A stretch of 53,843 nt of DNA, from contig JAMXLK010000049.1 of NCBI GenBank assembly GCA_024281075.1, positions 1 to 53,843 of the forward strand, given 5' to 3'. The notes under the pieces were generated by a model. That model worked only from the letters and a program-made list of their open reading frames with translations. It was not told the DNA's origin and did no database searches. This DNA comes from Vulcanimicrobiia bacterium. Its GTDB lineage: Bacteria > Vulcanimicrobiota > Vulcanimicrobiia > Vulcanimicrobiales > Vulcanimicrobiaceae. Below are positions 1-53,843 of the stretch, one piece after another. Every line of letters begins with the position of its first letter. The stretch's first letter is position 1. The position numbers and the translations under genes were made by a program.

Positions 1-1739
1 CCGCCGCCGCGAAGCTTCGATTCATCGAGCGCGTCGAATAAATTCGACGTTTCCGGATCGGCATCGGCCGGCGACAAACCGAGCGAATCGCCTTTCTTTT
101 CATCCGGCAGCGACGCAAACGTCGGCAGACCGAAAACGGCTTCGATGAGTTTTGAAACCGAACCATGATCGGAGAAATCGTGAACCACCACTCCGGTCTT
201 GGAGAACGGCGAGATCACGAGCGCCGGAATGCGAACGCCGTCGCCGCACGCATAGCCCTGCTCGGGTCCGGAACGATCCTGGGGACAGGTCTGTCCGTAA
301 CTTGGAGGCGGCACGTGATCGTAGAAGCCGCCGCTGTCGTCCCAGGTCACGATGATGATCGAGTCTTTCCAGTATTTGCTCTTGGCAATGGCGTTAATGA
401 CTTCGGCGAGATAAGCTTCGGCCACCTGATGGTCGGAACTGCCGCTGCCGGGGTGGTCGTCGTCGCCGACGTAATACTTCGAGCCGGAGGTGTTCTGCGT
501 GAAGATCGGGTCCGCTGGCACGAGCCCGTAGGAGTTGGCATTGCCGCCCTTCACCCAAAAAACGCCCTCGGCGGGCAGTTTGCCGTGCGTAATATCCGTA
601 ATCAGACCGTTGCTTTGCGTGTTGTCACGCAGCGTCCGTTTGCTGGCGAAGCCCGATTGCGGGTTATTGATGTAGTCGAAGTAGAGCGGCGCCGTATGAT
701 GCGCCGAAAAGCCCGCGCCCGACGTGTACAAGCCTTCTTCGTACCAGGCCCACGGGAATGATTGACGGTTCGTTCGCGCTTCCTTCGCGATGTCTCGGCC
801 TTCGTAACCGACGACGTTGTTCTTGAGCGCCGCTCGATCCATTTGCGGATTGAGCGTCACCGGCATGGTTGCGTAACTTTGGGCGGTTCCCGCATCGCCG
901 GAATATGACGTGATGGGGAAGCGCAGTTGCGCCGGAGGCGGATTGTCGTCGTTGGAGATCGGTACGCCGTCGCTGTAGCCTCCGCTGGGAAGCGGCTGCG
1001 TGAGCGTGCCTTCACCCGCCGCCGCTTCGGTCTGCCCGATTTGACCGGCGAAGAGCTGAATGTTGCTCGGAGTCGAGTCTCCCGTTGCGGCTTGGAAGTA
1101 ATGGTCGAAGAGCGCGAAGTTCTTCGCGTAATACCAAAGGTACGGGACCGTGTCGCAATCGTAGACCCCTTCGATCCCGATCGACTCGTTATGCTGTTCG
1201 ATCTGGTACGGCGACGGTGTCGGCCCGAGTATCGGGACGCCCGCCTCGAGGTCGGTCAGGAAACCGTCCATTTTGCCGCGATCGATCGAGGCTTCTTGAT
1301 CGTAACGGCCGTTATATCCGCCCGTGATATCGGGCGCATCGGCCACATAGTTCGAGCTATTCGGGTTCGCCGAAATCAAGAACGGACGCTGGCAACCCAA
1401 CGTCTCGGGATCGTATTGACAGTCGGTTTCTTGCGCCAAATACGTCCCGAGATTCTCGACATATTGGCCGTTCATCCCGGGGAAGAGTCCGAAGATCTGA
1501 TCGAAGGTGTGGTTCTCTTGAACGAGGACGAAAACGTGTTTGATCTTGGAGCGCGCAAGGTTCACCACGCGACGGCGTTCCGCCGAGGTTGCGAGTTGCG
1601 CAACCGCCGATTGCGCGGTTGCCGCTTGCGGGTATTGCGATACGGGCGCTGCGATTGAGGCATTGCCGCCCGGTCCCCCGCATGCCGCCAACGCCCACGA
1701 TGCGGCCACGATGATGGTGCTAGGCACTAAACGACGCAT
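1..1739 (-). CDS. Phosphoesterase family lipoprotein (phospholipase C / acid phosphatase type), C-terminus cut by window edge
   Basis: Translating the minus strand from the ATG at 1739 gives about 579 open codons running off the left edge. The N-terminus is a lipoprotein signal ending in LAAC (about residues 16-19), so the protein is probably membrane-anchored outside the cytoplasm. PF04185 hallmarks are present: KIKHVFVLVQENHTFDQIFG near residue 65, whose Glu-Asn are metal ligands in this family, and WDDSGGFYDHVPPP further on, with the paired Asp. Unlike the six tandem copies at 29-37 kb it keeps the canonical YDH and is longer, so it belongs to a different subgroup closer to true phospholipase C / acid phosphatase. 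The start is supported by an AAGG-type ribosome site about 9-10 nt upstream. Substrate is unknown; phosphodiester or phosphomonoester hydrolysis is inferred from family. Confidence 0.9.
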   Translation of the reverse strand, partial: MRRLVPSTIIVAASWALAACGGPGGNASIAAPVSQYPQAATAQSAVAQLATSAERRRVVNLARSKIKHVFVLVQENHTFDQIFGLFPGMNGQYVENLGTYLAQETDCQYDPETLGCQRPFLISANPNSSNYVADAPDITGGYNGRYDQEASIDRGKMDGFLTDLEAGVPILGPTPSPYQIEQHNESIGIEGVYDCDTVPYLWYYAKNFALFDHYFQAATGDSTPSNIQLFAGQIGQTEAAAGEGTLTQPLPSGGYSDGVPISNDDNPPPAQLRFPITSYSGDAGTAQSYATMPVTLNPQMDRAALKNNVVGYEGRDIAKEARTNRQSFPWAWYEEGLYTSGAGFSAHHTAPLYFDYINNPQSGFASKRTLRDNTQSNGLITDITHGKLPAEGVFWVKGGNANSYGLVPADPIFTQNTSGSKYYVGDDDHPGSGSSDHQVAEAYLAEVINAIAKSKYWKDSIIIVTWDDSGGFYDHVPPPSYGQTCPQDRSGPEQGYACGDGVRIPALVISPFSKTGVVVHDFSDHGSVSKLIEAVFGLPTFASLPDEKKGDSLGLSPADADPETSNLFDALDESKLRGG

Positions 1740-1798
1740 TCTGTTGCCACCTTCCGTTCGTTTCAAGCAAAGTGCGTATGCTTTCAAGCTAACGGAAG

Positions 1799-1819
1799 CC
1801 GCGTTATCGGACAACGCGG
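1799..1819 (-). terminator. Hairpin between two minus-strand genes
   Basis: A 7-bp stem (CCGCGTT/AACGCGG) with a 7-nt loop lies downstream of the gene at 1862-2287. There is no clear U-run, so termination is only suggested. Confidence 0.3.
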
Positions 1820-1861
1820 GAATAGGGCAACTTTGATAAGGTCGATAATCGCGTCTTAAGT

Positions 1862-2287
1862 TTAGTACGTACGCGCGGGTTCGAAACCCAGCCCCGCAAT
1901 CTTACCGTCGGCGTCGAATGAAATCAGCTCGATGACTTTCGCCGCTTTGAACCCGACCATAAAGTCATATTCGAGCGCTCCGCCCACCGGGTAGGTGCGA
2001 ACGAACGCGAAGCTGATCGGCTCGCCCAAGGGCGTGAGCGTTTCCGTCTCGTGATGAATTACATTCTCAGTAAGCTGCGAATTGACTTGCGCGTCGAGTT
2101 GGGAACGATCGATCTCGCCGGTTTGTAAGCGGTGGAACCATTCCTTTGCTTTTGCCGTGACGCGCGCATCGGCGACCGGCAGCGACACGGTTGCGCCGGC
2201 AGTTGCTGCGGCGGGCGCGGCAGTTACTCTACTAGGAATCGTCAAGGCAACGAAGGTGGCGAGCACTAGGAGCGGCTTGATGGGCAT
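1862..2287 (-). CDS. Small secreted protein with a DUF3887-like C-terminal half
   Basis: 141 aa. Residues 1-23 look like a Sec signal peptide (MPIKPLLVLATFVALTIPSR, then an Ala-rich cleavage region). The mature part starts with a helix (ARVTAKAKEWFHRLQTGEID) and ends with a beta-rich segment around GALEYDFMVGFKAAKVIEL. This resembles the NTF2-like/DUF3887 fold found in exported proteins with a hydrolase partner; the resemblance is by eye. It is transcribed divergently from the amidohydrolase at 2348 and convergently with nothing nearby. No catalytic motif is visible and the role is unknown. Confidence 0.7.
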   Translation of the reverse strand: MPIKPLLVLATFVALTIPSRVTAAPAAATAGATVSLPVADARVTAKAKEWFHRLQTGEIDRSQLDAQVNSQLTENVIHHETETLTPLGEPISFAFVRTYPVGGALEYDFMVGFKAAKVIELISFDADGKIAGLGFEPARTY

Positions 2288-2347
2288 GCCGCTGGTTTTA
2301 CCCGCGCCCGGGGATGTTAGACGACCGCGAACGAAAGTGCCCCGACG

Positions 2348-4129
2348 ATGTGCTTCTTCGCAGAGCCGCTCGGCGGAGCATTAACGCGCGGCGAGGCACT
2401 TGCCGCGATCGCGGGTCTTGCGGCATTTCCCATCATGCCGTCGCAGAGTATGCCGCCGCGCGCACGACAGCTCAATGCCGACCGCCGCGTCACCGCAATC
2501 GTGGGAACGACCGCGCTGGTCGGCGACGACCTTACGCCGCTTCACGACGCGACGATCCTTATTGAGGCTGACCGCATCGCGACTGTCGGCCCGCGCGCTG
2601 CCGTCGCTATTCCGGATAGCGCACTGCGGCTGGATGCCGCAAACACCTGGACGATTCCGGGTCTGATCGATAGCCACGTGCACTTCTTTCAAAGCGGCGG
2701 TCTCTACACGCGTCCGGATGCAATCGATCTGCGATCGGTGCGTTCGTACACGGACGAACTCCAATGGGTGCACAACAACCTGCTCGACATTTTCGCGCGC
2801 TATCTGCGCGCCGGAATTACCTCCGTCGTCGACGTCGGCGGTCCGTTCTGGAACTACGACGTCCGCGCGCTCGCCGCGCGCACGGCGGCGGCTCCTCGCG
2901 TGATGTCCGCGGGACCGCTAATTTCGAGCGTCGCCCGCGAAATTCTCGATCCGTACGGCGATCCGCCGATCGTCAAGATCGATAGCATCGCCGCGGCGCG
3001 CGCACTCATCGACCGCGAAATCGCGGCGCAAACCGACTTCGTCAAGTTTTGGTGGATCGTGACGCCGGAACATCCGGCCCAAGCCTTCGAACCCGTTGCA
3101 CGCGACGCGATTGAGTACGCCCATCGGCACGGCTACCGCGTCGTCATCCATGCGACGGAACTCGAAACCGCGACGCTGGCGGTCGAATCCGGCACCGACA
3201 TTCTGGCGCACAGCGTCTTTGACACCGACGTCAGCGACCGATTCCTCGAGCTCCTTCGATCGCGGAACGTCATCTACTGTCCCACGTTGATGGTCGTAGG
3301 CAACTACGGCTACACGTTTGCGGGCCGGCCCAACCTTACGGCTGTTGATCTGCAGCTGGCTAATCCGGACGTCGTCGGAACTCTCTTCAACATGACCGAC
3401 GTCGAAACGGCACTTGCACCGGCGACGCTAGACCGGATTCGCAAGATTCGCGTTCCGGAGCTGCCGCATGCCGCGATGCGAAACCTCAAACGGGTTGCGG
3501 ACGCCGGCGTTACGATCGCAGCCGGCACCGACGCCGGCAACATCGGAACGCAGCACGCCTCCTCGTTTTATAACGAGGCGCTGCACATGGTAGCGAGCGG
3601 GCTATCCCCTAAAGAAGTCTTGCTGGCGGCAACGCGCGGGGGCGCGGCAATGATGGGCCGCTCCAGCGACCTTGGAAGCATCGCGCCCGGTAAGCTCGCT
3701 GACCTCGTCGTGCTCGACGCCGACCCGCTCGCCGACATTGCCGCAATCGCGACGGTCCGCACCGTCTCGCGGAACGGGCAGATCTTTGACAGCGCGGCGA
3801 TTTTGCGTGAGAGCGCCGAACAGATCGTGCAACGCCAGGTCAACGCTTACAATCATCACGACGCGCGAATTTTGGCGCAAACGTTCGCCGCGGACGCAGT
3901 CGTGCGGCGTCCCGGAAAGACGCTTCGATCGCGCGCGGCGATCGACGCGGCGTACCGCGATCTCTTTGCGCGCAATCCGCAGATCCATGCGGAGATTATC
4001 GCGCGTGATGTTCGAGGTGACGTGGTTGTCGACCACGAGCGGCTAACCGGATTCGCCGACGGAAGAACGAGCGAAAGCACCGTCACGTATCACGTGCGCG
4101 ATGCCGTCATCAGCGTCGCTTACGTGTGA
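2348..4129 (+). CDS. Amidohydrolase (imidazolonepropionase-like) with C-terminal NTF2/SnoaL-like domain
   Basis: 593 aa. A metal-dependent amidohydrolase barrel covers about residues 50-480: GLIDSHVHF gives the HxH metal ligands, VIHATE a further His, and GTDAGN the conserved Asp. GKLADLVVLDADPL is the return of the composite beta-sandwich domain. After about residue 485 comes an extra domain of roughly 105 aa (QIVQRQVNAYNHHDARILAQ onward) of the SnoaL/NTF2-like type, often used for binding small ligands. The first 35 residues contain a possible signal segment (ALAAIAGLAAFPIMPS), so it may be exported, but the exact start among the early Met codons is uncertain. Substrate is unknown; relatives act on cyclic amides, prolidase substrates or peptides. 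Its end overlaps a convergent small ORF by 10 bp. Confidence 0.88.
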   Translation: MCFFAEPLGGALTRGEALAAIAGLAAFPIMPSQSMPPRARQLNADRRVTAIVGTTALVGDDLTPLHDATILIEADRIATVGPRAAVAIPDSALRLDAANTWTIPGLIDSHVHFFQSGGLYTRPDAIDLRSVRSYTDELQWVHNNLLDIFARYLRAGITSVVDVGGPFWNYDVRALAARTAAAPRVMSAGPLISSVAREILDPYGDPPIVKIDSIAAARALIDREIAAQTDFVKFWWIVTPEHPAQAFEPVARDAIEYAHRHGYRVVIHATELETATLAVESGTDILAHSVFDTDVSDRFLELLRSRNVIYCPTLMVVGNYGYTFAGRPNLTAVDLQLANPDVVGTLFNMTDVETALAPATLDRIRKIRVPELPHAAMRNLKRVADAGVTIAAGTDAGNIGTQHASSFYNEALHMVASGLSPKEVLLAATRGGAAMMGRSSDLGSIAPGKLADLVVLDADPLADIAAIATVRTVSRNGQIFDSAAILRESAEQIVQRQVNAYNHHDARILAQTFAADAVVRRPGKTLRSRAAIDAAYRDLFARNPQIHAEIIARDVRGDVVVDHERLTGFADGRTSESTVTYHVRDAVISVAYV

Positions 4130-4209
4130 TAGCGAAGCCGTTCTACATATAAGATGCCCGCGACGCTCAGAGCAACCATGAGTACGGAACCAATGAATAG
4201 CAGCAGCAC
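4120..4209 (-). CDS. Putative 29-residue single-pass membrane protein
   Basis: A GTG-initiated ORF of 29 codons begins 5 nt after a strong GGAGG ribosome site (cctcc on the plus strand at 4215-4219). The peptide is almost entirely hydrophobic (VLLLFIGSVLMVALSVAGIL) and ends in a charged tail, ERLRYHT. That layout fits a small single-pass protein with a basic end. It is too short for homology by eye. The ribosome site and composition support it, but chance cannot be excluded; it overlaps the amidohydrolase end tail-to-tail. Confidence 0.45.
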   Translation of the reverse strand: MLLLFIGSVLMVALSVAGILYVERLRYHT

Positions 4210-4379
4210 GCTTTCCTCCGTATCAACAGTCGTGGAATCTTGCTGTCTAAGGGAATCAGGTGCTGCCACGCTTGCCGCTGCAAATCTTTTCATCTAAGCG
4301 GTTGCTTGTTTGGTTTTTTCGTGCGCAGGCGAGTGGCGTTCTGCGATTATTCCCAGCCAGAAGTGCTCATAATGAGCCC

Positions 4380-4655
4380 ATGCGACTGCTGCCTCTTGCG
4401 CTCACGTTTGCGCTGCTCTTAACTAGTTGCTCCACCGGCGCGGGCATGCAAGCAACGCCGCCGGCATCGATTTCGCAAACCGGTGGCTCGAGCGGATACG
4501 GATCCGCGCCGATGACGACGAAAGATTCGGCAGACGCGGCGGATGCTGCAACGGACGGGGCGCCCGAAACCGACACACAGGCGCCGCCAATTTCCCAATC
4601 GATGACGGAAGCCGCGATGCCGACCGGCGCCGGCGGCCGCTTTCTGCTCGACTAG
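4380..4655 (+). CDS. Small lipoprotein, unknown function
   Basis: 91 aa from the ATG at 4380, chosen because it gives a clean lipoprotein signal (MRLLPLALTFALLLTSC, lipobox LTSC). The same frame is open upstream to 4260, but that part is not signal-like. The mature part is low-complexity and rich in Ala, Thr, Asp and Ser, with no recognisable domain. A CATAAT sequence lies only 6 nt before this ATG, so the transcript could be nearly leaderless. Confidence 0.6.
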   Translation: MRLLPLALTFALLLTSCSTGAGMQATPPASISQTGGSSGYGSAPMTTKDSADAADAATDGAPETDTQAPPISQSMTEAAMPTGAGGRFLLD

Positions 4656-4682
4656 CGCTCCCTAACCCGCCCCGTCGCGCTT

Positions 4683-4704
4683 TCGTACGTTGCCTAGCGT
4701 ACGA
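4683..4704 (+). other. Short hairpin upstream of the gene at 4713
   Basis: TCGTACG and CGTACGA form a 7-bp perfect stem around an 8-nt loop. It sits just after the lipoprotein gene and 8 nt before the next ATG. It may be a weak terminator or a structured leader; no U-run follows. Confidence 0.3.
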
Positions 4705-4712
4705 TTGACCCA

Positions 4713-5657
4713 ATGAGCGACATCGGAATCAACATCACGCCCTGGGCGATCGCGCTGGGGCTGCTCGCCGTCGCTTTTTGGCCGCTAACGCTCGCGACCG
4801 CGGCTTCGCTTCTTTGGCTGCTGCGGCGCCGGGCTTCAATCGCGGCGCGAATCGTCACCGGCGGCGCGCTGCTGCTCTGGAGCGGCTCGGCGCTCACCAA
4901 CGTCGCGATGCTCGCCCAGCAAGCGCATGATGCTAGCGAATACCGTGCGTCGCTGCGCGCCCGGCAAACGACGCTGCAGCATGCCGCCATCATCGACGGC
5001 ATGCATTTGCCGGCCGGTACGGTCGTGACGCGCTCGAGCGACGAATTCTCAAACGACGTCGCCGCGGTCGACGTACCCCATGCAGTTACGCTGGGCGGCA
5101 TTCCGATCGTCGGCCATGCCGGCATCGCGAACGCAAAGCTCGACGGCGAGGTAACGCTGGCGCGCGACTTTCGCATCGGCGAAGCATGGTGCTCGTCGAA
5201 ACAGCCGGCGCGCTTTGATTCCGGTGCACTGCTGGAATGCACGCTTGCGCAACCGAGTCGAATTCGCGGCATCCCATGTACCGGCGCGATCGACTTGCAA
5301 CATGGTGTCGTCTGCACGTTGGCGAGCGCGTACCGGCGTTACGGAATCGTATGGCAGGCGCAGACGAAGGTCACGGACTACGGCGATCTCGTCTGGTTTC
5401 GAGCCGGCGGGATTGCACCGGGCCTTCTGCTGTTCGGTCTGCCGTTGCCGCCCGACGCCGAAGTGCAATTTCAAAACGGCCGAATGGCGAGCATCGACGT
5501 GCGCAGCAAGCCGGCGCCGTTTCGAGGCTGCAGCTTCAACTTGATTCTCTTCCGCAGTGGGTTGCTGTTCGGCCAAAGCACCGGCGTTTGCGATTTGCCC
5601 GACGTCCCTCCGAATGGCGTCGCCTTGCCGTCGAAGAGCGTCGCGATCCGGCCATAG
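4713..5657 (+). CDS. Membrane-anchored protein of unknown function
   Basis: 314 aa. Two hydrophobic segments lie near the N-terminus (about residues 9-37, rich in Leu and Ala, and 45-65), separated by RRRAS. A long soluble portion then has several Cys residues and the repeated phrase type LPAGTVV / LGGIPI. It looks like an exported or periplasmic domain on an N-terminal hairpin anchor, with beta-rich propeller-like stretches (VDVPHAVTLGGIPIVGHAGI). I do not recognise the family. An open hydrophobic frame overlaps its end and continues to 5872. Confidence 0.7.
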   Translation: MSDIGINITPWAIALGLLAVAFWPLTLATAASLLWLLRRRASIAARIVTGGALLLWSGSALTNVAMLAQQAHDASEYRASLRARQTTLQHAAIIDGMHLPAGTVVTRSSDEFSNDVAAVDVPHAVTLGGIPIVGHAGIANAKLDGEVTLARDFRIGEAWCSSKQPARFDSGALLECTLAQPSRIRGIPCTGAIDLQHGVVCTLASAYRRYGIVWQAQTKVTDYGDLVWFRAGGIAPGLLLFGLPLPPDAEVQFQNGRMASIDVRSKPAPFRGCSFNLILFRSGLLFGQSTGVCDLPDVPPNGVALPSKSVAIRP

Positions 5658-5872
5658 CCAAGGGCGCAAGCGTCCCCTGCGCCGCGTTTTTAGGAAAGCT
5701 CAACGTCGCATTCGGCCTGATTTTCATCTCCGGCGTGCTCGGCACCATCAATGGTTGGCGAATGGCGAAGTCCGGCCGCCGCAGCGTCGCGCTGATCGTG
5801 GCCATGCTCGTCTGTTTCGGAGCCGGAGTGCTGGTCGCGTTCAATGCCGCCAACGGATTCCGAACGCCCTAG
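5651..5872 (+). CDS. Two-helix membrane ORF with no obvious start codon
   Basis: The frame ending at 5872 encodes a convincing membrane segment pair (LNVAFGLIFISGVLGTINGW and SVALIVAMLVCFGAGVLVAF) separated by a basic loop. In this frame I find no ATG, GTG or TTG near 5651; the first usable codon is GTG at 5735, which would cut off the first helix. The frame is -1 relative to the preceding gene, which stops at 5657. Possible explanations are an unusual start, a frameshift that split one gene, or a sequencing error. The left coordinate is where the two frames meet, not a proven start. Confidence 0.4.
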   Translation, partial: AIAKGASVPCAAFLGKLNVAFGLIFISGVLGTINGWRMAKSGRRSVALIVAMLVCFGAGVLVAFNAANGFRTP

Positions 5873-5978
5873 GTCGATCAACGGACCTTCATCTTGGTCG
5901 AACATCGTCAGCGGTGTCATTCTAAAGAACGGTACCAAAAGCGGCGTACGGAATCGTGACGGAAGAGTTGGAGCGGCG

Positions 5979-8900
5979 TCAACGCGGCGGAACGGGCCAT
6001 GCGCCGGCCGCGACCGCATTGGTTAAATCGACGTTCCAGCGGATCGCCAAGAATCGTTCGCGATCCTCCGGCTCCAAGCCGTCGGCCATTTGGTCCATCA
6101 GTCTGCGCGCTCGCAGCAGCGTTCTCGACGCTTGCGCGTCGTTGCCGTCGAGATGAAAGATTTGTGCTGCTGCCCAGTAACAGTACCAGGGCCAATCGGA
6201 ACCCGTAACGATGGCATCTTCATTTTCCAACAGCCGGCTCACGGCATCGCGCGCGGCCGCGCGATCCCCCAGCGCCGCATGCCAAATCGCCAGGTCCGCG
6301 AGAGTCTTGGCCGTCCACACTTGCGTGCCCGAGTTGGAGCGCATCTCCAGTGACGATTGGGCAAGATCGATCGCGCGTTCGTAGTTCCCGGCGACCGCCT
6401 CCGCAACGGCAAGATTCTCGAGCGTCGACGGCTCCGCCAACTTAAATTCCAAGCGGCGCGCAAGTTCGAGTGCCGCCTCGCCGGCTTCGCGCGCTCCCGT
6501 TATATCGCCGGTCCAACCGCGCTGGAGCGCGAGATTGCTCAAGCCCGTGATTCGCCCGCGCAAATCGTTTGCCCGATCGAAAAGCTCAATCGCTCTCTCC
6601 GTCGCAGTCAGCGCGCGGTCGAACGACCCCAGCCGAAATTCAACGACGGCCTGATTGATCAGGGTTCCACCGCTGCCGGCAAGGTTGCCCGTCTCGGTAT
6701 ACATCCTCAAGGCCTCGCCAAAGTGCTCGCGCGATTCCCGCCACTGCCCACCGATGAGACCGAGGACGATTCCCAAGCGTCCGTGCGACTGCGCTTCCGC
6801 TTGCCGGTCACCGACCGCAACCGCAACCTCCAAGGCGCGCGAACAAAGCCCGAGACATCGCTGCAGGTCACGGCGCTGGTAAGCGATGTTCCATCCGCTG
6901 CTCAGAGCGAGATACTCGAGCACCGGGTCGGCGGCGTGCCCCGCTACTCGGGCAGCTTCGTCGAAGAGCGCGTCGGCGTGGGTCAGGTGGCCCCGATATG
7001 CCTCTACCTGCGCGAGCGAGCAAAGCGCGCGTGTCGTGCCCGCTTCGTCGCCGGCGGCGCGACTTGCCGCAAGCGCGGCTTCCGCGGACGCGTAGGCTTC
7101 GCTCAGCCGCCCTCCGGCATACGACATTTTCGACTCGGCTTGATGTAACGCAGCTTCGGCTCGCGCATCGCCCTCGGGCAGAGATTCGCGCAATGCGGAC
7201 GCCGCGCGTTCGTGCATCGCGCGATCGCCGTTCGTCGCGGCGTATTCCATGCGGTATAAGAGCGTCGCTCGATGAATTTCGATATCCCCCAACTCGCGAT
7301 CCACGTATTCCAGCGCTTCGATCGCCGCACGTTGCGATTCCCGATCGCCGGCGCGCGTCTCGATTGCAGCGCTCTCGAGCAGGAGCTGCGCACGATCTCT
7401 CGGATCGGCGGCGATCGCAAGCGCCCGATCGCATTGCGCCCGAGCCTCTTTGACGGCGCCAATCGACAACGAGCGCCGCACCGCCTGGAGATAGCATCGC
7501 GTCGCGTTGGGAATGTCGCCGCCGAATTCGTAATGCGCGGCGAGCGACGCCGAAAGTTCCGGCACGCGCTCTGGATAGAGCCGTTCCAGCACGCGGGCCA
7601 CGCGCCGCCGGCGAACCGCCGCGTGTTGGGGCGAAACGGTTCGCGTAACGGACTCTTGCACGAGCTGGTGCGTGAAGGCGTATTCGAGAAAACCCCGTCC
7701 GCCCGCTTCGCGAACGATTCGCCGGTCGAGCAGCTCGTCGAGCGCTTCGGTAAGCTCCGCTTCGTCCCAAGCGCTCACGTCGCGCACGGCGTCGCGCGAA
7801 AAGCGGTCGCCGATGCACGCAGCAATCTCCGCCGCGGTTCTTGCATGCTCGGAGAGCCGCTCAACGCGCTGGGTCAGCGCGGCTTCGAGCGAAACGGGGA
7901 CTGCGGCCGGACGCCCCTCGCGCACTTCGACGACGAGCTGCGTGAGGAAGAGCGGGTTGCCGCGTGAAGCAGCGGCCAAAACCTCCGCACTGTTATCCTG
8001 CGCGTGCGATACCATCGCGCCCAGCTCGGCAACGTCGGCCGTCGAAAGCCGGTCGAGCCAGATCGTTTGGGCGCCGGCCGACGCGCGCGCCTCGCGCCGC
8101 AAGCGATGAAACGCCGCGAGGCGCGGCGATTCTTCATCGCGGTAGGTTGCGACGATCATCACCGGAACGCCGGCAACGCGCCGGAGTAAGAACTGAAGTA
8201 AATCGAGCGATGCTGCTTCTGCCCAATGCACGTCTTCCAGAATTAGCAGCACCGGTCGCGGTCCGGCGAGATCGGCGATGCAGCGAAAGAGCGATTCGTA
8301 CAGGCGGATGCGTTCGCGATCGGCATCGAGCGCGGGCACGTCCTGCAGCGTTACGCGGCCGTGAAGCTCCGGTACGAGCGCCGCGACGCAGGCGAGCGCC
8401 ATACCAGGCTTGAGCGCCGCAACCAGCGGGAGCGCCGAACGAAACGCGTCGACAACGCTTTCGTATGGAACTGCCTCGGGCGAACTCGTCGTGCCGATCA
8501 GCACGCGGCCGCCGCGCTCTTCGGCGGCATGCGCGAATTCAAGCACGAGCCGCGACTTGCCGATGCCGGCCTCACCGCCGACGAAGACGCACGCTCCACG
8601 TCCGCGGGCGGCGCGGCTCCACGTTTCGAGCAGCCGTTCCATCTCGGCCCGGCGGCCGACGAACGGTAAGAGCGCGGAACCGTTGGCAAGCGTGCGCGGC
8701 TCGTCGTCCGGCTTCCCGTCTTCCGGTGCTTGATCGCGTGAAATGCGCTCGGCAACGGCCGCCGTTTCGGGCATTGGATCCGCCCCCATTTCGGCTCGCA
8801 ACCGTTTCGCAAAGTCGGCATACTCGCGCAATGCTCCGGCGCGGTCACCACTCGCGTAGCGGATCGCGATGATACGGCGCACGATATCTTCCCGCCATGG

Positions 8901-9449
8901 ATCGACGGCGAGAACTTTTCTCGCCGTTTCGAGGGCAAGCGGCAAGTTGGCGCTGCGCCGCGCCTCCGAAACGAAGTCCGTCAGACAGCGCAGATACACG
9001 TTTCGGTACCGCTCGCGAATGATTTCGAGCCACTCGTCGTAGATCTCGGGCAGCAGGTCGCCGCGGTAGAGATCAATCGCTTCCGCTAGACGCCCACGGT
9101 CGGCGGCTGCGGAATCAAAGGCGGCGACGTCGAGCCACACGTCGGCCTCCGGGTTCCATGCGATTTTTTCCGTGTCGATGGAGACGTAGCGCGAAGCCGG
9201 AGACGGCAAGATCTTCGGCAATTCGCTGAGCGTCGCGCGTAGTTTGGAACGTGCCGCGCCTTCTTCGTCGTCCGGATAGAGCAAGAAGGCGAGATACTCC
9301 CGAGAAACCGGGGCGTCGCGGTGCAGCAGAAGGTAAGAGAGCACCTGCAGCGATTTCCGCGGTGTCGCAAGTTTAAAGCGCGCGCCGTCGAGCGTGACCT
9401 CCAGATGGCCGAAGAGCCGAATATCTAAGTGGCCGCCGGTCTTGCCCAC
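5979..9449 (-). CDS. BTAD-type transcriptional activator with AAA ATPase and TPR repeats
   Basis: 1156 aa. Residues about 8-95 form an OmpR-like winged helix (LDIRLFGHLEVTLDGARFKL). About 100-245 is a bacterial transcriptional activator domain (VAAFDSAAADRGRLAEAIDLYRGDLL). From about 265 comes a STAND-type ATPase with FVGRRAEMERLL, Walker A GGEAGIGKSR and Walker B VLLILEDVHWAEA. The C-terminal half is tetratricopeptide-like helices. DNA binding is therefore N-terminal, as in SARP/AfsR regulators, and there is no C-terminal LuxR helix-turn-helix. Such proteins usually couple an unknown signal and ATP to activation of neighbouring genes. The signal is not evident here. The gene stands 12 bp from the secreted protein gene ending at 9462, transcribed the same way. 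Confidence 0.9.
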   Translation of the reverse strand: MGKTGGHLDIRLFGHLEVTLDGARFKLATPRKSLQVLSYLLLHRDAPVSREYLAFLLYPDDEEGAARSKLRATLSELPKILPSPASRYVSIDTEKIAWNPEADVWLDVAAFDSAAADRGRLAEAIDLYRGDLLPEIYDEWLEIIRERYRNVYLRCLTDFVSEARRSANLPLALETARKVLAVDPWREDIVRRIIAIRYASGDRAGALREYADFAKRLRAEMGADPMPETAAVAERISRDQAPEDGKPDDEPRTLANGSALLPFVGRRAEMERLLETWSRAARGRGACVFVGGEAGIGKSRLVLEFAHAAEERGGRVLIGTTSSPEAVPYESVVDAFRSALPLVAALKPGMALACVAALVPELHGRVTLQDVPALDADRERIRLYESLFRCIADLAGPRPVLLILEDVHWAEAASLDLLQFLLRRVAGVPVMIVATYRDEESPRLAAFHRLRREARASAGAQTIWLDRLSTADVAELGAMVSHAQDNSAEVLAAASRGNPLFLTQLVVEVREGRPAAVPVSLEAALTQRVERLSEHARTAAEIAACIGDRFSRDAVRDVSAWDEAELTEALDELLDRRIVREAGGRGFLEYAFTHQLVQESVTRTVSPQHAAVRRRRVARVLERLYPERVPELSASLAAHYEFGGDIPNATRCYLQAVRRSLSIGAVKEARAQCDRALAIAADPRDRAQLLLESAAIETRAGDRESQRAAIEALEYVDRELGDIEIHRATLLYRMEYAATNGDRAMHERAASALRESLPEGDARAEAALHQAESKMSYAGGRLSEAYASAEAALAASRAAGDEAGTTRALCSLAQVEAYRGHLTHADALFDEAARVAGHAADPVLEYLALSSGWNIAYQRRDLQRCLGLCSRALEVAVAVGDRQAEAQSHGRLGIVLGLIGGQWRESREHFGEALRMYTETGNLAGSGGTLINQAVVEFRLGSFDRALTATERAIELFDRANDLRGRITGLSNLALQRGWTGDITGAREAGEAALELARRLEFKLAEPSTLENLAVAEAVAGNYERAIDLAQSSLEMRSNSGTQVWTAKTLADLAIWHAALGDRAAARDAVSRLLENEDAIVTGSDWPWYCYWAAAQIFHLDGNDAQASRTLLRARRLMDQMADGLEPEDRERFLAIRWNVDLTNAVAAGAWPVPPR

Positions 9450-9461
9450 TTTGAAAACGCG

Positions 9462-10175
9462 TTAGTAGCCGCCTGGAAACGGCATGCTGGTCAGGTGTCC
9501 GAAGCGCGCCTGCGTGCCATTCGCGCTGCGTTCCTGCTCGATCTGCGTTCGCTGCTCGCTGAGATGCGTCGCGAGCTTCGCCAGCCCGGCATTGAGGTCG
9601 GCGTTGACGGCCGGCCAACGCGATTCGTTCATGAACTCGACGCCGGGGTAGATTCGCCGCATGTTCGGCACCGTGCGATTTTCATTCTCGACGCGCCGAA
9701 CGATCGTGAGGAGCAAATCGATTCGTCCGAACGCATAACCGTTGATGTTCGGCCCGGCGAGCGAAAAGAAGGCATCCTGGCCGTGATACAGCTCGAACGG
9801 CCGATCGCCGATCGTTCCAAGCTTGTCGTGGTCGATCAGCATGGCGAATAGCCGCCCGCGGTATTGCGCGGAATAGAACCAATAGATCGCTTCGTTTCTA
9901 AATCCGCGGTCGTAAAGCTGAATTGCAGCGACGTAGAGCTCCAGAAAGTTCAGGTCGTGCCACTGCGTCTTCATCCGCCGGATGGTCGCGACGAACGCGG
10001 CTGGGTTGCGGGAAGCGAGACCCGGGCTATATTGGCCGACCTTGATGACGGGCCCCGACGAATTGTACCACGGCGCGACGTACATCTCGATTTGCCCCGG
10101 GTCCGCTGCGGTCGCGCGCAGCGCTATGAGGAACTGCGCGGCGACAAGAAGCGCTGCCAGACGAAGCCGAGTCAA
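9462..10175 (-). CDS. Secreted protein of unknown function, translationally coupled to the upstream lipoprotein gene
   Basis: 237 aa from the TTG at 10175. This start is chosen because it overlaps the stop of the preceding gene (TTGA) and immediately gives a signal peptide (TRLRLAALLVAAQFLIALRA). Longer in-frame extensions lie inside the neighbour and look non-coding. The mature protein contains an alpha-helical, repeat-like middle (FLELYVAAIQLYDRGFRNEA) and ends in a Gln/Glu-rich helix. No known domain or catalytic motif is seen. The overlap implies co-expression with the lipoprotein at 10172-10771, so they may act together at the envelope. Confidence 0.7.
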   Translation of the reverse strand: MTRLRLAALLVAAQFLIALRATAADPGQIEMYVAPWYNSSGPVIKVGQYSPGLASRNPAAFVATIRRMKTQWHDLNFLELYVAAIQLYDRGFRNEAIYWFYSAQYRGRLFAMLIDHDKLGTIGDRPFELYHGQDAFFSLAGPNINGYAFGRIDLLLTIVRRVENENRTVPNMRRIYPGVEFMNESRWPAVNADLNAGLAKLATHLSEQRTQIEQERSANGTQARFGHLTSMPFPGGY

Positions 10176-10771
10176 TAGTGCATCCCAACGATCTTGAGCT
10201 GTGCGTTCACTTCGGCAGAGGGTCGCGCGCGCGCCGATTCCAGATAGATGAACCGCCGATCGTCCGGCGCGATCCCCTCGATGTCCCATTCCGTTACGCG
10301 CGCATCGGGATACCCGGATTTTGCGATCGCTTCGCGCGCGGTACGGGTTAGATTCGCAAAAGCAATCGCTTTCGGATTGAAGGCGCGCGCGTCGACTTTT
10401 GCGGCGGTGATCGGGCCGCCATCGAGCGACATCAGTTTTACCGGCGTCGGGCCGTTGAGCGCGCCGTCCGCCGTCACGACGTACCGATCGACGTTCATGT
10501 GGTTCGCGGGTTGCTGCACGTTGACCATCAAGCCGTTCGTGCGGTCTGCCGAGATGGATGTGACGCGCAGCGGTCCTCCTGCGCGTCCGGCAATGGTATC
10601 GAGGGCTTGAAGCACGGCCTCGCCATTGGTTAAGAACGGGTCAATCGTCCCGCCGCCAGGATTCGCTGCTGCCAAGCTCGAGTCGCCCGCGCCGTACGTG
10701 CCGCGCGGCGACGCTGCGGAACATGCCGTAAGGCCAGCCAGACATAACGCGGCAAACGCTACAGTTCGCAT
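10172..10771 (-). CDS. Lipoprotein of unknown function
   Basis: 199 aa with a lipoprotein signal (MRTVAFAALCLAGLTAC, lipobox LTAC). The mature part has a segment resembling exported substrate-recognition domains (SISADRTNGLMVNVQQPANH) and ends in RPSAEVNAQLKIVGMHY. The family is not recognised. It is the first gene of a two-gene unit, its stop overlapping the TTG start of the secreted protein. A strong hairpin separates it from the ornithine cyclodeaminase operon, so it probably has its own promoter. Confidence 0.72.
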   Translation of the reverse strand: MRTVAFAALCLAGLTACSAASPRGTYGAGDSSLAAANPGGGTIDPFLTNGEAVLQALDTIAGRAGGPLRVTSISADRTNGLMVNVQQPANHMNVDRYVVTADGALNGPTPVKLMSLDGGPITAAKVDARAFNPKAIAFANLTRTAREAIAKSGYPDARVTEWDIEGIAPDDRRFIYLESARARPSAEVNAQLKIVGMHY

Positions 10772-10833
10772 AAGCTATGCGTTCCGCAACGAGCAAGCCG
10801 GCCCCCGCCGAAACCCCTCTCTGCTCTATATAA

Positions 10834-10862
10834 AGAGCCGCATCCGGTGACGATGCGGCTCT
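10834..10862 (-). terminator. Terminator after the ornithine-cyclodeaminase-like operon
   Basis: A perfect 11-bp stem (AGAGCCGCATC/GATGCGGCTCT) with a 7-nt loop is followed on the minus strand by TTTATAT. It lies 70 bp past the stop at 10932. Confidence 0.7.
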
Positions 10863-10931
10863 GCGAACTAGGCCATTGGAAGAACCTCTAGCTTTACGTT
10901 GCTCTGCGATTATTCCACGTGCACTGCATCG

Positions 10932-11831
10932 TTAAACCTGCGCACTTTCCAACACCAGCTTGGCGGCAGCGATGTCCTCGCACGCAAGCCCTACGGACTT
11001 AAAGACGGTCGTCGCGGATTGTGCCGGCGATTCTTTTGCACCCGAAAGAATTTCACCGGCCTCCGCATAGATCGGCGCACCGGACAAGATGACATCCCCG
11101 GCTTCTTGCGCGACGGCCTCGCGCGAATCGACGACAAGCGCACCACGCATCGCGTCGTCATCGAGCTCGCGCCAGTCGGGGCGGCACGATCCCACGGCGT
11201 TAACGTGTGCGCCCGGCTTGAGCCACGCGCCGCGCAACACCGGATCGTGCGCCGCCGTTGCGGTTACGATAACGTCGGCACCGCGAACGGCGTCCTCCGC
11301 GGCATGCACTGCCGTCACGCCGTGCCGCCGGGCAAAGCGCTCGGCGTGTTCGCGCGTGCGGCTCCAAACGCGCACGTCGCTCAACTCGCGGACGCATCGC
11401 AGCGCATCTAAATGCGCGTGCGCCTGCACGCCGCTGCCGAGCAAGGCCAGGGTGCGGCTGTCAAGCGGTGCGAGCCGTCGAGTGACTGCCGCGGAGACGG
11501 CGGCGGTACGCATCTCGGTGATCAGCCGCCCGTCCATCGCCGCAAGCGGCTGCCCGTCGCCCGTGCGATAGAGCAGAATGGTCGCATTGTGCGTCGGGAC
11601 TTCGCTTCCCGCGTTGACCGGATAGAACGTCACGAATTTCAAGCCCATCACGTCGCCGGCGACGGCCGGCATTAGACCGACATATCGGGCCCGCTCCTCG
11701 ATGGTGAGAATCGTTCGAACCGGATGGATGCCGGCGCCCTGCGAAAACTCCGCGAGCGCCGACTCCATCGCATCGATCAGCCGCGGCCACGTCAGCGCAC
11801 GCCTGACGGCCGCTTCGTCGAGATAGATCAG
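10932..11831 (-). CDS. Ornithine cyclodeaminase / mu-crystallin family protein
   Basis: Rossmann-fold NAD(P) binding is shown by LALLGSGVQAHAHLDAL, and the family hallmark KFVTFYPVN...PTHNATILLY is present. Family members catalyse ornithine-to-proline deamination, imine reduction (ketimine reductase, alanine dehydrogenase) or similar steps; the substrate cannot be told here. The first ATG (11768) would remove about 21 residues that match the usual N-terminus (LIYLDEAAVRRALTWPRLID). No ATG, GTG or TTG is available upstream before an in-frame stop, so I place the start at the CTG at 11829-11831, which overlaps the previous stop as CTGA. It is last in an operon with DUF2277 and a short alpha/beta protein. 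Confidence 0.87.
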   Translation of the reverse strand: MIYLDEAAVRRALTWPRLIDAMESALAEFSQGAGIHPVRTILTIEERARYVGLMPAVAGDVMGLKFVTFYPVNAGSEVPTHNATILLYRTGDGQPLAAMDGRLITEMRTAAVSAAVTRRLAPLDSRTLALLGSGVQAHAHLDALRCVRELSDVRVWSRTREHAERFARRHGVTAVHAAEDAVRGADVIVTATAAHDPVLRGAWLKPGAHVNAVGSCRPDWRELDDDAMRGALVVDSREAVAQEAGDVILSGAPIYAEAGEILSGAKESPAQSATTVFKSVGLACEDIAAAKLVLESAQV

Positions 11832-12097
11832 CCGGTGAAACGCAACTTTGCGCGCTCGCGCGCCTTAGCAGCCTCCACGACGCGATCACGAGGCGCAGCG
11901 TGGGTGACGAGCGACCCGAGCAATTCGTTTGCGGCTGAGGAGACTCGCTCGACCGCACGCTCGAAGGCCGCCTCATTTGCCTTCGAGGGATGCGTGAATC
12001 CGCTGAGCTTCCGCACGAACTGCAGCGCAGAGGCGCGAACCTCTTCATCCGTCGCGGGTGGGGAAAAGTTATGCAGCGTTCTGATATTGCGGCACAT
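11828..12097 (-). CDS. DUF2277 family protein
   Basis: 89 aa, nearly all of it the DUF2277 signature: MCRNIRTLHNFSPPATDEE at the start, FVRKLSGFTHPSKANE in the middle and PRDRVVEAAKARERA near the end. The length is normal for the family. The function is unknown in the literature I know; the conserved Cys-Arg-Asn start suggests binding of a cofactor or nucleic acid, but that is speculation. It starts right after the stop of the gene at 12098 and its own stop overlaps the next start, so the three genes form one transcription unit. Confidence 0.88.
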   Translation of the reverse strand: MCRNIRTLHNFSPPATDEEVRASALQFVRKLSGFTHPSKANEAAFERAVERVSSAANELLGSLVTHAAPRDRVVEAAKARERAKLRFTG

Positions 12098-12394
12098 TTA
12101 CGATGGAAATGCCTTCTCTAAGCCCTTTTGGACGTCTTCCATGGTCATGGCCGGCGCAAGCTCGCACGTCGCACCACACTCCATAAAAAACGGTTCGCAG
12201 ATCGACGGGATATCGCTTGGATCCTGGAGATCGAACACGATGTAGCCGCCGCGTTTGCCGTTGACGGCGGTAAAGTAGGCCGCTTCCGGCTTGAGCCGCT
12301 CCAGCGTCGACGCCATAACTTTTCCGAGCCGCCCATCTTTGATGGCTGCGTTCGTCGCTTCGACCGACATTTCAACTTTGAGAATCGTACGCAC
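12098..12394 (-). CDS. Short conserved alpha/beta protein (DUF3303-like)
   Basis: 98 aa from the GTG at 12394, preferred because an AAAGGAG ribosome site sits 7 nt upstream; the ATG at 12400 would be only 1 nt from it. The sequence (RTILKVEMSVEATNAAIKDG, then KPEAAYFTAVNGKRGGYIVF and SICEPFFMECGATCELAPAM) matches a common family of roughly 95-aa ferredoxin-like proteins, sometimes labelled panthothenate synthetase in databases without evidence. The role is unknown. It is first in the operon with DUF2277 and the cyclodeaminase homologue. Confidence 0.8.
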   Translation of the reverse strand: MRTILKVEMSVEATNAAIKDGRLGKVMASTLERLKPEAAYFTAVNGKRGGYIVFDLQDPSDIPSICEPFFMECGATCELAPAMTMEDVQKGLEKAFPS

Positions 12395-12527
12395 GACCAT
12401 GCTCCTTTCCCGAGGCGGCATTAGGACTTAGAGGCAACGACTCCTCGTCGCCTAAAGAATTGCTATCGCAACCAGCACCGAGTCGGATCGCCTCGCCGCA
12501 CTTGGCTATCGCCAAGAGCTCTCGCGC

Positions 12528-14030
12528 GTGCTTTCACTCTTCGACAATTTCGCCGTGGCATTTAGCTATCTGAGCCCAATGGTCGGAATCTACTCCCTCT
12601 ACACGCTTGGCTTAGGCACGGGCGGACCGCGGTACATTTGGACGATTCCGGTCGTGGTCGGGTGCATGCTCTTAGTGGCCCTCGTCTTCGGTGAGCTCGC
12701 GAGCGAGTATCCGCTTTCCGGGGCGCTCTACCAGTACGGCAAGTATACAGTCGGCCCGCGCTACGGCTGGTACGTCGGCTGGATCTACGGCTTTGCGCTG
12801 CTGGCGACGGTGGCGTCCGTCGATTCGGGAGCCGTAGGCTACGTCACCGCACTCACCAACCTCATGCTTCGGACGCATCTCGATCCCGCAAATCATGCGA
12901 CGATCTTTATCATCGCGGGAGGCACGATCGTGCTGTCCGCGATTTTGAACTCCATCGGCGCAAAGATCCTGGGCCGCGTCGGGCGTTATGGAGTTTACGT
13001 GGAGACGATCGGCACGTTCGGCGTCTTTATCGCGCTTGCGGCGTACGGCTTCCACCAACACCTCGCCTTCATCTTCTCGTCGCAAGGTGTCGAAGCCGCG
13101 GCGCATAATCCGCTCGGCCTCAATTTCGGCGGCAACTGGTGGACGGGCGCCGCGCTGGTCGCCATTCTCGCAAACGTCTACATTTTTTACGGCTTCGAGT
13201 CTGCCGGCGACATCTCGGAAGAGACGGTCGAAGCGCAGCGCCAAGTCCCGCGCGCGATGCGCAACGCGCTGCTCTACGGCGGCATCGCGTCGTTTGTTCT
13301 GGTCCTCGGACTATTGCTTGCCACACCGGCGCACGGCATCGGCCCGGTCGTCAGCGGCGGGATCAACGTGATTCTCGGGGCGTTCCCGAGCTGGCTCGCG
13401 GACTTCTTTCTCGTCATGGTGATCGTGGCGTTCTTTAGCTGCGGTACGGCCGTGCAGGGTGCCGGCGCCCGCGTCGCGTTTGCGCTGGCGCGCGACGGCG
13501 CGTTGCCGTTCAGCTCGAAGCTGCGCACGATCCATCCGCGTCACCGCACGCCGGTCAACGCGATCCTGGTTGGGACGATCGTGCCGTTTCTGTTTTTGCT
13601 GCTCGTGTTAATCAATCCGAGCAAACCGGTCCGGCTGCTGTGGTTCGACTACCCTGCGAATGTGAACGCACTCTACGCACTCGTCTCATTTGCGACCTCG
13701 GGCATCTACCTGGCATTTCTTTTGACCGTGCTCGGCGCAGCGATTGCGCGGCTGCGCGGCTGGAAGCCGTGCGGCGCGTTTACGCTGGGACGGTGGGGGA
13801 TACCCGTTACCGCGGGCGGGGCGCTTTACTTGCTATTGATGCTTTCGAACATTGTCTGGCCAAGCTCGTTATCGAGCGGCCGCGCGGTTTTCAACTACGG
13901 CTGGATCACGCTCATTATTATGGTGCTGATCGCGTCTGCCGGTGCTCTGTACGAAGCCGTTGCCCGGCCAACACGCGGAGTATACAACGCCGTGCCGCCC
14001 GCTAAGGGCGACACGGCGCCGATTGTCTGA
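12528..14030 (+). CDS. APC-family amino acid / amine permease
   Basis: 500 aa from the GTG at 12528, with about 12 hydrophobic segments typical of the amino acid-polyamine-organocation superfamily. Family signatures include LFDNFAVAFSYLSPMVGIYS in the first helix, FGELASEYPLSGALYQYGKY, and YGFESAGDISEETVEAQRQVPRA in the cytoplasmic loop. It should import an amino acid or amine in symport or exchange. In-frame sequence upstream to 12456 (TESDRLAALGYRQELSRV) also resembles the family's N-terminus but contains no ATG, GTG or TTG; ATC at 12465 or ATT at 12459 would be the only near-cognate starts. It is divergent from the cyclodeaminase operon. Confidence 0.92.
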   Translation: MLSLFDNFAVAFSYLSPMVGIYSLYTLGLGTGGPRYIWTIPVVVGCMLLVALVFGELASEYPLSGALYQYGKYTVGPRYGWYVGWIYGFALLATVASVDSGAVGYVTALTNLMLRTHLDPANHATIFIIAGGTIVLSAILNSIGAKILGRVGRYGVYVETIGTFGVFIALAAYGFHQHLAFIFSSQGVEAAAHNPLGLNFGGNWWTGAALVAILANVYIFYGFESAGDISEETVEAQRQVPRAMRNALLYGGIASFVLVLGLLLATPAHGIGPVVSGGINVILGAFPSWLADFFLVMVIVAFFSCGTAVQGAGARVAFALARDGALPFSSKLRTIHPRHRTPVNAILVGTIVPFLFLLLVLINPSKPVRLLWFDYPANVNALYALVSFATSGIYLAFLLTVLGAAIARLRGWKPCGAFTLGRWGIPVTAGGALYLLLMLSNIVWPSSLSSGRAVFNYGWITLIIMVLIASAGALYEAVARPTRGVYNAVPPAKGDTAPIV

Positions 14031-14038
14031 GAACGACG

Positions 14039-14593
14039 CTAGCTCGCCGCCTTCGTGCAGGTAATCGTCGTTGTGGTCGTGTGACCTTGCGCGTCCGTCG
14101 CGCTTGATGCATCGGTGGTCTTCGTGTCGCTGTCTTTGGTGATCTGATCGGTGCCGCTGCTTCCGTCGAGCCCCTTGGTTGTCCAGGTGATCGTGTTGCC
14201 TTGCCAACCCGGCGAGGTTGAGATTCCGTAACCGCCGCCGTTATCGACGCCGACTTGCACCCACTGCTTGATCGTTGCATCGTACGTCATATACGACGTG
14301 CCGTTCACCGTCCACGTGCGGAATTGGTCAAAAGGCGGAGCGGTATCTTGACTGACCAACCACATGCCGTCCATTCCGACGGTGGTCGTGCTGGTGTCCG
14401 CGCGCGTTTTGCCGCGCAGCATCTGCGAACAGTTCCACGTTCCCGTCAAGAACATCATGGATGAAAAATCGGGCTTGGCGTTGGGGACCATCGTCGGCGC
14501 CGGCGCGGGCTGCGCCGTAGACGCCACCGGAGCCGCAACGAGCGCCAACACAAACGCCGCCGCGCTTAGTAACAACAAAGCCGGGTGCCTCAT
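14039..14593 (-). CDS. Secreted DUF1579-like protein
   Basis: 184 aa. A signal peptide covers residues 1-27 (MRHPALLLLSAAAFVLALVA, then a Thr/Ala cleavage region). The mature part has the beta-barrel pattern of the DUF1579 / lipocalin-like exported proteins: FLTGTWNCSQMLRGK, GMDGMWLVSQDTAPPFDQFR, and Gly/Ser/Thr-rich strands. These proteins are presumed ligand-binding; the substrate is unknown. It runs convergently into the permease with only 8 bp between their stops. An 80-bp gap separates it from the upstream GloVer gene, so it may be the tail of that operon. Confidence 0.75.
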   Translation of the reverse strand: MRHPALLLLSAAAFVLALVAAPVASTAQPAPAPTMVPNAKPDFSSMMFLTGTWNCSQMLRGKTRADTSTTTVGMDGMWLVSQDTAPPFDQFRTWTVNGTSYMTYDATIKQWVQVGVDNGGGYGISTSPGWQGNTITWTTKGLDGSSGTDQITKDSDTKTTDASSATDAQGHTTTTTITCTKAAS

Positions 14594-14673
14594 GTTTCAA
14601 CCCTTTCGTGTATTACGGAGCAAGAAAAAACTCGTTCTTCCAGCGTCCGAAGGCTTCCTTGGTTGCGAGAACG

Positions 14674-15918
14674 CTACGGGATCAACGTGAAGACGGCGCC
14701 TTCGGAACGCGAGCCGCCTTGGGCTGCCGTCCCGTAGAGCTTGGATGCCAACGAGGTGAGACCGCCCGAAGGCGTTGCGCCGTCGGGCTTACCCGCGAAG
14801 TCGTGGAGCACCGTCTCGGCGCCTGACGCACGAATTTCGAAGACGGTTCCGCGGCCCGAAACGCCGCCGCCGCGCGTCGTTCCGAACAGGATTCCATTGG
14901 CGGCAATCAGACCGGCGACGGGATAGCCGCCGTCGGTGCCCCTGCCGCAGCACGCAAACATGTGCACGACGTGCTCGCCGCCGGAGGAGGGCTCTATTTC
15001 GAAGACCGTTCCATCGGCGTATTTGCCGCCGCCGATCGTCGTACCATAGAGCTTCTTGCCCAGCGCAACGAGACCCGACTCCGGAAAGGCGCCATCTTTT
15101 GACCCGGGCGAGTAACGAAACGCGTGAAGCGTTTTCTTCACTCCCGCGGCGTTGATTTCGAAGACCGTCCCGCAGCCCGTCGTGCAATACGGCGTCGATA
15201 CGCCGCCGTACTGCGTGGTGCCGTAGAGGCGTCCGCCGTACGGGGAGAGCTGCGCGACCGGATTAGCGCCATCTTTACCGCCATTGAACCGATACAGCAC
15301 GCGTTCCACCCCGTTCGGACGCATGCTGAAGATCGTGCCGCATCCATTGCGGCAGAGCGGCGTATCCTGACCGCCATACTCCGTCGTACCGTAGAAGACG
15401 CCTCCGAAGCGCACCACTCGCGCAACCGGAACGGCGCCATCGGTTCCTCCGGAAAATGCGTGGAGCACCGTTTCCGACGTCCCAGAGATGCCGACTTTAA
15501 AGATCGTTCCGCAACCGCCGCTGCACGCAGCCGCACCGCCGCCCTCGCTCGTGGTGCCGTAGATCGCGCCGTCCACGACGATGCCCGCAAGCGGCGCCGC
15601 GCCGTCGCCGCCTCCCTTAAAGCGATAGACGACGCGTTCGCTTCCGGTTGCGTCGACGCTAAAGAGCGTACCGCAGCCGAGCGCGCAGTGAGCATTGGTA
15701 GAGCCTCCGTACAACGTCGTGCCGTAGAGCCTGCCCCCGGTCGCGCGCAGATCGCTCATCGGTCGATTGCCGTCGCCGGATTTGCCGAAGCGCGCGAAAT
15801 CGTAAATTACCCGGTATCCGCTCGTGTCAGGCCCCTGCCGGGGAGCAAACGGCTGCGCAGCGCGATCGGGTAACGCGCTGCGTTCGCCGCACGCGGCCAA
15901 CGCAGCGGCAAACGCCAC
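14674..15918 (-). CDS. GloVer-repeat lipoprotein
   Basis: About 414 aa of tandem repeats of roughly 45-55 residues. Each carries GRLYGTTxYGG, GCGTxF, and a GxDGAxPVAxL turn, the hallmark of GloVer (TIGR03803) proteins, which fold as beta-propeller-like surface or exported proteins. Seven to eight repeats are visible and Cys pairs recur (CALGCG, CSGGCG, CRNGCG, CTTGCG), suggesting disulfides. From the GTG at 15918 the signal would be only MAFAAALAAC. Extending to the ATT at 15951 gives a normal lipoprotein signal (IPSRAGRAALVVAFAAALAAC without its first residue). It overlaps or abuts the phosphoesterase gene, implying coupling. Confidence 0.85.
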   Translation of the reverse strand: MAFAAALAACGERSALPDRAAQPFAPRQGPDTSGYRVIYDFARFGKSGDGNRPMSDLRATGGRLYGTTLYGGSTNAHCALGCGTLFSVDATGSERVVYRFKGGGDGAAPLAGIVVDGAIYGTTSEGGGAAACSGGCGTIFKVGISGTSETVLHAFSGGTDGAVPVARVVRFGGVFYGTTEYGGQDTPLCRNGCGTIFSMRPNGVERVLYRFNGGKDGANPVAQLSPYGGRLYGTTQYGGVSTPYCTTGCGTVFEINAAGVKKTLHAFRYSPGSKDGAFPESGLVALGKKLYGTTIGGGKYADGTVFEIEPSSGGEHVVHMFACCGRGTDGGYPVAGLIAANGILFGTTRGGGVSGRGTVFEIRASGAETVLHDFAGKPDGATPSGGLTSLASKLYGTAAQGGSRSEGAVFTLIP

Positions 15919-15943
15919 GACGAGCGCGGCACGCCCCGCGCGG

Positions 15944-17278
15944 CTAGGAATCGACGGGCTCCGATGACGGCTGATGGAGGAAGTAACTCGGCGGATACCT
16001 TGCGGGGATCCGCTCGAACTTTCGCGGTTTTTGCGAAAAATCGAAACAATCCATCAAATCGTCGGCGCGAACGTCGGTCGTGTGCAGCGACGGCAAGCCG
16101 AACGTCTCTTCGATAAACTTCAAGATGCTGGCGAATTCGTGTTGATCGTGTGAAACGTAGTTCGCTTTGGCGTACGGCGAGATCGCGAGCAGCGGCACCC
16201 GGAAGCCGAGTTCGTACGAGTTGTAAAGTGGGGGCTTGACGTGGTCGTACCAGCCGCCCCAATCGTCCCAGGTTACGAAAATCGCGGTATCCTGCCAGTA
16301 CGCGCTTTGGCCGATCGCGTTGACGACGGCGGCAACCCAGGAGGGACCCGAACCATCGGTTGCGAGCGCGTGATCGGAATCCAGCGCCGTCGGCGTGATC
16401 CACACGACCTGGGCGAGCTTACCGGCAGAAATATCTTTGAGGACTTGCGACGGCGGCGTCGCGATATGAGCGTCGTAGGTTGGATTCTTGAAAATCTGCA
16501 AGACCGCATCGGGCCCTTTCCAAATTCCGGGACCCGGCGACGCTTGATAATACCGCCAGCTGAGCGAACTCTCGTCGAGCAGCTGCATCAACGAGATGCG
16601 CTTGAAACACGGAAAGACCCGCGCATGCTCCTGACCGGAAGAATCGATCGTGGCGACAAGCGAGCCCGACGGCGAGTCACAGCCGCCGTTCGACGTCCCG
16701 CTCGGATTGGTCGGGTTCTCGGCGGCACGGAGTTTGGAGCCGTCGCTGATGGTCGACGTTCCGCTCACGATATACTGATGAGCCGGAAAGCTCGGGCCCT
16801 GATTCGTCTGAAACATGCGGTCGGCAAACGCATAACGCTGCGCCATGATGAAGTACGGCTTGACTTCGTCGCGAGGAACGTAGCCATACGCGCGGCGATG
16901 CTGCGGGACGCAGACCGCTACGCCGCGGCACTCCGACGGAACGTGGTTAAAGCCATCCATTTTGCCATTGTCGTACTCGATTCGAAACGAGCCGTGCGAG
17001 TGACCGAGATCGTACGGAGCCGTCAAACCAATTGGCGCCAGTCGAATTTTCTTACCCGCCGAATTCAGTCCCACCCGGACCGTATCGGCGCCCGGCAAGC
17101 CGTTGAAGAGATTATCAGGCGTGCGATTCTCTTGAAAAATGATGACGACGTGCGCGATCTTTGAGGACGTTGCCGGCGTTCCGGCCGTTCGCGCGGGCGT
17201 CGCGCCGAACGGCGCGCTTTGCGCGCAGGCCGTCATTGCCAGAAGCGAGGCGACGCCGAGGCACCGGCTCGCGTTCAT
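15944..17278 (-). CDS. Phosphoesterase family lipoprotein (seventh paralogue)
   Basis: 444 aa from the ATG at 17278, chosen because it gives a lipoprotein signal (MNASRCLGVASLLAMTAC) and lies 2 bp after the propeller gene's stop. Open frame upstream to 17437 lies inside that gene. PF04185 motifs: KIAHVVIIFQENRTPDNLF, PSFPAHQYIVSG and WDDWGGWYDHVKPP; the metal-binding Glu-Asn and Asp pair are intact and the YDH is canonical. It resembles the tandem array at 29-37 kb in the C-terminal layout (FDFSQKPRKFERIPARYP). Activity is inferred as phosphoester hydrolysis at the cell surface. It sits inside the operon with the NHL propeller and GloVer protein, so it may be a surface-complex component. Confidence 0.9.
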   Translation of the reverse strand: MNASRCLGVASLLAMTACAQSAPFGATPARTAGTPATSSKIAHVVIIFQENRTPDNLFNGLPGADTVRVGLNSAGKKIRLAPIGLTAPYDLGHSHGSFRIEYDNGKMDGFNHVPSECRGVAVCVPQHRRAYGYVPRDEVKPYFIMAQRYAFADRMFQTNQGPSFPAHQYIVSGTSTISDGSKLRAAENPTNPSGTSNGGCDSPSGSLVATIDSSGQEHARVFPCFKRISLMQLLDESSLSWRYYQASPGPGIWKGPDAVLQIFKNPTYDAHIATPPSQVLKDISAGKLAQVVWITPTALDSDHALATDGSGPSWVAAVVNAIGQSAYWQDTAIFVTWDDWGGWYDHVKPPLYNSYELGFRVPLLAISPYAKANYVSHDQHEFASILKFIEETFGLPSLHTTDVRADDLMDCFDFSQKPRKFERIPARYPPSYFLHQPSSEPVDS

Positions 17279-17280
17279 CG

Positions 17281-18306
17281 CTAGGGCGCGATGCCGATCG
17301 CGAGCGGTCCGTCGAGGCCCTTCGTCAGCGTGCGGATCGGTTTCGATCCGGATGACTGGTAGACCGAGACGCTGCTCGGACACGAATTCGCGACGTACAG
17401 GTAGCCGGAACCGCTTATCGCCATCGCCGTCGGGCACGCGATTCCGCTCGAGATCACGCGCTGCAGCGCGCGCGTTGCCTCATCGTAGATGGATACCGTG
17501 TTGCTGCGGTAATTCAAAACGTAGAGCTCTTTCGACGGCCCCGCGATGACGCTCAACGGCTCGTGGACCTCCTCGGTGATCCGTTTGGGCGTTCCTTTAC
17601 CTTGCGCGTAGACGGCGATCGAATTCCCTTGATGGTTTGCAACGTATAGGTTCTGTGCATCGTCGAACGCGAGCGAGTCGGGCCGCAAGATGAACGTCTT
17701 GAGCTTCCGATGCGGGTTCACTTTACCGGGAGGATACATCGTCACGCTGTTATCCGACCAATTGGCGACGTACAAGTTGCCGGATTTATCGAACGCAAGG
17801 GCCTCGGGCGACCGCACGCCGTTGGTGATGGTCTGGGATGGCGTATTCGATCCGTGCGCGTAGACCGTTACGGTCGGGCCGCCGTTGTTGGCAACGTAAA
17901 CCTTGTTCGCATTGAATGCGATGGCAAAGGGTCCGAGAATCCCTTGGACGATCGTACGCGTCGGCTGCGAGCCGCCGGGTGAATAGACCGCCACGTCGCT
18001 CGTTAGACTGCCGCTCGGCTTGCCGAAGTTTCCAACGAAGAGCGTACCGCCGCTATTGACGCCGAGCGCGTTGGGATACGCGATACCGCTGGTAATCGTG
18101 CGCAGTTTCGATTTTCCGCCCGCGGAGTATACGGCCACCGAGCTGTTGTACCAGTTGGCGACGTAAACGGTCCCGGACGCGGCGTTCGCAATCCCGTTCG
18201 GCGATTGCCCGACTCCGAGCGGGCCGGCGGGAATGGAGCCTTCTCTCCCGGCAGAGCAAGCGGTAAACGTCAGCGCACAGAATGCAGCAAGAAAAACTCG
18301 TTTCAC
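17281..18306 (-). CDS. NHL / SMP-30-type beta-propeller lipoprotein
   Basis: 341 aa with lipobox FTAC in MKRVFLAAFCALTFTACSAG. Six to seven propeller blades of about 45 residues are seen, each with G(T/N)LYVANxxxNSVxVY, the NHL/YncE style. These propellers are rigid interaction scaffolds; enzymatic residues of SMP-30 lactonases are not evident. The gene lies 40 bp after the GH125 gene and its stop is 2 bp before the phosphoesterase start, so all are probably one transcript. Confidence 0.85.
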   Translation of the reverse strand: MKRVFLAAFCALTFTACSAGREGSIPAGPLGVGQSPNGIANAASGTVYVANWYNSSVAVYSAGGKSKLRTITSGIAYPNALGVNSGGTLFVGNFGKPSGSLTSDVAVYSPGGSQPTRTIVQGILGPFAIAFNANKVYVANNGGPTVTVYAHGSNTPSQTITNGVRSPEALAFDKSGNLYVANWSDNSVTMYPPGKVNPHRKLKTFILRPDSLAFDDAQNLYVANHQGNSIAVYAQGKGTPKRITEEVHEPLSVIAGPSKELYVLNYRSNTVSIYDEATRALQRVISSGIACPTAMAISGSGYLYVANSCPSSVSVYQSSGSKPIRTLTKGLDGPLAIGIAP

Positions 18307-18346
18307 AGACCGCGAGCTTCGAGTCGGCGTACTCTAAGCCTGCCGT

Positions 18347-19741
18347 TCACCACGTGCGCGGCGCGTCTTGCAGCAGTCGCCCCAACGTGCGAACGATCTC
18401 CGCCCGATCGCTGATCTGCGTCCATGGCGGCGTGATCGTCGGGGTATCGCTCTGTCGCTCCCCTGGGCTTACCGTTCGCGCCAAGCCCATCGGTACGGCC
18501 GGATATCCGGCAACCGTACGAAAGAGCAAATCGGCCCAAAAAGCGTTGGCCCATCCAAATTCGGGGCGCGTGTACTGATTTGGATCGTCGGGGTTGACCG
18601 ACTCGTGCACCAGACCGTTGAGCGTATCGCTGCGGTCGAGCATGTTAATTGCATCGGCCACTTCTTGCCGGCTCGTCGACGTAAGTGCCGCACCAATGAT
18701 TCCGAGCGGCCAGACCCAGCCTTTGGGTGTGTGCGGACTGCCGAGACCCGTCGCGAACTTCCCGCTATAATAGTACGGGTCGTCGAAGCCGAGCGTAAAT
18801 TTTCGGGTGTTGCGATAGACCGAGTCGGTGGCCGCACACCACGCATAGTACGGCATTGCGGTGAGGTTCGGAATATTCGCGTCGTCCATCATGTTGAAGT
18901 GTCCGTAGCCATCGGTTTCATACGCGTACATCCAGCCGTACTTTCGGTTGTAAACCTTACCGTATCGCAGGACGCCGGTCTGGACCGTTTGCGCGAGCGC
19001 CGTCGCGCGCTTCGCGAGGGCGTCGTCGCCGAAGACCGTCCGCGCGAACTGCGCCAAAAGCCTCATCGCGACCACCGCCATTGCGTTTTGCGGAACGTTG
19101 AAGCGATACGTGACGGGATCGTCCGACGGGCGGAAGGCGCTCCAGATCATACCGGTATTTGGATTATATTCGTCGTGCGTCGGAACCGACTGCGGCCAAA
19201 CGTAACGGCTGCAGGCTGCGTGGCGCTGCTCGCACTCCAGCGTCGTAACGATGGCCGTCAATGCGTTGTGGAGCGTCGGGGTAAAAATCGCGCGATCGTG
19301 GGTGTTCGAATAATAGACGAAAACGAGCAGCACCGGCCATGCGAGGGAATCGATTTCCCACTTGCGTTCCCAAACGTGATAATCGGCGCTGAAGGCTTCG
19401 GCGTATGGATCGACCAGAATGTTTTTTGCGTCGCGCTGGATCACGCCGTAAAATGCGCCGCGCAGCGCCGAGTATGCAGCGACGAACCGGATATAGGGAA
19501 TCGTCTGGGCTGCCGAGTCACGGAGCCACATCGCGGGAATGTCGCCGGTCTGCACGTACGTCGTTCCGTCGGATTCTTTGAAGAAATCGGCAAAGAGTTC
19601 GTGAAAGAGCGTCTCGGTCTGAATCGGACGGATACCCGACTCGACCGGGATGCTCAAAGTCTGCGCGCCTGACTGAGCCGGCGGAACGAGTGCGTAAAAG
19701 GCAGCTACTGCGAGTGCGGCGATGCGGCCGTTCACCCTCAC
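18347..19741 (-). CDS. Glycoside hydrolase family 125 protein (exo-alpha-1,6-mannosidase type), exported
   Basis: 464 aa from the GTG at 19741, which overlaps the pentapeptide gene's stop (GTGA) and gives a signal peptide (VNGRIAALAVAAFYALVPPA). The (alpha/alpha)6 barrel of GH125/PF06824 is clear: GDIPAMWLRDSAAQTIPYIR near the start, PTHDEYNPNTGMIWSAFRPS in the middle, and NGLVHESVNPDDPNQYTRPE before the end. The family removes alpha-1,6-linked mannose using Asp/Glu catalysis, so the cell probably trims external mannans or glycoproteins. Length is normal. Placement between a surface repeat protein and a lipoprotein fits an envelope or periplasmic location. Confidence 0.9.
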   Translation of the reverse strand: MRVNGRIAALAVAAFYALVPPAQSGAQTLSIPVESGIRPIQTETLFHELFADFFKESDGTTYVQTGDIPAMWLRDSAAQTIPYIRFVAAYSALRGAFYGVIQRDAKNILVDPYAEAFSADYHVWERKWEIDSLAWPVLLVFVYYSNTHDRAIFTPTLHNALTAIVTTLECEQRHAACSRYVWPQSVPTHDEYNPNTGMIWSAFRPSDDPVTYRFNVPQNAMAVVAMRLLAQFARTVFGDDALAKRATALAQTVQTGVLRYGKVYNRKYGWMYAYETDGYGHFNMMDDANIPNLTAMPYYAWCAATDSVYRNTRKFTLGFDDPYYYSGKFATGLGSPHTPKGWVWPLGIIGAALTSTSRQEVADAINMLDRSDTLNGLVHESVNPDDPNQYTRPEFGWANAFWADLLFRTVAGYPAVPMGLARTVSPGERQSDTPTITPPWTQISDRAEIVRTLGRLLQDAPRTW

Positions 19742-20457
19742 GGAAGCACGGCGCCGCTCAACGCCGAGCCGGAATCCCGTTGCAGCGCAGCGGCGGTAAC
19801 CGGGGTGCAGGTCGCGGCGTCGGACGGGTCGCGACAGAGCCGAACCCCTAAAAAGCTCGCTCCGTTTACGCGCGCGTCCTTGAGCCCGGCGCATTTAGTG
19901 CCGCGTTCCGTTCCGTTGACGACGTACCAGCATAGCGCCGCTCCATCAAATCTGGTATTGCGAAGATCGGCGCCCGCGAGGTCGACGCCGATGATCGGAA
20001 TCCCGCGTAAGTCGCGACCCGCAAGCGATGCCCCTTGGAAGTTACACGACACGCAGCCGCCCAGAAGATTTTGCAGCGCCGCATCGCTTACCGCTGCCGC
20101 GAATCCGACGAAGTTTGCCGCGACGATTCGTGCGCCGGAAAAGGTCGCGCCGTCCAGCTTTGCCGCTTCAAAATTACACGCGGTGCATTCGGTCCCGTCG
20201 AAGCTCACGCGGGTGAGGTCGGCGCCTTGAAAGTTCCCCGCGACGATCTTCGCACCGTGAAAGGAGGCACCCGTCAGTTGCGCTCCGGCAAAATTCGCGC
20301 TGACGAGCACGTCGCCGCTAAAGTCGCGGCCTGCAAGCTGCGAACCTGCAAAGCTGCAGCCCATGCAGTAATGGGGCTCGGCCTCGCCGCTTTGCGCCCA
20401 GACCGGCGACGCGAGCGCTCCAAGCAGAACGACCACCAACCCTAGTGCGAATCTCAT
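19738..20457 (-). CDS. Exported pentapeptide-repeat protein
   Basis: 239 aa: signal peptide (MRFALGLVVVLLGALASPVW), then repeats of the A(D/N)LxG type from about residue 38 to 185 (for example GSQLAGRDFSGDVLVSANFA and GASLAGRDLRGIPIIGVDLA). These give the four-sided right-handed helix of pentapeptide proteins. It has Cys pairs (CMGC, CTAC, CVSC) at blade turns that could form disulfides outside the cell. The gene is coupled on both sides: its start overlaps the GNAT stop (ATGA) and its stop overlaps the GH125 start. Function is unknown; structural or binding roles are usual. Confidence 0.87.
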   Translation of the reverse strand: MRFALGLVVVLLGALASPVWAQSGEAEPHYCMGCSFAGSQLAGRDFSGDVLVSANFAGAQLTGASFHGAKIVAGNFQGADLTRVSFDGTECTACNFEAAKLDGATFSGARIVAANFVGFAAAVSDAALQNLLGGCVSCNFQGASLAGRDLRGIPIIGVDLAGADLRNTRFDGAALCWYVVNGTERGTKCAGLKDARVNGASFLGVRLCRDPSDAATCTPVTAAALQRDSGSALSGAVLP

Positions 20458-20921
20458 CCGTTTATCGTCTCCATGAAATTACGGCGCGCAAGATCGAAAA
20501 CTGCATCTTCGTGGAAACCCAACGTTGCATAAAATTCGCGCAGGTGCGGTTCGCGATGTGGGAGTTCGACCATGATGCTCGAGGAACCGGACAGGACGGC
20601 GTGCCCGATCGCGCGTTCCACCAGACGCCGCCCAACGCCGCACTTTCGGCTCTCCTCGCGTACGTAAAGGTCGCTGAGAAACCAAACTCGCCGGCAATAC
20701 CAGGACGACCAGAGCGGATAGAGCTGAATGAACCCAAGCGCCTGCGCCTCGGAGCGCGCGAAAAAGACGACCGAATCGGCCGCGCTCAGCCGCTCTTCCA
20801 AGAAGCGGCGCGAGCGCGCAAGGTCGTCGCTGCCCGCAAAGAACGAGCGATACGCATCGAACAGCGGGGCAACTGCATCAAGATCGGCGGTGCTTGCCTG
20901 CGCGATCGTAACGTCATGCAT
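20454..20921 (-). CDS. GNAT-family N-acetyltransferase
   Basis: 155 aa from the ATG at 20921 (MHDVTIAQASTADLDAVAPL); 24 further upstream residues are open but unlike the family. The acetyl-CoA binding motif A appears as LYVREESRKCGVGRRLVERA, followed by a helix and the FYATLGFHEDAVF C-terminal signature. It should transfer an acetyl group from acetyl-CoA to an amine; the acceptor is unknown. It is first in the overlapping operon with the pentapeptide and GH125 genes, although it is cytoplasmic while they are exported. It is divergent from the lipoprotein at 21090. Confidence 0.88.
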   Translation of the reverse strand: MHDVTIAQASTADLDAVAPLFDAYRSFFAGSDDLARSRRFLEERLSAADSVVFFARSEAQALGFIQLYPLWSSWYCRRVWFLSDLYVREESRKCGVGRRLVERAIGHAVLSGSSSIMVELPHREPHLREFYATLGFHEDAVFDLARRNFMETING

Positions 20922-21089
20922 TGCGCCGCGAATTTGCCGGAGCGGGCGGGCGCCTCCTCCGGCCGCCTCACTCTGGGGAACTATGTGGCGCACCCGCGAC
21001 GGCCGGCAGCGGAGTCTAGCGCTCGCTGGAAGGCGCGCGCGTCCTCCAGCGGTAAGCCCTTCATTCCGTTCTCTTCTTAGGAGGTTGGA

Positions 21090-21617
21090 ATGAAGGTCTT
21101 TAGATTACGCAAATCGCTTGGCGCCGCGCTTGGACTCGCCCTCATTGCAGCGTGTGGAAGCGGAAGCGGAAGCGTTCCGAATGCGGCTTCCGCTTCACTC
21201 GGCGCGCAGCATCGCATTGACAACGCGGCTTCGTTGCGCTTGAGCGGCGAGTACGCCGGTAAGTTCACCGACGGCGCATACGGTACGGGCAAAGCGAAGG
21301 CGTCGTACTCTCAGTCCGGAGACGCGGTCGGCGGAATACTCACCATTAAGTATCCGGCGAGCACCGTCACGCTATCGGTTGCTCTGGCCGCAAGCGGCAC
21401 CAGCGTGAACGGAACGACCGTCGCGGGAACCGGCAGCCTCTACTGCACGTTTGCGACCACGAGCACTTACAACGTGAAGACGCACGTTATGAGCGGCTCG
21501 TACAGCGCGGTCTACGGCTGCAGCGGCGACGGCGGCACCTTTACGCTCAAGCAGAAGTGTTACTATCGCGGCGCCACCGAGGACGTGCTGCCCGCAAGCG
21601 GCCCCAAACCCTGCTAG
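21090..21617 (+). CDS. Lipoprotein of unknown function
   Basis: 175 aa with an excellent AGGAGGT ribosome site 7-8 nt before the ATG and a lipoprotein signal (MKVFRLRKSLGAALGLALIA, then AC). The mature part is rich in Ser, Gly and Thr and predicted beta-strand (GEYAGKFTDGAYGTGKAKAS), with four late Cys (YCTF, YGCSG, KCYY, KPC) likely to form disulfides. No domain is recognised. Its stop overlaps the stop of the convergent cyclase gene by 4 bp. Confidence 0.8.
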   Translation: MKVFRLRKSLGAALGLALIAACGSGSGSVPNAASASLGAQHRIDNAASLRLSGEYAGKFTDGAYGTGKAKASYSQSGDAVGGILTIKYPASTVTLSVALAASGTSVNGTTVAGTGSLYCTFATTSTYNVKTHVMSGSYSAVYGCSGDGGTFTLKQKCYYRGATEDVLPASGPKPC

Positions 21618-24289
21618 GCGGCGAGGGCGCGACTTACGGCTTGATCGTCGCTTAAGGCCGCGCCCTCATCGAGCAATCGCGCAAGCTCCGATTCGCCGAA
21701 ACTGCGACGGAGATCGGCGAGTAATGACGGTACGAGCGTTGACTGCGGTGGCACGAGCTCCCAGCCTTCCTCACGCAATCGCGCTTGCGCGAATCCGAGC
21801 AGCAGTGCAGCTTCCTTAGGATTGCGCTCGGCGGTGACTATGGCGATGTATGCAACGGTGAGGGAGACCCAAATCCGGTGCCGCGCTTTCGCAGCAGCGG
21901 CAAGACTCGTTCGCGCAAACGGTTCGGCGCGCGCACGGTCGCCGATTGCCAAGTAACAACATGCGATTTCGCCCGCGTGAAAGATTGCTGCCGTCTCGGC
22001 ATCGTTCAGATTCGCTGCTTCTGATAGATGCTCTACAGCCTCAGTATAGTTTCCGGCCTCTTCTTCCCACTGTCCCCACCATGTCAGCGCTCGCGCCGTA
22101 TCGTCGTCCCGGCCGAAGGACCGAAAGAGCACGACGCTTTCGTTGAACGCGGCGCGTACGCGCTCGATCCCGGCGCTCGCAAAGCAGAGCGCACAACGCC
22201 GTAAAACGTCTGCTAGCAACCGCCCATCGCCGGAGGCGCGCGCAAGCGATAGCGCCTCTTCCCCAAGCGTTTTTGCCCGATCGGGCGCGAGCGGCGTGTA
22301 TCGCGAGGCCACTTGGGAAAGCGCGCGCGCAAGCCCGCGCCGGTCGCCCGATTGACGATAGCGCTCCACCGCGATCTCGGCCTCCTCGAGGCAATTCTTG
22401 TTTTGCCCCATGTTGCTGTAAAGCATCGAGAGACCGTATCGAAGACGAGCTTCGACGTCGACGGGAACGTGCACGCCGCAACCCAGTACGCGCCGGCCCC
22501 AATCGACGCCTTCGTTGAGCAGACCCAACCTCAAAAAGACGATCGTTGCATCGGCCGCAAGTCGTGCGCCGAGAACTAAATCTTCCGATTCGTCAACCGA
22601 CCAGCGAAGCGCGGCGCGCAGGTTCGCAAGGTCGCGCTCGACGCGCGCGAGCCAGTCGGGTCGCGGCCCCACATCCCATTCGTCGTACCATTCGCGGCTC
22701 AGCAAAGCCATTGCGGCAGCGTGCTGCGCGCGGGTTTGCGCCAACTCTCCGGACTCAGCGAGCTTCTCCCAACCGTACTCGCGAATAGGCTCTAAAATCC
22801 GATAACGGTCGCCGCTCTCTTCGCTCTGGATCACGAGCGATTTATCGACGAGCGAGGCGACCAGATCGAGCACGTGCGAATCGCCGGCGGCCGCGCCGCC
22901 ACAGACGCTTGCCGCCGCTTCAAGCGTGAAACCGCGCAAAAATACGCAAACGCGGCGAAGCGCGCGCGCTTCGTCGGCGGTAAGAAGGTCGTAACTCCAA
23001 TCGACGAGGGCCCGCATCGTCTGCTGGCGCGGACGCCGATCGCGGCCGCCGGCCAGCAGGCGGAGCTCTAAATGCGACGCGAGCGTTTCGACCGACATCG
23101 TTCGCAGGCGCGCCGCCGCCAGCTCGATCGCCAAAGCGATGCCATCGAGCCGATCGCAGATTGCCTGAACGGCCGTCATCTTCGACTGCACGTCGAACGC
23201 CGGGTTGGCCGCACGTGCGCGATCGGTGAAAAGCTCGATCGCAGCCGCCGCATCGAGCGACGTTAACCGGTAAAGACTCTCGCCGGAAATATCGAGCGGT
23301 GAGCGGCTCGTCGCAAGCACGCTCGTGCGTGGGGCTCGAGCAATAACTTCCGCAACGATCGCAGCGACCTCGGAAACAAGATGCTCGCTGTTATCTAAGA
23401 CCAGCAGCAGCTCGCGGCGCTCCAGATAACCGAGCAGCGCGTCGAGCGGCTCGATGTCGGGCGGACGTTCGCCGCCCAGCGCGGAGAGGATCGTGACCGG
23501 AATAAGCGCAGCATCGCCGACCGCCGAGAGATCGACGAACCATGCGCCGTCGCGCAGATCGTTCAACCGTGCGCCCGCGATCTCGAGCGCCAGGCGGGTC
23601 TTACCGATGCCGCCGGCACCGACGATCGTTACCAGTGAGCTCGCGTCCAAAAGCGCTTCGACCCGCGCGATGTCTTCGGAGCGGCCCACGAAGCTCGTCG
23701 TTTGACGAGGAATATTATTCGGCGGCGTCTCCAAGGCGCGTAACGGCTTGAAGTCGGAACGTAATCCCTTGCCGACGGGCTGATAGACCCGGGTTGCATC
23801 TTTGACGTCGCGCAGCGGCACCGAGCCGAGATGGCGCAACGTAACGTCCGCCGGAAGCTTTGCGAGAACCGTATCGGCGGCATCGCCGGAAAGCAGAACC
23901 TGTCCGCCGTGACCGGCGCCGAGCAGGCGCGCCGTACGATTGACGGCGGCGCCGAAATAATCGCCGTCGCGTTCGTCGGTTTCGCCGGCGTTGATCGCCA
24001 TGCGCACGTTCAGTCCGCCAACGTCTTCAAAATTCTCGCTCTGTATGGTTCGCTGCGCGTCGACGGCCGCCGCGAGCGCATCGGCGACGCTCGGAAAGGC
24101 CGCGCAGAACGCATCACCGATCGTCTTGAAGACCGAACCGCGGTGCGACTCGATCGCGGCCCGTACAATGTCGTCGTGGCGACGCAGCGCAGCCCGCATC
24201 GCGTCGCCGTAACGCTCCCATCGCCGCGTACTCGCCTCGACGTCGGTAAAGAGAAACGCGACCATTCCGCTGGGGAGCACGGAGCGCAT
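21614..24289 (-). CDS. Class III adenylate cyclase domain fused to STAND ATPase and TPR
   Basis: 891 aa. Residues about 9-165 are a class III nucleotide cyclase. Metal-binding Asp16 lies in FLFTDVEAST and Asp59 in FKTIGDAF; Lys55 is at the adenine-selecting position, and AVNRTAR carries the transition-state Asn, so it could be active on ATP. From about 195 a STAND/NB-ARC ATPase begins (TTSFVGRSEDIARVEALL; Walker A IVGAGGIGKTRLAL; VLDNSEHL). TPR helices fill the rest. No DNA-binding domain is seen. In such fusions the cyclase probably signals through cAMP when the ATPase is triggered. It follows the DJ-1 family gene by 36 bp on the same strand. Confidence 0.9.
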   Translation of the reverse strand: MRSVLPSGMVAFLFTDVEASTRRWERYGDAMRAALRRHDDIVRAAIESHRGSVFKTIGDAFCAAFPSVADALAAAVDAQRTIQSENFEDVGGLNVRMAINAGETDERDGDYFGAAVNRTARLLGAGHGGQVLLSGDAADTVLAKLPADVTLRHLGSVPLRDVKDATRVYQPVGKGLRSDFKPLRALETPPNNIPRQTTSFVGRSEDIARVEALLDASSLVTIVGAGGIGKTRLALEIAGARLNDLRDGAWFVDLSAVGDAALIPVTILSALGGERPPDIEPLDALLGYLERRELLLVLDNSEHLVSEVAAIVAEVIARAPRTSVLATSRSPLDISGESLYRLTSLDAAAAIELFTDRARAANPAFDVQSKMTAVQAICDRLDGIALAIELAAARLRTMSVETLASHLELRLLAGGRDRRPRQQTMRALVDWSYDLLTADEARALRRVCVFLRGFTLEAAASVCGGAAAGDSHVLDLVASLVDKSLVIQSEESGDRYRILEPIREYGWEKLAESGELAQTRAQHAAAMALLSREWYDEWDVGPRPDWLARVERDLANLRAALRWSVDESEDLVLGARLAADATIVFLRLGLLNEGVDWGRRVLGCGVHVPVDVEARLRYGLSMLYSNMGQNKNCLEEAEIAVERYRQSGDRRGLARALSQVASRYTPLAPDRAKTLGEEALSLARASGDGRLLADVLRRCALCFASAGIERVRAAFNESVVLFRSFGRDDDTARALTWWGQWEEEAGNYTEAVEHLSEAANLNDAETAAIFHAGEIACCYLAIGDRARAEPFARTSLAAAAKARHRIWVSLTVAYIAIVTAERNPKEAALLLGFAQARLREEGWELVPPQSTLVPSLLADLRRSFGESELARLLDEGAALSDDQAVSRALAA

Positions 24290-24325
24290 GCGCTCTGATT
24301 CTAGCCCGTCGCGGCGGCTTTCTTC

Positions 24326-24898
24326 TTAGGAGGCGGCGGCGATGCTTTGATCCCGAGCCGCAAAGAGCTCGATCATCGCGTCGTTAAACTGCGCGACGTC
24401 GGACGACGTACGGCTGGTAACGAGCAAATTATCGGCAACCGCGGCTTGATTCACCCAGTTGCCGCCCGCGTTCACGATGTCCGTGCGCAGCGAGGGCGAC
24501 GACGTTACTTTCCGTCCTCGTACAAAATCCGTCTCGATCAAGATCCAAAGACCGTGCCCAAGCGCCGCGATCGGCTTGCGCGCGATTTGCATGGCATGCA
24601 CGAAGAGCACTGCCTTATTGTCGGTGCGCAGCGCATCGGCGCTGCGCACGCCGCCGGGCAGCAGGAGGGCATCGAAGTCCGTCGGCTTCGCATCGGCGAT
24701 GCCGAGCTCAACCTTAAAGGCGCCATCCCGTTCGTCCCCTTGCCAACCGTGAACGACCGGAGTTTGCGGCGAGACGATCGTGGTCGTCGCGCCGGCCGCG
24801 TGCAGAGCCTCCCGCGAGCGCGTCAGCACGGCTTCTTCGAAACCGTCTTCGATGAGAATTGCGACGCGGGCGCCATGCAGCGGATGTGGATGAGGCAT
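24326..24898 (-). CDS. DJ-1/PfpI family protein lacking the catalytic cysteine
   Basis: 190 aa from the ATG at 24898 (MPHPHPLHGARVAILIEDGF); open sequence further upstream lies in the divergent intergenic and HAD gene. The class I glutamine amidotransferase-like fold is clear: RVAILIEDGFEEAVL, TDFDALLLPGGVRSADALR and KPIAALGHGLWILIE. The last is the nucleophile elbow, normally AxCHG; here the Cys position is Gly (codon GGG). It is therefore unlikely to act as a PfpI protease or glyoxalase and may be a sensor or chaperone-like member. The adjacent Glu and His are kept. It is divergent from the HAD-ATPase fusion by 73 bp. Confidence 0.87.
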   Translation of the reverse strand: MPHPHPLHGARVAILIEDGFEEAVLTRSREALHAAGATTTIVSPQTPVVHGWQGDERDGAFKVELGIADAKPTDFDALLLPGGVRSADALRTDNKAVLFVHAMQIARKPIAALGHGLWILIETDFVRGRKVTSSPSLRTDIVNAGGNWVNQAAVADNLLVTSRTSSDVAQFNDAMIELFAARDQSIAAAS

Positions 24899-24971
24899 GC
24901 CACGATAATTCCCAGGCAGCGCTCGGCAGAAACATGTTGGCTGCGCCGCGCGGCTTGGGAAGAGACGAGCC

Positions 24972-26654
24972 ATGCGATATCGCGCCTTCGTCACGGACTT
25001 TGACGGAACGCTGGCGGAAGGCGGCACCGTCGCCGCGACAACGCTCGGTGCGCTCGAGGCATTGCGCAAGAGCGATCGCTTCCTCATCATGGTGACGGGA
25101 CGGGTACTGCACGATTTACAGACCGTATTTCCGGAGGTCGAGCTCTTCGATTCTATCGTCGCCGAGAACGGCGCCGTCGCCTACGATCCCGCCCGCAAAG
25201 AACGCACCATTCTCGCGCAGGCGCCGCCGCCCGCGCTTCGCGCGCGTTTGGAAGCGCTTGGTGTTCCGTTAGAAGCGCCCGGCGACGTGATCCTGGCGAC
25301 GCGCGAGCCGCACGAACGTGCGGTACTCGAAGCGATTCGCGAACTCGGCTTGGAGATGCAGCTGATCTTTAACAAAGGCGCGGTCATGGTGCTCCCATCG
25401 GGAGTGAACAAAGCCTCCGGCTTGATTGCCGCACTTGATGCACTCAAACTATCTGCGCACAACGCCGTCGGCGTCGGCGACGCAGAGAACGACCACGCGT
25501 TTTTAGAGGCTTCTGAGTGCTCCGCGGCGACCGCAAATGCACTCGACTCGGTCAAGGCGCATGCCGACGTCGTGCTCGCAGCCGCCGACGGCGCTGGCGT
25601 TACCGAGCTGGCGCAACGGCTGCTGCGCGACGACCTCGCGGACGTGGCACTCGACCGTCGCAGGATTCCATTTGCGCGAAGCACCGACGGGCGCGACCTA
25701 TTTTTGGATCCCTATCTGCAAGGAACGCTGCTCTTCGCCGGGGCGTCGGGCGGCGGCAAGTCGAGCGCCGCGCTTGCATTCTTGGAGCGGCTCGCAGATC
25801 GCGGCTATCAGATCTGCGTTGTCGATCCGGAGGGAGATTACGAGGCGTTTGGCCGCGCGATCGTTTTGGGTGACGCGAAGTCGGTTCCAACGCTCGAAGA
25901 AATCGGCGACGTCGTGGATCGTCCCGACCGCAGCGCCATCGTCAATCTGCTCGGAGTACCGATTCACGACCGGCCTGCTTTTATCGATGCGCTCCTCCCG
26001 CGGCTCTTCGCGCTTCGCGCACAATACGGCCGGCCGCACTGGATCGTACTCGACGAAGCGCACCATCTCTTTCCGCGCGAGCGCAGCGCCGAGCCGGTTT
26101 TGGCACGAGACGCCTTCAGCATGCTGGCAATCGCGGCCGATCCGTCGCAACTCTCCGGCACGCTGCTTTCGACCGTAACCGCGGTCGTCGGCGTGGGCGC
26201 CGATGCCGCGCAAACCATTGAAACCGCGACCGGCAATCGGCTAGACGAACAACCTGGAGCGCCCGATGAATCACAGGCCCTTTTCTGGCAAGCCCGCGCA
26301 CCAAACGCCGCACGGCTGATCGTTCCGCTGGCGCCCGAATCGAAAAAACAGCGGCATCGCCGCAAATACGCGCAAGGCGATTTGGCGCCGGAGAAGAGTT
26401 TCTTCTTTCGTGGACCGGACCAGCGGCTCAATCTGCGCGCAAATAATTTAACGATCTTCGCGCAGCTTGCCGAGGGAATCGACGACGAGACCTGGACGCA
26501 TCATTTGCGACGCGATGACTACGCCACGTGGTTTCGTGAAGCGATCGGCGACGACGAGCTGGCAGAGGCGGCGCATCGCGCCAAGGACGAGCCCGAAAAA
26601 AGCCGCGAGCTGGTGCTCGCGGCGATTCGAGAAAAGTATACGCGTCCGGCTTAA
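24972..26654 (+). CDS. HAD-IIB phosphatase fused to HerA/DUF87-like P-loop ATPase
   Basis: 560 aa. Residues 1-225 are a Cof-type HAD hydrolase: FVTDFDGTL with Asp9 and Asp11, VTGR (motif II), Lys147 and GVGDAEND with Asp170 and Asp174. These suit dephosphorylation of a sugar phosphate or similar molecule. From about residue 230 a second domain resembles HerA-type DNA translocase or DUF87 ATPases: FARSTDGRDLFLDPYLQGTL, Walker A GASGGGKSS (Lys263) and Walker B HWIVLDEAHHLFP (Asp361-Glu362). The C-terminal part is charged and helical. The two domains are joined in one frame without a stop. Its stop overlaps the LuxR gene's stop by 4 bp. Confidence 0.88.
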   Translation: MRYRAFVTDFDGTLAEGGTVAATTLGALEALRKSDRFLIMVTGRVLHDLQTVFPEVELFDSIVAENGAVAYDPARKERTILAQAPPPALRARLEALGVPLEAPGDVILATREPHERAVLEAIRELGLEMQLIFNKGAVMVLPSGVNKASGLIAALDALKLSAHNAVGVGDAENDHAFLEASECSAATANALDSVKAHADVVLAAADGAGVTELAQRLLRDDLADVALDRRRIPFARSTDGRDLFLDPYLQGTLLFAGASGGGKSSAALAFLERLADRGYQICVVDPEGDYEAFGRAIVLGDAKSVPTLEEIGDVVDRPDRSAIVNLLGVPIHDRPAFIDALLPRLFALRAQYGRPHWIVLDEAHHLFPRERSAEPVLARDAFSMLAIAADPSQLSGTLLSTVTAVVGVGADAAQTIETATGNRLDEQPGAPDESQALFWQARAPNAARLIVPLAPESKKQRHRRKYAQGDLAPEKSFFFRGPDQRLNLRANNLTIFAQLAEGIDDETWTHHLRRDDYATWFREAIGDDELAEAAHRAKDEPEKSRELVLAAIREKYTRPA

Positions 26655-28198
26655 CGCTTACGGCGGCTCTGGACGAGCGCGAGCGGTACGACGGGTTTGG
26701 AGAGTGCCGCCACAAGTTCGGCGCGGCTCTTGACGTTAAAGGTTTGAAAGAGCTCAGAGAGTTGATTGCGCACCGTGTTCGGACTGCGACCGAGCGCCGT
26801 GGCAATCTCGGAGTTTCGACGCCCCGCGCGCACTAAGTCGAGCACCTGCCGCTTCGCCGGCGGGATGCGATCCAAACGCAGGGTCGTTGTGTTCGTCGCC
26901 TCAGCGACGCGGCGAGCAATCCAGCTGTGCGGCCACGGATCGATCTTCCCTGCGGCGCGTGTAATCCAGCGACGATCGTGCGTGGCGTCGAAGAGCGCGA
27001 GCGCGCAGAGCGCCGCGCGCCACGCATAGTTGAAATCTTCGAAGATCGACCAGGCTTCGGCCAGTGCCTCCTTTCCTTCATCCGAATCGCCGATGCGCAC
27101 CCAGGCAACGCCTTGCGAATACGATTCGAAACCCTTGACGCGGGGGTCGGTGCCGTACGAAAGGATCGGAATTATCGAGCTCGAGAGCGTTCGATACCGC
27201 GCAAGGTACTGTTCGGCAATTGCCGGTTCGTCGAACGCAAAGAGTTCGGCGAGCACCAACAAGGCGGCGCGTTCCTCGCCGATCGCATCGTTCCAAGAGA
27301 CGCGCTGCGCGACTTCGTGCGCCTCTTGCAGCTGTTCGGCTGCAAAGACCGTTTCGCCGGTGCTGCGCGCCAACTGCGCCCGGTCGAGCGAACAGAGCAG
27401 GCTCCAATGGTCCGACGGCGCAAGCCGCGCCGCCTTTCTGAACCCCGCGAATGCGGCCAGCTCGTTGCCGTCGAGCTCGTCCATGCCTGCCACCAAACGG
27501 GTAACGTGGAAGCGCTCTAATTGCAGGCCGGAGGTCCACGGAATCGCCTCGAAGACGCAGCGCACGCGCTCGCCCACCTCACGCAAGGGCAACTCGCGAC
27601 ACAACAGGGCCAGCGTGACGAGCGCATTGGCCTTGAGATATTGATCCGGTGTCGGCGCGATTTCAAACTCGTCCAGCGCTCGCTGAAGCTCGTCGACTTG
27701 GCGTAAGATCTCTCCCCGACGCAATGCCACCCACGATAAAAGAATACGCGCGCGACCGCGATTATTCGGGTTGACGGAGCTGAGCTGTTCGTTTGCGCTT
27801 GCCTCGGCTTCGCCGTGCTGCTGCGTCATCCAGGCAATAAGACCGCGGTAATGCACTGCATCGAAATACCAGGCATCCGCGGGCGACATTTCTTTGATCG
27901 CGCGCTCGATGAGCCGGCGGCCCGAGACGTAATCCCGCGTCAAACCGAGCGCCGCGCCAAGCATAACGTCGCGCGCGATCTTGCACTCTCGAGAATCTTT
28001 GGGAGGCTCGGAGAGCGCACCAATGATATCCATATACCGCCGCTGTCGTATAGCGACGCGTGCAGAGGCTAGAACGGCCTCAAAGCCGTCCGCGTGGTCA
28101 GCGAGCTCTCGACAGCGGTCAAAGTCCGCTGCCGAGAACGCTTCCTCAAACTGCTCGGCATCGAAGCCGGAGCGGGTCGCAATCGCGGTGTTCAGCAT
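26651..28198 (-). CDS. LuxR-type regulator with helical repeat sensor region
   Basis: 515 aa. The last 65 or so residues carry a LuxR/GerE helix-turn-helix: PPAKRQVLDLVRAGRRNSEI, then ATALGRSPNTVRNQLSELFQ. The first 440 residues are alpha-helical repeats like MalT or TPR (EVDELQRALDEFE-like pairs), with no Walker motifs. It is thus a shorter relative of LAL regulators, probably triggered by binding a ligand or protein through the repeats. Target genes are unknown. It is convergent with the HAD-ATPase and lies downstream of the tandem-repeat lipoprotein. Confidence 0.82.
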   Translation of the reverse strand: MLNTAIATRSGFDAEQFEEAFSAADFDRCRELADHADGFEAVLASARVAIRQRRYMDIIGALSEPPKDSRECKIARDVMLGAALGLTRDYVSGRRLIERAIKEMSPADAWYFDAVHYRGLIAWMTQQHGEAEASANEQLSSVNPNNRGRARILLSWVALRRGEILRQVDELQRALDEFEIAPTPDQYLKANALVTLALLCRELPLREVGERVRCVFEAIPWTSGLQLERFHVTRLVAGMDELDGNELAAFAGFRKAARLAPSDHWSLLCSLDRAQLARSTGETVFAAEQLQEAHEVAQRVSWNDAIGEERAALLVLAELFAFDEPAIAEQYLARYRTLSSSIIPILSYGTDPRVKGFESYSQGVAWVRIGDSDEGKEALAEAWSIFEDFNYAWRAALCALALFDATHDRRWITRAAGKIDPWPHSWIARRVAEATNTTTLRLDRIPPAKRQVLDLVRAGRRNSEIATALGRSPNTVRNQLSELFQTFNVKSRAELVAALSKPVVPLALVQSRRKR

Positions 28199-28323
28199 GG
28201 TCCCCTAAAGTGTAAAAAGCATGGTACACGTCCGTCGGTTTTACAACCGGCGGACTAGGGCCGAGACGATTATACTACATGGCTTAACTGCTGCCTAGCG
28301 TAAAACACCAATCCCCAGCTTGC

Positions 28324-28731
28324 TCAGTGATGCCTGCGGCCTGCCGGAGTCGGGCCACCGCCAACGATGCCTGCCGGAGTCGGACCACCGCCGACCACGC
28401 CTGCGGGAGTCGGGCCACCGCCGACGACGCCTGCCGGAGTTGGACCACCGCCGACCACGCCTGCCGGAGTCGGGCCACCGCCGACGACGCCTGCCGGAGT
28501 CGGGCCACCGCCGACGACGCCGGCCGGAGTCGGGCCGCCGCCGACGACGCCTGCCGGAGTCGGGCCACCGCCGACCACACCGGCCGGAGTCGGGCCGCCG
28601 CCGACGACGCTCGCCGAATGCATTTGGGACGCGCTTGGAAGGAATGAACTGCTGCTCAGATTGCCGCCGGCACATCCGCCAAGCAGCAGGGCGATCGTTC
28701 CGAGGGCAAACCCCGCGATCAGTGTACGCAT
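28324..28731 (-). CDS. Lipoprotein composed of nine ten-residue repeats
   Basis: 135 aa: lipoprotein signal (MRTLIAGFALGTIALLLGGC, lipobox LGGC), a Ser-rich linker to residue 41, then nine tandem copies of VVGGGPTPAG (the last IVGGGPTPAG), ending RRHH. The repeat is Gly/Pro-rich and likely extended or flexible, as in surface-tether or wall-spanning segments. Minus-strand reading is preferred because only it gives a signal peptide and an AAGG ribosome site before the ATG. All six frames stay open across the repeats, so other frames are shadows. Function is unknown. Confidence 0.75.
   Translation of the reverse strand: MRTLIAGFALGTIALLLGGCAGGNLSSSSFLPSASQMHSASVVGGGPTPAGVVGGGPTPAGVVGGGPTPAGVVGGGPTPAGVVGGGPTPAGVVGGGPTPAGVVGGGPTPAGVVGGGPTPAGIVGGGPTPAGRRHH
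28339..28608. repeat. 30-bp tandem repeat, nine copies
   Basis: Nine head-to-tail 30-bp units with scattered single-base differences encode the VVGGGPTPAG repeats. The units are near-identical, so copy number may vary between strains. There are no spacers, so it is not a CRISPR array. Confidence 0.95.
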
Positions 28732-28931
28732 TTCAGTTTTGCCTTTCAGCGCCTGGGGGGCGCTAGGAAGCAGAAAGGTAGTACGAATATACTAGTACCA
28801 AAACGCGTTCAAGGATAGGGCCGCTCGGCAAAATGTGCGCAATAATTGCCAAATCCAGCGGCCAAAAGGTCGGTTTTGGGTTCCTTCGGACCCCTTCGGG
28901 CTCGGCGGCGTTAACGGCCGGAAAAGCGAGA
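28732..28931. other. Intergenic region upstream of the repeat lipoprotein
   Basis: No gene is seen. On the minus strand a TTGAAC followed by a TATATT/TATTCG region is a possible promoter for the lipoprotein at 28731, and an AGCGCC/GGCGCT hairpin lies in its leader. Confidence 0.4.
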
Positions 28932-28951
28932 GGCCGGCTTTTCAGCCGGCC
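28932..28951 (-). terminator. Terminator after the small stress protein gene
   Basis: An 8-bp stem (GGCCGGCT/AGCCGGCC) with a 4-nt loop lies 11 bp past the stop at 28962. On the minus strand it is followed by TCTCGCTTTTCC, a moderate U-rich tail. Confidence 0.6.
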
Positions 28952-28961
28952 CCGGATCAGA

Positions 28962-29201
28962 CTACTTGCGGTCGCGAAGCTCCTGTTTCATCTTATCGAT
29001 CTCCGCCTGCGCCCGATTCTTGGCCTCGTTCGCGACTGAGCCGGCCTTTTCGCCGGGGTTCATCGCGTCGCCGGCGACGTCGCGGCGCATTCGTTCGGCT
29101 TCGGCTTCGGAGCGATGCGCGTTCTCGTGGACGCGATCGCGGGCATCGTCGATGGTTCCCTTGATGGTATCGGCCGCGCGATCGATCGGGTCTTTACTCA
29201 T
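28962..29201 (-). CDS. Small hydrophilic CsbD-like / stress protein
   Basis: 79 aa with no hydrophobic segment, rich in Ala, Glu, Arg, Lys and Asp (MSKDPIDRAADTIKGTIDDA, then NAHRSEAEAERMRRDVAGDA). It resembles CsbD-like or hydrophilin proteins that accumulate in general stress. The AAAGGAG ribosome site 5 nt before the ATG supports this start. Upstream is a SigB-type promoter (GTTTAA, 14 nt, GGGTAG), which matches CsbD, a protein controlled by sigma B in Bacillus. The specific biochemical role of such proteins is unknown. It is followed by a terminator hairpin and forms its own unit downstream of the phosphoesterase array. Confidence 0.75.
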   Translation of the reverse strand: MSKDPIDRAADTIKGTIDDARDRVHENAHRSEAEAERMRRDVAGDAMNPGEKAGSVANEAKNRAQAEIDKMKQELRDRK

Positions 29202-29228
29202 AACGTCTCCTTTGCTGACGCGGCCAGC

Positions 29229-29254
29229 CTACCCAAGGCGCAGAAACATTAAAC
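29229..29254 (-). promoter_or_regulatory. SigB-type promoter for the small stress gene
   Basis: On the minus strand GTTTAA (29249-29254) and GGGTAG (29229-29234) are separated by 14 nt, close to the GTTTAA-N(13-15)-GGGTAT consensus of Bacillus sigma B. The -35 overlaps the stop of the phosphoesterase at 29254. The expected transcript start is about 20 nt before the ATG, leaving a normal leader with a strong ribosome site. Confidence 0.65.
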
Positions 29255-30594
29255 TACTGGTCGTCCGGCGCGCGTCCCGACGTGCGTTGATGCATGAAGA
29301 ACGCGCGGCCGTGCGCGGACGGAATCGTTCTGAACTTGCGCGGCGGTTTCGTGAAGTCAAATGCGTCATCCGGCGCGTTCGCGCGGGCGTCACTCGCCGC
29401 CATTGCAGGCAAGCCGAACGTTTGCTCGACGAACTTCAGGATCGTGCCGTGCTCGTAGTGCGTGTGTGAGACCTTGTTCTTTCGCGCGTAGGCCGAAACG
29501 ACCAGCATGGGAATGCGAATCCCCAGCCCGTCGTAGTCGACGTACGCCGGCGGCTCCGAATCGTACCACCCGCCATAATCGTCCCAAAAAATAAAAATAG
29601 CGGTGGAGTCCCAATACTTCGACCCGCCGATGGCATTGACGATCGACGCGACCCATGCCGGTCCGGTGTTGTGCCGGGAGCCGGCGTGATCGGAGTTTTC
29701 CCATGTTGGCGTGATCCAGCTCACGGCGCGAAGCTTCCCCTTATCCACGTCGTCGAAAAACGTCGTTTGCGGCGTGAGGACATCTTTGTTCCAGTCCGGA
29801 CCATTATAGATGTGATTGATGGCTTGGTAGGCGCTCCAGATGCCGAAGTCGCCGCTGACGGTTGCGGTGTAGAATGCCCACGATATGCCGGCGTTATCGA
29901 GCTCATCGCCGAGCGTCGTCGGATCCCAGCAGACGACTTCGTAACCGGCGGGGATGTTGCGCTGCTGATCGACCGTCTCGATCTCATCGTACTTTCCGCC
30001 GGGGCACCCCCAGGAGCTCCACGGATAGTTGACCGCCGACTCCGACTGGCCGGCGATGATATATTGATGCGAGACGAAGCTGCTCGCATCGAAGTTGGAA
30101 GCGTACATTTGATCGGCGAGCACGTACTGCTTGCCCATGGCGAAGTATGGCTTCGTTTCGCTGTGCGGCACGTAGGCATACGTCGGGTACGCCGGGCAGC
30201 CGCTGCTGCATCCCGCCCATTCGCGATCGAAGCCGTTCATACGGCAGTCCGTTCCAGGGATGCTGCCCTTTCCGTTGCAGGCCGCGAAGTAACCATGGGA
30301 GTCGTGCTGGACGTCCCACCACGTTTCCAGTGGAATCGGCTGCAACGTGATTTTATGCCCCGAATGGTCGTACCCGTAGTCGACCGTCTTCGCGCCGGGA
30401 AACCCATAGAAGAGATTATTGAAGGAGCGGTTCTCTTGAATCACGATGACGACGTGTTTGATTTTGCCGCTCGACGCGGCGTTACGCACGCGCGTCGCCG
30501 GCGGCAATCCCGATCCAGCGGTTGTTATGCCGCCGTTGCATGCCGTCAGTAAAAGCGGTACGAGAGCGGCAACGCGGAGGGCGCCGCGAAACAC
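29254..30594 (-). CDS. Phosphoesterase lipoprotein, tandem copy 6 (last)
   Basis: 446 aa from a GTG at 30594 that overlaps the preceding stop by one base (TAGTG), so it is probably translated by re-initiation. Lipobox LTAC in FRGALRVAALVPLLLTACNG. Array hallmarks: KIKHVVIVIQENRSFNNLFY with Glu-Asn, SSFVSHQYIIAGQ, CWDPTTLGDELD and WDDYGGWYDSEPPAYVDYDG. The usual His after YD is Ser, as in the other tandem copies. The last residues (PSAHGRAFFMHQRTSGRAPD) follow the shared C-terminal pattern. Expected to be a surface-anchored phosphatase or phospholipase C relative; substrate unknown. Confidence 0.92.
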   Translation of the reverse strand: MFRGALRVAALVPLLLTACNGGITTAGSGLPPATRVRNAASSGKIKHVVIVIQENRSFNNLFYGFPGAKTVDYGYDHSGHKITLQPIPLETWWDVQHDSHGYFAACNGKGSIPGTDCRMNGFDREWAGCSSGCPAYPTYAYVPHSETKPYFAMGKQYVLADQMYASNFDASSFVSHQYIIAGQSESAVNYPWSSWGCPGGKYDEIETVDQQRNIPAGYEVVCWDPTTLGDELDNAGISWAFYTATVSGDFGIWSAYQAINHIYNGPDWNKDVLTPQTTFFDDVDKGKLRAVSWITPTWENSDHAGSRHNTGPAWVASIVNAIGGSKYWDSTAIFIFWDDYGGWYDSEPPAYVDYDGLGIRIPMLVVSAYARKNKVSHTHYEHGTILKFVEQTFGLPAMAASDARANAPDDAFDFTKPPRKFRTIPSAHGRAFFMHQRTSGRAPDDQ

Positions 30595-31964
30595 TATTGC
30601 GTGTCGGGCGGCCGGTGATCCGGCAGTTCGTGCAAGAAGTATTCGATCCCAAGCGCGCTCGGAATCTTCTTGAATTTGCGCGGCGGCTGACTGAAGTTGA
30701 AACAGTCTTTGGCTGGCGACTTGGCCCGCGCGTCGCTTGCCGCTAAGCGTGGAAGGCCGAAGATATCTTCCACGAACTTCAGGATGCTTCCGTGCTCGTA
30801 ATGGACGTGCGAGACGTAGCCCTGTTTTGCATAGGCCGAAACCACGAGCATCGGAATGCGGAAGCCGAGTCCGTCGTAATCAACGTACGCCGGCGGCTCG
30901 GAGTCGTACCAGCCACCGTAATCGTCCCAGAAGATAAACATCGCGGTGTCGTTCCAATACTTCGATTGACCGATCGCATTGACGAGCGACGCGACCCAGG
31001 ATGGTCCGCGATTCGAGCCGCAGCCGGCATGGTCCGAGTCCCCGCACGTCGGCGTCACCCAGCTGACGCTGCGAAGTTTTCCATTCTTGACGTCGGTTAA
31101 AAATTGCGACGGTTGGCTGATTACGTCTTTGTTCCAGTCCGGACCGTTATAGATATGGTTGATCGCCTGGTATGCACTCCAGAGCCCCGGGAAACCCGAG
31201 TACGAAACCGCGTAATACGCCCATGGAACCTTAGCCGTGTCGAGCTCGTCACCCAGCGTCGTCGGATCCCAACACGGTTGTTCGCGACCGTAGGGGATTT
31301 GACGCTGCGGCCCAACTTCGGCGACGGAATCGCCCGAGCCGCCGGGACACCCCCACGGGCCGTACGGATAATCGACCGCCGAGAGCGACTGCCCAGAAAT
31401 GATGTACTGATGCGATACAAAACTGCTCGCATCGAAGTTCGAGGCATACATTTCATCGGCCAAGACGTACTGCTTGCCGATATCGAAATACGGCTTGGTC
31501 TCCGAGTACGGGACGTACGCATATTGCGGATGTTTGATCGGACACGAATTGCTGCCGCGGCAACCCGCGTACTCGAGGTTGAACCCGTTCATCTTACAGT
31601 TGGTGCCCGGTATGCTGCCGCTTCCGTTGCAGGCCGCGAACATCGAGCCCGAGCTATGATCGATATCCCAGCTGGTCTCGAGCACGACCGGCCTGATTTT
31701 GATGCGATGCCCGTACGAGTCGTATCCGTACTTCTTGCTCTTCGCGCCCGGGAAGCCCATGAATAAATTGTTGAACGAGCGATTCTCCTGGACGACGATC
31801 ACGACGTGCTTGATCTTTCCACCCGACACGGAATCAGGCTGCTGCATCGCCGGAAGCACGCTGGGCTGCGCGGTCGTGAAACTACCCGCATTGCATGCCG
31901 CGAGTAGAAGCGTTAATCCGGCAGCGATAAGGCGCAGCGCGGCGGGATGCTGGTACACGCGCAT
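30594..31964 (-). CDS. Phosphoesterase lipoprotein, tandem copy 5
   Basis: 456 aa from the ATG at 31964, which overlaps the upstream stop by one base (TAATG). The frame is open much further upstream, but that is a shadow of the previous gene. Lipobox LAAC in ALRLIAAGLTLLLAACNAG. Motifs match the array: KIKHVVIVVQENRSFNNLFM, SSFVSHQYIISGQS, CWDPTTLGDELD, WDDYGGWYDSEPP. It shares a Cys pair in the ...GCRGSNSCPIKHPQYAYVPY segment with copies 1 and 4. It ends with DHRPPDTQ, the common tail. Coupled to copy 6 downstream. Confidence 0.92.
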   Translation of the reverse strand: MRVYQHPAALRLIAAGLTLLLAACNAGSFTTAQPSVLPAMQQPDSVSGGKIKHVVIVVQENRSFNNLFMGFPGAKSKKYGYDSYGHRIKIRPVVLETSWDIDHSSGSMFAACNGSGSIPGTNCKMNGFNLEYAGCRGSNSCPIKHPQYAYVPYSETKPYFDIGKQYVLADEMYASNFDASSFVSHQYIISGQSLSAVDYPYGPWGCPGGSGDSVAEVGPQRQIPYGREQPCWDPTTLGDELDTAKVPWAYYAVSYSGFPGLWSAYQAINHIYNGPDWNKDVISQPSQFLTDVKNGKLRSVSWVTPTCGDSDHAGCGSNRGPSWVASLVNAIGQSKYWNDTAMFIFWDDYGGWYDSEPPAYVDYDGLGFRIPMLVVSAYAKQGYVSHVHYEHGSILKFVEDIFGLPRLAASDARAKSPAKDCFNFSQPPRKFKKIPSALGIEYFLHELPDHRPPDTQ

Positions 31965-33319
31965 TACTGCGTATCGGGCGGCCGCGTATCCGCCGGCTCG
32001 CGTAGGAAATAGTCGATCCCCAGCGGGCTTGGGATCTTTTTGAACTTTCGCGGCGGCTGGTTGAAGTCGAAGCAATCCTTGGCCGGCGACTTCGCGCGCG
32101 TATCGCTTGCAGACAGGCGCGCGAGGCCGAACGTATCTTCGACGAACTTCAAAATGCTGCCGTGCTCGTAATGCACGTGCGAAACGTGACCCTGTTTGGC
32201 ATAGGCTGAGACGACCATCATCGGTATGCGGATGCCGAGTCCATCGTAATCCGCGTACGCGGGCGGCTGCGGGTCGTACCACCCGCCGTAATCGTCCCAG
32301 AAGACGAAGATTGCGGTGGATGGCCAGTATTTCGATTGCCCGACCGCGTTGACGATCGACGAGACCCACGACGGACCGTGTTTGGAGCTACAGCCGGCGT
32401 GATCGGAATCGGCGCAGGTCGGCGTGACCCAGCTGACGCTGCGCAAACGTCCTTTCTTGACGTCGTTTAAAAACTGCGAGGGCGGACTGATGACGTCTTT
32501 GCCCCAATCGGCACCGTTGTAAATATGGTTGATTGCCTGATACGCACTCCACAGCCCCGGTAAGCTGCCGTACGAGGTCGCGTAATACGCCCACGAGATG
32601 CCGGCACCATCGAGCTCGTCACCGAGCGTCGTCGGATCCCAACACACAACCTCGTGGCCGTAAGGAATTTGACGCTGCGGCCCCACCTCGTTGATCTTGT
32701 CGCCGTAGCCGCCGGGGCAGCCCCACGCGCCGGGCGGGTAGTCGACCGCGGAGAGCGACTGCCCCGAAATAATGTACTGATGCGAGATGAAACTGCTACC
32801 GTCGAAGTTCGAGGCATACATTTCGTCGGCAAGCACGTACTGCTTGGCGATGTCGAAATACGGCTTGGTCTCCGCATAGGGTACGTACGCATATTGCGGA
32901 TGCTTGATCGGACAGGGCGGACTCACGCCGCAGCCGACCGGCTCGAGATTGAAGCCGTTCATCCGGCAATTGGTGCCGGGTACGCTGCCGGTTCCGTTGC
33001 AGTCGGTAAAAAACGTGTTCGAGCTGTGATCGAGGTCCCACACGGTGTCCATCGAGACCGGTTTGATTTTGATTCGATTCCCGTAGGAATCATTTCCGTA
33101 TTTCGTCGTCTTCGCGCCCGGGAAGCCCATGAACAGATTATTGAACGAGCGGTTCTCCTGGACGACGATGACGATGTGCTGAATCTTTCCGCTCGACGCA
33201 TCCCGTTGCGACGCCGGGTTCATCGGTAGCGCGCCCGGCGTGATGCCCGCCGTGCCTCCGCAAGCTACGAGTGCGAGGGCGGACACGACCGCCGCGGGCC
33301 AAAAGGCCTTAGTGAGCAT
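31964..33319 (-). CDS. Phosphoesterase lipoprotein, tandem copy 4
   Basis: 451 aa from the ATG at 33319, chosen for its lipoprotein signal (MLTKAFWPAAVVSALALVAC). It overlaps the end of copy 3 by 11 bp. Motifs: KIQHIVIVVQENRSFNNLFM, SSFISHQYIISGQ, WDDYGGWYDPQPPAYADYDG; here the residue after YD is Pro and the following pair is Gln-Pro. CGVSPPCPIKHPQYAYVPYA keeps the Cys pair seen in copy 5. It is most like copy 5 by eye, suggesting that these two duplicated most recently. Confidence 0.92.
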   Translation of the reverse strand: MLTKAFWPAAVVSALALVACGGTAGITPGALPMNPASQRDASSGKIQHIVIVVQENRSFNNLFMGFPGAKTTKYGNDSYGNRIKIKPVSMDTVWDLDHSSNTFFTDCNGTGSVPGTNCRMNGFNLEPVGCGVSPPCPIKHPQYAYVPYAETKPYFDIAKQYVLADEMYASNFDGSSFISHQYIISGQSLSAVDYPPGAWGCPGGYGDKINEVGPQRQIPYGHEVVCWDPTTLGDELDGAGISWAYYATSYGSLPGLWSAYQAINHIYNGADWGKDVISPPSQFLNDVKKGRLRSVSWVTPTCADSDHAGCSSKHGPSWVSSIVNAVGQSKYWPSTAIFVFWDDYGGWYDPQPPAYADYDGLGIRIPMMVVSAYAKQGHVSHVHYEHGSILKFVEDTFGLARLSASDTRAKSPAKDCFDFNQPPRKFKKIPSPLGIDYFLREPADTRPPDTQ

Positions 33320-34640
33320 CGGGCGGGCGAAGGTCGAGCGGCTGATGCAAAAAATAATCGATTCCCAGCGACGTCCGGATCTTTTTGAACTTGCGCGGCG
33401 GCTGGTTGAAGTCAAAGGCGTCGTCGGGCGGATTAGCGCGCGAATCGCTCGCCGACATCGCCGGCAGGCCAAACGTCTCTTCGACGAATTTCAAAATCGT
33501 GCCGTGCTCGTACGGCACGTGCGTAACGTAACCTTGCTTGGCATAGGCGGAAACGATCAAGAGTGGTACGCGGATTCCCAAACCGTCGTAATCAACGTAC
33601 GCCGGCGGCTCCGAGTCGTACCAACCGCCGTAGTCGTCCCAGAATACAAAGATCGCCGTGGAGTTCCAGTATTGTGATTCGCCGACGGCATTGACGATGG
33701 AAGCGACCCATGCCGGCCCCGTGTTTGAGCCGCAGCCGGAATGATCGGAGTTAGCGCAGGTCGGCGTGATCCAGCTCACCGCGCGAAGCTTGCCCTTTGA
33801 AACGTCGCCAAAGAATGTATTCTGCGGGGTAATGACGTCTTTTTTCCAATCCGCGCCGTTATAAATGTGCTTGATAACCTGATACGCGCTCCAAATGCCG
33901 TCGCCGCTTTTCACCGGGCTGGTGTAGAAAGCCCAGGGCAGGCCGGCAGTATCGAGTTCGTCACCCAGCGTCGTAACGTTCCAACAGGCCGTTTCGTGGC
34001 CGCTCTGGGTATTTCGCTGGGCGTTGACAATGCGCACCTTGTCGGCCGAACCTCCGGGACAGCCCCAGTCGCCGTACGGATAGTCGACGGCCGACTTCGC
34101 TTGAGCCGCGATGATGTATTGATGCGAGATGAAGCTGCTGGCATCGAAGTTCGACGTGTACATCTCATCGGCGAGCACGTATTGGCCGGCGATCGCGAAG
34201 AGCGGCTTCGTTTCGCTGTGCGGTACGTACGCATAGGGCGGATTAGGCGGACACGATATCATGCAACCGTGTTCCCTGTTGAAGCCGTTCATTTGGCAGT
34301 CAGTGCCGGGAATGCTGCCGGTCCCATTGCACGCCGCAAAGAATCCGGCCGAATCGTGCTCCATGTCCCAGTGAACTTCGAGCGGAATCGGCTGCAGCTT
34401 GATCTTGTTGCCCGAGGTGTCGTAGCCAAACTTTACGGTCTTCGCGCCTGGAAAGCCGTAAAAGAGATTGTTGAACGAGCGATTCTCCTGCACCACGATA
34501 ATGACGTGCTGGATCTTGGCGCTCGATGCATGCCAAACCAAGCTCGCGCTCCCCGGATCGCGGAGAGAGGGCGTCACGGTGCGGCCCCCGCACGAAACGA
34601 GGGCCACGGTCAGCGCCGCCAATGCGGCCCGCATGCGCAT
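33309..34640 (-). CDS. Phosphoesterase lipoprotein, tandem copy 3
   Basis: 443 aa, starting 2 bp after the stop of copy 2 (ATG at 34640, or a second Met at 34634). Lipobox LVSC in MRMRAALAALTVALVSCGG. Motifs: KIQHVIIVVQENRSFNNLFY, SSFISHQYIIAAQ, WDDYGGWYDSEPPAYVDYDG. Instead of the CWDPTTLGDELD seen in the other copies it has CWNVTTLGDELD. Its Cys region is HGCMISCPPNPPYAYVPH. The C-terminus (IDYFLHQPLDLRPPDAH) keeps the shared tail. Same operon position and inferred role as its neighbours. Confidence 0.92.
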   Translation of the reverse strand: MRMRAALAALTVALVSCGGRTVTPSLRDPGSASLVWHASSAKIQHVIIVVQENRSFNNLFYGFPGAKTVKFGYDTSGNKIKLQPIPLEVHWDMEHDSAGFFAACNGTGSIPGTDCQMNGFNREHGCMISCPPNPPYAYVPHSETKPLFAIAGQYVLADEMYTSNFDASSFISHQYIIAAQAKSAVDYPYGDWGCPGGSADKVRIVNAQRNTQSGHETACWNVTTLGDELDTAGLPWAFYTSPVKSGDGIWSAYQVIKHIYNGADWKKDVITPQNTFFGDVSKGKLRAVSWITPTCANSDHSGCGSNTGPAWVASIVNAVGESQYWNSTAIFVFWDDYGGWYDSEPPAYVDYDGLGIRVPLLIVSAYAKQGYVTHVPYEHGTILKFVEETFGLPAMSASDSRANPPDDAFDFNQPPRKFKKIRTSLGIDYFLHQPLDLRPPDAH

Positions 34641-34642
34641 GG

Positions 34643-36001
34643 TTAGTTCGTATCGGGTGGACGAAGATCGGGCGGTCGGTGCATGAAGTACCCTTTGCCT
34701 AACGCCGCTTTGATCTTCTTGAACTTCCGGGGCGCCTGATTGAAATTGAAGGCGTCGTCCGGAGGGTTGGCGCGCGCGTCACTCGCGGCCATCGCCGGCA
34801 GACCGAACGTCTCCTCGACGAACTTCAGGATGGTTCCGTGCTCGTACTGCGTGTGCGAGACGTAATGTTTCTTCGCATAGGCGGACACGATGAGCATTGG
34901 AATGCGCATGCCCAAGCCGTCGTAATCCATGTATGGCGGCGGCTCCGGGTCGTACCAGCCGCCGTAGTCGTCCCAAAATATGAAAATGGCGGTGGAATCC
35001 CAATACGAGGACTCCCCGACTGCGTTGACGATCGAGGCGACCCAAGCCGGCCCTGTGCTCGAGCCGCAACCCGCGTGATCGGAGTTCTCACAGGTCGGCG
35101 TGATCCAACTTACCGCGCGCAGCTTTCCGTTAGAGACGTCGTTAAAGAAGTTGGTCTGCGGCGTGATGATGTCTTTGCCCCAGTCCTGTCCGTTGTAAAT
35201 GTGCTTGATGGCCTGGTACGCGCTCCAGATGCCGCCATCGCCGTTGACGGCACTTGTGTAGAAACCCCACGATACTCCGGCGTTATCGAGCTCGTCGCCT
35301 AGAGTCGTCGGATCCCAGCAGACGATCTCGTAACCGCTGGGGATCTGGCGCTGCGGGCCAACCTCGCCGATTTTATCTCCCGAGCCGCCGGGACAGCCCC
35401 ACGAGCCCCACGGATAGTTGACGGCAGATTCCGCCTGTCCGGAGATGATGTACTGGTGTGAGATGAAACTGCTCGCGTCGAAGTTCGACGCGTACATTTG
35501 ATCGGCAAGCACGTACTGCTTGCCGATCGCAAAGAGCGGCTTGGTCTCGCTACGCGGAACGTAGGCATACATCGGGTACGTCGGACACGAGCGGCGGCAG
35601 CCGGCGTACTCGTTATTAAAGCCGTTGTTCTTGCAGTTCGTTCCCGGAATGCTGCCGGTGCCGTTGCACGCGGCGAAAAAGCCGTTTGAATCGTGCTCGA
35701 TGTCCCAGTACGTCTCCAGGCCGATGGGCTGAAGGGTTACTTGTTGCCCGGAGCTCGTATAGCCGTACGGGCTGGTTGTCGCCCCGGGAAAGCCCATGAA
35801 CAAATTGTTGAAGGAGCGGTTCTCCTGCACGACGATGACGATGTGCTGAATCTTGCCGCTGGATGGATGGTGATGTATCCGCGACGCGGACGGGAGCGTT
35901 CCGCCGGCATTTTGGTAGACTCCCTGGCCGTTTGCGCCGCAGCCGGCCAAAGACAACGCGAACGCGGAAGCCACGATTGAGGTAGCGATGCGATGGTGCA
36001 T
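34643..36001 (-). CDS. Phosphoesterase lipoprotein, tandem copy 2
   Basis: 452 aa, ATG 3 bp after the stop of copy 1. Lipobox LAGC in SIVASAFALSLAGCGANGQ. Motifs: KIQHIVIVVQENRSFNNLFM, SSFISHQYIISGQ, CWDPTTLGDELDNAGVSWGF, WDDYGGWYDPEPPPYMDYDG. A His-rich linker (SRIHHHPSSGK) follows the signal, as in copy 1, and could bind metal. It is closest in layout to copy 6 (YPMYAYVPRSETKPLF). Expected to be on the outer face of the membrane. Confidence 0.92.
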   Translation of the reverse strand: MHHRIATSIVASAFALSLAGCGANGQGVYQNAGGTLPSASRIHHHPSSGKIQHIVIVVQENRSFNNLFMGFPGATTSPYGYTSSGQQVTLQPIGLETYWDIEHDSNGFFAACNGTGSIPGTNCKNNGFNNEYAGCRRSCPTYPMYAYVPRSETKPLFAIGKQYVLADQMYASNFDASSFISHQYIISGQAESAVNYPWGSWGCPGGSGDKIGEVGPQRQIPSGYEIVCWDPTTLGDELDNAGVSWGFYTSAVNGDGGIWSAYQAIKHIYNGQDWGKDIITPQTNFFNDVSNGKLRAVSWITPTCENSDHAGCGSSTGPAWVASIVNAVGESSYWDSTAIFIFWDDYGGWYDPEPPPYMDYDGLGMRIPMLIVSAYAKKHYVSHTQYEHGTILKFVEETFGLPAMAASDARANPPDDAFNFNQAPRKFKKIKAALGKGYFMHRPPDLRPPDTN

Positions 36002-36004
36002 TGG

Positions 36005-37405
36005 TTACTCCGCGTCGGGAATGTGGTAATCGGGTGCCTGATGGAGGAAGTACTCCCTGCCGTAGGCGCTTGTGATCGGCTTGAACTTCCTCGGAGGTTG
36101 ACTGAAATCAAAGGAGTCGTCTGGCGGGTTGGCGCGCGAATCGCTGGCGGCCATCGCCGGCAATCCGAACGTTTCCTCAACGAACTTCAGAATCGTGCCA
36201 TGCTCGTAGTGCGTATGCGTCACGTAGCCCTTTTTGGCATAGGGCGAGATGATGAGCAGCGGCAAGCGTAATCCCAGTCCGTCGTAGTCAACGTAGGCGG
36301 GTGGTTCCGAATCGTACCATCCGCCGTAATCATCCCAGAAGATGAAGATCGCGGTTGAGTCCCAGAAACTCGACTCACCGACCGCGTTCACGACCGAAGC
36401 CACCCAGGATGGGCCGCTCGTCGAGTTCGAACCGGCATGGTCGGAGTTCTGCCAAGACGGCGTTATCCACGTCACCGCGCGTAGCTTGCCGTTTTGGACA
36501 TCGGTGAGGAACTGCGACGGCTGATGAATGATGTCTTGGCCCCAGTCGGGGCCGTTGTAAATATGGTTGATCGCCTGATAGGCGATCCAGAGCCACGGAT
36601 AGCCCGAATAGTATTGGCCGTAAAACGCCCACGTTTGGTTGGCGTTATCGAGCTCGTCGCCCAGCGTCGTCGGATCCCAGCAGACGACTTCGTAGCCGTA
36701 GGGGATTTGACGCTGTGGACCGACCGTTGCAATTTCGTCATAGGGACCGCCGGGGCAGCCCCAGGCGCCCCATGGATAATTCACCGCGCCCACGGCCTGG
36801 CCCGAAATGATGTATTGATGCGAAATGAAGCTGCTGGCGTCGAAATTCGACGCGTACATTTCGTCGGCTAGAACGTACTGCTTCGCCATCGCCCAGTACG
36901 GCTTGATTTGGCTGCGCGGTACGTAGGCATACTGCGGATGCTTGATCGGGCACGGGTTGCTATTGCTGCCGCAGCCCACCCATTCTTGGTTGAAACCATT
37001 CATCTGGCAGTTCGTGCCGGGAATGCTTCCGGTGCCGTTGCAGGCAGCGAAGAACGCGCCCGAGCTGTGGTCGATGTCCCACGGCGTCGCAATCGAGACC
37101 GGCAAGAGCTTAATCTTATTTCCGTAGATATCGCGGCCGTACTTTGCCGTCTTTGCGCCGGGATAGCCGTGAAATAAATTATTGAATGAGCGATTCTCTT
37201 GAACGATGATAACGATGTGTTGAATCTTGCCGCTGGACGAATGGTGGTGCATCCGGAGCGCCGAGGCGTCAGTGAGCCGCCCGGCCTGCGATGCCGTCGG
37301 CAACGCGGGCGCCGCGCCGTTGGTTCCATTGCCGTTGCAAGCAGAGAGCGAGAGTCCGAAAAAGGCGACGGCCCACAACGGACTCCGAAGAAAATTACAA
37401 CGCAT
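36005..37405 (-). CDS. Phosphoesterase lipoprotein, tandem copy 1 (first of six)
   Basis: 466 aa. The ATG at 37405 follows a good GAGGAG ribosome site, the only strong one in the array, so it leads the operon. Lipobox LSAC in AVAFFGLSLSACNGNG. A His-rich linker (SALRMHHHSSSGK) precedes KIQHIVIIVQENRSFNNLFH. Other motifs: SSFISHQYIISGQ, CWDPTTLGDELD, WDDYGGWYDSEPP; LLIISPYAKKGYVTH is the strand after the metal site. The 84-bp gap to the RsbW-like gene could hold a promoter or be read through from it. Substrate unknown. Confidence 0.92.
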   Translation of the reverse strand: MRCNFLRSPLWAVAFFGLSLSACNGNGTNGAAPALPTASQAGRLTDASALRMHHHSSSGKIQHIVIIVQENRSFNNLFHGYPGAKTAKYGRDIYGNKIKLLPVSIATPWDIDHSSGAFFAACNGTGSIPGTNCQMNGFNQEWVGCGSNSNPCPIKHPQYAYVPRSQIKPYWAMAKQYVLADEMYASNFDASSFISHQYIISGQAVGAVNYPWGAWGCPGGPYDEIATVGPQRQIPYGYEVVCWDPTTLGDELDNANQTWAFYGQYYSGYPWLWIAYQAINHIYNGPDWGQDIIHQPSQFLTDVQNGKLRAVTWITPSWQNSDHAGSNSTSGPSWVASVVNAVGESSFWDSTAIFIFWDDYGGWYDSEPPAYVDYDGLGLRLPLLIISPYAKKGYVTHTHYEHGTILKFVEETFGLPAMAASDSRANPPDDSFDFSQPPRKFKPITSAYGREYFLHQAPDYHIPDAE

Positions 37406-37419
37406 GTGCGTCTCCTCGT

Positions 37420-37441
37420 GTAGCGGGGTTGCCAGCGCTAC
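37420..37441. other. Hairpin in the leader of the phosphoesterase array
   Basis: GTAGCG/CGCTAC form a 6-bp stem around a 10-nt loop, just upstream of the ribosome site of the first array gene. It may be a weak terminator of the RsbW operon or a leader structure. Confidence 0.3.
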
Positions 37442-37489
37442 GTTACGCCGCCCGCACGCGAAAGTCCCAGGACGAACCGTTGACGTGCA

Positions 37490-37891
37490 TCATCTTTTTT
37501 GCTCGAAAATCATGCGGAGGCGCGTTCCATTGGATGTGTCGATCGTCAATCGCCCGGCGATGGCGCGGATGATCCGCAGTCCAAAGCCGCGGTCGCGCAT
37601 CGGGCGGCGTTCGACGAACGCACCGCCGTCGTAGACCTCCAACGCGAGCGTTCCCTGTGCATCGACGTTCGCGCGCAGGCCGATGTAGCGGTCGACTTCG
37701 GCCGCGGCGGCAGTATACGCGTGCTCGACGATATTCGCCAGCGCCTCTCCCGCGGCAGTGGTGACGTCGTCGAGCTGCTGCCCGGCAAAGCCGTGAGCGC
37801 GCAAAAATGACGCGAGCGCGTGACGCAGCGACGCAACGAAACGCGACTGCGCCGGACAGCGTACGCGTAAGACCGACGGCCGCTCACTCAT
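37490..37891 (-). CDS. RsbW/SpoIIAB-like anti-sigma factor kinase
   Basis: 133 aa. A GHKL ATPase domain: EALANIVEHAYT is the N-box with the metal-binding Asn, and DRGFGLRIIRAI the glycine-rich G-box. This is the kinase that binds a sigma factor and phosphorylates the STAS antagonist. It overlaps the STAS gene by 4 bp (ATGA). No sigma factor gene is in view; the SigB-type promoter at 29.2 kb suggests the target kind. It is the last gene of the three-gene module, 84 bp before the phosphoesterase array on the same strand. Confidence 0.87.
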   Translation of the reverse strand: MSERPSVLRVRCPAQSRFVASLRHALASFLRAHGFAGQQLDDVTTAAGEALANIVEHAYTAAAAEVDRYIGLRANVDAQGTLALEVYDGGAFVERRPMRDRGFGLRIIRAIAGRLTIDTSNGTRLRMIFEQKR

Positions 37892-38220
37892 TTCCGCGAG
37901 CTTTCCTTTAGGTAGGCGAGCGCCTCGGCGGCTTGCGAAAAAACTTTAAAGACGTTCGCCAGCCCCGCGTATTGTATGAGCCTCGCAAACTGCGGTGTTT
38001 CGATCACGAGCGCTACCGGGCGGCGTTCACGCTGCGCCTCCGAACAGAACCGCAACAGCTCGGTCAGCGCAATCGAGTCGGCATAGGTCGCGCCGGACAG
38101 ATCGAGCAAGACCGGCGTTCCATCGGCCGGCGCGCAAAGCGCCGCGCGAATCTCGTCCTTGCGTCCGATCTCGAGCTCGCCGCTCAACCGAATCACCTTC
38201 ACGGGCTCTGCGTCGTTCAT
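37888..38220 (-). CDS. STAS-domain anti-sigma factor antagonist (SpoIIAA/RsbV-like)
   Basis: 110 aa covering a single STAS domain: VIRLSGELEIGRKDEIRAAL, then VLLDLSGATYADSIALTELL. The Ser in ADS (Ser49) aligns with the phosphorylated Ser of RsbV/SpoIIAA. The kinase at 37490 would phosphorylate it and the PP2C phosphatase upstream would restore it. The Gly after it in the usual DSSG is replaced (DSIAL), a mild departure. It overlaps both neighbours by 4 bp, so the three are made together. Confidence 0.87.
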   Translation of the reverse strand: MNDAEPVKVIRLSGELEIGRKDEIRAALCAPADGTPVLLDLSGATYADSIALTELLRFCSEAQRERRPVALVIETPQFARLIQYAGLANVFKVFSQAAEALAYLKESSRK

Positions 38221-39683
38221 GCAATCCTCCGGCTCAAATTCGCGCCCGCGGAGCTTTCCAAAAAGCGTATGGTCAGTATCGCGACGTCGTCGGCAACTTT
38301 GCGATCGCGAAAGATGCGATCGCGAATCTGTGCCGCGGGGTCCGGCGCAGGCGTTTCCGCTGCGGCTTCGGCGGCCTCCAGCAACGCCGCTTCACCCTGC
38401 GCGAGATCGCGCGAATACTCGATCAGGCCGTCGGTATACAGCACGAGCATCGCGCCGGCGGCCAGCTGCACGCGGCTCGTCTGGTAGCCGCCCTTCACGG
38501 CGACGCCGAGCGGCAGCGATCCAAAATCAAGCAACTTTGCGCGGCCGCGCGGCTCGACCAAAACCGGCGGCGGATGACCTGCGCAAGCGTAGAGAAATTC
38601 GTGCGTGCGGGTGTCGATTACGCCGCAAATAGCGGTAATGAGCGGCGATTTGCTGCGAACCAAATCGAAGTTAACGCGCTCCAGCACGCCGTCGGGCGTT
38701 GCATCGAGCAACGCGTAGCTGATCAGCAGCTGCCGCACCTTATTCATGGCGACGACCGCATCGATACCGTGGCCCGTTACGTCGCCGATTGCAACCAGCA
38801 CGCGATCTTCGGAGAGCTGCAGCGCATCGTACCAATCGCCGCCGATCTTGGCTTGTTCCGTCGCCGGCACGTAGGTGGCGCTAAAGCTTACTGCCGGCAG
38901 CGACGGAAGCAGCCGCTCCGCGAAGGCATCTTGCAGTATGTCGGCAATTCGCTTCTCAGTTTCGTACGCCGCACGCGCCGCGACCGCGCGCCGCCGCTGC
39001 TCTTCAGATGCAGCTCGCTCGCGTTCCAGCCGAATATTGAGGCGGTACTGTTGGACGGTGAATACGAGCGCCGCCAAGATAACGACCACGACGGCGGCTA
39101 CCGCAAAACTCCCGACCCAAAGCACGGCCTCTTGGGCGCGGGCGTTGACCGCGGCGGTGCGCGCGGCCAGCGCGAGATCGATCGCATCGGTATCGGCGCG
39201 GAACCGATCGACGTACACTTTCCCGCGCAGCTCGAGCGCCGTGTGTCGCCGATGCGAGCGAACGATTGGGAATGCCACCTCGTGGACCCAACGGTAGTTG
39301 GTTCGTGCCGCATCCTGCAGCACCGGCAAAACCTTGGGAAGGTCGAGATCGGTCAAATCGGCGCGAACCCTGCGCACGTAGAGCGGCAGATTCGCGCGAC
39401 CGCCATAGTACGGCTCCAGCATGAGCGGCAGACGCAGAACTGCATAGCCGCGCACACCCGTTTCCTCATTGAGCTGCTGCGCCTGCAGCTGCGCGATGTG
39501 CGTGCGCGCCAGCCGAATGCGCTCCGCATCGGTGAACGCCTTGCTGACGGTTGCGCGCACAAAAAGACCGAGGCCGATCAAGAGCACAACCACCAGGAGC
39601 ATAATGCCCAGCGTTAGGGCAAGCGGAGTTTGCAGGCGTTCGCGGCCCGCGTTCGGGAGCTCAGTGCCCAAGATGCCAGCCAT
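38217..39683 (-). CDS. PP2C (SpoIIE/RsbU-type) phosphatase with CHASE3 sensor
   Basis: 488 aa from the ATG at 39683 (an upstream ATG at 39734 is possible). A first transmembrane helix (LALTLGIMLLVVVLLIGLGL) precedes a CHASE3-like extracytoplasmic sensor with the ETGVRGYAV signature. A second helix (VGSFAVAAVVVVILAALVFT) and a coiled coil follow. The SpoIIE phosphatase domain then has GGDWYDALQL, GDVTGHGIDAVVAMN, CAGHPPPVLV, LYTDGLIEY and a final ADDVAILTI, which together give the metal-binding Asp set. It probably responds to an envelope signal and dephosphorylates the STAS protein encoded next, releasing a sigma factor. Confidence 0.92.
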   Translation of the reverse strand: MAGILGTELPNAGRERLQTPLALTLGIMLLVVVLLIGLGLFVRATVSKAFTDAERIRLARTHIAQLQAQQLNEETGVRGYAVLRLPLMLEPYYGGRANLPLYVRRVRADLTDLDLPKVLPVLQDAARTNYRWVHEVAFPIVRSHRRHTALELRGKVYVDRFRADTDAIDLALAARTAAVNARAQEAVLWVGSFAVAAVVVVILAALVFTVQQYRLNIRLERERAASEEQRRRAVAARAAYETEKRIADILQDAFAERLLPSLPAVSFSATYVPATEQAKIGGDWYDALQLSEDRVLVAIGDVTGHGIDAVVAMNKVRQLLISYALLDATPDGVLERVNFDLVRSKSPLITAICGVIDTRTHEFLYACAGHPPPVLVEPRGRAKLLDFGSLPLGVAVKGGYQTSRVQLAAGAMLVLYTDGLIEYSRDLAQGEAALLEAAEAAAETPAPDPAAQIRDRIFRDRKVADDVAILTIRFLESSAGANLSRRIA

Positions 39684-39780
39684 GCTGCGCGCAGCGGTAC
39701 GGCCGCAGCCCTTTGGTGGTTGCCGGTATCGCACGCTCCGCGGCCTTCTTACTTTCGAACGCCGCCTTCGGCGCGCCGGT

Positions 39781-39797
39781 GCTCTTATAGCAAGAGC
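39781..39797. terminator. Hairpin between the cupin gene and the PP2C operon
   Basis: GCTCTT/AAGAGC form a 6-bp stem with a 5-nt loop, downstream of the minus-strand cupin stop. No clear U-run. On the minus strand its centre contains TATAAG, so it could also be part of the PP2C promoter. Confidence 0.35.
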
Positions 39798-39821
39798 GCG
39801 GGCCGCCGGTCTTGCGTACGG

Positions 39822-40301
39822 TCATTCTTCACCGTCGAAGTAATCCAAGTGCTCGGCGCGCATGGTACGGCGCTCGGGCATTTGAACGCCCCATTTATTG
39901 CTATCGGGATAGTACCACGATTCGCCCAACGGATTATCGGCGACGACGTATAGAACGAGATCCTCGTTGCCGTCGTTAAAGAACTGATGCGCCTCGCCAG
40001 GCTTGAAGAGGCAGGCGTCGCCCGCAACGACGGGTGACGTGCCGGCGGAATCGCGCACCGATCCGCTGCCGGAGACGACGTGATAGAACTCCCATTGCGC
40101 GCTATGCGAATGGTATGGATACGGCGCCTTACCGGGCGGGATGCGCAGAATCTCAACGTCGAACGGGTGACGCCGCAGCAAGTCCGTCGAGTCGCGTTCG
40201 CGACCGAGCGCCTCACTGACTTGAATTCCTTCGCCGGCGAATTTGCCTTTAGGCGACTGCCATTTAAGCGGCTCGACCTCGTTGGTATTGACCTTGCGCA
40301 T
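39822..40301 (-). CDS. Cupin-domain protein
   Basis: 159 aa from the ATG at 40301 (MRKVNTNEVEPLKWQSPKGK); open sequence upstream lies toward the dnaE2 end and is not cupin-like. The double-stranded beta-helix has YHSHSAQWEFYHVVSGSGSV, with the HxH...E metal triad, and FKPGEAHQFFNDGNEDLVLY with the last His. Single-domain cupins of this type bind a metal and a small ligand; enzymatic activity is not predictable. It follows dnaE2 by 37 bp on the same strand, so it may be read by the SOS operon. Confidence 0.85.
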   Translation of the reverse strand: MRKVNTNEVEPLKWQSPKGKFAGEGIQVSEALGRERDSTDLLRRHPFDVEILRIPPGKAPYPYHSHSAQWEFYHVVSGSGSVRDSAGTSPVVAGDACLFKPGEAHQFFNDGNEDLVLYVVADNPLGESWYYPDSNKWGVQMPERRTMRAEHLDYFDGEE

Positions 40302-40338
40302 GCTGGGGAACTCGACTTCGCTGCAGGTTCGCCCGTGC

Positions 40339-43300
40339 CTACTGAAAGCTGTGGATAGCGAGCGTTCGGGTGACTCCCTCGTCGTCGAAGCTCGCAATCT
40401 TCTTGGCAAGTACGTCGACGCAGCCGCTCTCCTTCTGCAGCGTTCCGTCAATGATGAGCGTCGACGAGGATCGGATCGGACGGCGATAGACTTCGTACAC
40501 GTCGGGACGCACGATGACGTTGACGATGCCGGTTTCGTCTTCGAGCGTTAAAAAAACGAAGCCCTTTGCCGTCCCCGGACGTTGACGAGTGATCACCAAC
40601 CCGCCGACGCGGCACGCGCTGTTGCGCGGCAACGTTGCAAGGCGTGCGGCCGGAACCACGTTCTGTTCGTCGAGGAAGCTGCGAAAATGCTCCATTACTT
40701 GGCCCGACGGTGTGACGCCGGTCGACCAAAGATCGAAGGCCGCGAGCTTTCGGGGCGCCGGCGTCGCGAATTCGACGCGCGGTTCGTCGACGTCCATGAG
40801 CGCGCCGAGTTCGCCGCGCGCCTCGCGCTCGTCGAGCCCGCGCAGCGCCCACATCGCTTCGCGACGCGACGCGTACCACGGTGCGAACGCGCCGGCGATT
40901 GCGAGGTTCTCGAGCGTCTCGCGAGCGAGCTGCGTGCGTTGTGCGAAGGCGAGCACGTTTTCGAACGGCCCCGCGTCGATCGCCGCCTGCAAGCGTTGTT
41001 GCTGCGCCTCGCCGAGCCCGCGTACGAGATGGAACCCTAAGCGCAGCGCGCCGTCGGCTTGCACGTGCGACCAATACTCGCTGGCGTTGACTTCGATCGG
41101 TTTTATCACCACGTCGTGGCGGCGCGCGTCGTTGACGAGTACCTCGGTCGAATAAAAACCCATTGGCTGCACGTTGAGAATTGCGGCGGCAAAGACCGCC
41201 GGAAGATGACATTTCAAATAGGCCGAGGCGTAGGCTAAGAGCGCAAAGCTTGCGGCGTGCGACTCCGGAAATCCGTAATCGGCGAATCCTTCGAGCATGT
41301 GAAAGAGCTGCTCGGCGGCGTCGCGTTCGATGCCGTTGGCGATCATGCCGTCAACGAGCTTTGCGTGCATCGCTTCCATGCGCTGGCGCGAGCGCTTATG
41401 ACCCATGGCGCGGCGCAGCTGATCGGCTTCTCCCGGTGAAAAACCGGCTGCCTCGATCGCCAATCGCATTCCTTGCTCTTGAAAGAGCGGCACGCCGAGC
41501 GTGCGCTCGAGCACCGGCTTGAGCTTGGGGTGGGGATAGCTCACCGGCTCCATGCCGGACCGGCGCCGCAAAAACGGATGGATCATCTGCCCTTGAATCG
41601 GCCCCGGACGAATGATGGCGACCTGCATGACGATGTCGTAAAAACAGGCCGGCTTCAGTCGCGGCAGCATCGATTGCTGCGCGCGCGATTCGATTTGAAA
41701 GACGCCGATCGTATCGGCACGCTGCATCATGGCGTAGGTTTTTTCGTCGTTGGCGGGGATCGTGTGCAGCTCGACGTCGCGCCCGACCTCTCTCGGCAGC
41801 CACGCATCGGCACGCGCGACGCATCGCCGGTAGATCGTCAAGGCTTCGCGTAAGAGCGAGAGCATGCCCAGACCGAGCAGATCGATCTTGATGAGCCCGA
41901 GCTCTTGGAGATCGTCTTTATCCCATTGCACTACGGTGCGGTCGCGCATCGTCGCCCATTCGACGGGTGCGACGCGCACGAGCGGATCGCGCGTAATCAG
42001 CATGCCGCCGGAGTGGATGCCCAAGTGCCGCGGAAAGTTGGCGATGCGGCGGCAAATCGCAAAGAGCATCTCGGGGCCGGTGTCGTCCGGCAATTCCTCG
42101 CGCGTATCGAACTCTTTGGCGATTGCATCGACCTGTTCGAGGGTCAATCCCAGCGCTTTGCCTGCGTCCCGGATCGCCGAGCGCGTGCGATAGGTAATGA
42201 CCTCCGCAACCATCGCCGCGTTGGCGCGCCCGTAACGTTCGTAGACATATTGAATGACCTTCTCACGGTCTTGATGCGCAAAGTCGATATCGATGTCGGG
42301 AATCTCGCGGCGTTCTTCGGACATAAAACGCTCGAAGAGCAGATTCATCGCGATCGGATCGACCGCGGTGATGCCGAGCGCGTAGCAGACCGCCGAGTTT
42401 GCCGCCGAGCCGCGTCCTTGGCAGAGCACGCCGAGTTCTCCGGCGATGCGAACGATATCCCAGACGATGAGAAAGTATCCCGCCAGGTCCATCTTTGCGA
42501 TGAGACCGAGCTCGTATTCCAGTTGCCGCTCGACGGGAGTTTCAAGCGGCATTGCGTAGCGTTTGGCCGCGCCCTCGTAAACGAGCTTACGAAGATGGCG
42601 CTGCGGCGAGCTTCCCTCCGGAACCGGAAAGAGCGGAAACTGGCCGGTGAGCCGCTCCAGCCGAAAATGGCAGCGTCGTGCGATCGCGGCACTTGCTTCG
42701 ATTGCCTCGGGATAGGCCGCGAAGAGGCGTCGCATTGCAGCGGGCGATTTAAGATGATACTCGGCATTGGGACGAAGTTTGTTGGCGGCACGCGCCGCCT
42801 GCAACGTCGTGCCGTCGCGCACGCAGGCGAGTACGTCGGCAACGAGCGCGTCATCCTTGCGTGCGTAGACGACCGCGTTGGTGGCTACGTAGGCAACGCC
42901 GCATTCGCGCGCGAGGCGGACGAGCCGGACGTTGCGCCGCGTCTCTTCGGGCGTGAGATGCTGGTGCAGCTCGAGGTAAAAGCGATCGCCGAAGATTTCC
43001 TTATATTGCATCGCTCGTTCGGCTGAGTCATCTGCAGCGAGAGCGGTCAATCCATTGCTACGGCCTTGAAAATCGTCAAGCTGCAGCCGCGCGTCGCCTT
43101 TGCTGCCGCGCATTTGCGCGCGCGAGATCAGTTCGCAAAGATTTGAATATCCCGCTTGATCCTCGACGAGCAGAACGATGCGCGCTCCGTCTTCAAACGT
43201 GAGCTCGCTGCCGATAATCGCTTCGACGCCGCGCTTGCGGGCGTACGCCGCGAAGCGGACCGCGCCGTAGAGCCCGTCGCGATCGGTCAGCGCAATTGCG

Positions 43301-43398
43301 GCGAGACCAAGCTCCGCCGCGCGCTCGATCAGTTCTTCGGGATGCGACCCGCCTTGCAAGAAACTGAAATTCGACCACGCGTGCAGCTCGGCGTACAT
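40339..43398 (-). CDS. dnaE2: Error-prone DNA polymerase DnaE2 (ImuC)
   Basis: 1019 aa from the ATG at 43398 (MYAELHAWSNFSFLQGGSHP); further open upstream sequence lies inside imuB. It has the PHP domain (TDRDGLYGAVRFAAYARKRG), the C-family polymerase active site (PDIDIDFAHQDREKVIQYVY with paired Asp, and IKIDLLGLGMLSLL), a tandem helix-hairpin-helix region (GFADYGFPESHAASFALLAY), and an OB-fold near the end (VGGLVITRQRPGTAKGFVFL). Length is typical of DnaE2. Working with ImuA and ImuB, it copies damaged DNA with low fidelity in the SOS response. It is the third gene, 4 bp after imuB. Confidence 0.95.
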   Translation of the reverse strand: MYAELHAWSNFSFLQGGSHPEELIERAAELGLAAIALTDRDGLYGAVRFAAYARKRGVEAIIGSELTFEDGARIVLLVEDQAGYSNLCELISRAQMRGSKGDARLQLDDFQGRSNGLTALAADDSAERAMQYKEIFGDRFYLELHQHLTPEETRRNVRLVRLARECGVAYVATNAVVYARKDDALVADVLACVRDGTTLQAARAANKLRPNAEYHLKSPAAMRRLFAAYPEAIEASAAIARRCHFRLERLTGQFPLFPVPEGSSPQRHLRKLVYEGAAKRYAMPLETPVERQLEYELGLIAKMDLAGYFLIVWDIVRIAGELGVLCQGRGSAANSAVCYALGITAVDPIAMNLLFERFMSEERREIPDIDIDFAHQDREKVIQYVYERYGRANAAMVAEVITYRTRSAIRDAGKALGLTLEQVDAIAKEFDTREELPDDTGPEMLFAICRRIANFPRHLGIHSGGMLITRDPLVRVAPVEWATMRDRTVVQWDKDDLQELGLIKIDLLGLGMLSLLREALTIYRRCVARADAWLPREVGRDVELHTIPANDEKTYAMMQRADTIGVFQIESRAQQSMLPRLKPACFYDIVMQVAIIRPGPIQGQMIHPFLRRRSGMEPVSYPHPKLKPVLERTLGVPLFQEQGMRLAIEAAGFSPGEADQLRRAMGHKRSRQRMEAMHAKLVDGMIANGIERDAAEQLFHMLEGFADYGFPESHAASFALLAYASAYLKCHLPAVFAAAILNVQPMGFYSTEVLVNDARRHDVVIKPIEVNASEYWSHVQADGALRLGFHLVRGLGEAQQQRLQAAIDAGPFENVLAFAQRTQLARETLENLAIAGAFAPWYASRREAMWALRGLDEREARGELGALMDVDEPRVEFATPAPRKLAAFDLWSTGVTPSGQVMEHFRSFLDEQNVVPAARLATLPRNSACRVGGLVITRQRPGTAKGFVFLTLEDETGIVNVIVRPDVYEVYRRPIRSSSTLIIDGTLQKESGCVDVLAKKIASFDDEGVTRTLAIHSFQ

Positions 43399-43402
43399 CG
43401 CC

Positions 43403-44686
43403 TCACTCGTAGACGCCGCGTAGATACCAGTGCGCGCCTTGATGGTAAATGCGCGCGAAGGTTCCATCTTCGAGCACGACGTCGTACTCATCGCGTTCCT
43501 CGACGGAGCCTGTCCCGAGCGAAGTCGAGGGGCTCGGGACAGGCTCCCCGTTAGCACCGACGCGTTGCGCAATCCGCCAGGGACCGGTGCATTGACGGAC
43601 CGCTTGACGATCGACCATCGCCGGCTCGCCGCCGCGAAGCTGCACCGGCACCTCGCGCACTTCGAGCAGACGAAGCTGCGGTACTAGATCGAAACGCTTC
43701 GCTTCTTTTTCTAAGGTTGGCCGCGGCAGCTTGAATGGCTCGTAGCTAAAGCGCTCTTCGAGCCGATGCGCCTCGCGAGTTTTGGCGTGCACGACGCCGG
43801 TGCCGAGCGCCGCCTCGAGGCGCGCGATCGTCACTGCGACGCGTTGCGGATCGAGCTCGTCGGCGCAAAAGAGCGTTTGCGCTTCTCCTCCTTCTTCTAG
43901 CTCGAGTGCCTGCAGCCGCAAGCCGACGATCGGGGCATTAAAGCTCGCGCCTTCGAGCTTGGCGCGCAGCATTTCGAAGAGCGCGCGCGCGTGAGCCGTC
44001 GGCGTCGCGAGCGGCACTTCGAAATCGCAATCGCCGGCGTCTTCGAGCTCGACGGAAAGTTTTAGCCGTCCTGCGCGCTTGCCGCAACGCTCGAGATCGG
44101 TGCAAATGCGTGCGAGCAGCATGCGCAAAGCGAAAAAAACCTGCGCTTCGTCGGAGGCGCGTCCTTCACCGAAGATCGAGGCTTCGATGGCGACGGCCTG
44201 CGCGCGCGGGACGAACGGGCGCCGGTCGATGCCGCGCGCAAGCTCGTGCCAAATCGCCGCAATCGGACCGAATCGGCGCACGAAGGGACCGTGCGGCAAG
44301 CGCGCGAGATCGCCAAGCCGCTCGATGCCGAGCAATCGTAGACGATCGATAATCTCGGGCTCGATTTCGAGCAGCGTCAGCGGCAGCGGAGCGAGAAGCG
44401 CGCGTTCAGTTCCCGGCTCGCAGATCGTTCCGTCGCCGAGATAGCGGGCCGCGTATGCCGCAATTTTGTTGGAGCCCGCGCCGATACGCGTGACGCATTC
44501 AAAACGCGCCAGCGTTTCGTGCGCGTTTGTAATCTGCGCGCGTGTATCGCCGGCAATGCCGTGCATATCGAGGAAGGCTAGGCCGAGCCTAGCATCGTCA
44601 ACGAGCGGCGAGACGGCATCGAGCGCATCGAGCATCTCGTTCCAGAGCGTCTTTTCTTCAACGCGAACGTTAATGCAGAGTAACAT
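43403..44686 (-). CDS. imuB: ImuB-like Y-family polymerase homologue, N-terminally shortened
   Basis: 427 aa from the ATG at 44686 with an AAGG ribosome site; an earlier ATG at 44701 exists. ImuB and other Y-family polymerases begin with a palm strand carrying a catalytic Asp and about 80-100 residues before the SIDEAYLD-like motif. Here that lead is cut to about 35 residues and the motif reads LGLAFLDMHG, without the acidic pair. So no polymerase activity is expected, as for known ImuB, which acts as an adaptor between ImuA and the beta clamp. The rest (ERLGDLARLPHGPFVRRFGP, then LSVELEDAGDCDFEVPLATP) matches. A palindromic repeat is inserted in frame near the C-terminus (EPVPSPSTSLGTGSV). 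Confidence 0.9.
   Translation of the reverse strand: MLLCINVRVEEKTLWNEMLDALDAVSPLVDDARLGLAFLDMHGIAGDTRAQITNAHETLARFECVTRIGAGSNKIAAYAARYLGDGTICEPGTERALLAPLPLTLLEIEPEIIDRLRLLGIERLGDLARLPHGPFVRRFGPIAAIWHELARGIDRRPFVPRAQAVAIEASIFGEGRASDEAQVFFALRMLLARICTDLERCGKRAGRLKLSVELEDAGDCDFEVPLATPTAHARALFEMLRAKLEGASFNAPIVGLRLQALELEEGGEAQTLFCADELDPQRVAVTIARLEAALGTGVVHAKTREAHRLEERFSYEPFKLPRPTLEKEAKRFDLVPQLRLLEVREVPVQLRGGEPAMVDRQAVRQCTGPWRIAQRVGANGEPVPSPSTSLGTGSVEERDEYDVVLEDGTFARIYHQGAHWYLRGVYE
43505..43547. repeat. REP-like palindrome inside imuB
   Basis: A perfect 16-bp inverted repeat (GGAGCCTGTCCCGAGC and its complement) surrounds an 11-nt loop containing the core TCGAC-N3-GCTC (minus strand). It encodes an in-frame extra segment of about 15 residues in ImuB. 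Confidence 0.85.
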
Positions 44687-45377
44687 GCTTACCTTCGACA
44701 AGCTCAGGGTGACACTGGACCGTTACGAGCGTTGTGCGGCCCGCTGCCATATGCTTGTGTTTGCGCACGTCGACGCGCAACTCGAAGCCGTCCACGGTGC
44801 CCCAGAGCCCATGCCGTCCGAACATATGAATCCGCCCGAGGGTGCACTGCAAACGCACGCCGGCGACGGTGCTCAAGGCCGCACCGGCCTGCGCGGCCAC
44901 CACGATTAAGAGCACGCCGCTACGGTGCGCGAGCTGCGCGAGCCGTTCCCAAACCGCATCACGTAATGTAACGAACGGCATGAGCACGAGCCGACATATC
45001 CGGGAGCGCAAGAGTATGTCGGCCGCACGCGCCATTGCAAGCGCCTTGCGAGCTGGAACGACCAAGACGCGGTCGAGGCTCGCCCCCGCCTGGGCGAGCG
45101 CCGGCGGATAGAGACCGCCATCGTCAACGATCGCGACCAAACTGCGGCGGGTTATCTTCGCAACCAGACCGGCCGCAAGGCTCCAACGGCCGGTCTCACC
45201 TTCAAGTGTCGCCACCGTACCGGCGGGGAAACCGCCGGCAAGCAGGCTATCGAGTTGGGGGATGCCGGTGGGTACGAGCTGTTCCACCGGCAGGGCCGTG
45301 GGCTGGGCGCTCAGGCGCTCCTTGAGGCGCCGAAACGCTTCACTTTTAGGTACTTCCGCTGCCGCCAGCACCGACAT
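44670..45377 (-). CDS. imuA: ImuA-like RecA-fold protein
   Basis: 235 aa. A RecA-like fold in the SulA/ImuA manner: LVPTGIPQLDSLLAGGFPAG, then a P-loop-like TLEGETGRWSLAAGL where the usual Walker Lys is missing, and LLIVVAAQAGAALSTVAGVR. ImuA recruits the mutasome; nucleotide binding is lost or weak. The last 11 or so residues (CHPELVEGKHVTLH) come from a dispersed repeat at the imuA/imuB junction, so the original stop has probably been displaced. Its promoter contains a LexA box and its ATG is 9 nt after the -10, so the message is nearly leaderless. Confidence 0.9.
   Translation of the reverse strand: MSVLAAAEVPKSEAFRRLKERLSAQPTALPVEQLVPTGIPQLDSLLAGGFPAGTVATLEGETGRWSLAAGLVAKITRRSLVAIVDDGGLYPPALAQAGASLDRVLVVPARKALAMARAADILLRSRICRLVLMPFVTLRDAVWERLAQLAHRSGVLLIVVAAQAGAALSTVAGVRLQCTLGRIHMFGRHGLWGTVDGFELRVDVRKHKHMAAGRTTLVTVQCHPELVEGKHVTLH
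44692..44714. repeat. REP-like repeat at the imuA/imuB junction
   Basis: CCTTCGACAAGCTCAGGGTG followed by ACA. It shares the TCGAC-N3-GCTC core with the copies at 43505 and 48824. It forms the end of imuA and lies over the imuB start region. Confidence 0.75.
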
Positions 45378-45391
45378 GGGAGAACCATGCT

Positions 45392-45409
45392 ATCGAACAT
45401 ATGTTCGAT
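45392..45409. promoter_or_regulatory. LexA (Cheo-type) SOS operator
   Basis: A perfect 18-bp palindrome, ATCGAACATATGTTCGAT, contains CGAAC-N4-GTTCG, the LexA box of Bacillus and other Gram-positive and related bacteria. It lies between the -35 and -10 of the imuA operon, whose products are classic SOS proteins. LexA itself is not in the window. Confidence 0.85.
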
Positions 45410-45415
45410 TGTCAA
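45408..45415. repeat. Target-site duplication, left copy (ATTGTCAA)
   Basis: Eight bases directly before the IS left end, identical to 48199-48206. Its reverse complement contains the TTGACA -35 of the imuA promoter. Eight bp is the usual duplication of IS1595-family elements. Confidence 0.92.
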
Positions 45416-45428
45416 CGGTATAAATCAC

Positions 45429-45457
45429 TTGACACACCAAACGTTTGTGCGTATACT
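45429..45457 (+). promoter_or_regulatory. Transposase promoter built into the left inverted repeat
   Basis: TTGACA (45429-45434), 17 nt, TATACT (45452-45457), with only 6 nt to the ATG at 45464. The predicted start is at the ATG itself, so the message would be leaderless. The spacer contains the small palindrome CAAACGTTTG. Confidence 0.75.
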
Positions 45458-45463
45458 TGGAGT

Positions 45464-46408
45464 ATGAAAGCGCCCGCTACTCTCCTCGAGGCAGTAACCT
45501 ACTTTTCCGACCCCGACCGCGCCCATGAGTACGCGACCGCCATGCGGTGGCCGAGCGGTGTCGCTTGCCCCCGCTATGATTGCGGGTCGGCAGCGGTCCG
45601 TTTCGTAAAAACTCGGCGGCTTTGGGTGTGCAAGGACTGCAATCGGCAGTTTACCGCCAAGGTCGGAACCGTCTTTGAAGATTCGCCCATCCCCTTCACC
45701 AAATGGTTGCCGGCGATCTGGCTGCTCTCTGCCAATAAGAACGGTATCAGCTCCTACGAGCTAGGGAAGGCGCTCAAGGTCACGCAGCGGACCGCGTGGT
45801 TTATCCTGCACCGCATCCGCCTTGCACTCAAGGATGACGAGGCGCTTCAGCTTTCAGGTGAGGTAGAGGCTGACGAAACCTATGTTGGCGGCAAGCTGCG
45901 CCACAAGCGCCGTTACCATCAGCACGTTCCTTCGGGCATCAAGCGTATGGGGACAGCGGGCAAGGTGCCCATCCTCGGCATCCTACAGCGCGGCAAAGAC
46001 GGCAAGCCGTCTAAGGTTCGCGGCTGGGTGCTTCCTAATGCCCGCAAGAAATCAATGCTGCCGAAGCTCTATGAAACCGTTGAGCACGGGTCGCACCTGT
46101 TCACCGATAACGCCCACCATTACGCTCACGCTCACCACGACTACGTTCATTCGGTCGTGAATCACGCGAAGGAGTATGTGAGCCGCGACGGTGCCCACGT
46201 TAACAATATAGAGTGCTTCTGGTCGGTCCTAAAGCGGACTCTCGGGGGCACCTATATTGCCCCGCGACCTAAGCACCTTGAGCGGTACCTAGACGAGCAG
46301 ATTTTCCGGTTCAACACCCGCGAAGACAAGGATGGCGATCGGTTCAACAAGGCCCTTAAGGCCACAGACGGGAAGCGCCTCACCTACAAGGCCCTGGTAA
46401 GCAAGTAG
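45464..46408 (+). CDS. IS1595-family transposase
   Basis: 314 aa from the ATG at 45464, preceded by GGAG and placed 6 nt after the promoter -10. An N-terminal zinc ribbon (CPRYDCGSAAVRFVKTRRLW, then VCKDCNRQF) and a helix-turn-helix (ISSYELGKALKVTQRTAWFI) precede the ISXO2-like DDE domain. Catalytic acidic residues are seen in EVEADETYVGG, HLFTDNAHHY and NNIECFWSVLKR. The product cuts and joins the terminal repeats and gives 8-bp duplications, in agreement with the flanks. No frameshift or stop interrupts it and the ends are perfect, so the element may be active. Confidence 0.95.
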   Translation: MKAPATLLEAVTYFSDPDRAHEYATAMRWPSGVACPRYDCGSAAVRFVKTRRLWVCKDCNRQFTAKVGTVFEDSPIPFTKWLPAIWLLSANKNGISSYELGKALKVTQRTAWFILHRIRLALKDDEALQLSGEVEADETYVGGKLRHKRRYHQHVPSGIKRMGTAGKVPILGILQRGKDGKPSKVRGWVLPNARKKSMLPKLYETVEHGSHLFTDNAHHYAHAHHDYVHSVVNHAKEYVSRDGAHVNNIECFWSVLKRTLGGTYIAPRPKHLERYLDEQIFRFNTREDKDGDRFNKALKATDGKRLTYKALVSK

Positions 46409-46415
46409 CCGCTGA

Positions 46416-46444
46416 TTGCTCGCTTAGGACCGATGTGCTATAAT
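46416..46444 (+). promoter_or_regulatory. Promoter of the passenger leader
   Basis: TTGCTC (46416-46421), 17 nt, and a perfect TATAAT (46439-46444) just after the transposase stop. It would transcribe the eight-codon leader and, past the terminator, the passenger genes. Confidence 0.6.
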
Positions 46445-46463
46445 CTGGGTGGAGGGAGACAAG

Positions 46464-46490
46464 ATGACACGCGATATCAAGCCTCGCTAG
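46464..46490 (+). CDS. Eight-codon leader ORF (MTRDIKPR) inside the IS
   Basis: ATG with a GGAGGGAG ribosome site 5-6 nt upstream, then ACACGCGATATCAAGCCTCGC and a stop. It lies between a perfect -10 box and a terminator that precedes the passenger gene. Its position and shortness recall leader peptides of attenuators, though the codons show no obvious amino acid bias. Alternatively it could be the 5' part of a small RNA. Confidence 0.45.
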   Translation: MTRDIKPR

Positions 46491-46498
46491 GCCAACTC

Positions 46499-46517
46499 GG
46501 CTCAAACCTTTCGAGCC
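46499..46517 (+). other. Candidate antiterminator stem
   Basis: GGCTC at 46499-46503 and GAGCC at 46513-46517 can pair around a 9-nt loop. The right arm overlaps the first two bases of the terminator stem (46516-46519), so the two hairpins exclude each other. Confidence 0.4.
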
Positions 46518-46550
46518 CCTGCTTCGTCTGCAAGCTGGGGATTTTTATTT
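46516..46550 (+). terminator. Rho-independent terminator before the passenger genes
   Basis: CCCC-t-GCTT pairs with AAGC-t-GGGG (46516-46540), followed by ATTTTTATTT (46541-46550). It stands after the leader ORF and 27 bp before the passenger gene, in the sense direction. Confidence 0.75.
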
Positions 46551-46576
46551 GCCTCAGACCTAGCGCCTGATAGAGA

Positions 46577-47176
46577 ATGCGAAGAGGCACCCTCTGGCTC
46601 ATCTACGGCTTGGTTCTTGCGGGGTCTGGGTTGGCGATCTACGTTTTGTACGCCCAGGAACAATCTGAGTCGCCCCATCAGTATTGGCACATTGCCACAT
46701 TAGTGGGCTCTCTAATCATCGCTATTGGATGGATTGTCGCTTCGGGAAATACCGTTCGCAACGCGCAACGCCAGCACGCCATTACGATAAGCCTCGCTTA
46801 CGAGTACGATGCCAAATCCGCAGAGCGCCGTAAGACTATCAGGAGGTACCTCGCAACTGGGCGTACACAACTCATACCGAGCCAAGGATCAGATCCGCCG
46901 ATTCCGCCGTATTCAGAAGTCGCCCATGAGCTGTATGAAGCCGTAGATTACGAGTTAAACTTTATGGATTTCATAGCAAATGGGGTATTGTCCGAAACGT
47001 TAGACAATACCCTAATCAGGAACGGAATGCAGTCACAATTCTTTTACCGGTACTATCAGGCAAAGCCCTATGTCCAAGCGGTCAGGCGGCAAAACCGTCG
47101 AATTTGGTCATCATTCGTAGAGATTTGTGATGAGTGGGGTTTTGATGCGTACACACCGCCAACAGACGGTTCTTAA
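46577..47176 (+). CDS. IS passenger: DUF4760-like membrane protein
   Basis: 199 aa. Two N-terminal transmembrane helices (TLWLIYGLVLAGSGLAIYVL and HIATLVGSLIIAIGWIVASG) are followed by a cytoplasmic helical region (VRNAQRQHAITISLAYEYDA, later YELNFMDFIANGVLSETLDN and WSSFVEICDEWGFDAY). This is the layout of DUF4760 proteins, which are common in mobile and defence-related settings but have no known function. It is outside the transposase operon logic: a promoter, leader and terminator precede it. Being inside the element it should move with it. Confidence 0.72.
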   Translation: MRRGTLWLIYGLVLAGSGLAIYVLYAQEQSESPHQYWHIATLVGSLIIAIGWIVASGNTVRNAQRQHAITISLAYEYDAKSAERRKTIRRYLATGRTQLIPSQGSDPPIPPYSEVAHELYEAVDYELNFMDFIANGVLSETLDNTLIRNGMQSQFFYRYYQAKPYVQAVRRQNRRIWSSFVEICDEWGFDAYTPPTDGS

Positions 47177-47192
47177 GGTTATGGTGATATAA

Positions 47193-47351
47193 ATGCCGCG
47201 CAAACCTGAGCCAACCCCCAAGGAAAAGCTGGACGAGATGATGGCTTTTGGCAAAAAGCTGTTTGCCGTACCTAAGGAGCAGTACGACGAGCGCGAAGCA
47301 AAACGCAAGAAGCGATCTAAGGGGCCCCGCAAGAAGGCCCGTACTAGTTAA
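47193..47351 (+). CDS. IS passenger: 52-aa basic protein
   Basis: ATG to TAA, 52 codons. Strongly charged: PEPTPKEKLDEMMAFGKKLF, then a lysine/arginine-rich tail (KRKKRSKGPRKKARTS). The middle (FGKKLFAVPKEQYDEREAKR) resembles the short FVAVPK-type ORFs often found next to prophage or mobile genes. It lies 16 bp after the DUF4760-like gene. Probably binds nucleic acid or a partner protein; no certain family. Confidence 0.6.
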   Translation: MPRKPEPTPKEKLDEMMAFGKKLFAVPKEQYDEREAKRKKRSKGPRKKARTS

Positions 47352-48084
47352 AAAGCCTGAGCCGCATAAGTTCAAGGACTACAGTTTTAGCGGCGGTCCA
47401 GATGTTCCAGAGTTCAACAGCGATATTGTGGACGCCATGCCCGAACATGCCCGCAAGATCGGCGAGATCGCAGCGCATTGGAACATTGTCGAAACAACTT
47501 CCTTGGCGACGTTCATGCTATTACTTGCGGGACAAGAGGACGCCGCGTTCATCTTGTATTACGACGTTCTGAAGAAGGGCAATCGCCTTCAACGTAACGA
47601 GGCATTTAATCGAATAGCCAAGGAACGCGGAATCCCCGAAACTATCCTTAACGGCTTAGCGTTACTTAACAGCGAGATCGAAGCAGCGCGAGATGATAGG
47701 AACCTAATCGTTCATGCCATGTGGGCTAGCGTCGCTGATTTACCAGATGCCCTCCTCGCGGCACAGAACCCGGGTCAATGGATAAAGGACAATCACACTA
47801 TCCTTGCCTGGAACCTGGCCACGAAAAGAGGGGATGCTAGCGGCCCAATTATGTCTGACGTTTTGCCTCAGATCACCAAGTTTTGGATTGTTAGGCTGGG
47901 CGATCTTCAGGTCATTGAAGATCGAATTAAGGCCCTTTGCGATAGGATCACCATTTATCACAAGAAAATCGCCAGCCTTTGCTTTGCAAAGCCTGCACTA
48001 CAGCCTTGGACGAGGATTGAAAATATACGTCATCGGCTGAAAATGGCGAATCCCACCGGCAAAAGTAAAAAGCCAGCTCACTAA
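47248..48084 (+). CDS. IS passenger: HEPN-like protein, start uncertain
   Basis: The frame is open from a TTG at 47248. Codons before about 47341 overlap the 52-aa ORF and are probably not used. Clear protein begins near KKPEPHKFKDYSFSGGPDVP, but the first canonical starts after that are GTG 47428 and ATG 47437. The core (IGEIAAHWNIVETTSLATFM, LLNSEIEAARDDRNLIVHAM) is all-helical and contains RNLIVH, which fits the R-x4-H motif of HEPN ribonuclease domains seen in toxin-antitoxin and abortive infection systems. Function as an RNase is inferred from this motif alone. It is coupled to or frameshifted from the 52-aa ORF. Confidence 0.65.
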   Translation: MAKSCLPYLRSSTTSAKQNARSDLRGPARRPVLVKKPEPHKFKDYSFSGGPDVPEFNSDIVDAMPEHARKIGEIAAHWNIVETTSLATFMLLLAGQEDAAFILYYDVLKKGNRLQRNEAFNRIAKERGIPETILNGLALLNSEIEAARDDRNLIVHAMWASVADLPDALLAAQNPGQWIKDNHTILAWNLATKRGDASGPIMSDVLPQITKFWIVRLGDLQVIEDRIKALCDRITIYHKKIASLCFAKPALQPWTRIENIRHRLKMANPTGKSKKPAH

Positions 48085-48160
48085 TCAGATCGGCCGTAAG
48101 CGCCCCCTGAAGATCATCCTGATTAGCTAGACAATCGGTCGCCCTGTCGTGGGCCATGGT

Positions 48161-48178
48161 ATCGAACATCCTTTCGAT
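48161..48178. promoter_or_regulatory. LexA-box-like sequence inside the IS right end
   Basis: ATCGAACATCCTTTCGAT matches the imuA operator palindrome at 15 of 18 positions. On the minus strand TTGACA from the terminal repeat, 18 nt and TACCAT frame it like the imuA promoter. Repressor binding is doubtful because one half-site is GAAAG rather than GAAC. Confidence 0.45.
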
Positions 48179-48198
48179 GTGTCAAGTGATTTATACCG

Positions 48199-48206
48199 AT
48201 TGTCAA
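48199..48206. repeat. Target-site duplication, right copy (ATTGTCAA)
   Basis: Directly after the IS right end, identical to 45408-45415. It joins a GGCGC-TACT-GCGCC hairpin that lies behind the cupin gene at 48226. Confidence 0.92.
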
Positions 48207-48225
48207 GGCGCTACTGCGCCGTTCT

Positions 48226-48789
48226 TTAGGTCGTGGGGGAGAAAGCCAGGCGCCGGTTCTCTTCCTCAAAAATCTGCGCGATGCGGTACGGATCGCAGGG
48301 GCGCTCGAGCAACGACTCAGGGTCCCACTCGCTACGGTTCGCGTTGAAGAAATCGCCGCCGTAAACGTGGATCGCGCCGGTGAGCCGGTCGATCGGATTG
48401 GTGACCGAATGAATCATGTCGCGGCCGAGCGGCACAGTGTCCTTATCGCGCAACGATTTTGCACCCGCCGCCTCGACGCGATTTGAAGCGTCCGGCAGAC
48501 GGCGCCAAAATATATTGTCTTCGCGTCCGGAGTAGATGCCGATGACGGCCCACATATCGTGGTTATGCGGAAAAATGGTCATCTTCGGCGCCCAGATCAC
48601 GTTGAGAATCGTCAATTCCGGCGACTGATAGAGGCGCTGGAGTTGGCCACGGTCGGGCTCGCCGAGCGCTTTGAGCACCGCCGACGGTTCGCTTACCGCG
48701 CGGGCGACAACCTCACGAATCGCCGCCGAGGAGCGGTCTCGCCCGAGTGCCTCGCGGCAGTCGGCAATGAATTGGTCGAGGTCGAACAT
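48226..48789 (-). CDS. Cysteine dioxygenase-like cupin protein
   Basis: 187 aa. The core PHNHDMWAVIGIYSGREDNI with FWRR is the metal-binding strand pair of cysteine dioxygenase-type cupins (HxH), and MIHSVTNPIDRLTGAIHVYG carries the later His. The N-terminus is helical (FIADCREALGRDRSSAAIRE). Family members oxidise thiols such as cysteine or 3-mercaptopropionate with iron and oxygen; the substrate cannot be told from sequence. It sits just before the imuA promoter on the same strand, so before the IS arrived its terminator region abutted that promoter. Confidence 0.8.
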   Translation of the reverse strand: MFDLDQFIADCREALGRDRSSAAIREVVARAVSEPSAVLKALGEPDRGQLQRLYQSPELTILNVIWAPKMTIFPHNHDMWAVIGIYSGREDNIFWRRLPDASNRVEAAGAKSLRDKDTVPLGRDMIHSVTNPIDRLTGAIHVYGGDFFNANRSEWDPESLLERPCDPYRIAQIFEEENRRLAFSPTT

Positions 48790-48823
48790 GGCTCTCCCTT
48801 CGACCAGTTGCTTTGGCGGGTCG

Positions 48824-48881
48824 CCCTTCGACTCCGCTCAGCCCTTCGAGACGCGCCGCTATGCGGCGCTTCTCAGGATGA
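48824..48881. repeat. REP-like repeat between the cupin and GST genes
   Basis: CCCTTCGACTCCGCTCAG (48824-48841) is followed by CCCTTCGAG and a hairpin (GCGCCGC/GCGGCGC at 48853-48859 and 48863-48869) and TTCTCAGGATGA. Same TCGAC-N3-GCTC core as at 43505 and 44692. It overlaps the 3' end of the GST gene (stop at 48873). Confidence 0.7.
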
Positions 48882-49841
48882 TAGTGCGGGAGGTTGCCAG
48901 GCGGCGAGGAGATGGTCGCGGTCCGAAGGGCTGATGAGATCCATGACCGGGCCGATCGGTACGATGCGGGTCGGATTGATGTCGTCGTGCGTGTAGTAAT
49001 AGTGACGCTTGATCTGATCGAAGTCGACCGTTTCCGCGATGCCGTCGATTTGGTAGAGATCGCGTAAGTATCCGTAGAGGTTCGGATAATCGGCGATGCG
49101 GTGCAGATTGCACTTGAAGTGCCCGTAGTAGACCGGATCGAAGCGCACGAGGGTTACGAAAAAACGCCAATCGGTCTCGACCGGTTGCGCGCCGAAGAGA
49201 TAGCGGTGATACGTCAGGCGCTCTTCCATCGCGTCGATTGTGGTGAAAACTTCGAACGCCGCCTTTTCATACGCGGTTTGTGAGGTCGCGAATCCAGCTT
49301 TGTAAACGCCGTTATTGAACGTTTCGTAGATAAAGTCGTTGAGCTCGTCGATCTCCCGGCGTAAACCGCTCGGATAGAGATCGAGTTCCGGATTCTTCGC
49401 GAACGCGTCGAACTCGGTTTCGAGCATCCGCATAATATCGTCGTCGGAGTTGCTGACGATCCTCTTGCGCTCTTTATCCCAAAGGATCGGGACGGTGACT
49501 CGGCCGCGGTAGCCTGGATCGGTTGCGAAATAGGCCTCACTGAGAAACGCCCAACCGTTGTTCGGATCGGGCTCGCTCTCCATGAAGTGCCAGCCGCGCT
49601 CGTCGCGAACCGGATCGACGACCGTCATTCCAATCGCGCCCTCTAAGCCTTTGAGTTTGCGCACGATGACCGTGCGCGACGCCCACGGGCACGCAAGCGA
49701 GACGTACAGATGATAGCGGCCCGGCGCGGCGGGATACTCGGTGCTGCCGTCGGCGCGCACCCAATCGCGAAAGGCATCGGGCTGGCGCTTGAAGCTGCCG
49801 TCGGCGGATTGTTCGTCCGGAAACTGCGCTTTGATGGTCAT
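48873..49841 (-). CDS. Glutathionyl-hydroquinone reductase-like (GST omega/Xi)
   Basis: 322 aa. The thioredoxin-like N-terminal domain has YVSLACPWASRTVIVRKLKG with active Cys51, the Cys-Pro-Trp-Ala signature of Xi-class enzymes (YqjG/PcpF). The helical C-terminal domain has the family Tyr/Trp region (LTYHRYLFGAQPVETDWRFF) and RFDPVYYGHFKCNLHRIADY. These enzymes reduce glutathionyl-hydroquinones; some lineages use other thiols. Length is normal. It overlaps the binding-protein gene by 4 bp (ATGA) and comes after MsrB in the same operon, which together suggest redox repair. Confidence 0.92.
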   Translation of the reverse strand: MTIKAQFPDEQSADGSFKRQPDAFRDWVRADGSTEYPAAPGRYHLYVSLACPWASRTVIVRKLKGLEGAIGMTVVDPVRDERGWHFMESEPDPNNGWAFLSEAYFATDPGYRGRVTVPILWDKERKRIVSNSDDDIMRMLETEFDAFAKNPELDLYPSGLRREIDELNDFIYETFNNGVYKAGFATSQTAYEKAAFEVFTTIDAMEERLTYHRYLFGAQPVETDWRFFVTLVRFDPVYYGHFKCNLHRIADYPNLYGYLRDLYQIDGIAETVDFDQIKRHYYYTHDDINPTRIVPIGPVMDLISPSDRDHLLAAWQPPALSS

Positions 49842-50677
49842 GATTGAGTAGTACCCATGCTCGTTCGGTAGGTGAGGCCGGCGCGTTCTAATATGCCGCG
49901 TCCCTCGCCGCTAAGGATAAAATCGGCGAAGGTTTTTGCGGTCACGGGATGAGGCGCGGCTTTCATAACCGCCAGCGTGTAGCTGATGCGGTCGGTCATC
50001 GCCGCGGCGCCCGGAAGCGGTATGAAATGATAGCTGCGCGCGATGGCTTCGGTTCGATAGAAGAAGCCGGCGTCGATCTGTCCGGTGTCGACGCGCGCCA
50101 AGAGATCCTCCTCGGGAAAGATCTGCGCCGGATTCTCCGCCTGCCCAAGAAGCTGCGCGGCACCGTTGCGTCCGAGCCACGTCGTCACGGCTTCGACCGT
50201 GTACGCGCCTTTCGGATCGAGCTGCGGATCGGTGCGTCCGATTTTTACGCCGGGTTGCTGCAATGCCTGACTCAACGTCGTCTTGTGCGCGAGAACGCTT
50301 TCAAAAAGCGCGGCGAAGCGGGAGTGCGGCGCCCAGGCGATGCCGAGGCTCGTGCCGGCGAACGTGGTTGCCGAGGCCACTTTATCACCGAGGCCCGCGA
50401 CGATTTTCGGATCGACGCTGATAAAGACGTCCGGATTGCGGACGCCCGCGCGGATTAGGTTCGCCAGCTCTTTGCTCCCACCGGGTTGACCTTCAAAATC
50501 AATGCCTCGCGCGCCGAGTGCCGTTTTGACGGCGCTCTCCATGGGCGTCACGAGCGAGCCGGCATACAATACGCTGACGCTCTGCGATGCGGCCGGCGCG
50601 CGGCTCATCGACGTCGTAACGGCCAGGGTTACGGTCGCGACGAGGGCTGAAAGTCGAGCGACGCCGAGTTGATGCAA
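49838..50677 (-). CDS. Extracellular solute-binding protein, molybdate/tungstate (WtpA/ModA) type
   Basis: 279 aa from the TTG at 50677, which lies inside the last part of msrB and directly gives a signal peptide (LGVARLSALVATVTLAVTTS). VSVLYAGSLVTPMESAVKTA and QPGGSKELANLIRAGVRNPD, then VFISVDPKIV, match group 2 binding proteins for oxyanions; PVTAKTFADFILSGEGRGIL is the common C-terminal motif. No permease or ATPase gene is beside it, so it may be an orphan or feed a distant transporter. It is coupled both to msrB and to the GST gene, an unusual mix. Confidence 0.85.
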   Translation of the reverse strand: MHQLGVARLSALVATVTLAVTTSMSRAPAASQSVSVLYAGSLVTPMESAVKTALGARGIDFEGQPGGSKELANLIRAGVRNPDVFISVDPKIVAGLGDKVASATTFAGTSLGIAWAPHSRFAALFESVLAHKTTLSQALQQPGVKIGRTDPQLDPKGAYTVEAVTTWLGRNGAAQLLGQAENPAQIFPEEDLLARVDTGQIDAGFFYRTEAIARSYHFIPLPGAAAMTDRISYTLAVMKAAPHPVTAKTFADFILSGEGRGILERAGLTYRTSMGTTQS

Positions 50678-51048
50678 TAGCGCGTACCTCGGGGACCCGG
50701 CCCGTCGTCGAAGACGTGGCCCAGGTGCGAATCGCAGCGTTTGCATCGCACTTCGATGCGCCGCATGCCGTGCGAGAAATCGTCGAGAAGCCGGACGTTC
50801 TCCTGTTCCTCGGGATGCGTGAAACTCGGCCAACCGCAGTGCGACTCGAATTTCGAATCGGTCTTAAAGAGTTCCGCTCCACAGGCGCCGCACGTAAAGG
50901 TGCCGTCGTCGGTGACGTTGAGCAGCTTGCCGGTAAAGGGTGCTTCGGTCCCGGCCTCACGCAGGATGCGATAACGCTCGGGGCCGAGCTGCTCCTTCCA
51001 TTCGGCTTCGCTCTTTTGGACTTCAGGCGTAACGTCGTGCTTCATCAT
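50629..51048 (-). CDS. msrB: Peptide-methionine (R)-S-oxide reductase
   Basis: 139 aa. MsrB signature with four zinc-binding Cys (Cys53, Cys56 in CGAC; Cys102, Cys105 in CKRC), SHCGWPSFT, and catalytic Cys125 in RYCINSASLDF. It reduces methionine-R-sulfoxide in proteins using thioredoxin. Cytoplasmic, since no signal is present. The usual resolving position at the N-terminal side is not obvious. It starts the operon with the binding protein and GST, and its 3' end overlaps the binding-protein start by 49 bp. Confidence 0.95.
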   Translation of the reverse strand: MMKHDVTPEVQKSEAEWKEQLGPERYRILREAGTEAPFTGKLLNVTDDGTFTCGACGAELFKTDSKFESHCGWPSFTHPEEQENVRLLDDFSHGMRRIEVRCKRCDSHLGHVFDDGPGPRGTRYCINSASLDFQPSSRP

Positions 51049-51110
51049 TTATTCCTCGCGCTCCATAACGGCCGAAAGCGGCGAACCGATGCAGGGAAGA
51101 ATAGGCCGGT

Positions 51111-51299
51111 ATGAAGCTGCTGCTCGAAATTCTGCTCTCGATCATCCTGCACCCGATCGCAATGATTCTGATGTGGATCAACCTGCTGGCGCGCGGCGAC
51201 CTCACGACGTTTCAAAAGATCGTTTGGTTCGTCGTCAGCATTATTTGGGGGCTCGGCCCGATTCTCTACATCTTAGTAGCAGAAGGCTCGCTGTGGTAG
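51111..51299 (+). CDS. Small two-helix membrane protein
   Basis: 62 aa with two hydrophobic segments (LLEILLSIILHPIAMILMWI and IVWFVVSIIWGLGPILYILV) joined by a short polar loop (NLLARGDLTTFQK). This is the layout of PLDc_N-like or Imm-type small membrane proteins; a role cannot be assigned. The stop codon lies inside the stem of the following hairpin. Divergent from msrB. Confidence 0.65.
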   Translation: MKLLLEILLSIILHPIAMILMWINLLARGDLTTFQKIVWFVVSIIWGLGPILYILVAEGSLW

Positions 51300-51309
51300 C
51301 GAGCCTTCT
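51281..51309. terminator. Strong hairpin between convergent genes
   Basis: A perfect 11-bp stem (AGAAGGCTCGC/GCGAGCCTTCT) with a 7-nt loop lies between the convergent genes ending at 51299 and 51334. Neither strand has a U-run after it, so it may rather block exonucleases or act with another factor. Confidence 0.5.
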
Positions 51310-51333
51310 GGAGGTTAACCCTGCGGTAAAGAT

Positions 51334-52188
51334 TTAGCGTCGTGGTGGCCGGCCGCCGGCATGCATGCTGCCCCCGCCGCCGCCGCTAACCGGCGCCGCG
51401 TGCATCGAGCCTCCGCCGCCGGGAGCGCCGCGCATCGTGCCGCCGCCGGTGGTGTTGCCGTGAATCGTACCGTGTCCGCCGGGGAAGCCGCCGCCACGCG
51501 GTGGGCGATTGATGATGATGGTTCTGCTGCCGCCACAGCACGGGTAGCCGCCGTAGTACGGGTAGCCCCAGCCACCCCAGCCAGGCCAGCCCCAGCCGTA
51601 ATAGCCGGGCCAGCCCCAACCCCAACCCCAGCCCCAGTTAATGCCGAGACCGAAGTACGGATAGGCTCCATAGCCGCCGTAACCGTAGCCGCCGTACGGG
51701 CTATAGCCGCCGCCGTACGGGCCGTAGCCGCCGCCGTAACCGTAGCCGTTGTCGCCATAGCCGTACGCCGGCTCGCCGTTGGCGCCGTAGTACTGCGAAT
51801 AGGGCGAGTACGCTACGTCAACGCGGTTGGCTTGGAACGTCGAGCCTTGGGCGTAGCCGTAGATCGTCACGCGCATTCCTTCGAGCAGCTTGATTCCGGT
51901 CGGGTTGATGATCGTGCCCTGGTGCAGCGTGACGTGATCCGTATAGCCTTTTTCGTCGTGCATGTAGACGATCCACTGGCCGTCAAAACCGCTGACCGTG
52001 CCTTTGATCGACTGCTGGTTACCGTACGGCGCAGGCGGCTGCGCATAGGGCTGTTGCTGCTGTGCGTATGGCGGTGGTTGGTCGCCGTAAGGCTGCTGAG
52101 CCGAGGCGACGAGCGGCAGCGCCATAAAGGCGACGGCGCTCAGAGAAGCAACGAGATTCCGAGAGAACGAGAAATTTGACAATCGCAT
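51334..52188 (-). CDS. Secreted Gly/Tyr/Trp-rich protein
   Basis: 284 aa. Signal peptide (SLSAVAFMALPLVASAQQ), a Gln/Pro-rich linker (PYAQQQQPYAQPPAPYGN), a globular part of about 80 residues (SIKGTVSGFDGQWIVYMHDE, then GIKLLEGMRVTIYGYAQGST) that looks like an OB or beta-barrel domain, and a long tail of YGGGYGPYGG and GWGWGWGWPG units. The tail is probably disordered or a surface polymer, similar to Gly/Tyr-rich proteins found in cell envelopes. The -10 box (52198-52203) is 9 nt from the ATG. Confidence 0.78.
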   Translation of the reverse strand: MRLSNFSFSRNLVASLSAVAFMALPLVASAQQPYGDQPPPYAQQQQPYAQPPAPYGNQQSIKGTVSGFDGQWIVYMHDEKGYTDHVTLHQGTIINPTGIKLLEGMRVTIYGYAQGSTFQANRVDVAYSPYSQYYGANGEPAYGYGDNGYGYGGGYGPYGGGYSPYGGYGYGGYGAYPYFGLGINWGWGWGWGWPGYYGWGWPGWGGWGYPYYGGYPCCGGSRTIIINRPPRGGGFPGGHGTIHGNTTGGGTMRGAPGGGGSMHAAPVSGGGGGSMHAGGRPPRR

Positions 52189-52197
52189 ATCCTCAAT

Positions 52198-52203
52198 ATT
52201 ATA
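52198..52203 (-). promoter_or_regulatory. Perfect -10 (TATAAT) nine bases before the start at 52188
   Basis: TATAAT on the minus strand with the start codon 9 nt downstream. No good -35 is seen at 17 nt. The transcript leader would be about 2-3 nt, although GAGG lies between. Confidence 0.5.
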
Positions 52204-52292
52204 GCGCGGTTTACGAACGCAGGGTTAGAATCAGCGCAAAAAGGTGCTTACCCGCTGTATTAGCCAAGCGGCGTCGCGCTGCCGTGCGGCAC

Positions 52293-52323
52293 TTGACTCC
52301 GACGTTACGTCAGGGCTTAGCCT
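52293..52323 (+). promoter_or_regulatory. MerR-type promoter with 19-bp spacer
   Basis: TTGACT (52293-52298), a 19-nt spacer and TAGCCT (52318-52323). The spacer contains GACG-TTA-CGTC, extended to CC..GACG TTA CGTCAGG. The long spacer with a central dyad is the mark of promoters activated by MerR-family proteins, so the regulator at 52343 probably controls itself here. Confidence 0.7.
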
Positions 52324-52342
52324 TCTCCGATGGAGAGAAACG

Positions 52343-53107
52343 ATGGTAACGGGAGCAGCCAAGCTGCGACGCATCACCGAGTTCGCCCGCGACGCGGGCG
52401 TGACGGTTCGCGCGCTGCATCTCTACGACCGTCTCGGCTTGCTGAAGCCTGCCGCGCTCACCGAATCGGGCTACCGGCTCTACGGCGAGCCGGAACTTGC
52501 GCGGCTGGAGCAGATTTTGGCACTGCGTTTCGTCGGTTTCACGCTCGAACAAATCAAGGAGCTGCTCGGCGGATCGACGCCGCCGCTGGCAACGGCGCTG
52601 CGCATGCAGCGCGAGGTGATCGTACGCCGCAAACGCCGGCTGGAATCGGCGCTTGCGGCGATCGACGAAGCCGCACGTGCGCTGGACGCCGGCGAGCCTG
52701 CCGATCTGTGGGCGACGCTCCGCGACGTCATTGAGGTATTTGAAGTGCAAAACGATTGGGAGTGGACGAAGCAATATTATTCCGGCGAGGCGCTGGAGCG
52801 CGTCGAGGAACTGCAACGCACGACTCCGGCGAGCGTTGTCGAGCAGGGCCAACGCGACTGGACGGTGTTGATTGCCGACGTCGAAGAAGCGGTTGTACGC
52901 GCCGTCGATCCGTCGAGCGACGAAGCTCGTACGCTGGCAAACCGATGGCGCGCGCTTGTCGGTCAGTTCACGCAAGGTGACGCAGAGGTCTCGCGCGGTT
53001 TGAATCGCCTCTGGAACGACTCGACGCATTGGCCGGCCGATTTCAAACGGCCGTGGAGCGATGCCGCCGACGCGTTCATCAAAGCAGCGATGAACTGCGG
53101 GACGTAG
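52343..53107 (+). CDS. MerR-family regulator with TipAS-like region
   Basis: 254 aa from the ATG at 52343, selected for its GGAGAG ribosome site; an earlier ATG at 52244 would overlap the promoter. A MerR winged helix (LRRITEFARDAGVTVRALHL, then YDRLGLLKPAALTESGYRLY) and the coiled-coil dimer helix (RREVIVRRKRRLESAL-like) are followed by a helical effector region (EWTKQYYSGEALERVEELQR) like TipAS, which captures antibiotics or other ligands. Ligand unknown. The 19-bp-spacer promoter upstream suggests autoregulation. Confidence 0.9.
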   Translation: MVTGAAKLRRITEFARDAGVTVRALHLYDRLGLLKPAALTESGYRLYGEPELARLEQILALRFVGFTLEQIKELLGGSTPPLATALRMQREVIVRRKRRLESALAAIDEAARALDAGEPADLWATLRDVIEVFEVQNDWEWTKQYYSGEALERVEELQRTTPASVVEQGQRDWTVLIADVEEAVVRAVDPSSDEARTLANRWRALVGQFTQGDAEVSRGLNRLWNDSTHWPADFKRPWSDAADAFIKAAMNCGT

Positions 53108-53129
53108 CTGACATCATCGATGAGAGTAA

Positions 53130-53204
53130 TGGAGCCGTCGGCGGGGATTGAACCCGCGGTCTCGTGCTTACCATGCACGTGCTTTACCACTAAGCTACGA
53201 CGGC
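53130..53204 (-). tRNA. tRNA-Thr (GGT)
   Basis: Minus strand cloverleaf: acceptor GCCGTCG/CGACGGC, D-arm GCTT/AAGC, anticodon arm CGTGC-ATGGTAA-GCACG, so the anticodon is GGT (Thr), T-arm GCGGG-TTCAATC-CCCGC, discriminator T, and an encoded CCA (53130-53132). Body without CCA is 72 nt. Confidence 0.96.
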
Positions 53205-53698
53205 ACCGGTGGGCTCGGCTCCGTTACTCCGTTCAGGCTCGTTGACCCTACCACGACCTCCGGAATCTCCACGATATCGATGAGGTAGGGCTGCGCCCAG
53301 CGTACGTGCGAGTGCTGCCGATTCTTCGTTTCATTAACTCGGATAGTACCACTGAGCTTCGTCGTGTGCTCGATGGGAATAAGGTAAACCGAGCGCAGCT
53401 CAGGGCAATACACGCCGAAGAACTCAATCTCATTTGTATAGGGTCTGCACGCAACACCGCGGCGATGTGAGTGGCTGCTGTAGGTATTAAAAAGAATCGC
53501 GCCGTTTCGCAAACGACCGGTTTTCACTTGCACGCGCGAGAGCTTTGCGCCATTGTCAATGACGAGATCGTAGCGCGTATTCTCGCCAAACGGCTTCGAA
53601 ACGAGATATCCGGCACGGCTGAGCGCGAATGCCACGACGAGTTCCGACAGTTCACCGATGCTCTTAGTGTCGCGGAGAAACGAAACGATGTTGTTCAT
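53195..53698 (-). CDS. PD-(D/E)XK endonuclease, group I intron-type (PF11645-like)
   Basis: 167 aa from the ATG at 53698 (MNNIVSFLRDTKSIGELSEL); ten codons further upstream are open. The nuclease core is KSIGELSELVVAFALSRAGY, then KPFGENTRYDLVIDNGAKLS and RVQVKTGR: Glu16/Glu19, Asp44 and Gln57-x-Lys59 fit the PD-(D/E)XK active site as found in group I intron-encoded endonucleases. No intron is visible. Its last codons and stop (53195-53204) overlap the 5' end of tRNA-Thr, so the gene may have arrived by insertion at the tRNA. Confidence 0.8.
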   Translation of the reverse strand: MNNIVSFLRDTKSIGELSELVVAFALSRAGYLVSKPFGENTRYDLVIDNGAKLSRVQVKTGRLRNGAILFNTYSSHSHRRGVACRPYTNEIEFFGVYCPELRSVYLIPIEHTTKLSGTIRVNETKNRQHSHVRWAQPYLIDIVEIPEVVVGSTSLNGVTEPSPPVPS

Positions 53699-53810
53699 AC
53701 GCGCAATCGTAGCGCGGCTCTGTGCCAACTGGGTGGCAGTTTGTGCGACCGGCGGCCAAGGGTTCGGTGTGTTGCGAAGCGAACGCGCGCGCCAAAGGAG
53801 GACGGTCGTA

Positions 53811-53843
53811 ATGTTTCTTTCTTCGATCGTGCTGCGGCGTGCA
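53811..53843 (+). CDS. Start of a further gene, cut by the window edge
   Basis: ATG at 53811 with AAAGGAGGAC 7-9 nt upstream begins MFLSSIVLRRA and runs to the right edge. Too short to identify; the hydrophobic start fits a membrane or exported protein. Confidence 0.5.
   Translation, partial: MFLSSIVLRRA

Follow-up and report, generated by a model that had tools for sequence, protein, structure and literature searches.

A probable promoter-proximal clade of IS1595-family transposons, with repeated insertion at the imuA SOS promoter

Introduction

A transposon with passenger genes lies directly behind the SOS promoter of the imuA mutagenesis operon in the window, the whole 53,843-nucleotide stretch of DNA that was analysed. 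The question raised by this locus is whether the element came to rest beside a promoter by accident or was aimed at one. To our knowledge, few bacterial transposons aim at promoters. Those described in the available part of PMC3942029 have Mutator-like transposases.

Results

The transposon and its target site

The element is an IS1595-family cargo transposon of 2783 bp (45416..48198, + strand), delimited by its ends and its target duplication, and present as a single copy. The earlier note placed it at 45416 to 48206; the start is correct, but the element proper stops at 48198, and 48206 takes in the right duplication. Its 21-bp terminal inverted repeats, CGGTATAAATCACTTGACACA, at 45416..45436 (left, + strand) and 48178..48198 (right, - strand), are perfect as had been claimed, with 21 of 21 bases identical by sequence comparison. 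A scan of the 2.47-Mb genome allowing up to 3 mismatches located this 21-mer at the two ends of the window element only, with 0 matches for the reversed control, so the ends are not due to chance; the search for further copies of the ends that had been proposed therefore yields just these two. The complete element is present in 1 copy in its own genome, an Eremiobacterota assembly that is 86.5% complete and from which repeats may have been lost. Terminal inverted repeats that start with GG are expected in the IS1595 family. Those of the window element start with CGG and those of its relatives mostly with GG. Terminal repeats starting with GG are stated for eukaryotic Merlin in the available part of PMC8101967.

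The element is flanked on both sides by the 8-bp target duplication ATTGTCAA (left 45408..45415, right 48199..48206, unstranded), a length typical of the IS1595 family, and empty sites have one copy. On the - strand the left duplication reads TTGACAAT, which is the TTGACA -35 plus AT. This -35 (45410-45415) belongs to the imuA promoter (45387..45415, - strand), predicted from sequence, which continues with a 17-bp spacer and the -10 TAGCAT (45387-45392); the LexA box CGAACATATGTTCG (45394..45407, - strand) is within the spacer. Because the duplicated 8 bp include the -35, the SOS promoter of imuA is whole after the insertion. Both the overlap of the duplication with the -35 and the survival of the LexA-regulated promoter, as the earlier note described them, are borne out, with -35, LexA box and -10 all present.

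The operon consists of imuA (44670..45377, - strand; NF033429, 4.7e-17, 62.5 bits, under the cut-off of 150), an imuB-like Y-family polymerase relative (43403..44701, - strand; IMS_C, 1.2e-5, and DNA polymerase IV models) and dnaE2, encoding the error-prone DNA polymerase III alpha (40339..43572, - strand; NF004225, 1250.7 bits, above the cut-off). The true start of dnaE2 may fall within the ORF.

Within the element, a likely transposase promoter (45429..45457, + strand) has its -35 TTGACA within the terminal repeat, followed by a 17-bp spacer and a predicted -10 TATACT; the transposase start codon begins 7 nt past this -10. This promoter diverges from that of imuA, and the two -35s are 13 bp apart. 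Within the right end lies a degenerate SOS promoter of imuA type (48151..48185, - strand), which points inward and has its TTGACA in common with the terminal repeat. Rfam gave no match for 45300-48300 at E values up to 1, and the candidate leader or terminator region 46440-46560 folded no better than shuffles (z 0.86).

Transposase and cargo genes

The transposase (45464..46408, + strand, 314 aa) has an IS1595 DDE domain and a zinc ribbon, and is uninterrupted, as reported earlier. The family assignment also stands, with matches to DDE_Tnp_IS1595 (PF12762, 1.9e-35, whole profile covered) and to the IS1595 model NF033547 (4.8e-52, 176.9 bits, cut-off 75). The N-terminal zinc finger matches PF12760 (2.7e-11). 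Transposase domains, zinc ribbon, 8-bp duplication and inverted ends are all features that the window element has in common with the IS1595 family. This family includes the groups ISPna2, IS1016, ISH4, IS1595, ISSod11, ISNwi and ISNha5, and the N-terminal zinc finger is absent only in the IS1016 group, according to the part of PMC8101967 that was available. The intact transposase, together with the perfect ends and perfect duplication, supports the suggestion that the insertion is recent. The element may also be active, as the earlier note considered possible, but there is a single copy in this incomplete assembly.

The passengers noted previously correspond to three cargo ORFs. The first encodes a DUF4760 protein (46577..47176, + strand, 199 aa; PF15956, 1.3e-17), the N-terminal part of which is hydrophobic by eye. 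It is followed by a basic protein of 52 aa (47193..47351, + strand) and by cargo 3, of up to 278 aa with an uncertain start (47248..48084, + strand). These last two have relatives in the G037 element described below (BLASTP 6e-6 and 1e-4, respectively, each a single comparison). Cargo 3 matched no family in Pfam, NCBIfam or PADLOC and is present in 2 of 149 genomes, its own included. A plasmid search with it gave no match, and 9 stretches of viral contigs fit its pattern, of which 0 encode a relative. Its AlphaFold2 model, made without an alignment, has a mean pLDDT of 41.2 and was set aside. PADLOC had no match for the four proteins of the window element.

Empty sites and recurrence at imuA

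In G001, of the same genus (L100), a neighbour gene matches that of the window with 82.9% identity over 181 aa, and one ATTGTCAA directly follows the LexA box with the element absent. An empty site with a single copy between the same two genes, the comparison suggested in the earlier note, therefore exists. G010 (L091) likewise has one ATTGTCAA after the LexA box, and the imuA site is also empty in G064, which is of the same genus as G023.

A total of 85 imuA loci (30 + 2 + 53) were inspected in the family, with partial or weak imuA matches left out. The LexA box is visible at 84 of these, and imuA loci of the family share the promoter arrangement of the window. At three imuA promoters, those of the window, G037 and G023, an element end and the LexA box are separated by 8 bp, or by 8 or 9 in the decayed copy of G023; at 82 of the 85, no IS1595 end was seen beside the box by eye. 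The G037 and G023 elements are distinct from that of the window, one being from another genus and one from another family, and their transposases have approximately 60% and 55-56% identity to the window's. The target duplication is exact in G037. In G023 it matches at 7 of 8 positions by eye (ATGTCAAG/ATTTCAAG) and 6 of 8 in the script's register, and G023 was kept in the counts. The window element has its left end towards imuA, those of G037 and G023 their right end. A remnant in G008 is probably a fourth imuA promoter insertion.

Insertion near predicted promoters

All promoters counted are sequence predictions, and transposase fragments, contig-end cases without both ends and same-locus duplicates were left out beforehand. 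An outward promoter is present 0-16 bp from the end in 14 of 31 elements with at least 45% identity, and near the end in 1 of 15 relatives below 45%. Inward-pointing promoters are absent from the first bin of the 62 flanks, and bins 1-24 across all 62 hold 2 promoters, one of which is L201 itself at offset 16. In the empty-site test, 17 of 31 sites are at promoters, versus 4 of 533 control positions. In most targets a good -10 is also found, at 17-18 bp.

A second scoring matrix, entered by hand, was applied to 24 Eremiobacterota elements with ends set by repeats and duplications. A strong predicted outward sigma70 promoter is found in 12, and between the element and the start of its -35 there are 0-2, 7 or 15-16 bp; the remaining 12 are without such a promoter. 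The 15-16 bp class makes up 5 of the 12 and the rest are at 0-2 and 7, with the window at 0. The farther flanks have 0.08 promoters per 16-bp bin.

The window element falls in a supported clade of 14 rows, of which 11 are at or in promoters. Offset 15 is common to four sister elements at four loci, one of them (L203) with a weak promoter. Over the tree of 27 compared rows the promoter label requires 5 changes, versus 6.4 when shuffled; in 70 of 500 shuffles the number is as low, so the label is not significantly clustered among these rows. To the earlier note the site was incidental, but insertion near promoters is frequent in this clade, and imuA promoters have been struck repeatedly.

In other phyla, 3 of 46 IS1595 elements have a near promoter (45 from Acidobacteriota/Armatimonadota and one from outside them, L332 of G159), which rules out promoter bias as a family-wide IS1595 trait. 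Of the IS256 elements in this phylum, none of the 16 with clean ends is near a promoter, by a hand count of those with a repeat match of at least 18/24, and neither is any of 6 with exact duplications. With all 41 IS256 rows kept, most of which have poor ends, 1 is near (L420, probably a chance repeat).

Discussion

The predicted promoters suggest that the window element is probably one of a promoter-proximal clade of IS1595 transposons, found mainly in Eremiobacterota, which often insert just upstream of a sigma70-type promoter that points away and has its -35 0-2, 7 or 15-16 bp off. The target in the window was the LexA-regulated imuA promoter, and the transposition complex may sense the promoter. 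In the simplest form of sensing it would dock on polymerase-occupied promoter DNA at the upstream edge; alternatively, it may read the -35, which is also found in the element's own terminal repeats. It is quite possible, and is proposed tentatively, that this Merlin/IS1595-type clade independently evolved promoter-addressed transposition, its complex reading promoter complexes and integrating fixed steps upstream of the -35, nearly silently, with the SOS promoter of a mutagenesis operon as a recurrent address.

An unlikely alternative source of the pattern is survivorship, in which insertion is random and elements persist only upstream of intact promoters in short intergenic gaps. In the window the insertion leaves the imuA promoter whole and the next gene is only about 19 bp from the duplication, so that this one case could be accounted for by selection without any targeting. 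However, the offsets are clustered and the next 16-bp bins almost empty, the clean-ended IS256 elements do not share the pattern, and imuA has been struck three times at nearly one position. On the far side, the closest long ORF that does not overlap is also 145 bp away in G037 and 240 bp away in G023, by crude ORF calls in which other ORFs span the site. It is scarcely credible that a single ancient imuA insertion was passed on vertically. The divergence from G037 and G023 is of similar size in the transposase (60% and 56%) and imuA (43% and 55%), as would suit common descent, but the window orientation is opposite to theirs, its ends are perfect, and the empty sites in G001, G010 and G064 already contradict vertical inheritance.

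Homing to SOS promoters, through recognition of the LexA box or of LexA itself by the transposase, is very improbable. Two things would agree with it: imuA boxes were struck at nearly identical positions in three hosts, probably four with the G008 remnant, and the right end holds a promoter copy of imuA type. The many imuA loci at which the box has no IS1595 end next to it would not. As a general rule, LexA-box homing is out, an adjacent box being absent at 9 of the 12 sites near promoters in Eremiobacterota. A better candidate, if still a rather doubtful one, is that the elements seek their own ends, either TTGAC or inverted repeats round the duplication, and that -35 sequences are struck through resemblance to these ends, an idea that partly coincides with the reading of the -35 in promoter sensing. 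TTGAC occurs within the terminal repeats, where the likely -35 of the transposase lies, and certain targets border on ends of the element's own type or on the palindrome CTTGACARYTGTCAAG. At 46 sites, the true flanks are also more palindromic (0.353) than flanks paired anew (0.259). However, the -10 present in most targets would be superfluous for -35 mimicry alone.

TnGBS, ISLre2 and ISKra4 are prokaryotic Mutator-like elements that insert upstream of sigmaA promoters, 15-17 bp from the -35, according to the available part of PMC3942029. The promoter-proximal IS1595 clade is best read as convergent with them. As far as that part describes these elements, promoter-upstream insertion is shared, with one IS1595 subclade at 15, whereas their transposase is of the Mutator superfamily and that of the window element is IS1595. 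The IS1595 clade also differs in having three distance classes and using both ends, and its IS1595 relatives outside the clade are mostly without promoter-proximal insertion. A literature search found no report of promoter-proximal insertion at set distances for the IS1595 family. If promoter aiming is confirmed, a second transposase family with this trait would suggest its independent origin, and the small proteins would be offered for finding the targeting determinant. Repeated insertion at imuA would provide a testable link from the SOS response to insertion.

Promoter aiming would also explain how cargo spreads without breakage of host genes. Siguier and colleagues are said to have described cargo-carrying IS1595 members in 2009. 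The window element is like these in having passenger genes between the transposase and the right end, and differs in what it carries: a DUF4760 protein, a small basic protein and a protein without a family. The cargo of its IS1595 relatives includes Panacea, PIN, NYN, methylase-Mrr and others. For 39 cargo ORFs of the relatives, chosen by hand from the listed ORFs of the elements, the 25 PADLOC families listed, of 70, comprised methyltransferases and a single PDC model. Most of the elements whose ends are defined measure 1.9-4.6 kb.

The element and its insertion site

The IS1595-family element of the window (45416-48198) is bounded by identical 21 bp terminal inverted repeats at 45416-45436 and 48178-48198, and the 8 bp target duplication ATTGTCAA is present at 45408-45415 and 48199-48206, both as claimed in the earlier note. 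The transposase gene at 45464-46408, which that note described as uninterrupted, is intact, and both Pfam and NCBIfam place it in IS1595. Read on the - strand, the duplication's left copy is TTGACAAT and does contain the TTGACA -35 of imuA, which is followed by 17 bp with CGAACATATGTTCG and by TAGCAT. The insertion duplicated the -35, thus the SOS promoter of imuA (44670-45377, - strand) has been left whole; an imuB-like gene and then dnaE2 lie downstream on the same strand. A TTGACA at 45429-45434 and a TATACT at 45452-45457 in the left end are, from their sequence, likely to be the transposase promoter. This predicted promoter and that of imuA are divergent, their -35 sequences lying 13 bp apart.

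The same-genus genome G001 has no element at imuA (locus L100), and a single ATTGTCAA is present between the LexA box and the same neighbour gene as in the window (82.9% identity over 181 aa). The imuA locus of genome G010 (L091) likewise has one copy. These single copies thus agree with the insertion proposed in the earlier note. The element and its 21-mer pair were each found once in their own genome, the assembly of which is 86.54% complete.

Recurrence at imuA

A search with the transposase found matches in 36 of 149 Eremiobacterota genomes. In G037, which belongs to the same order but to another family, an element whose 8 bp duplication is exact adjoins the LexA box of that genome's own imuA, and in G023, from another genus of the window's family, a decayed element does so; the site is empty in G064, a congener of G023. 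The transposases are about 60% (G037) and 55-56% (G023) identical to that of the window. The distance from the 14 bp LexA box to the element is 8 bp in all three cases (8 or 9 in G023, depending on how the end is read), with the left end facing the box in the window and the right end in the other two. There is probably also a right-end remnant 16 nt from the imuA box in genome G008. By eye, the window, G023 and G008 alone have an IS1595 end beside the box among 85 imuA loci of the family; G037 is outside that family, hence outside the 85, and was found via its transposase.

At locus L352 (G080) an end-like stretch is some 30 nt farther out than the box, roughly 30 nt upstream of the imuA -35. 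Element L199 (G065) has a LexA-box-like CGAACGGGCGTTCG 55 nt outside it, and an imuA SOS promoter in G069 has an IS256 element (L364) some tens of bp upstream of it, in another position.

Promoter preference of the clade

The clade containing the window element prefers predicted promoters. Among 31 elements with transposases at least 45% identical to that of the window, their ends set solely by inverted repeats and the 8 bp duplication (G023 was retained by eye), 14 have a strong outward sigma70-type promoter with its -35 at 0-16 bp from the element end. Bins 1-24 of all 62 flanks (400 bp) contain two promoters, one being that of element L201 itself at 16 bp, and the first inward bin has none. 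Of 31 rebuilt empty sites, 17 score at least 5.5, compared with 4 of 533 control positions taken within those flanks. By a second scoring matrix, 12 of 24 Eremiobacterota elements are promoter-proximal, versus 0.08 per other bin, at offsets of 0, 1, 2, 7, 7, 7, 7, 15, 15, 15, 15 and 16 bp. Elements L152, L149 and L199 are also within predicted promoters.

In a tree of transposases with 87 rows, the window falls in a clade of 14 (support 98/85), of which 11 are at or in promoters; a mostly Acidobacteriota group of 37 rows with weaker support (83/90) has 3 (Fisher test for the difference, 2e-6). A tree shuffle test on the 27 compared rows was not significant (70/500 shuffles). A four-row subclade (L144, L147, L148 and L203; 100/99) has an offset of 15 at four different loci, the L203 promoter being weak (score 4.03).

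The preference is not general. An independent set of 46 elements, of which 45 came from a search of 396 Acidobacteriota and 291 Armatimonadota genomes and one from G159, has just 3 that are promoter-proximal; among relatives less than 45% identical to the window transposase, 1 of 15 is. Among IS256 elements of the Eremiobacterota, none of the 16 with clean ends is promoter-proximal, and the count is 1 of 41 when poor ends are included.

It is likeliest that the transposition complex would sense promoter complexes or the -35. Passages of PMC3942029 describe insertion of TnGBS and related elements 15-17 bp upstream of -35 sequences, give ISLre2 and part of ISKra4 the same specificity, term the property unusual and propose that the elements contact the initiation complex of RNA polymerase. 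IS1595 is mentioned once in that paper, within the reference list. Promoter-proximal insertion was not found reported for IS1595 in a literature search largely confined to papers readable without subscription.

Some targets have other features. Those of L139 and L145 resemble the palindrome CTTGACARYTGTCAAG. One flank of L025 and of L193 adjoins ends of their own type, which suggests tandem insertion. Near-identical targets within one genome (L289, L291 and L294 in G245; L283 and L286 in G418) look as if these copies had inserted into a repeat.

A promoter copy in the right end

Immediately inward of its right repeat, the window element carries an SOS promoter copy of the imuA type; the TTGACA is common to copy and repeat. 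It is identical to the imuA promoter of genome G031 at 31 of 34 paired bases, with one gap, and one half of its LexA box is degraded. The inner part scores 22; the best score among 1500 shuffles was 16.5, among 192 ends belonging to other elements 14.0, and among 501 pieces of the window 15.5. In a DNA search of the phylum the same stretch matches a LexA-box promoter in G121, directly preceding a reading frame that by eye resembles dnaE2. An ancestor of the element had probably met an imuA promoter earlier, the two joining at the common TTGACA. The copy points inward, antisense to the third cargo gene.

A GACAGG[G/A/C]CG motif is found 43-58 nt inside 11 of 93 right ends, including those of the window (48140-48148, - strand), L144, L148, L149, L154 and L290, versus 0 of 93 left ends.

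Cargo and interior

Between the transposase and the first cargo gene, the segment 46440-46549 combines a TATAAT and a stretch rich in purines with a reading frame of 8 codons (46464-46490) and a hairpin that, with its T-run, resembles a terminator. It looks like a leader in its sequence, but its folding is no better than that of shuffles.

The cargo encodes a DUF4760 protein, a 52 aa basic protein and a protein without an assigned family, the latter two with weak relatives in the G037 element. Most of the 39 ORFs picked from 23 of 24 Eremiobacterota elements (G023 contributed none) have no family. Panacea and DUF3892 occur twice each, and DUF4760 (that of the window), PIN, NYN, DUF5343, an SDH protease and a DNA methylase with an Mrr-type domain once each.
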